IMG/VR virus record: IMGVR_UViG_3300025828_000219
Location: 1 to 22,257 of that record
DNA from: a virus
Strand: one strand, 5' to 3'
Length of the DNA: 22,257 nucleotides
Shown: one piece after another, positions 1 through 22,257 of the stretch
Numbering within the stretch: position 1 is the stretch's first letter
Layout: the number at the start of each line of letters is the position of its first letter
The notes under the pieces: model-generated
The model's input: the letters and a program-made list of their open reading frames with translations, nothing else
What the model was told of the DNA's origin: nothing
Database searches by the model: none
Translations under genes and position numbers: made by a program

Positions 1-13
1 TATAACTACATCT

Positions 14-943
14 ATGAAATATTCTCTGACCATATTCAAAAACCTATTTGATAACAAAACGCACAAACGCATGGACTTTGATACTTGGCAAGGTCTAGAA
101 GACTTGCTGTTTGAGTTATCTAAAAAGAAAGGAAAAAAGGGTGGAAGTGATTCTTCTCCTTTGCTTAGCCCTGCTGTCTTCAAATCCTCTACGACTCGGG
201 CTAACGATAATGTTATGGGTTGGGGCAGTTGGTGTTGTATTGATGTTGATGACTATGATGGTGACGTTAGCACTGTCCTAGAACCACTCAAGCAATACTA
301 CTATGTCTGCTATTCTACAGCATCGTCTCGTAAAGATAAACCAAAGTTTCGTGTAGTCTTTCCTTTGACTGATATGGTGCCAGCTTCTCGGATCAAAGAG
401 TTTTGGCACTCTATCAACAATCTTGCTCTTGGTGTAGTAGATGCACAGACCAAAGATTTGTGTCGTATGTATTATGTTCCGGCTCAATATCCAAATGCTC
501 ATAACTTTATCTTTAAGAATGAAGGTGAGCATATCAATCCATTTGAACTGATGAAGCAGTTCCCTTCTCATGTTGGTGGTCGTAAGAAAAAGTTTATTGA
601 TACTCTGCCTAAGTCTTTACAGGTAGAAGTGATTAACTATCGCAAGAATCAACTTGATAATATGGTAACATGGAAATCATATAGAGATTGTAAGTTCTTC
701 CCACAAGATATGGGCAAAGAGTATATTGCTAATGCTGGTGTAGAGAATGGTGGCAACTTCTTCCGTCTCTATCGCATTATGGTGTCTATTGCTGCTAGTG
801 CTATCAAAGCAGAATATCCTATCACATCTTTTGAGATTGTAGAGTTGTGCAGAGAACTAGACAACGATTGTGGTGCTATCTACAAGTCTAGGAATATGGA
901 AGCAGAAGCAGAACACGCATTATCGTTTGCATTAAAAGGATAA
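14..943 (+). CDS. Primase-polymerase-like replication protein (putative)
   Basis: A 309-aa protein that probably makes primers or otherwise assists phage DNA replication. Residues 70-84 contain a hydrophobic strand followed by DVDDYDGD (Asp77 and Asp79), which fits the metal-binding DxD motif of archaeo-eukaryotic primases. Residues 101-118 (STAS, then KPKFRVVFPL) fit the following strand pair of phage Prim-Pol relatives. In that family the first of these usually reads STHS, so the catalytic His appears to be Ala here; the enzyme may be diverged. No helicase or zinc motif is visible. The gene ends just before a 31-bp repeat that recurs after the other replication operon. Family assignment rests on motif reading only; the phage-replication role is an inference. 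Confidence 0.5.
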   Translation: MKYSLTIFKNLFDNKTHKRMDFDTWQGLEDLLFELSKKKGKKGGSDSSPLLSPAVFKSSTTRANDNVMGWGSWCCIDVDDYDGDVSTVLEPLKQYYYVCYSTASSRKDKPKFRVVFPLTDMVPASRIKEFWHSINNLALGVVDAQTKDLCRMYYVPAQYPNAHNFIFKNEGEHINPFELMKQFPSHVGGRKKKFIDTLPKSLQVEVINYRKNQLDNMVTWKSYRDCKFFPQDMGKEYIANAGVENGGNFFRLYRIMVSIAASAIKAEYPITSFEIVELCRELDNDCGAIYKSRNMEAEAEHALSFALKG

Positions 944-969
944 AATCCGAAACGATAGTTGAAAAAAAA
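939..969. repeat. 31-bp dispersed direct repeat, copy 1
   Basis: This 31-base stretch (begins GATAAAATCCGAAACG, ends in an eight-A tract) is repeated exactly at 12157-12187. It includes the stop codon of the primase-like gene and its A-tract lies 4 bases upstream of the -35 box at 974, where it could act as an UP element. In this copy only, TATCGTTT at 921-928 is complementary to AAACGATA at 950-957. Confidence 0.9.
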
Positions 970-973
970 ACTC

Positions 974-1002
974 TTGACTTTTCTCTGCATAATATCTATA
1001 TT
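974..1002 (+). promoter_or_regulatory. Sigma70-type early promoter
   Basis: TTGACT (974-979), a 17-base spacer and TATATT (997-1002). An A-tract lies directly upstream. The leader that follows (GTAAGAGAGAGAAAGAGAAA) is almost all purine and resembles the leaders after the promoters at 1984, 12201, 13200 and 13555. It drives the small-gene cluster beginning at 1039. Confidence 0.85.
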
Positions 1003-1038
1003 ATAGATGTAAGAGAGAGAAAGAGAAAGGAGCTGAAC

Positions 1039-1224
1039 ATGTATCATGAAATCAAATCCGGTGACACTGTTTACTTCTCCACGCCTCACAGCCAAAAGCT
1101 GAAAGGCAAAGCAGTGATGAAAGGAACCTATGGATGGGTTCTTAACGCTGGTGGTCGCCATGGCACACCCAAGGTTGTCACTAAAAAGAACTATATCAAA
1201 CACATCAGTAAGTATGGGAAATAA
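1039..1224 (+). CDS. Small early protein, unknown function
   Basis: A 61-aa basic protein, first gene after the promoter at 974, with a strong ribosome binding site (AAAGGAG) before the ATG. The sequence (IKSGDTVYFSTPHSQKLKG, then VMKGTYGWVLNAGG) suggests a small beta-rich fold; it ends in a Lys-rich segment containing TPKVVTKKNY. I recognise no family. The position in a short early operon fits host take-over or accessory phage functions, but that is inference. Confidence 0.75.
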   Translation: MYHEIKSGDTVYFSTPHSQKLKGKAVMKGTYGWVLNAGGRHGTPKVVTKKNYIKHISKYGK

Positions 1225-1225
1225 C

Positions 1226-1429
1226 ATGAAAAAAGCAATGTATGCACGTCACAGGCAAGCGATTTCTTGGATTTTTCACTCTGAGCCAGAAGACGTGGTG
1301 AAGGACCAATTTGACCTTGACGACGAGACCTATGAATTTCTCTCCGAGATCGCATCCATGATGCACACAATGGCTGGAGGCTACGAGACAGACTGGTATG
1401 ACTTTGTTTATGAATGGAGTAAAAAATAA
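1226..1429 (+). CDS. Small early protein, unknown function
   Basis: A 67-aa protein starting MKKAMYARHRQA. The ATG at 1226 follows the previous stop by one base. An in-frame ATG at 1214 (MGNN...) is an alternative that would overlap the upstream gene. The basic N-terminus is followed by an acidic helical part (SEPEDVVKDQFDLDDETYEF). The stop overlaps the next start as TAATG, so translation is likely coupled. No family recognised. Confidence 0.65.
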   Translation: MKKAMYARHRQAISWIFHSEPEDVVKDQFDLDDETYEFLSEIASMMHTMAGGYETDWYDFVYEWSKK

Positions 1430-1752
1430 TGACTGAATCTAAATTTTACGAATTCTACCAGAATAACTCCGGTGGTTATTTTGATACCAGTATGCCCCGT
1501 TTCTTATGGGTTGAAGCTTCCTCTGCGGAAGAGTCTTGTGCAATCGCTGAAGAACACGGCGTCTACTTCGATGGCGCTGATAAGGGCATTGATTGTGAAT
1601 GTTGTGGTGATCGCTGGTATCGACCATACGGTTCGGTAACCCGTGAAGAGCTTGATGAATTGATAGAAGTCCGGACTGGTCCTGATGCATTCAAATGGGA
1701 CGAATGGCCGAGCCAAGAGGCTGAGTTTAAGATTGTTGAGAAGGAAGACTAA
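1429..1752 (+). CDS. Conserved phage protein with CxCCGDRW motif
   Basis: A 107-aa acidic protein. It begins with a motif typical of a widespread small phage family (KFYEFYQNNSGG), continues with an Ala/Glu-rich helix (VEASSAEESCAIAEEHGVYF), then GIDCECCGDRWYRPYG around residues 53-68, where three close cysteines could bind a metal. I recall similar proteins in many phages (possibly the DUF7296 family), function unknown. It overlaps the preceding stop by one base (TAATG) and is the third gene of the 974 transcript. Confidence 0.75.
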   Translation: MTESKFYEFYQNNSGGYFDTSMPRFLWVEASSAEESCAIAEEHGVYFDGADKGIDCECCGDRWYRPYGSVTREELDELIEVRTGPDAFKWDEWPSQEAEFKIVEKED

Positions 1753-1756
1753 TAAA

Positions 1757-1975
1757 ATGACTGATGCTTATACACTTGCCCGCCGTATCGTTAATGACAA
1801 CACCTGTGTCATTGAAGGTAACTATGATGAACTTCAGGAAGCATGGGGTATGATTTCTCAGTGGCGCATGTCTGAGGAATGTAAAGAGCGTAATGTAGAC
1901 CGTGCTTACATTCGTCTGTTGAAAGATGCTGAATGGGCAATCAAAACCCGTGTAGAAAATCTGAAAAAAGTTTAA
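1757..1975 (+). CDS. Small early protein, unknown function
   Basis: A 72-aa, mostly helical protein (MTDAYTLARRIVNDNTCVIE...), starting 4 bases after the previous stop. A longer reading from 1685 overlaps the previous gene and is less likely. It ends just before the promoter at 1984, so it is the last gene of this short operon. No family recognised. Confidence 0.65.
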   Translation: MTDAYTLARRIVNDNTCVIEGNYDELQEAWGMISQWRMSEECKERNVDRAYIRLLKDAEWAIKTRVENLKKV

Positions 1976-1983
1976 TTTAGGGG

Positions 1984-2012
1984 TTGACATTTACCTTTCT
2001 TTATACTATATT
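1984..2012 (+). promoter_or_regulatory. Sigma70-type early promoter
   Basis: Consensus TTGACA (1984-1989), 17-base spacer, TATATT (2007-2012). The 17-base string TTTAGGGGTTGACATTT here is identical at the promoter at 13555. The transcript would cover the 94-aa gene, the tiny membrane protein and probably the tmRNA region. Confidence 0.88.
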
Positions 2013-2043
2013 AAGTATGTAAGTTGATGAAAGAGAGAAAACT

Positions 2044-2328
2044 ATGACTATCGCTAAAACCATCCTTCAGCAAATCAAGACCATTGACCCTTGGGCTATG
2101 GGCGCATGGGGTGCTAAAAACCTTGTTGCCAAGAACGATGGTCTTCAGTTCAAGACTAGTGGTATGGTAAAGTGGAAAGGTATTGTTCAAGTCATCTATG
2201 ATGAAGCCCTTGACCTTTACAACCTTGAATTCGGTCGGATTCGTAAGTATGAATACAAAGCAGACAAGAAGATTGAAGGTGTTTACGTTGACCAACTTGT
2301 TGAACTGATTGATGGTCAGGTAGGGTAA
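2044..2328 (+). CDS. Conserved phage protein of unknown function
   Basis: A 94-aa protein. The stretch WGAKNLVAKNDGLQFKTSG followed by a beta-rich part ending FGRIRKYEYKADKK, then VYVDQLVELID, resembles a small family that I recall from many phages with no known function. It follows the promoter at 1984 with a purine-rich leader (GAAAGAGAGAAAACT) before the ATG. The next tiny gene begins 2 bases after its stop. Confidence 0.75.
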   Translation: MTIAKTILQQIKTIDPWAMGAWGAKNLVAKNDGLQFKTSGMVKWKGIVQVIYDEALDLYNLEFGRIRKYEYKADKKIEGVYVDQLVELIDGQVG

Positions 2329-2330
2329 AA

Positions 2331-2411
2331 ATGGGAGTATTAGCAATTTGTGCGCTGCTTATGTTCTGCGCACTTTTTATCTGGCTTATTCTAGGAGAAT
2401 GGTTTAGATAA
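2331..2411 (+). CDS. Tiny single-pass membrane protein (26 aa)
   Basis: A 26-codon frame, MGVLAICALLMFCALFIWLI then LGEWFR, that is almost entirely one hydrophobic helix. It starts 2 bases after the previous stop and ends just before the tmRNA. Position and hydrophobicity support a real gene; its role (membrane or host-modifying small protein) cannot be read from the sequence. A similarly placed 33-aa membrane protein lies at 14276. Confidence 0.5.
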   Translation: MGVLAICALLMFCALFIWLILGEWFR

Positions 2412-2483
2412 ATAAAGATGTTCGTTGATGATAGATGGATTAATATGAACAAGACGGGGTTTCGAATACCCCCTGCTCCACCA

Positions 2484-2535
2484 TTATTTATACAAATCAA
2501 TCCACCCACATACACCGGATAGTATAAATAATTAT
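2484..2535 (+). other. tmRNA intervening segment with 11-bp inverted repeat
   Basis: The 52 bases between the encoded CCA and G1 of the coding piece would be removed during maturation. ATTATTTATAC (2483-2493) and GTATAAATAAT (2522-2532) are perfect complements around a 28-base loop. This stacks beyond the acceptor stem after a 3x3 internal loop, giving a long precursor hairpin that could guide processing. Confidence 0.85.
2523..2530 (+). promoter_or_regulatory. Possible late promoter inside the tmRNA intervening segment
   Basis: Exact TATAAATA. With T4 late-promoter spacing (box at about -13 to -6) the start site would fall at 2536, the first base of the mature coding piece. The same bases also form one arm of the precursor hairpin, so the match may instead reflect RNA structure. 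Confidence 0.4.
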
Positions 2536-2618
2536 GGGGCAGAACTGGGAATCGATTGGCATAAGATGTTCATCAGGAGACAAACCGATTGATACCGTAA
2601 GTATCACTTAAACTAAAT

Positions 2619-2663
2619 GCTAACAACTATGTAGCACCTAAGGCTTACGCTCTCGCAGCATAA
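2619..2663 (+). other. tmRNA tag reading frame (ANNYVAPKAYALAA)
   Basis: Fourteen codons beginning with a GCT resume codon and ending GCA GCA TAA encode ANNYVAPKAYALAA. The Ala-Asn-Asn start and the ALAA end match bacterial proteolysis tags recognised by ClpXP-type proteases; with the charged Ala the full tag would be AANNYVAPKAYALAA. A TGATAC/GTATCA hairpin (2590-2606) upstream is in the position of pseudoknot PK1. Confidence 0.9.
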
Positions 2664-2676
2664 GTTCTGTGGGTCC

Positions 2677-2713
2677 GATGGGAACCTAGAAACAGAATCC
2701 CATCACTCTAACA
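2677..2713 (+). repeat. 37-base direct repeat, copy 1
   Basis: Runs from GATGGGAACC through CCTAGAAACAGAA (2685-2697) to ATCACTCTAACAA. It recurs at 2841-2878 with one extra C and one C-to-T change. GATGGGA can pair with TCCCATC (2677-2683/2698-2704). TTCTGT (2665-2670) can instead pair with ACAGAA (2692-2697) after the tag stop, like tmRNA helix P5. Confidence 0.85.
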
Positions 2714-2876
2714 AAAGCACACTCTAGGGTGACATGTACCAGAATCGTTAGCTAACGTGGTTCTGAGAGGGTTTGAATTCCTGAGTTTGTGACACAAACG
2801 TATAGACTTGCTAGTGGTCTGAGTGTGTTTTTGTTAGAGTGATGGGAACCTAGAAACAGAATCCCCATCACTCTAA
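2699..2876 (+). ncRNA. Structured RNA with competing long helices
   Basis: Arm A (2699-2724) is complementary to arm B (2821-2846) over 26 bases, with one G-U pair. Arm C (2864-2876) repeats the first 13 bases of arm A, so B can pair with C in a 13-bp hairpin (2834-2846/2864-2876). The segment between A and B has its own hairpins: CGTTAGCTAACG (2746-2757) inside CAGAA/TTCTG, and GTTTGT/ACAAAC (2785-2799). No start-to-stop protein frame covers it. It could be a 3' extension of the tmRNA, a processing element, or a conformational switch before the tRNA; I cannot name a known family. Confidence 0.6.
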
Positions 2877-2878
2877 TA
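2841..2878 (+). repeat. 37-base direct repeat, copy 2
   Basis: Near-identical to 2677-2713, including CCTAGAAACAGAA at 2849-2861. A third, isolated copy of that 13-mer is at 3085-3097. This copy ends 2 bases before the tRNA-like gene. Confidence 0.85.
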
Positions 2879-2880
2879 AC

Positions 2881-2954
2881 GGTGAGGTAGTTTAATGGTA
2901 GAACGGCGGAATAATTATCTGTCGGTGGAAGTTCAAATCCTCCCCTCACCACCA
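2881..2954 (+). tRNA. tRNA-like gene, apparent anticodon AAT, isotype uncertain
   Basis: A cloverleaf can be drawn. The acceptor GGTGAGG/CCTCACC has 7 perfect pairs; the D arm GTTT-AATGGTA-GAAC resembles tRNA-Gly D arms; the anticodon stem GCGGA/TCTGT has two G-U pairs; the T loop is TTCAAAT; CCA is encoded (2952-2954). The anticodon loop ATAATTA gives anticodon AAT (2913-2915), formally Ile, but position 37 is T, where functional tRNAs carry a purine. The T stem has an A-C mismatch. It may be a diverged functional tRNA, a decoy, or a decaying gene. Confidence 0.7.
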
Positions 2955-3118
2955 ACACTTTTCAATGCTTTCGGGTATTAGGTATTGAAGAGTTACCGGG
3001 CTACGCCCACGGGCTTGCGTATGCAGGCCGATTCCGGAACAGAAATGTAACTGGTCTTAAATACCCACCGGGCATCTGAGTCGGCCTAGAAACAGAAGGG
3101 TTCACTACCCAGTCTCAG
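2955..3118 (+). ncRNA. GC-rich structured segment, possible novel ncRNA
   Basis: No convincing protein frame. Complementary segments include GGGTATT (2973-2979) with AATACCC (3060-3066), AGGCCGA (3025-3031) with TCGGCCT (3081-3087), GGCTTGC (3012-3018) with GCAGGCC (3023-3029), and CTGAG (3076-3080) with CTCAG (3114-3118). Some are mutually exclusive. It contains the third CCTAGAAACAGAA copy (3085-3097) and is followed by a terminator. GC content is clearly above its surroundings, as expected for a stable RNA. Confidence 0.45.
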
Positions 3119-3123
3119 CTTTT

Positions 3124-3142
3124 AAAAACACTAGATGTTTTT
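3124..3142. terminator. Probable bidirectional terminator
   Basis: AAAAACA-CTAGA-TGTTTTT forms a 7-bp stem with a 5-base loop between convergent transcripts: the tmRNA/tRNA region on plus and the late operon on minus. The A/T-rich arms give a U-rich tail in both directions. Confidence 0.55.
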
Positions 3143-3146
3143 TAGT

Positions 3147-3156
3147 CCCGTTCGGG
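3147..3156. repeat. CCCGTTCGGG hairpin, first copy
   Basis: A four-base-pair hairpin, CCCG-TT-CGGG, that recurs at 3197-3206, where it is part of a terminator. No U-run follows this copy. Confidence 0.5.
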
Positions 3157-3195
3157 TTGATTTGATACTAATTTCGTGGATTTTAGTGATAATCG

Positions 3196-3212
3196 TCCCG
3201 TTCGGGATTTTT
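3196..3212 (+). terminator. Rho-independent terminator for the plus-strand RNA region
   Basis: TCCCG-TT-CGGGA followed by TTTTTC. It lies at the 3' end of the RNA-gene region and abuts the stop codon of the converging minus-strand gene. It would stop plus-strand transcripts from 1984 and later. Confidence 0.7.
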
Positions 3213-3701
3213 CTAATTTGCTAATGGATTATCAAGTGCTTCTTGAATCTTAGCACCTAATCTTTCTTCAAGTTGCTCTATTTCTCTATCCGTATCACGA
3301 TAGAGTTGGTCACGTTTATTGTCAAAACGTTGATCAGCAATATCAATCATTTCTCTGACTTCTTTTTCACTTTCTCGCATATCATCCTCTAGTTGATCTA
3401 CAACATATTCAATACGACTAACATCATCTTTTAAATCATTTTTGATTTGTCTGGCATAGTCAGTTGCCTGTAACACAGCATCTTCTGTGTTTGCCATTTT
3501 CTGTTCAATCACAGAAAGTTGTTCTTGAAATCCGCTGAGATCAGGTGCAACGTATTGTTGGATCATTTCTTTCATGTCGGTATAATCCTTCCAAAGTTCA
3601 AACGCACCATAGAGACCGCCTACAAGGGTTGATAGAGCCATAGCGACAGCCACCATCTTTCCACCTTTGAACTTGATCCCAGCGAATTCTATTTCAGCCA
3701 T
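3213..3701 (-). CDS. Membrane-anchored coiled-coil protein
   Basis: A 162-aa protein, last gene of the minus-strand late operon. Residues 13-36 (GGKMVAVAMALSTLVGGLYG) form one transmembrane segment. From about residue 50 to the end it is a long charged coiled coil (EQLSVIEQKMANTED..., EDDMRESEKEVREM..., REIEQLEERLGAKI). One membrane anchor plus a periplasmic or cytoplasmic coiled coil recalls inner-membrane spanins or tape-associated proteins. With the neighbouring small membrane proteins a lysis or envelope role is possible but unproven. Confidence 0.75.
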   Translation of the reverse strand: MAEIEFAGIKFKGGKMVAVAMALSTLVGGLYGAFELWKDYTDMKEMIQQYVAPDLSGFQEQLSVIEQKMANTEDAVLQATDYARQIKNDLKDDVSRIEYVVDQLEDDMRESEKEVREMIDIADQRFDNKRDQLYRDTDREIEQLEERLGAKIQEALDNPLAN

Positions 3702-3703
3702 TA

Positions 3704-3829
3704 CTATTCCTTGCTAATAGCTTTCTTCTGTTTAGAAAACAGGTTTTGTTTTGCGGTAATAAATCCTGCAACAAAGGCGATAGCCATGCTACCGACTAAA
3801 AGTGCAGAATGCCAAAGAATAAATCCCAT
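3704..3829 (-). CDS. Small membrane protein (41 aa)
   Basis: Starts MGFILWHSALLVGSMAIAFV with one transmembrane helix at residues 3-25, then a basic tail (KQNLFSKQKKAISKE). The ATG overlaps the stop of the upstream EF-hand gene as TAATG, and its stop lies 2 bases before the next start. That tight coupling supports a real gene. Size and topology would suit a holin or holin-like partner, but there is no diagnostic motif. Confidence 0.65.
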   Translation of the reverse strand: MGFILWHSALLVGSMAIAFVAGFITAKQNLFSKQKKAISKE

Positions 3830-4158
3830 TACTTTTTAAATCCTTCTAATCCTTCCTTTGCATAGAATGCAGCAACGATTGCTGCTACTGATACAAAGTA
3901 TGTTGGTGCAATATCTTTGAGTAGACCAGAAGCAGTTTCTAATCCAAGCAAAGAACTTAAAATGATTGCAAGAGGATAGAGCAGCATGCCAAAGAGAGCA
4001 AACCATGCCATACCTCTTTGTGCATCTTGTTTCTTGTCATCATTTTCAATTTGAAGCATACGCTCCGCTTTTGCCATTTCTTCATCAGTCACAACACCAT
4101 CACCATCTTCATCAAATTGATTAAAGACTGAATCTTCTTGTAACTTTTTAGCTGCCAT
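3829..4158 (-). CDS. EF-hand-like membrane protein
   Basis: A 109-aa protein starting MAAKKLQED; this ATG has a GGAGG site just upstream, so the longer in-frame reading from 4233 is rejected. Residues about 14-27 (FDEDGDGVVTDEE) match the Ca2+-binding loop of an EF hand: acidic residues at positions 1, 3 and 5, Gly at 6, Glu at 12. Two hydrophobic segments follow (WFALFGMLLYPLAIILSSLL and YFVSVAAIVAAFYA). It may sense or bind calcium at the membrane. It sits in a row of small membrane proteins in the late operon, so a lysis or envelope role is possible. Confidence 0.75.
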   Translation of the reverse strand: MAAKKLQEDSVFNQFDEDGDGVVTDEEMAKAERMLQIENDDKKQDAQRGMAWFALFGMLLYPLAIILSSLLGLETASGLLKDIAPTYFVSVAAIVAAFYAKEGLEGFKK

Positions 4159-4159
4159 C

Positions 4160-4411
4160 TTATCCTCCACTAAAAGATGATGTGAGTGCAGGTCCGAATG
4201 CTGCTGCTGCCCAGAGAAGTACACCAATAGCACCTACACCGATAATGACCCACTTCATTTTCATATCATCTACAGACATTTTAATACCAATAAGTTCATT
4301 ACTTAATACTCTGAGAGAAATTTCCATTTTACCTTCAGGCATATCAATTGGAGTTTCTGTCTTTGGTGCTACATTCTTTGGCACTTGATCTGTTTTCTGT
4401 TCTTCAATCAT
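4160..4411 (-). CDS. Small tail-anchored membrane protein
   Basis: An 83-aa protein. The N-terminal half is soluble and Pro/Glu-rich, followed by a helix (EISLRVLSNELIGIKMSVDD) and a C-terminal membrane segment (MKWVIIGVGAIGVLLWAAAA, then FGPALTSSFSGG). Its start overlaps the nuclease stop (TAATG) and its stop lies 1 base before the EF-hand gene start. No family recognised. Confidence 0.7.
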   Translation of the reverse strand: MIEEQKTDQVPKNVAPKTETPIDMPEGKMEISLRVLSNELIGIKMSVDDMKMKWVIIGVGAIGVLLWAAAAFGPALTSSFSGG

Positions 4412-4869
4412 TACTTTAATCCTTCATCTAAAATATCTTCTAAAACTACAACACCTTTTGCTACTAATCTTTCTCTGTTTGCAAGATGTTGCTCATGAAT
4501 ATCATCCTTACTTTGACCATGATACGGTACTGCATGGCCTTCTTCAATCATAACTTCAGTCAGTAGTTTTCCCTCAGACTCAATAAAGAAATCACCAAGA
4601 ATTCTACCAAACTTACCTTTCATATCTTCACCGTCTTTAGCAGCAAATGTTTTTAGAACAACATTCTTTTCTAACATTTGTTTTACTCTATTTTTTGCTG
4701 CAAGACCGAATAACTTTTCAACTTTGTCAGAGGTTCTAGATTCTGGTGTATCAATGCCCATAATACGGACTCTTTCGTCTCTCATCCAGATACCAAATCC
4801 AAGGTCAATGTCAACATCAACTGTGTCTCCATCTACAACCTTAACCAAATTCGCTCTATATTCGTACAC
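4411..4869 (-). CDS. Thermonuclease-family (SNase-like) nuclease
   Basis: A 152-aa protein with the staphylococcal nuclease fold signature: VDGDTVDVDIDLGFG (residues 12-26), then VRIMGIDTPES (34-44) carrying the equivalents of the catalytic Arg and Glu (Arg35, Glu43), and GKFGRILGD with the second Arg (Arg89). It should cut DNA or RNA in a Ca2+-dependent way. No signal peptide is visible, unlike its upstream neighbours. The start is GTG, with AGGAGA upstream. Such nucleases are common in marine T4-like phages; being in a late operon it could act in host nucleic-acid breakdown or be a virion component. Confidence 0.85.
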   Translation of the reverse strand: MYEYRANLVKVVDGDTVDVDIDLGFGIWMRDERVRIMGIDTPESRTSDKVEKLFGLAAKNRVKQMLEKNVVLKTFAAKDGEDMKGKFGRILGDFFIESEGKLLTEVMIEEGHAVPYHGQSKDDIHEQHLANRERLVAKGVVVLEDILDEGLK

Positions 4870-4881
4870 TGTTAGTTTCTC

Positions 4882-5310
4882 CTATTGGAATTGTAATGCC
4901 CGAAGTTGTTGTATCTCTTGTTCAAGGCGCATCACTTCCAACTGTTTCTTACGCAGTTCGAGTAAATAAAGTTCATTACAGTCAATTCTTGACTTTGGTT
5001 TTTGACCTAAAGGAATGATAATTCTAGCAAAGACACCAACGTCTCCGACCCGTGAATCAACATAACCAGAAAGAGGATCAGTATATCCTCTGCCAATAAT
5101 GCCAGTAACACCAAACTCTAAATTCGTGGCACTACCAATTGCATTAGAACAGTCTAGGTCACCAGCCTTAAATCTATCTGATTGATAACTACCCGGAGCA
5201 GTAGGCAAAGATAGATTAAGAGAACTGGACTGTCCAAATGCAACAGTTGATAAAAGTAATAACATTATGAGTGCTAAAAGGAATAATTTTGATATATTAT
5301 AGTTAATCAT
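4882..5310 (-). CDS. Secreted protein with C-terminal coiled coil
   Basis: A 142-aa protein with a signal peptide (MINYNISKLFLLALIMLLLL, cleavage near AFGQ). The middle is beta-rich (NLEFGVTGIIGRGYTDPLSG, then VGVFARIIIPLG) and could be a short beta-hairpin or barrel-like part. Two cysteines (DCSNA, IDCNE) may form a disulfide. The C-terminus (ELYLLELRKKQLEVMRLEQE) is a coiled coil. A 31-bp tandem duplication covers its first codons and ribosome binding site. Function unknown; the operon suggests an envelope-surface assembly. Confidence 0.75.
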   Translation of the reverse strand: MINYNISKLFLLALIMLLLLSTVAFGQSSSLNLSLPTAPGSYQSDRFKAGDLDCSNAIGSATNLEFGVTGIIGRGYTDPLSGYVDSRVGDVGVFARIIIPLGQKPKSRIDCNELYLLELRKKQLEVMRLEQEIQQLRALQFQ

Positions 5311-5349
5311 ATTACACCTTTGATATATTATAGTTAATCATATTACACC
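5288..5349. repeat. Perfect 31-bp tandem duplication over a start codon
   Basis: Two identical 31-base units (5288-5318 and 5319-5349). On the minus strand each carries AAAGGTGTAATATG plus the first codons of the 142-aa secreted protein. The upstream copy therefore makes a nine-codon frame (MINYNISKV) ending in TAA at the real ribosome binding site. Confidence 0.95.
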
Positions 5350-5717
5350 TTTGAGCATATTCTTGAATTAATACCAGTAGATTGTGTGTCTTCTAAAATT
5401 CTCTTAGATGTGGTGCAGATATACTTAATACGATTAAAGTCTTTTTCTCTGATGTAAATATCAACAGACTTTTGACCTAAGTATGAAACATTAATTAATT
5501 TTTGTGTAGAAGCAAAAGGCACAGTATTCCAGTCTTCATCATAGACTGAAATCTCATAGTATTCTATATCTTTTCTTTTGTTGAAAAGTGTCATACTGGT
5601 CACAACAATACCGTCTAAGAATGAGGGTTCAAACTTAGGATAGGTTGGAGTCCATTCATGTGCCTGTGCAGTAGTAGCCATCAAGACTGCCACCACTGCC
5701 GTAATAAATTTTTTCAT
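5343..5717 (-). CDS. Secreted PapD-like (Ig-fold) small protein
   Basis: About 124 aa, starting MKKFITAVVAVLMATTAQAH, a clear signal peptide. The ATG overlaps the stop of the pilin-like gene (TGATG). The mature part (FNKRKDIEYYEISVYDEDW, LINVSYLGQKSVDIYIREKD, IKYICTTSKRI) reads as successive beta strands like the N-terminal domain of periplasmic pilus chaperones. It is shorter than a full PapD (about 230 aa), so it may be a one-domain chaperone or structural partner. Pairing with the adjacent pilin-like gene supports the idea, but similarity is by eye only. Confidence 0.6.
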   Translation of the reverse strand: MKKFITAVVAVLMATTAQAHEWTPTYPKFEPSFLDGIVVTSMTLFNKRKDIEYYEISVYDEDWNTVPFASTQKLINVSYLGQKSVDIYIREKDFNRIKYICTTSKRILEDTQSTGINSRICSKV

Positions 5718-6214
5718 CAGTTTGCGATACACTCCGCTGTGATATTAGCAGAATATTCACCACCCGGAAATGACTTACCAAATCCATAGGTTACTTCAGA
5801 ATCAATTTGAAACCATGTTGAACCTGCAACAGAAAGGTCATATTCTGTTACATTGTTATACTCTACCTTTGCTGCTTCATAACCAGACATAAGAGCATCA
5901 GATGTTGAAGATACAGTAACTTCACCATCCCAATTCAAAGCATCAGTAAGAGTAGGTGATGTAGCGAATTCTTGTGGCCAAGAAATCTTAGCGGTGTAGT
6001 AGTCTGCTGCTGTTACGTCATAGCGCACAACAGGGAATACACCACCATCTACAGGGTCTGTGCTAAGTGCATCAGGCGTAGGGTTACCATATACACCAGC
6101 AGTGTCAGTATAGATACTGCACTTGGAAGATACGCTGCCTGTGATTGGAACAGATTCTGCACCTGCAAGACCTGCTAACAAGATAACAGACAACGCAATA
6201 ATAGCATTGAACAT
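5717..6214 (-). CDS. Secreted pilin-like / spore-coat-U-like protein
   Basis: A 165-aa protein with a signal peptide (MFNAIIALSVILLAGLAGAE). The mature part is a Ser/Thr/Gly/Val-rich beta sandwich. One cysteine lies near the start (VSSKCSIY) and one near the end (GEYSANITAEC), consistent with a disulfide joining first and last strands as in many fimbrial or SCPU-domain subunits. It sits between a large secreted protein and the PapD-like gene. It could be an exposed filament or surface-coat subunit made in the infected host; this is inference. Confidence 0.55.
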   Translation of the reverse strand: MFNAIIALSVILLAGLAGAESVPITGSVSSKCSIYTDTAGVYGNPTPDALSTDPVDGGVFPVVRYDVTAADYYTAKISWPQEFATSPTLTDALNWDGEVTVSSTSDALMSGYEAAKVEYNNVTEYDLSVAGSTWFQIDSEVTYGFGKSFPGGEYSANITAECIAN

Positions 6215-6216
6215 TT

Positions 6217-7140
6217 TTATTCTCCGGTTAGTTCTTCTCTATCATATTGAGAGCGGACCATAGAATAATGTTTGGCTTCACTTGCCAACTGTCTCAGCGC
6301 CCTGTTATTATCAGGCATTTGCATTTTATCTTCAATAATATGTTTGTCAGGGTAATCAATCAATCCCTGATATTCAACCATATAGTAAGGAATTAAAAGA
6401 GGTTCTGGATTAAGTTTTCTAAGCATTTCCTCTTGTCGTGTAAGGTCTACTAGACCACCCACTTTTGGATCAACTCTTAAAACTAATTCAAGTGCTTCCT
6501 CTTCTTCCTCTTCTATAATAATTTCGTCTTCTTCGACTTCAACTTTGCGGGCTTCTTGTAACTGCAACCAGTATTCATAAAACTCATCATCTGGTTCCAT
6601 TATTTCAAACCCGCTTACATATTTATAAACAGCATCTAAAAAACCGGGGCAAGTAGGGTTAGAAAGAGGATTTGTGCAGATAATGTCAGCAGTAGTAATA
6701 TCCATTCTATAAGAATATACCATTGAAGGATCAGATATTGTTCCGTTACCTTCTACTTCCATGCTGCCTTGCCCCCATTGCTCACCGGGGATACCTGTGA
6801 ACCTGAAGTTCTTTTGAATAGAATTACCGGGCAAACCAGACCAGTCATCTACTTCCTCAAACACATAACCACCATTGATAGCATCTTCATTACGCACATA
6901 TACTTTTGCAATGTCTTCAGCATCCTTGGTCATAACATAATAGTATGTTACGCCATTGACTTGCAGAGTTACATTAGGGGATGAAAAGTCTGGCAATACA
7001 CCAGTCATTGACCAATTGAGACCGTTTACTGCGGCGTTATTGGTCACACCATAAACACTATCCTGACCCCAAGAGTAATGCGAGAATACCGACAACGATA
7101 GCACCGCCGATAAGAGTGGTGCGAGTATCCGGGTCAACAT
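6217..7140 (-). CDS. Large secreted protein, unknown function
   Basis: A 307-aa protein with a signal peptide (MLTRILAPLLSAVLSLSVFS, cleavage near SWGQ). Residues about 26-175 are beta-rich (VNGLNWSMTGVLPDF, VTLQVNGVTYYYVMTKD), with two close cysteines (IICTNPLSNPTCPGF). A very acidic stretch follows (VEVEEDEIIIEEEEEEALEL), then a helical C-terminus. The start at 7140 has AGAGGT upstream and overlaps the preceding gene by 83 bases in another frame, unusually long for this window. I recognise no family. Confidence 0.7.
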   Translation of the reverse strand: MLTRILAPLLSAVLSLSVFSHYSWGQDSVYGVTNNAAVNGLNWSMTGVLPDFSSPNVTLQVNGVTYYYVMTKDAEDIAKVYVRNEDAINGGYVFEEVDDWSGLPGNSIQKNFRFTGIPGEQWGQGSMEVEGNGTISDPSMVYSYRMDITTADIICTNPLSNPTCPGFLDAVYKYVSGFEIMEPDDEFYEYWLQLQEARKVEVEEDEIIIEEEEEEALELVLRVDPKVGGLVDLTRQEEMLRKLNPEPLLIPYYMVEYQGLIDYPDKHIIEDKMQMPDNNRALRQLASEAKHYSMVRSQYDREELTGE

Positions 7141-7639
7141 TTATACCTCTATTTGTTTGTGTATCTGGTCTGCGGTCTTGATTCTCTGGACTATTCCATT
7201 CATTCTTGGCCTGCTCACCAATCAGTCCATCAATAGGGCAGGGTGTTCCTGCATCCATCATTGCTGTAAAGATTCTTGGGTCTTGACACATAACTGATAC
7301 AGCAGCAACTTTCATGCCCATATCATATAGAGTTTTTGCATTCTTGAGTTTTTCACAATTCATATCTCTAACTGTAGAACCAGCAGAAATACCTAAGATT
7401 TGTGTTTGAACTGCACCTGATACACCGATGGTACAAATGTCTGAATTTGCTGTATTAATGTTAGGAGCAATAGCAGATGGTGGTGCAGTAATAATAGTAT
7501 TGGTAGCATCACTGGTAGTTGTTACAGTACTTGTAGTTGTATTCTCAGTGACGATAGGATCATTGGTTGTTTCTTCTTGCGCATATGCTGCTGTAGTCAA
7601 AAACAACATAATGAAAGCAGCAAACATTTTTTTGAACAT
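7058..7639 (-). CDS. Exported protein with C-terminal membrane segment
   Basis: A 193-aa protein, first gene of the minus-strand late operon, 25 bases from the predicted start site. It has a signal peptide (MFKKMFAAFIMLFLTTAAYA), a Thr/Ser-rich linker (TTTSTVTTTSDATNTIITAP), and a Cys-containing core (SDICTIGVSG, DMNCEKLKNAKTLYDMGMKV, VMCQDPRIFTAMMDAGTPC). A hydrophobic C-terminus (LIGGAIVVGILALLLGSG) may anchor it in the membrane. The four cysteines suggest disulfides in the periplasm. Function unknown. Confidence 0.75.
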   Translation of the reverse strand: MFKKMFAAFIMLFLTTAAYAQEETTNDPIVTENTTTSTVTTTSDATNTIITAPPSAIAPNINTANSDICTIGVSGAVQTQILGISAGSTVRDMNCEKLKNAKTLYDMGMKVAAVSVMCQDPRIFTAMMDAGTPCPIDGLIGEQAKNEWNSPENQDRRPDTQTNRGINVDPDTRTTLIGGAIVVGILALLLGSG

Positions 7640-7669
7640 AGTGTTTGCCTTGGTTTATGATTAGTCTTT

Positions 7670-7677
7670 TATTTATA
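7670..7677 (-). promoter_or_regulatory. T4-type late promoter for the secreted-protein operon
   Basis: Exact TATAAATA on the minus strand. The predicted start is near 7664, 25 bases before the first ATG at 7639. It is the only well-placed promoter for the nine genes to 3213, and it stands back to back with the early promoter at 7688. Confidence 0.88.
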
Positions 7678-7687
7678 CAAAAAAGAG

Positions 7688-7716
7688 TTGACAAGCAAGG
7701 CAGACTGATATATAAT
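7688..7716 (+). promoter_or_regulatory. Consensus sigma70 promoter for the uvsX-gp41-thyX operon
   Basis: Perfect TTGACA (7688-7693), 17-base spacer, perfect TATAAT (7711-7716). No strong promoter is visible again until 12201, so it probably drives the genes from 7752 to 12157. The leader lacks the purine tract seen after the other early promoters. Confidence 0.93.
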
Positions 7717-7751
7717 GCTCTTCTAACTTGTAGATATAGGAGTATATTTTT

Positions 7752-7886
7752 ATGGCAGTTAAAGGTGTAAAGCAGGGTCATTCTAATCCCCATAGCCGCA
7801 CTTCAATTGGTAAGTCTTCTAACTCACGACCAAAGAACAAGCATAAACGTCGTCAGTGGAAAGCATACAACAAACAAGGAAAATAG
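7752..7886 (+). CDS. Small basic protein upstream of uvsX (44 aa)
   Basis: Starts MAVKGVKQGHSNPHSRTSIG and continues with a very basic part (RPKNKHKRRQWKAYNKQGK). AGGAG lies upstream at a good distance, and the gene ends 3 bases before the uvsX ATG. High Lys/Arg/Ser/Asn content and no hydrophobic core suggest nucleic-acid binding or an unfolded peptide. First gene of the recombination and replication operon. No family recognised. Confidence 0.7.
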   Translation: MAVKGVKQGHSNPHSRTSIGKSSNSRPKNKHKRRQWKAYNKQGK

Positions 7887-7889
7887 TCA

Positions 7890-8945
7890 ATGCCTTCTAT
7901 TATGGATAAACTAAAAAAGAATTCTAAATTGGATTCTGATATTATTACCAAGTCAAAATACTATGGTAAAAAAGATATGTCACCTACAGATGTGCCTATG
8001 CTCAACGTAGCATTGTCTGGTTCTGTAGAAGGTGGATTGTCTCCCGGTGTGACTATTTTTGCTGGACCTTCTAAGCACTTCAAGACCAGTTTTGCTCTCA
8101 AGATTGCATCTGCTTATATGAAGCAGCATCCTGACGCTGTAATGCTATTCTATGATTCTGAGTTTGGTTCACCTCAGTCTTACTTTGAAATGTTTGGTAT
8201 TGATATGGAGCGAGTTCTTCATACTCCTATTGTGAACCTTGAAGAGTTGAAGTTTGATCTTGTTTCTCAACTTGAAAATCTAGAGAAGGGTGACAAGGTT
8301 ATTATTGTAGTTGATTCATTGGGTAACCTTGCTTCTAAGAAAGAAATTGATGATGCACTGGCAGAAAAGTCTACACAAGATATGACAAGAGCTAAGGTCA
8401 TGAAATCAGTGTTTCGTATGATTACCCCGCACTTGAGTATGAAAGATATTCCTTTCCTTGGTATTGCTCACACTTACGATACTCAAGAAATGTTTTCTAA
8501 GAAAGTTGTATCAGGTGGTACTGGTCTTTATTACTCTGCTGATGATATTTGGATTTTGGGTCGCAGACAGAATAAAGAAGGAAAAACTGGCCCCATCTTA
8601 GGTTATGACTTTGTAATTAATGTGGAAAAATCTAGATATGTCCGTGAAAAATCAATCATTCCTATCTCGGTTACTTGGGAAGGCGGCGTCGATGCTCATT
8701 CCGGTCTACTTGATGTTGCTCTGGCGGGACAGTTCGTTGTCAAGCCTTCTAACGGCTGGTATTCAAAGGTTGACCAAGAAACAGGTGAAGTCGAAGAAAA
8801 GAAATACCGAGCAAAAGAGTTGACAGCAGAGTTTTGGTCTGATATACTTGCTTCTGATAAATTCAAAGAGTTTGTAGAAGAAAACTTCAAAATCAATGGT
8901 AAATCTAATATTGAAGTGGTAGATGTAGATGAAATCGAAGACTAG
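7890..8945 (+). CDS. uvsX: UvsX recombinase (RecA/RAD51 family)
   Basis: A 351-aa strand-exchange ATPase that coats single-stranded DNA and drives recombination-dependent replication and repair. Walker A is GPSKHFKT (residues 59-66), Walker B is VIIVVDSLG (137-145), and DSEFGSP (89-95) is in the place of the catalytic Glu segment of RecA. LSPGVTIFAGPSKHFKTS is typical of T4-like UvsX. Length is normal (T4 UvsX is about 390 aa; marine relatives are somewhat shorter). The C-terminus is acidic (EVVDVDEIED), as in other recombinases. It is followed by a small conserved gene and the gp41 helicase, the order found in marine T4-like phages. Confidence 0.95.
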   Translation: MPSIMDKLKKNSKLDSDIITKSKYYGKKDMSPTDVPMLNVALSGSVEGGLSPGVTIFAGPSKHFKTSFALKIASAYMKQHPDAVMLFYDSEFGSPQSYFEMFGIDMERVLHTPIVNLEELKFDLVSQLENLEKGDKVIIVVDSLGNLASKKEIDDALAEKSTQDMTRAKVMKSVFRMITPHLSMKDIPFLGIAHTYDTQEMFSKKVVSGGTGLYYSADDIWILGRRQNKEGKTGPILGYDFVINVEKSRYVREKSIIPISVTWEGGVDAHSGLLDVALAGQFVVKPSNGWYSKVDQETGEVEEKKYRAKELTAEFWSDILASDKFKEFVEENFKINGKSNIEVVDVDEIED

Positions 8946-8949
8946 TTTA

Positions 8950-9300
8950 ATGGAGTTTGAAGATTGGCGGGTGGTAGGTGTTTCTACCGCCCAAGTCAAT
9001 GGAAAAATGGTAGATTGGGGTATCCAAGTTCTACAAGAAGGTCCATACAAAGATATCATTCTTGTCTTTGGTGAAATGAGCATTGAAGAAACTGAAGATG
9101 GTTCAGGAGAAGGTAGAATGACCTTTGACTTTAATGTGTTTAGTTCAGCAGGTAAAGAAATTGATGTTGATGATCCTGACCTACAAAAGTTAGCTGGAGA
9201 TATTTTAATTGAAACTTTTACCAAAGCACTTGATGAAGGAAAGGCAGTATTAAATGACGGAAACCCTAAATCGGACGATACTCCGCTCACTCTTAACTAA
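8950..9300 (+). CDS. Conserved protein between uvsX and gp41
   Basis: 116 aa if it starts MEFEDWRVVG at 8950; an ATG at 8929 would add MKSKTSL and overlap uvsX by 17 bases. It is acidic and beta-rich (VDWGIQVLQEGPYKDIILVF, MTFDFNVFSS), then has an amphipathic helix (ILIETFTKALDEGKAVLNDG). I recall similar proteins at this place in marine T4-like phages with no assigned function. Its 3' end overlaps the helicase start by 47 bases in another frame. A role beside UvsX or the primosome is inferred from position only. Confidence 0.75.
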   Translation: MEFEDWRVVGVSTAQVNGKMVDWGIQVLQEGPYKDIILVFGEMSIEETEDGSGEGRMTFDFNVFSSAGKEIDVDDPDLQKLAGDILIETFTKALDEGKAVLNDGNPKSDDTPLTLN

Positions 9301-10624
9301 TGAAGAGTATCTCCGAAAAGTTGTCCCTTTTCTAAAACCAAACTACTTTGAAGGTCCATTGAAACTGGTCTTCAAGCAGGTTGCTGCGTTTGTTGAAAAG
9401 CATAATACACTGCCTACTCTGGAAGCATTTCGTATTGACTTAGAACAGAATGAGAAAATCTCAGATGATATGTTCACAGAAGTCTCTGCTATGCTTCCAG
9501 AGATTTTTTCTCCTGTAGATATTGACTCAGACTTTCTCCTTGAAAAGACAGAGAACTGGTGTCAAGAACGGGCATTGCATATTGCTATTATGGAGTCTAT
9601 CAACATTCTTGATGGCAAGAATGAGAAGATGACTAAGAATGCTATTCCAGAACTTCTATCAGAAGCACTAGGAGTAGGGTTTGATAACAATATTGGTCAC
9701 GACTATATTGATAATGCAGAAGATCGTTTTGACTTCTATAATCGTGTAGAAGAGAAGATACCTTTTGATATTGAACTGCTGAATATCATTACTAAAGGTG
9801 GTCTGCCTGACAAAACCTTGAATATCATCCTTGCAGGTACAGGTGTTGGCAAATCATTGGGTATGTGTCATATTGCTGCTAGTTCTCTGCTGCAAGGCAA
9901 GAATGTTCTCTATATCACTATGGAAATGGCTGAAGAACGTATTGCAGAACGTATTGATGCTAACCTGTTAGATATTCCTATTGACCAATTAGATAAAATG
10001 CCTAAGACTATGTTTACCGAGAAGGTGAATAGCCTTGCTAAGAAAACTGTAGGTAAATTGATTGTCAAAGAATATCCTACAGGTGCTGCCCATGCAGGTC
10101 ACTTTAGAGCGCTGTTGAAGGAACTGAAACTCAAAAAGTCTTTTATTCCTGATATCATCTTTATTGACTATCTGAATATCTGTGCATCGTCTCGTATGAA
10201 GTCTATGGGTGGTGCAATCAACTCTTACACGTATGTCAAAGCAATTGCTGAAGAACTGCGTGGTATTGCTGTAGAGTTTGCTGTGCCTGTTGTATCTGCT
10301 ACTCAGACTACACGTTCTGGTTTTAGTAACTCTGATCCCGGTCTTGAAGATACTTCAGAATCATTTGGTCTTCCTGCTACGGCTGATTTGATGCTTGCTT
10401 TCGTTTCTAATGAAGAACTAGAGCAGTCTGGTCAGATTATGGTAAAGCAGTTGAAGAACCGTTATAATGATCCTAACAGGAACAAACGTTTTGTAGTAGG
10501 TATTGATAGGTCTAAGATGAGGTTATATGATGTAGAAGGGACTGACCAAACTCTTATTGATGATGGTATTCCTGTATTTGATAAAACACCTGCTGGTGAT
10601 AAGTTCAAGGACTTTAAGATATGA
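9254..10624 (+). CDS. 41: gp41-type replicative DNA helicase (DnaB family)
   Basis: A 456-aa hexameric 5'-3' helicase that unwinds the replication fork. Residues 1-150 are the N-terminal DnaB-like helical domain (RSLLTNEEYLRKVVPFLKPN). The RecA-like domain begins near 170. Walker A is GTGVGKS (195-201), Walker B is IIFIDYLNI (301-309), and ATQTTRSG downstream fits motif H4 with an Arg finger nearby. Length agrees with T4 gp41 (475 aa). The start overlaps the preceding gene by 47 bases, and AAGGAAAGG upstream is a plausible ribosome site. The stop overlaps the next start (ATGA). Confidence 0.95.
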   Translation: MTETLNRTILRSLLTNEEYLRKVVPFLKPNYFEGPLKLVFKQVAAFVEKHNTLPTLEAFRIDLEQNEKISDDMFTEVSAMLPEIFSPVDIDSDFLLEKTENWCQERALHIAIMESINILDGKNEKMTKNAIPELLSEALGVGFDNNIGHDYIDNAEDRFDFYNRVEEKIPFDIELLNIITKGGLPDKTLNIILAGTGVGKSLGMCHIAASSLLQGKNVLYITMEMAEERIAERIDANLLDIPIDQLDKMPKTMFTEKVNSLAKKTVGKLIVKEYPTGAAHAGHFRALLKELKLKKSFIPDIIFIDYLNICASSRMKSMGGAINSYTYVKAIAEELRGIAVEFAVPVVSATQTTRSGFSNSDPGLEDTSESFGLPATADLMLAFVSNEELEQSGQIMVKQLKNRYNDPNRNKRFVVGIDRSKMRLYDVEGTDQTLIDDGIPVFDKTPAGDKFKDFKI

Positions 10625-11277
10625 GCAAATCAACAAAGTCTGAGTTTTACATAGACAGGGTTGATAAAAATACAATCAAAGACCTTCTTTACACTCACCA
10701 CTATCTGAAAGATGAATCTCAGGATTTTAGGTCTGGATGGAATTATGGACTATTCAAAAGAAATGAATGGTCCGACTTCCTTAATATTGGGGAGTGTCTT
10801 GGTGCATGTGTATTCAATAACATTACAGGAAAGAACTTTGCTCTTGGAGCATTTGGAATTCCTGATACTGAACAAGAAGGTCTCTATGAACTGACTAGAC
10901 TTTGTATTGAACCAAACTTACAGAAAGAAGAGTATAACATTACTTCTTGGTTTCTTAGCAAATGTATTAAAAGATTTCGCCAAGAAACAGATGTAAAAGT
11001 TATCCTTAGCTATGCTGATAATAACCATCATAGAGGAACAATATATAGAGCATGTAACTTTACATATTATGGTTTGACTGACTATAAATCAGACTTTTGG
11101 AAAAAACTACCTGATGGTTCATTTAGAAAAGTTAGTCATGGTCCTGTAAAACATTTAGAAGGTGAGTGGCGACCTAGAAGTCAAAAGCATAGATTTTTAA
11201 TGATTTATGATAAACAACTGAAACAGCAACTAAAGTTAAAAGAGCAAACTTGGTCTAATGCTAAAGAGGATATTTAA
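10621..11277 (+). CDS. Mom-like GNAT-fold protein (possible DNA base modification)
   Basis: A 218-aa protein resembling the phage Mu Mom family, acetyltransferase-fold enzymes that modify adenine in phage DNA and block restriction. Visible features are YTHHYLK (24-30), GACVFNNITG (61-70), YELTRLCIEP (89-98), a helix with a conserved Ser-Trp start (NITSWFLSKCIKRF), and SYADNNHHRGTIYRA followed by CNFTYYGLTD (130-154), the most Mom-like part. It sits between the gp41 helicase and thyX, overlapping gp41 by 4 bases (ATGA), so it is made with the replication proteins. Function as a DNA modifier is inference; a GNAT acting on another substrate is the alternative. Confidence 0.65.
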   Translation: MSKSTKSEFYIDRVDKNTIKDLLYTHHYLKDESQDFRSGWNYGLFKRNEWSDFLNIGECLGACVFNNITGKNFALGAFGIPDTEQEGLYELTRLCIEPNLQKEEYNITSWFLSKCIKRFRQETDVKVILSYADNNHHRGTIYRACNFTYYGLTDYKSDFWKKLPDGSFRKVSHGPVKHLEGEWRPRSQKHRFLMIYDKQLKQQLKLKEQTWSNAKEDI

Positions 11278-11280
11278 ACT

Positions 11281-11976
11281 ATGAACCAAACTGTACTACC
11301 CGTTGCCATTACCTCTTCACTGATTAATGCCTATGCAGATGGCACAGGTAAGAAAATGTCTGCGCAAGATATTATTGGATATTGTGCAAGAATTTCTAAT
11401 CCAAGCAATCAGAATAACTTTGATACAATTGAGAAACTTCTGAAATACTTGATTGATAACAAGCACTGGTCTCCATTTGAAATGGTTGATATGATTGTAG
11501 AGATTAACACTACCCGTGATATTGCACGGCAGATTCTGCGGCACCGTTCATTTTCATTTCAAGAGTTCAGTCAACGGTATGCTGATCCGACTAAAGACCT
11601 TGCTGTGTATATGCGTGAAGCACGATTGCAGGATACAAAGAATCGTCAAAACTCTATTGAAACAGATGATGTTCAACTAAAGGCATGGTGGGATGCACAA
11701 CAAAAGTTTCTTGTGCATCATGCAGACCGTATCTACAAAGAAGCACTAGACAAAGGTATTGCTAAAGAGCAAGCCCGTGCTGTGTTGCCTGAAGGTAATA
11801 TGCAGTCTCGTATGTATATGAAGGGTAATGTTCGTTCTTGGATTCACTATTGCGAACTGCGTTGTGGTAATGGCACACAGAAAGAACACAGAGAAGTTGC
11901 TCATAAGTGTGCAGAGATTTTGGTAAATCATCTACCATTCTTGAAGGAATGGCACAAGGAGTTGTCAAATGCCTAA
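11281..11976 (+). CDS. thyX: FAD-dependent thymidylate synthase ThyX
   Basis: A 231-aa enzyme that makes dTMP from dUMP using methylene-tetrahydrofolate and FAD/NADPH, supplying thymine for phage DNA. The ThyX signature RHRxxSxxxxSQRY is complete (RHRSFSFQEFSQRY, residues 87-100). HWSPFEMVDMIVEI and LPEGNMQSRMYMKGNVRSW supply the other conserved substrate-binding residues. Length is typical. It starts 3 bases after the Mom-like gene and overlaps the next gene by 8 bases. ThyX in place of T4's Td is common in marine phages. Confidence 0.97.
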   Translation: MNQTVLPVAITSSLINAYADGTGKKMSAQDIIGYCARISNPSNQNNFDTIEKLLKYLIDNKHWSPFEMVDMIVEINTTRDIARQILRHRSFSFQEFSQRYADPTKDLAVYMREARLQDTKNRQNSIETDDVQLKAWWDAQQKFLVHHADRIYKEALDKGIAKEQARAVLPEGNMQSRMYMKGNVRSWIHYCELRCGNGTQKEHREVAHKCAEILVNHLPFLKEWHKELSNA

Positions 11977-12157
11977 AGTGTTAATCTCAGAGTATTGGAT
12001 TCAAGATAATGGTGGAGTTGTTCGTGTTTATAAGAACGGCTCTGCCTATGAACTGATTGCGGTAGAGGATGATGAGACAGTGTTCTTGGAGTCAAAGAAT
12101 ATTCCAACATTACGTGAAGCAGAAAATAGGGCAGAAGAAATTGCACTACTAGTTTAG
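11969..12157 (+). CDS. Small protein at the end of the replication operon
   Basis: A 62-aa acidic protein (MPKVLISEYWIQDNGGVVRV...), overlapping thyX by 8 bases. Beta strands (VVRVYKNGSAYELIAVEDDE) are followed by a short helix (LREAENRAEEIALLV). Its stop codon abuts the second copy of the 31-bp repeat. No family recognised. Confidence 0.7.
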   Translation: MPKVLISEYWIQDNGGVVRVYKNGSAYELIAVEDDETVFLESKNIPTLREAENRAEEIALLV

Positions 12158-12187
12158 ATAAAATCCGAAACGATAGTTGAAAAAAAA
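12157..12187. repeat. 31-bp dispersed direct repeat, copy 2
   Basis: Exact copy of 939-969. Again it begins at the stop codon of the last gene of a replication block and lies upstream of a sigma70-type promoter. Confidence 0.9.
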
Positions 12188-12192
12188 TTAAG

Positions 12193-12221
12193 AAAGGGGC
12201 TTGCATTTGCGGCCCCTTTTT
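12193..12221 (+). terminator. Terminator for the uvsX-thyX operon, overlapping a promoter
   Basis: AAAGGGGC (12193-12200) pairs with GCCCCTTT (12212-12219) around an 11-base loop, then TTTTT. The loop contains TTGCAT, the -35 box of the next promoter. Confidence 0.85.
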
Positions 12222-12229
12222 ACTATATT
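12201..12229 (+). promoter_or_regulatory. Sigma70-type early promoter embedded in a terminator
   Basis: TTGCAT (12201-12206), 17-base spacer, TATATT (12224-12229), then the shared leader AAGTATGTAAGAGATAGAAA. It drives genes from 12258 to 13150. Confidence 0.8.
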
Positions 12230-12257
12230 AAGTATGTAAGAGATAGAAAGGAATGAC

Positions 12258-12458
12258 ATGACTGCCCCACTATTTTACCACATTGACAACGGTGAACCAA
12301 AGACACACCGCCTGAAGTGCCTTGTTGATGGTGAGGCGAAAGTCATTTGGGAACTTGAGTCTATTGACCTTGTGAATCACAAGATTCATCTTCACAATCT
12401 TAACAATTGGCGCAAGAACAAAGACCCTGGCGTAACTTACGAAATTGAGGTAATGTAA
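12258..12458 (+). CDS. Small early protein, unknown function
   Basis: A 66-aa protein (MTAPLFYHIDNGEPKTHRLK...), first gene after the promoter at 12201, with GAAAGGA upstream. Predicted mainly beta (LVDGEAKVIWELESIDLVNH, KIHLHNLNNW). Its stop overlaps the next ATG by one base (TAATG). No family recognised. Confidence 0.7.
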   Translation: MTAPLFYHIDNGEPKTHRLKCLVDGEAKVIWELESIDLVNHKIHLHNLNNWRKNKDPGVTYEIEVM

Positions 12459-12817
12459 TGAAATACAAAGTTTTCCAAATCCAACTCACCGATGCTGAAG
12501 TTGATATGGTCAATGATGGTGTGCAGGTTCGTAAGCACGTTATCAAGTCTAATATGTTCGGTCGTCGTAATGCACCAAAGGCTGCTGAGGCTATGGAACT
12601 TGGTTACTACGATCACGTTATGACTGTTGATGCTAAGAACCTAGAAGACGTATATGCCGTTGGTAACTTTATGAATGAGCGTGACTTGGATAAAGTTGAA
12701 GTTCACGGTCAATTCTCTTCTGTCTCCGTTGGTGACATTATCGTAGATGAAAATGACTTTGCTTTCGTGGTTGATATGTTCGGCTTCGAAATGCTCCCTG
12801 AGAAAGTTGCAGCATAG
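12458..12817 (+). CDS. Conserved phage protein of unknown function
   Basis: A 119-aa protein. The N-terminus KYKVFQIQLTDAEVDMVND, the middle part LGYYDHVMTVDAKNLEDVYA and the C-terminal SVSVGDIIVDENDFAFVVD-MFGFEML are features that I recall from a widespread small phage family without a known role. The C-terminal half may form a small beta barrel. It overlaps the preceding stop by one base and has codon use like its neighbours. Confidence 0.75.
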   Translation: MKYKVFQIQLTDAEVDMVNDGVQVRKHVIKSNMFGRRNAPKAAEAMELGYYDHVMTVDAKNLEDVYAVGNFMNERDLDKVEVHGQFSSVSVGDIIVDENDFAFVVDMFGFEMLPEKVAA

Positions 12818-12829
12818 AAAGGATTAAAT

Positions 12830-13150
12830 ATGGCTAAGTTTGTGCGTGAAGATGGTAAAGTAGCAGTTTTGTGGTCTCCTGGCTTTGGAGCGGGTTGGTC
12901 TACTTGGGATCGTGGCAGTCGTGAAGAAAACATTTGCTTTGATGCCGAAGTTGTCCAGTGGGTTCTTGACGGTAAGCCGAATGCTGGTGAATTCATGAAT
13001 GCTACCGAAGAACGCCTCAAGGTATACACTGGTGGAATGAGGGATTTGGAAGTGCGATGGGTGATGCCGGGAATTAAGTTTCGTATTGAAGAATATGATG
13101 GTTCTGAATCCATCATGTGGGAATCCCCGACCTACTGGGAGACTGCGTGA
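12830..13150 (+). CDS. Conserved phage protein with PGFGAGWSTW motif
   Basis: A 106-aa protein. KVAVLWSPGFGAGWSTW (10-26), FDAEVVQWVLDGKPNA and a C-terminal VRWVMPGIKFRIEEYDGSES match a family that I recall from many large phages and some bacteria, function unknown. AGAAAGGA lies upstream. It is the last gene before the terminator at 13163. Confidence 0.78.
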   Translation: MAKFVREDGKVAVLWSPGFGAGWSTWDRGSREENICFDAEVVQWVLDGKPNAGEFMNATEERLKVYTGGMRDLEVRWVMPGIKFRIEEYDGSESIMWESPTYWETA

Positions 13151-13162
13151 CATAAATGTAAC

Positions 13163-13209
13163 ACCCCTAAGATGATATTGAAAAAATATGTCTTAGGGGT
13201 TGTTTTTTT
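13163..13209 (+). terminator. Strong terminator overlapping the next promoter
   Basis: ACCCCTAAGA (13163-13172) pairs perfectly with TCTTAGGGGT (13191-13200), with ATAT/ATAT extending inside, followed by TGTTTTTTT. The -35 hexamer of the next promoter lies in the terminator's U-tract. Confidence 0.9.
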
Positions 13210-13227
13210 CTCTATAATGATTATATT
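13200..13227 (+). promoter_or_regulatory. Sigma70-type early promoter
   Basis: TTGTTT (13200-13205), 16-base spacer, TATATT (13222-13227), then the purine leader GTAAGAGAAAAAAAGAGAGA. The weak -35 overlaps a terminator. It drives the gene at 13273. Confidence 0.7.
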
Positions 13228-13272
13228 AATAATGTAAGAGAAAAAAAGAGAGAAGAAAGAGAGGTTATCTAA

Positions 13273-13551
13273 ATGGCATATTGGACTCACACTGTTAAAC
13301 CTATCGGAGTTTTTGTTGAGAAAGAAATGGGAAATCATTTCGAGTATAGCATCAACGAAGAAGCTATTACTATTAAAGGCTACGACTACGCTGACATGCG
13401 AGGCTTTCCTCACAAGGTTTGGGTCGCTGACGGCTATCGACTTGCTGACGTTAAGAAGACCGTTGCCTACGTTGTAGTTGACGAAACTGAATACGGCCAG
13501 CCTGTGATTGAGAAGTGGCAACTGAAAAAAAATACAAAATATGCTGTTTAG
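13273..13551 (+). CDS. Small early protein, unknown function
   Basis: A 92-aa protein (MAYWTHTVKPIGVFVEKEMG...), alone in its transcript between promoters at 13200 and 13555. It is beta-rich (EEAITIKGYDYADMRGFPHK, VAYVVVDETEYGQP). GAGAGG lies upstream of the ATG. The A-rich 3' end (CTGAAAAAAAATAC) may also serve as an UP element for the next promoter. No family recognised. Confidence 0.7.
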   Translation: MAYWTHTVKPIGVFVEKEMGNHFEYSINEEAITIKGYDYADMRGFPHKVWVADGYRLADVKKTVAYVVVDETEYGQPVIEKWQLKKNTKYAV

Positions 13552-13554
13552 GGG

Positions 13555-13583
13555 TTGACATTTCCCCCATCAGTCACTATATT
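13555..13583 (+). promoter_or_regulatory. Sigma70-type early promoter
   Basis: TTGACA (13555-13560), 17-base spacer, TATATT (13578-13583), leader ATAAGAGAAAGAGAGG. The -35 region is flanked by GGGG (13551-13554) and CCCC (13564-13567). It drives the run of small genes to 14982. Confidence 0.88.
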
Positions 13584-13610
13584 AATAGTATAAGAGAAAG
13601 AGAGGTAGTT

Positions 13611-13826
13611 ATGACCGAGAAGAAGTTCCAATTCGCAGTTTACCTTCCTGCCACGAATGAAGAAGAGATTAGCATGCGTATCATGTGTGTAGATATGGCA
13701 GAAGTTGCTAATGAAATCAAACGTCTTGGAGAAGATGTTTTCTACACCATCGAAGAGCAGATGGACGGACCTTTCCTGACCCACGAAGATTTGGGTCGTG
13801 AAAGTAATCCTTGGCAACACCTCTAA
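13611..13826 (+). CDS. Small early protein, unknown function
   Basis: A 71-aa acidic protein from the ATG at 13611, which follows AGAGAGG; a longer in-frame reading from 13515 runs through the promoter and is rejected. The sequence FQFAVYLPATNEEEISMRIM then a helix (MAEVANEIKRLGED) suggests a small alpha/beta fold. First gene of the 13555 transcript. Confidence 0.7.
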   Translation: MTEKKFQFAVYLPATNEEEISMRIMCVDMAEVANEIKRLGEDVFYTIEEQMDGPFLTHEDLGRESNPWQHL

Positions 13827-13839
13827 AGGAGATTAAATT

Positions 13840-14052
13840 ATGGGTATGATGAAAGACTATGTAATGGGCTTGGAAGAGCAAGTCTGGGATGAAGTTGCAG
13901 ATGTCATTGCTGAAAGTGATGATATCGCAGAAGCCCTTGAGAAAGGCATGTCTATTGCCAAGAATTTTGACCTTGACAATCTTGTCGGAGTGCAGCATAT
14001 TACTGACACTATCCACGAAATGTGGAATGAGTTTTGGTCTTCACAGGAGTAG
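13840..14052 (+). CDS. Small helical early protein
   Basis: A 70-aa acidic protein (MGMMKDYVMGLEEQVWDEVA...) that looks entirely helical. AAAGGAG lies 9 bases before the ATG. Unknown function. Confidence 0.7.
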   Translation: MGMMKDYVMGLEEQVWDEVADVIAESDDIAEALEKGMSIAKNFDLDNLVGVQHITDTIHEMWNEFWSSQE

Positions 14053-14057
14053 AATAT

Positions 14058-14276
14058 ATGAATCACTTTATCGTTGAATACTATCTTTCTCACAATGACA
14101 AGTGGCTTGAGGTGAAAACTCTTTCCACTTTATCTGAAGCAGAAGAGTATCTGATTAATCACTTTGACAAAACTGCTGCGGCATTGGATGAAGTTGATGC
14201 TGGTGATATGTCTGTTGAAATTATGCTGGAGGGTTGGAAAAAGAACTACCGTATCACAGAAATGGAGGTTGCGTAA
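14058..14276 (+). CDS. Small early protein, unknown function
   Basis: A 72-aa protein starting MNHFIVEYYLSHNDKWLEVK. The ATG at 14058 follows AGGAG at the end of the previous gene; an upstream ATG at 14034 would overlap that gene. A strand-strand-helix start (VEYYLSHNDKWLEVKTLSTL) is followed by SEAEEYLINHF. The stop overlaps the next start (TAATG). Confidence 0.7.
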   Translation: MNHFIVEYYLSHNDKWLEVKTLSTLSEAEEYLINHFDKTAAALDEVDAGDMSVEIMLEGWKKNYRITEMEVA

Positions 14277-14377
14277 TGTTAGAACAAAAAGATAAGCATC
14301 CTTGGGTGCCTAAAACTATGTTTTGGTTTTGTATGGCAGTAGCAGCAATTTTTATTATTGTAGGAGCAACTCTATGA
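14276..14377 (+). CDS. Tiny single-pass membrane protein (33 aa)
   Basis: MLEQKDKHPWVPKTMFWFCM, then AVAAIFIIVGATL: a short polar N-terminus and one hydrophobic helix. It overlaps genes on both sides (TAATG before, ATGA after), so the frame is locked into a translational chain, which supports expression. Function unknown. Confidence 0.6.
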   Translation: MLEQKDKHPWVPKTMFWFCMAVAAIFIIVGATL

Positions 14378-14541
14378 ATGATTTTGTCTTTATGGAAACT
14401 GACCTGACTAATCGCATTGGCGAGTTTGGGTCAAAACATTTTGGTGTGAGTATAGATAAAGTTGCACTTGACGATAAACTATTTGAGATTGCAACTCGAT
14501 TGTTTTGGGATCATTACTTTGATAGCGAGGTAGAACTGTAA
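14374..14541 (+). CDS. Small early protein, unknown function
   Basis: A 55-aa protein starting MNDFVFMETDLTNRIGEFGS. The ATG at 14374 makes an ATGA overlap with the membrane-protein stop; the in-frame ATG at 14323 lies inside that gene and is rejected. Helical and acidic. The stop overlaps the next start. Confidence 0.65.
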   Translation: MNDFVFMETDLTNRIGEFGSKHFGVSIDKVALDDKLFEIATRLFWDHYFDSEVEL

Positions 14542-14774
14542 TGGCGTTTGAATGGCCTAAAATTTATAAGGTAGAAGAGCAGATTGAACAACAATCTGTT
14601 GATTGGGTCTATGAATATGTTTGTGAGTTTTATGATGTTGAAGACATTGAAGAACTTACAGAAGAACAAATTAATGAAATTGATAATTATCGAGATGGTC
14701 TATCTTCGTATAGTGTGATGCAGGCAGGATTCTCTAATATTATTCATCAATGGGAGTCTGCTCAGTATGAGTAA
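14541..14774 (+). CDS. Small acidic early protein
   Basis: A 77-aa, strongly acidic protein (YEYVCEFYDVEDIEELTEEQ). It starts by TAATG overlap and overlaps the next gene by 8 bases. Such acidic small phage proteins can mimic DNA or bind host enzymes, but nothing here proves it. Confidence 0.68.
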   Translation: MAFEWPKIYKVEEQIEQQSVDWVYEYVCEFYDVEDIEELTEEQINEIDNYRDGLSSYSVMQAGFSNIIHQWESAQYE

Positions 14775-14982
14775 TCAACGATCAGGCAAGACTTATCGTG
14801 CAGCATCTAATGACAACAGTGGAATGGGAACATACCTGTTCTTCAAGTCTGCTGTAGAAGCATTGAATGAAGCAGGTTATGAAGACCCTGCATTTTATTT
14901 TGAACAGGTAGTGGACCATCTGCGCAGTGGTGGTTCTTTACCTAAAGACAAACGTGAGACTGAAAAAGTCTTGGGTTTGTAG
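14767..14982 (+). CDS. Small early protein, last of its cluster
   Basis: A 71-aa protein (MSNQRSGKTYRAASNDNSGM...), with a helix (KSAVEALNEAGYEDPAFYFE) and a basic end (KDKRETEKVLGL). It begins inside the preceding gene and ends 34 bases before the terminator at 15017. No family recognised. Confidence 0.68.
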   Translation: MSNQRSGKTYRAASNDNSGMGTYLFFKSAVEALNEAGYEDPAFYFEQVVDHLRSGGSLPKDKRETEKVLGL

Positions 14983-15016
14983 ACTGCGACGAATATCATG
15001 TTTATTTTCTTACTTG

Positions 15017-15045
15017 GGGGGAGTCTTGCACTCCCCCTTCTCTTT
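15017..15045 (+). terminator. Strong terminator at the early/late boundary
   Basis: GGGGGAGT (15017-15024) pairs with ACTCCCCC (15030-15037) around CTTGC, followed by TTCTCTTT. It separates the early gene run from the late genes and touches the late promoter at 15045. Confidence 0.9.
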
Positions 15046-15052
15046 ATAAATA
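15045..15052 (+). promoter_or_regulatory. T4-type late promoter
   Basis: Exact TATAAATA directly after a terminator, with the start predicted near 15058, 20 bases before the GTG at 15078. A TATATT at 15054 has no correctly spaced -35, so a sigma70 reading is unlikely. Confidence 0.85.
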
Positions 15053-15077
15053 TTATATTAACTGAGAGAGAATACAA

Positions 15078-16451
15078 GTGGCAGCTTTACAATTCAACGA
15101 TTTATTGAAAATGCTTCCGGGAACTACTACTCCCCGTTGGAGTGTTTTAGTATCTAAAATCAAAAACAAGCAACCATTATCTTTGAATAGTACTGGTAAA
15201 GATATTATTATAGATTACCTTGATGATACACTTAAACTGCTTTTTGAAGAAGGCAATATACCTGAGATACAAAAGCAGTATCGTGGTAAAAAACTTTTTA
15301 AATCAAAATCAGGACAAAAACTTTCTCTTAGTGATTTATTCAAATCACCTGACTTTGGTGGTGGTAAAGGTTCAGGTGCAGGTGCTGCTGAAACAGAACG
15401 TAATGAGTCTGCGCAGTGTCTTTATGCCTCTTTGGTTTGTTATGTATTTAAAAAGCAAATATCTTTAGATACACCTATCACCAAGCAGCAGTTTAAAGAT
15501 GCTATGAAATATTGTGATGTTTCTGAAAAGTTTGAAAAGATGCTAGACCTACCAAAAGACTGGCATGAGTCTTCTGTTCTAGGAGCAAACTATTTACATA
15601 AAAAGTATGCTTTGAAAGGTAAGTATGAGTATCATAGAGGTTCTTCTTTAGTTGATACTATTGAGAATACTTTCAAAGAACTTAATAGAAATGAAAGAGC
15701 ATTTGGTAACATTAACAAATGGTCACCTGCTGACATGTATATGTTCACTCAAGCAGGTAGAGATGCTGTAAAAAATGAATTGTCAAAAGTAAAAACTTTA
15801 CAGCAATTCAATACCTTAATGATAAAATATTATAAATCACATGATATTATTGGTGTTTCTTTGAAGAAGATTTCGGGTAATGTAAAAGCAACAGAGAATA
15901 ATATTGGTGATACTGAGAAGGTTGAAGTTGAATATCTTGGTGAACAAGTAGTTGCTGCTAACAAAAACTCTATCCTTGATAGTATGGATGTATTCCTTGA
16001 GCATTCCAAAGGAAGAATTCAGTTTAGAAGTTTTGGTGGATCGGGTGCCTTATCTGGATGGCAAGGTGAAGGTAAAGGAACATTTGCTAACCAAGGCAAA
16101 GTTTCTCTTGGTCCCTTAAATTATATTCTTGGGATGCATGGTGTGGATAAGTTGCCAGAAAGTAGAGACTCTGCTAGACAGGCACGAAATCCAGATACTA
16201 CATATTATAGGACTTTCTATGATGCAGCAAAGAGAGTTAAGGTTAAAAACCTACCTGATACACAAGCAGACTTTGAAAAATTGTGGCAATCTGCTGATGA
16301 ACAATGGAGATATTCTAAATACTTAGGAGTATTGTTGGTAGATCGTATGCTTTCTTTATCCAAAGAAAAGAGAGATGAAGTTATCACTGACATTTATTTG
16401 TATTCTGCATCAAAAGCATCCTTTGCAGGACCGTATCTAAAACTTGAATGA
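15078..16451 (+). CDS. Late protein, possible PD-(D/E)XK-type nuclease
   Basis: A 457-aa protein with a GTG start behind a late promoter and a GAGAGAG ribosome site. Residues about 93-115 (FGGGKGSGAGAAETERNESA) form a Gly-rich segment followed by QCLYASLVC. Further on, NKWSPADMYMF (about 214-224) and IIGVSLKKISG (about 256-266) recall the Asp and (D/E/S)xK strands of restriction-endonuclease-like folds. I infer a nuclease with low certainty. Late expression suggests a virion or DNA-processing protein. Gene order relative to the next virion gene is what I recall from marine myoviruses, without an assigned function. Confidence 0.55.
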   Translation: MAALQFNDLLKMLPGTTTPRWSVLVSKIKNKQPLSLNSTGKDIIIDYLDDTLKLLFEEGNIPEIQKQYRGKKLFKSKSGQKLSLSDLFKSPDFGGGKGSGAGAAETERNESAQCLYASLVCYVFKKQISLDTPITKQQFKDAMKYCDVSEKFEKMLDLPKDWHESSVLGANYLHKKYALKGKYEYHRGSSLVDTIENTFKELNRNERAFGNINKWSPADMYMFTQAGRDAVKNELSKVKTLQQFNTLMIKYYKSHDIIGVSLKKISGNVKATENNIGDTEKVEVEYLGEQVVAANKNSILDSMDVFLEHSKGRIQFRSFGGSGALSGWQGEGKGTFANQGKVSLGPLNYILGMHGVDKLPESRDSARQARNPDTTYYRTFYDAAKRVKVKNLPDTQADFEKLWQSADEQWRYSKYLGVLLVDRMLSLSKEKRDEVITDIYLYSASKASFAGPYLKLE

Positions 16452-16452
16452 T

Positions 16453-16460
16453 TATAAATA
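16453..16460 (+). promoter_or_regulatory. T4-type late promoter
   Basis: Exact TATAAATA just after the previous stop. The predicted start is near 16466, 28 bases before the ATG at 16494. Confidence 0.88.
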
Positions 16461-16493
16461 TATCTAAAGTAACTAAATCTTATGGGATAACTG

Positions 16494-17792
16494 ATGGCAC
16501 AGTTTAGAAAGTCAGACGGAACGTATCTACCGAGTAATAATGAACTTTTTGAAGTTGTAATGATTGCTGGCGGAAATGCTGGGGCTACATACATTCCAAC
16601 TGGAAACTTAAACACTCAGGCAGATGCCTTTGGTCGGCAAAGAATCTCACAGCCTTATACTCTGTTTGATAGTAACTTTCGGTTCTCGGATAATACCAGA
16701 AACTGGAGAGAAAGATTAACTGGGACAGCATCCAGTGCATACAACTCTGATCAGGGATTGATGGACCTGACCATCGGCACAGCCAGTGGTGATGAAGTTG
16801 TTAGACAATCATCTAGAACATTTCCGTATCAACCGGGTAAAAGTCTTTTGGTAATGAATACCTTTACTCTTGCTCCTGCTGAGACAAATCTCAGGCAGAG
16901 AGTAGGATACTTTACAAGAGACAACGGCGTATATCTTGAGCAAGATGACCTAGACGTTTATATGGTAAAACGTAGTGCTGTATCTGGGTCTATTGTAGAT
17001 ACTCCTATTGCACAAGCAGATTGGAACATTGATAAATTAGATGGTGCTGGTCCATCTGGTGTAACTCTTGATTTAACTAAATCCCAAATTCTTTGGTCTG
17101 ACTTTGAATGGTTAGGTGTTGGTTCTGTTCGCACAGGATTTGTAGTCAACGGGCAGTTTATTCCAGTACACATCTTCCATCATGCTAATGAGATTGAAGG
17201 CACATATATCACAACTGCTTCTCTTTCCTGTAGATACGAATTGACGAATACTGGAACAACTAGTGGTGCTACAATGAAGCAAATTTGTTCTACAGTCATT
17301 TCAGAAGGTGGATATATCAGCACTGGACTCACTCGGTCTGCTTCTAATCCAATTACAGGATATGTGTTAGGTGAAGATAAGGACAATCCAGTTATCTCCT
17401 TGAGACTTAGATCAGGAAGAACTGATGCTATTGCAGTGCCTAGAGAAATCAGTCTCTATGGGTTACAAAATACAGCATTTAAATATAAACTGATTCAAGA
17501 TGCCACTATTAATGGGGGAACTTGGAGTTTAACTGATTCTGCGTCTAGTGTAGAATATAATATTACAGCAGATAGTGCAATTGGTGGCACAGTCATTTTT
17601 GAAAGTATCTTTAAGGGACAAGCAACGGTTGATCCTATCTTGCTACAAGAGCAGTTTGGAAATGCATTACAGTTGACCCGTGATATTATTGAAGCAGATA
17701 GTGTAGGCAATACCTTTACAATTACAATTCAACCTACAACCAATAATGATGATGTTATTGCTTCAGTAACTTGGCAGGAACAGACTTCCTAA
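16494..17792 (+). CDS. Marine-myovirus virion structural protein
   Basis: A 432-aa, mainly beta protein rich in Thr, Ser and Gly. DAFGRQRISQPYTLFDSNFR (45-64), PYQPGKSLLVMNTFTLAPAE and NLRQRVGYFTRDNGVYLEQD are hallmarks that I recognise from virion proteins widespread in marine T4-like phages. The C-terminal part (TINGGTWSLTDSASSVEYNI...) is repeat-poor beta structure. It has its own late promoter. It is likely part of the baseplate, tail or head decoration; the exact place is not readable. The stop is followed closely by the next gene (TAAGATG). Confidence 0.8.
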   Translation: MAQFRKSDGTYLPSNNELFEVVMIAGGNAGATYIPTGNLNTQADAFGRQRISQPYTLFDSNFRFSDNTRNWRERLTGTASSAYNSDQGLMDLTIGTASGDEVVRQSSRTFPYQPGKSLLVMNTFTLAPAETNLRQRVGYFTRDNGVYLEQDDLDVYMVKRSAVSGSIVDTPIAQADWNIDKLDGAGPSGVTLDLTKSQILWSDFEWLGVGSVRTGFVVNGQFIPVHIFHHANEIEGTYITTASLSCRYELTNTGTTSGATMKQICSTVISEGGYISTGLTRSASNPITGYVLGEDKDNPVISLRLRSGRTDAIAVPREISLYGLQNTAFKYKLIQDATINGGTWSLTDSASSVEYNITADSAIGGTVIFESIFKGQATVDPILLQEQFGNALQLTRDIIEADSVGNTFTITIQPTTNNDDVIASVTWQEQTS

Positions 17793-17793
17793 G

Positions 17794-18105
17794 ATGCAGT
17801 CTTTTAAATCTTTTTTCACAGAACAAAAGAAAAAGGGATTTTTCCTTCAGTTTGTTAGAACTAAAGGATATGATGTGCTGCGTGTAAATCGTTCTGGGGA
17901 CTTGCGGTGGGCAGAAGTTCGTGGTAAAAAGGGATATGAAGGTCATGGATACGATCCTAAAGACCCACTACATAAAGCATTAGATGGATTGGGTAAGGCA
18001 GTAGACCTTGGCGCATTAACAGCAGGTGATACTGTGACTATCAATCCTAGACATCCACATGCAAAGAAAGCATTTGCTACAGCAGAAAGAATTATGAAGT
18101 CATGA
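17794..18105 (+). CDS. Small basic protein with capsid-targeting-like N-terminus
   Basis: A 103-aa protein. The first 10 residues, MQSFKSFFTE, fit the T4 capsid-targeting pattern (Met, aromatic, Lys, Phe, hydrophobic, x, Glu), which the prohead protease cuts after Glu. The rest is basic (FVRTKGYDVLRVNRSGDLRW, VTINPRHPHAKKAFATAERI). It overlaps the next gene by 4 bases (ATGA). Likely an internal head protein; the function after delivery is unknown. Confidence 0.65.
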   Translation: MQSFKSFFTEQKKKGFFLQFVRTKGYDVLRVNRSGDLRWAEVRGKKGYEGHGYDPKDPLHKALDGLGKAVDLGALTAGDTVTINPRHPHAKKAFATAERIMKS

Positions 18106-19322
18106 TTTCGTTTAAGCAGTTTATCAACGAACAGAAGAATACGCACATGCGTCATATTGAGGACAAGGTTCTCTATGGTGGTGTGAATGGCACTCGGAAT
18201 GCAATTAATGCACTGCGTTCCCTGCGTGATATGCTGTCTGGTGTTTCTAAAGGTAACGTTAGTGTGAAGTGGGATGGTGCGCCTGCTGTCTTTGCTGGGA
18301 CTGATCCTAGAGATGGAAAGTTCTTTGTAGCAAAGAAAGGTATCTTCAATAAAAATCCTAAAGTGTATAAGACAGATGCAGATGTTGATGCCGACACTTC
18401 TGGTGACTTGGCTAAAAAACTAAAGTTGTCTTTGAAGCATTTTGCGAATCTTGGTATTAAAGGAGTTATTCAAGGTGATTTACTTTTTACAAAATCTGAT
18501 CTTAAATCCCAAAAGATCGCTGGACTGGATTACCTCACGTTTCACCCTAATACAATTGTCTATGCTGTCCAAAAGGATAGTAAGGATGCAGAAGAAATTA
18601 AAAGAGCAGAAATCGGAGTAGTCTGGCATACTACATATACGGGTGATGACTTTGAAAGCATGAAAGCAAATTATGGTGTCAACGTGCAGGCTCTAAAGAA
18701 AACCTCTAAGGTATGGCAGCAAGACGCCATGTTGCGTGACTTGTCTGGAACTGCTACTATGTCTTCAAAAGAAACTGATAGAGTGAATGCGCACTTGTCC
18801 CGTGCTGGTAAACTCTTCAACGAAATCTCTGGTTCTACTCTAAGAGAGTTGGAGCAAAACCAAGACCTTGCACAACTTATTGAGCAATTCAATAATACTT
18901 TTGTGCGTAGTAATACAGTCATTTCTGATACTGAACAACATGTTCGCAATCTTATTAATTGGATTGAAAACAAGTATCAGAAAGAGATTGATAAAAGAAA
19001 GTCTGAAAGAGGTAAGCAGACTCAGAGAGATAAACTTTCAAAAATCCTGAAATTCTTCTCACGGGAGAATAAAAGAAGTCTTAAAAAAATGTTTGATCTA
19101 CAAAAGGCAATTGTTTCTGCGAAACTTGTGCTTATAAATAAACTAAATGGTATTAAACATATTAAGTCTTTTTATGTTACAACTAACGGGTTCAAATCAA
19201 CTGGACCTGAAGGTTACGTCGCTATTGATAAACTAGGTGACAATGCTGTCAAACTAGTCAATCGTTATGAATTTTCAACAAACAACTTTGACCCAACGAT
19301 TCTCAAGGGTTGGAGTAAATAA
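18102..19322 (+). CDS. Ligase/nucleotidyltransferase-like protein, possibly packaged
   Basis: A 406-aa protein. MISFKQFINEQ is a capsid-targeting-like start. KWDGAPAVF (56-64) matches motif I of covalent nucleotidyltransferases (KxDG, nucleotidyl-lysine Lys56). FFVAKKG (74-80) and GVIQGDLLF (121-129) fit motifs III/IIIa. PEGYVAI (about 369-375) followed by VKLVNR (about 383-388) fit motifs IV (EGxV) and V (K). A helical, Lys-rich insert (about 230-340) separates them. The motif set supports an RNA or DNA ligase-type activity. Relatives exist in T4-like phages, often left unnamed (possibly DUF6267). If packaged, the enzyme would enter the host with the DNA. Confidence 0.65.
   Translation: MISFKQFINEQKNTHMRHIEDKVLYGGVNGTRNAINALRSLRDMLSGVSKGNVSVKWDGAPAVFAGTDPRDGKFFVAKKGIFNKNPKVYKTDADVDADTSGDLAKKLKLSLKHFANLGIKGVIQGDLLFTKSDLKSQKIAGLDYLTFHPNTIVYAVQKDSKDAEEIKRAEIGVVWHTTYTGDDFESMKANYGVNVQALKKTSKVWQQDAMLRDLSGTATMSSKETDRVNAHLSRAGKLFNEISGSTLRELEQNQDLAQLIEQFNNTFVRSNTVISDTEQHVRNLINWIENKYQKEIDKRKSERGKQTQRDKLSKILKFFSRENKRSLKKMFDLQKAIVSAKLVLINKLNGIKHIKSFYVTTNGFKSTGPEGYVAIDKLGDNAVKLVNRYEFSTNNFDPTILKGWSK
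19133..19140 (+). promoter_or_regulatory. Possible internal late promoter for the beta-barrel gene
   Basis: Exact TATAAATA inside the ligase-like gene. The start site would be near 19146, leaving a 190-base leader to the ATG at 19338, longer than for the other late promoters, so it may be chance. Confidence 0.3.
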
Positions 19323-19337
19323 AGAGGAACGATATAG

Positions 19338-19970
19338 ATGAAATATCTTATTTCCGCAATTCTCGCTACTGTTGTAGCTGCTCCTGCAATTGCACAAGAT
19401 GCTAGTGAATCCGCTCTTATGTCCAACGCAACAGTAGGTGTAGAAACTGATTTAGAAGGTAACGCAGACTGGACAGTTGGTGCAGAGTTGGGTATTGCTG
19501 GTTTTGGTGTAGATGCAGAATTTGTTCTTAGTGACCTTGGAACTAATGCAGAAGATGACTACTCTGTTGGTGTAGGCACAGGCATGGACCTTGGATTCGC
19601 TGAACTTGACACAAGCGTCAATTATGCTTGGGGTGCTACCAATGGTGCTGATCTGATTGGTCGTGGTGCAGGTAACACTTGGGGTGACCTGACTCTTGAT
19701 CCAGAACTCAAAGTAACTCCCGGTATTATCGGTGGTGAGTATGCTTGGGTAGGTGCTTCTATGGACCTTGCCACCGCTGGTGCTATTGACCTTGCATGGG
19801 GTGGTGCTTCCTACGGTGTAGGTTATGAGCATGATCTTAACGAGCGTGCTTCTGTTTCCATGTCTTACGGTTGGTCCGTTGATGTTGTAGATGATGCTGA
19901 TCCTACAACAGTAAATGACTGGGTAACAACAGCAGATGGTCTTAAAGTCGGCGTAGGCTTCAAGTTCTAA
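19338..19970 (+). CDS. Outer-membrane beta-barrel protein (porin-like)
   Basis: A 210-aa protein with a signal peptide (MKYLISAILATVVAAPAIAQ). The mature part alternates polar and hydrophobic residues in repeated strands (WTVGAELGIAGFGVDAEFVL, DYSVGVGTGMDLGFAELDTS, SYGVGYEHDLNERASVSMSY) and ends LKVGVGFKF, with the C-terminal Phe that BAM recognises. It is small, acidic and Gly-rich, with perhaps 8-12 strands. It would be inserted in the host outer membrane late in infection. Possible roles: blocking superinfection, altering permeability, or helping lysis. AGAGGAA precedes the ATG. It lies among genes for capsid-targeted proteins. Confidence 0.8.
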   Translation: MKYLISAILATVVAAPAIAQDASESALMSNATVGVETDLEGNADWTVGAELGIAGFGVDAEFVLSDLGTNAEDDYSVGVGTGMDLGFAELDTSVNYAWGATNGADLIGRGAGNTWGDLTLDPELKVTPGIIGGEYAWVGASMDLATAGAIDLAWGGASYGVGYEHDLNERASVSMSYGWSVDVVDDADPTTVNDWVTTADGLKVGVGFKF

Positions 19971-19971
19971 A

Positions 19972-20361
19972 ATGATTGGGTTCAAAGACTTCCTTTCTAT
20001 CACTGAGACTTCCTCTCATATTGAGGGGGAGTCTTTACCCATTTCTGAAGCATTATCATTTGCTGCTAGAAGAAAAAAGTCTATTGATTTTAGACGCCGT
20101 AAGCAAAAGATTCAAAGACAAAGAAAAATCGCACTGAGAAAACCTGCCTCTCTTGATAGACTCAAAAGAAGAGGTCGTAAGTCTGCTAGAGATGTATTGA
20201 CAAAAAGATACTATGGTGGTAAGACTAAAAGAGATATGAGCATTTCTCAAAAACAGCGGGTAGAAAAAAGACTAGATAAAGCAAAGAGAGCTACTGGTAT
20301 TATTTCTAAGAGACTGTTACCAAGTAAGCGTAAACTTGATGTTCAAAGAAGGCGTGGATAA
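19972..20361 (+). CDS. Very basic internal head protein (putative)
   Basis: A 129-aa protein starting MIGFKDFLSITETS, a capsid-targeting-like N-terminus with Glu at 12. From residue 30 on it is extremely Arg/Lys-rich (SFAARRKKSIDFRRRKQKIQ, RLKRRGRKSARDVLTKRYYG, SQKQRVEKRLDKAKRATGII). Helical and DNA-binding by composition. Similar proteins occur in marine T4-like phages. It could be a prohead core or DNA-condensing internal protein. Confidence 0.7.
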   Translation: MIGFKDFLSITETSSHIEGESLPISEALSFAARRKKSIDFRRRKQKIQRQRKIALRKPASLDRLKRRGRKSARDVLTKRYYGGKTKRDMSISQKQRVEKRLDKAKRATGIISKRLLPSKRKLDVQRRRG

Positions 20362-20364
20362 GTC

Positions 20365-22185
20365 ATGGTTAGTGGATTTAAACAATATCTGGAAGAAAAA
20401 TCTTCTGTAGGTTATTTTGCATTTGGTAGATTTAATCCACCTACTACTGGTCATGAGAAACTTATCAACAAAGTTTCTTCTCTTGCTAGAGGTAATGACT
20501 ATAAGATTTTTGCATCCCAATCGGTTGATGCTAAGAAAAATCCATTAGAATATAAAACAAAAGTAAAGTTCATGCGTAAGATGTTCCCTAAGTTTGCAAG
20601 GAACATTATCATGGACAACTCTGTCAAAAACTTCCTTGATGCAACCATGTATATGTACAAGCAAGGTTACAAGAATATTGTAATGGTTGCAGGTGATGAC
20701 AGAGTAGCAGAATTCCAAAAACTCCTTACCAAGTATAATGGTGTTGATTCCCGTCATGGTAAGTATGAGTTTGATTCCATTAAAGTAGTTTCTGCTGGTG
20801 AACGTGACCCTGATGCAGATGATGTTACAGGTATGTCTGCTTCCAAGCAGAGAAAGAATGCAGCAAATAATGATTTTGCAACATTCTCTAAGGGTCTTCC
20901 AAAAGGTGTATCTGATCAGTTAGCAAAAGAACTGTTCAATGCTGTTAGAAAAGGAATGAACCTAAATGAAAATAAAACATTTACTAGACATATTGAGTTG
21001 GAACCAGTTTCCAACAGACGAGAAGAGTATATTAATGGCGAGCTTTTTCATGTTGGGCAGTCAGTTCTTGTAAAAGAATCTGATGAAGTAGTTGATATTG
21101 TTCATTGTGGTTCTAATTATGTTATCGTTGAAATGGATGGCAAGAAGAAACGCAAGTGGTTGACTGATGTAGAACCACTAGAAGAAAAAGTTTCTCAGTC
21201 TCAGATCAATGACTTAGAAAGATTTGCTGATAAATTACTTGCAAAGTATGATATTGATATTGAGTTTACCAAGCATTTTGTTGACCGTGTAAATGATGCA
21301 CGAAATAATCCTGAGATTAAAGTAGCAGAACTACAGAAGTTCTTTAAGAAGGTGCAGAAAGCAAAAGGTAATAAAATCAAAAACGTAGGTGATTTACAAG
21401 CAGTTCTAAAAGATGTTACAACTGACTTGAATATTCCTGCTGTTATTCGTGATAAGGGTGATGACTTTGAAGTTACTTTGAAAACGATTATGCGGAAGAA
21501 GAACTTCAAGACACCTAACAAAGTTATTCAGTATGAACAGAAGGTTGCACAAGACCCTGATGTGAAAGATAAAAAGGGAACGCAACCAAAAAAATATTAC
21601 TCTGGTCTAGCAAAGTCTACTAAGTCTGCTAGAGACGCACACTTCAAAAAAGGTGCTAAGATGGATGATGATAATCCAGCAGCATACAAGCCAGCGCCGG
21701 GTGATAAAGAAGCAGAGACTAAACCTTCCAAGTATACAAAGAAGTTTAAGCAGATGTATGGTGAAGCAGTTTCTCCTGCACAGCAGGCTGCTATTGCTAT
21801 TTCTAAAAAAGAACGTGGTGAAAAACCAAAGAATGAAGGTAATGGTCTTTGGGCAAACATTCATAAAAAACGCAAAGAAGGTCGTCCAATGCGTAAACCC
21901 GGTTCAAAAGGCGCACCTACTGCACAGGACTTTAAGAACGCAAGAAATGAGCAAACTATGAATGAAGAGGAAAAGAAAGGACTTGCTGCTAAGGCAGAAA
22001 AGTCTGGCGTTTCTCTGAGTATTCTTAAGCAAGTATACAACCGTGGCATGGCTGCGTGGAGAACTGGACACAGACCCGGAACTACTCCGCAACAATGGGC
22101 GAATGCGAGGGTAAATAGTTTCCTTACTGGCGGAAAAACTAGACGCACAGCAGATGCTGACTTATGGGCAAAGGTAAAGAAATGA
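20365..22185 (+). CDS. Multidomain nucleotidylyltransferase, possibly packaged
   Basis: A 606-aa fusion. Residues 1-11 (MVSGFKQYLEE) resemble a capsid-targeting signal. Residues 15-200 are a cytidylyltransferase-like domain: GRFNPPTTGHEKLI (21-34) holds the HxGH-type site (here TxGH), VMVAGDDRVAEF (107-118) and GMSASKQR (156-163) fit the later motifs, so it may make an NAD- or CDP-type product. Residues 205-275 look like a small beta domain. Residues 300-400 (FTKHFVDRVNDARNNPEIKV...) match a domain that I recall from other phage head-region proteins. The last 59 residues (VYNRGMAAWRTGHRPGTTPQ...) match another phage-wide module (possibly DUF5824). Domain limits are by eye. Confidence 0.75.
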   Translation: MVSGFKQYLEEKSSVGYFAFGRFNPPTTGHEKLINKVSSLARGNDYKIFASQSVDAKKNPLEYKTKVKFMRKMFPKFARNIIMDNSVKNFLDATMYMYKQGYKNIVMVAGDDRVAEFQKLLTKYNGVDSRHGKYEFDSIKVVSAGERDPDADDVTGMSASKQRKNAANNDFATFSKGLPKGVSDQLAKELFNAVRKGMNLNENKTFTRHIELEPVSNRREEYINGELFHVGQSVLVKESDEVVDIVHCGSNYVIVEMDGKKKRKWLTDVEPLEEKVSQSQINDLERFADKLLAKYDIDIEFTKHFVDRVNDARNNPEIKVAELQKFFKKVQKAKGNKIKNVGDLQAVLKDVTTDLNIPAVIRDKGDDFEVTLKTIMRKKNFKTPNKVIQYEQKVAQDPDVKDKKGTQPKKYYSGLAKSTKSARDAHFKKGAKMDDDNPAAYKPAPGDKEAETKPSKYTKKFKQMYGEAVSPAQQAAIAISKKERGEKPKNEGNGLWANIHKKRKEGRPMRKPGSKGAPTAQDFKNARNEQTMNEEEKKGLAAKAEKSGVSLSILKQVYNRGMAAWRTGHRPGTTPQQWANARVNSFLTGGKTRRTADADLWAKVKK

Positions 22186-22257
22186 TTACTTTAAGAGAAC
22201 TAAAAGAAAAAGCTGTATCAAAGCAGCAACAGAAACTGATGGGTCTTGCACTCGCAT
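22182..22257 (+). CDS. Partial gene cut by the window edge
   Basis: Begins MITLRELKEKAVSKQQQKLM, then GLALA, and runs off the end. It overlaps the previous stop by 4 bases (ATGA). VSKQQQKLMGLALA resembles the short KAQQRFMG motif found near the ends or starts of many phage head-associated proteins. The Leu-x-Glu near the start may again be a targeting signal. Confidence 0.55.
   Translation, partial: MITLRELKEKAVSKQQQKLMGLALA

Follow-up and report, generated by a model that had tools for sequence, protein, structure and literature searches.

tmRNA releases stuck ribosomes and tags the unfinished proteins, and a tmRNA gene found in a phage is usually taken to be a stray host gene or a marker of the host. 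The locus at positions 2418–2704 (+) of the DNA studied here, a complete IMG/VR record (22,257 bases) that is called the window below, raises the question whether such a gene can be a property of the phage itself. The locus encodes a circularly permuted (two-piece) tmRNA with the tag ANNYVAPKAYALAA, and we consider it, with a probability of roughly 0.85, to be a functional phage-encoded tmRNA of the alpha type that is passed down in a T4-like phage lineage and is processed, charged and used late in the way proposed below.

The permuted gene and its structure

The window contains T4-like genes for UvsX, a DnaB-type helicase, ThyX and a virion structural protein. Near-identical DNA was not found among the GenBank phages, and the closest isolates, judged on proteins only, are Kyanoviridae and related phages, with cyanophages, Melnitz and phage C48C1 as the best protein relatives. 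The Rfam model for permuted tmRNA (RF04321) matches from position 2420 with 76.8 bits (E 2e-13), and the alpha_tmRNA model (RF01849) with 57.9 bits (E 7e-14). The cut-offs used are the curated Rfam gathering scores, 47 and 50 respectively, and the second match is only just above; since both scores exceed them, the match to tmRNA lies far beyond chance, and a chance resemblance was ruled out by the two covariance models together with the covariation described below. Sampled host tmRNAs score 131–312 bits with RF01849, indicating that the window tmRNA is divergent, and ARAGORN run on the window missed the gene. The first-pass annotation had read the locus from its letters alone as a phage-borne, complete permuted tmRNA whose tag ends in ALAA, to be checked with these covariance models, and this is borne out by the Rfam matches and by the coordinates, as the CCA end at 2483, the start of the 5' acceptor strand at 2536, the seven of seven acceptor pairs and G3-U70 all agree base by base.

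Table 1. Parts of the permuted tmRNA gene, with positions in the window
Feature	Position	Strand	Details
T4-late-type promoter box GATAAATA	2407–2414	+	49 nt before T arm; no -35 (best 2 of 6)
Acceptor piece, 5' part	2418–2455	+	proposed P2 3' strands GATGA 2427–2431, TATG 2444–2447, CAA 2450–2452
Acceptor piece, T arm to CCA	2456–2483	+	T arm 2456–2472 (GGGGT TTCGAAT ACCCC), acceptor 3' strand 2473–2479 (CTGCTCC), discriminator A 2480, encoded CCA 2481–2483
Intervening sequence	2484–2535	+	52 nt, predicted to be cut out; ends pair (TTATTTATAC/GTATAAATAA)
Coding piece, 5' part	2536–2606	+	acceptor 5' strand 2536–2542 (GGGGCAG; G3-U70), D-loop region, P2 5' strands
P2 5' strands in coding piece, as proposed	2556–2558, 2560–2563, 2570–2574	+	UUG, CAUA and UCAUC, respectively
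Hairpin in PK1 position	2590–2606	+	
Tag reading frame ANNYVAPKAYALAA	2619–2663	+	frame 2619–2660, resume codon GCT 2619, stop TAA 2661–2663
3' H-type pseudoknot	2670–2704	+	S1 TGGGT 2670–2674/ACCTA 2684–2688; S2 GATGGGA 2677–2683/TCCCATC 2698–2704; A-rich loop GAAACAGAA 2689–2697

The T arm and the CCA are located upstream of the 5' acceptor strand, which is the permuted layout, and the tag frame has both a resume codon and a hydrophobic end before the stop (Table 1). An inverted repeat with arms of 21 nt at 2473–2493 and 2522–2542 (86%) extends over the two acceptor strands, so that the complementary ends of the intervening sequence prolong the acceptor stem. P2 had at first been drawn as GTTCAT (2568–2573) with ATGAAC (2445–2450). 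This is a genuine complementarity of six nucleotides but it was not upheld as P2, because C2450 is shared with a set of pairs, UUG/CAA, that covaries in relatives. By comparison P2 is best drawn as UUG/CAA, CAUA/UAUG and UCAUC/GAUGA (positions in Table 1). When L016, a close relative, is folded as two pieces, the result contains UUG/CAA, CAUA/UAUG and a helix that includes UCAUC/GAUGA, and the UUG/CAA pairs of the window are replaced by CUG/CAG in the relatives L075–L078; the pairing drawn at first lacks support of this kind. P2 was not recovered in the minimum-energy fold computed for the window and thus rests on comparison; for the coding piece taken alone, such folding gave no better result than shuffles.

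For the comparison 38 distinct permuted tmRNAs from viral contigs with the common 3' pseudoknot loop CCUAGAAACAGAA were used, the window included. The acceptor stem occurs as 13 sequence types in this set, all of them paired; pairs 4-69 to 7-66 vary on both sides with Watson-Crick pairing kept throughout the 38 sequences, while G1-C72, G2-C71 and G3-U70 are invariant, the latter in 38 of 38. Covariation is found at each of the five pairs of the T stem, where a closing U53-A61 is present only in the window and in L016. In the 3' pseudoknot, S1 (present in nearly all) and the A-rich 9-nt loop are conserved, and S2 has 6–8 pairs and covaries in most of the 38, with quite different sequences outside the window; by an ungapped count it is short or not simple in a few, and L016, L076 and L077 have an extra hairpin inserted at the S2 region. 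The tags of relatives include ANNYVAPKTYALAA, ANNYVAPSRYALAA, ANNYVAPKAYALVA and ANNYDKPSLALAA, and the frame is open in the close relatives and ends in ALAA or similar. Stems of at least 8 pairs with differing sequences are formed by the intervening sequence in most relatives, showing a conserved form and not a conserved sequence.

Several repeats are located downstream of the gene. The hairpin of the 3' pseudoknot is repeated 164 bp downstream (2677–2879, 25 bp perfect), and positions 2698–2724 can pair with 2821–2847 (27 nt, 96%) around a structured core of 96 nt (z -4.75), a helix that would break the 3' pseudoknot unless the RNA is cut or ended near 2705. Among the relatives fetched this element is found only in the window, it matches no Rfam family, and a search with a 17-base pattern gave no relative. 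A tRNA-Ile with anticodon AAT (A34), T at position 37 and an encoded CCA is located at 2881–2954; an isoleucine tRNA with A34 is unusual in bacteria. The region 2955–3125 contains a third CCTAGAAACAGAA motif with an outer stem CTGAG/CTCAG and an inner hairpin, comparable to the pseudoknot of L016, L076 and L077, and CCGGAACAGAA near 3036. It is possible that copies of the 3' end of the tmRNA enclose the embedded tRNA here and form further RNAs. A perfect 31-bp tandem repeat of 2.2 copies (5288–5354) is found at the start of the ORF 5310–4882(-).

Promoter box and time of expression

In 27 of the 38 phage tmRNAs a box resembling TATAAATA precedes the T arm by 45–53 nt, while 11 have none at this position; the background is 0.0029 per 18-nt window, and other offsets gave 0 or 1. 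The box of the window, GATAAATA, deviates from the motif at one position and shares bases with the stop codon of a small ORF upstream. T4-like phages are known to use TATAAAT(A) as their late promoter, and it has been treated as such (PMC9004378). The TATAAATA sequence is also present at 15045, 16453 and 7677(-) of the window, directly before the ORFs 15078, 16494 (virion structural protein) and 7639(-), and these three boxes are probable late promoters of the phage. The lack of a -35 region at the tmRNA box suggests late transcription.

The tmRNA of Melnitz, which has TATAAATA at the same distance of 49 nt before the T arm but together with a TTGACA -35 region, has been called early, from a promoter with this -35 region (PMC9004378). 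Sixteen of the 27 boxed relatives have a -35 region with at least 5 of 6 consensus positions at 15–19 nt, versus 2 of 6 in the window, and could on this basis be read by the host σ70; in addition, the window gene lies downstream of small ORFs that are preceded by a TTGACA-17-TATATT promoter at 1984–2012. All this would agree with a tmRNA that serves mainly for the early tagging and degradation of host proteins, as proposed for Melnitz, and not for late rescue of ribosomes. It is, however, established that tmRNA acts on stalled ribosomes and has no means to select host proteins, and the window box without a -35 region resembles those before the structural genes, and we therefore regard a mainly early role as unlikely. 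Judged by their promoters, late transcription is likelier for the window tmRNA and a mixture of early and late for its relatives, a reading for the window unlike the early use put forward for Melnitz.

Partner proteins and proposed function

No SmpB gene was found in any of the 11 tmRNA-bearing isolate phage genomes searched, and none in 19 of 20 viral records. The exception, record G019 (the record of L213), has an intact SmpB at locus L214 (E 4e-49); its tmRNA is unconfirmed and the record may be cellular. With no SmpB in the 11 isolate genomes, host SmpB is presumably used, and we infer that the phage tmRNA relies on SmpB, AlaRS and proteases of the host. A tRNA-like domain that competes for SmpB and blocks the trans-translation of the host, as suggested for the tag-less DS6A RNA, would likewise come without an SmpB gene, and a phage RNA consisting only of the TLD does inhibit tmRNA (PMC4131195). 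Such a decoy is nevertheless quite improbable here, since the tag frame with its resume codon and the 3' pseudoknot are retained in all close relatives and a decoy needs neither tag frame nor pseudoknot.

The functional tmRNA that we favour would be made from a single transcript, probably begun at the T4-late-type box at 2407, in which the intervening sequence forms a hairpin atop the acceptor stem. After cleavage by host tRNA-processing enzymes, which would act at 2483/2484 and at 2535/2536, two pieces would remain, joined through the acceptor stem and P2, and this RNA could be charged by the host AlaRS via G3-U70. The charged RNA would be brought to stalled ribosomes by host SmpB, with translation restarting at GCU 2619, so that the unfinished protein gains first the charged alanine and then ANNYVAPKAYALAA, which is a typical ClpXP-type degron. 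The phage might profit in that ribosomes stay available during the synthesis and decay of its transcripts.

Phage lineage and the question of host origin

The pattern GGGTY-N3..10-RNCCTAGAAACAGAA was found in 75 viral contigs, with a tmRNA tag upstream in most of them, and the pseudoknot loop in at least 50. The host sample consisted of 385 alphaproteobacterial genomes and two exact-pattern scans: the near-identical pattern (A for R) gave 15 contigs in 84,980 species genomes, none of these matches being a tmRNA by Rfam or tag, and the exact 22-nt pseudoknot string gave no match in the species genomes. The alpha_tmRNA model scored above its cut-off in 348 of the 385 genomes. The host tmRNAs read have the loops CCTGGC, CCTAGC, CCGGGC, CCCGGC or similar, and none in this alphaproteobacterial sample has CCTAGA, about a dozen low-scoring loci being unparsed; the tag ANNYVAPKAYALAA is likewise in no sampled alphaproteobacterial host. 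Matches to CCTAGAAACAGAA in the 385 genomes were read at 12 places and rejected, none being a tmRNA.

In maximum-likelihood trees, built on short sequences of roughly 230 bases each, the window sequence groups among the alpha-type tmRNAs, within a phage-only clade of 10 with a support of 0.96, or 0.98 with 15 low-scoring hosts added; none of the 46 host tmRNAs falls inside this clade. Together with the loop, which none of the host tmRNAs read possesses, this indicates a trait of the phage lineage, rather than a gene copied recently from a host. In L077 the small ORFs upstream and the minus-strand gene downstream flank the tmRNA in the same order as in the window, and one or the other neighbour gene is common to the window and L016 and L114, and to the window and L076 and L082, indicating that the gene has been passed on with the phage and is no fresh capture. 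The gene had first been thought to mark the host group, and of this the alpha-like grouping stands, whereas the phage-only clade, the loop of its own and the gammaproteobacterial host of Melnitz speak against a marker. A recently captured host gene without function in the phage is hardly credible, for although tmRNA genes often serve as integration sites and the 3' end of the tmRNA recurs 164 bp downstream as a perfect direct repeat of 25 bp, the gene is complete, covaries across the phage clade, is syntenic in relatives and has a loop in no host tmRNA read.

Phage-encoded two-piece tmRNA has already been published, and the window gene is a further case. Of 133 unique phage tmRNAs, 53 have the two-piece form, and most of these come from marine or aquatic phages (PMC9004378); 79 phage sequences are contained in a tmRNA database (PMC11915505). 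Melnitz, a Methylophilales phage with an alpha-type two-piece tmRNA and a gammaproteobacterial host, and the Pelagibacter phage HTVC008M (PMC9004378) are marine T4-like (Kyanoviridae) phages and, like the window, carry a permuted alpha-type tmRNA without SmpB. Their tags and 3' pseudoknot loops differ from those of the window (CUUGUAAACAGAA in Melnitz and CCUCGUAACAGAA in HTVC008M), and Melnitz has an additional glutamine riboswitch. The alphaproteobacterial host tmRNA (RF01849) equals that of the window in gene order, G3-U70, short AA-ending tag and AACAGAA type of pseudoknot; its loops start, in the tmRNAs read, with CCUGGC-, CCUAGC-, CCGGGC- or similar, in contrast to CCUAGA-AACAGAA of the window.

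Similarity searches gave permuted tmRNAs in nine alphaproteobacterial isolate phages, infecting Roseobacter, Rhodobacter, Sinorhizobium and Mesorhizobium: DSS3P8, vB_RpoS-V10, MD18, DSS3_MAL1, RcXuper, RcSimone-Hastad, RcRudolph, Phosso and Cp1R7A-A1. These are like that of the window phage-borne, of the permuted alpha type and without SmpB, but have other tags and, where parsed, the loops CCUUGC, CCUAGC, CCUCGA and CCUCGC. Only that of DSS3_MAL1 is annotated as tmRNA, and with eight of nine isolate phages lacking the label and 14 of the 38 permuted phage tmRNAs missed by ARAGORN (the window's included, and a few cut at contig ends) there is a gap in annotation. In four roseophages (L283, L284, L285 and L286) the permuted tmRNA is directly preceded by a GOLLD RNA (RF02032), which in L283 and L286 contains a tRNA-Arg. 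The mycobacteriophages Bxz1 and Wildcat and Bacillus phage G have hosts of other lineages, which are not known to use the two-piece form. These three phages also carry a tmRNA (PMC4131195).

A loop common to many phage tmRNAs but not to those of hosts, with a late-type box at a fixed place, was not described in the literature searched. Tentatively, and at somewhat less than even odds, the tmRNAs marked by CCUAGAAACAGAA may form one or more old phage-owned branches that evolved apart from host tmRNAs and are driven in many T4-like phages by a late box of the phage, where they would replace or supplement the trans-translation of the host late in infection. With strong structural selection on the 38 copies, a loop that the host tmRNAs read do not have and a phage-type box at a fixed place, the question why and when a lytic phage uses a ribosome-rescue RNA of its own can now be tested directly.
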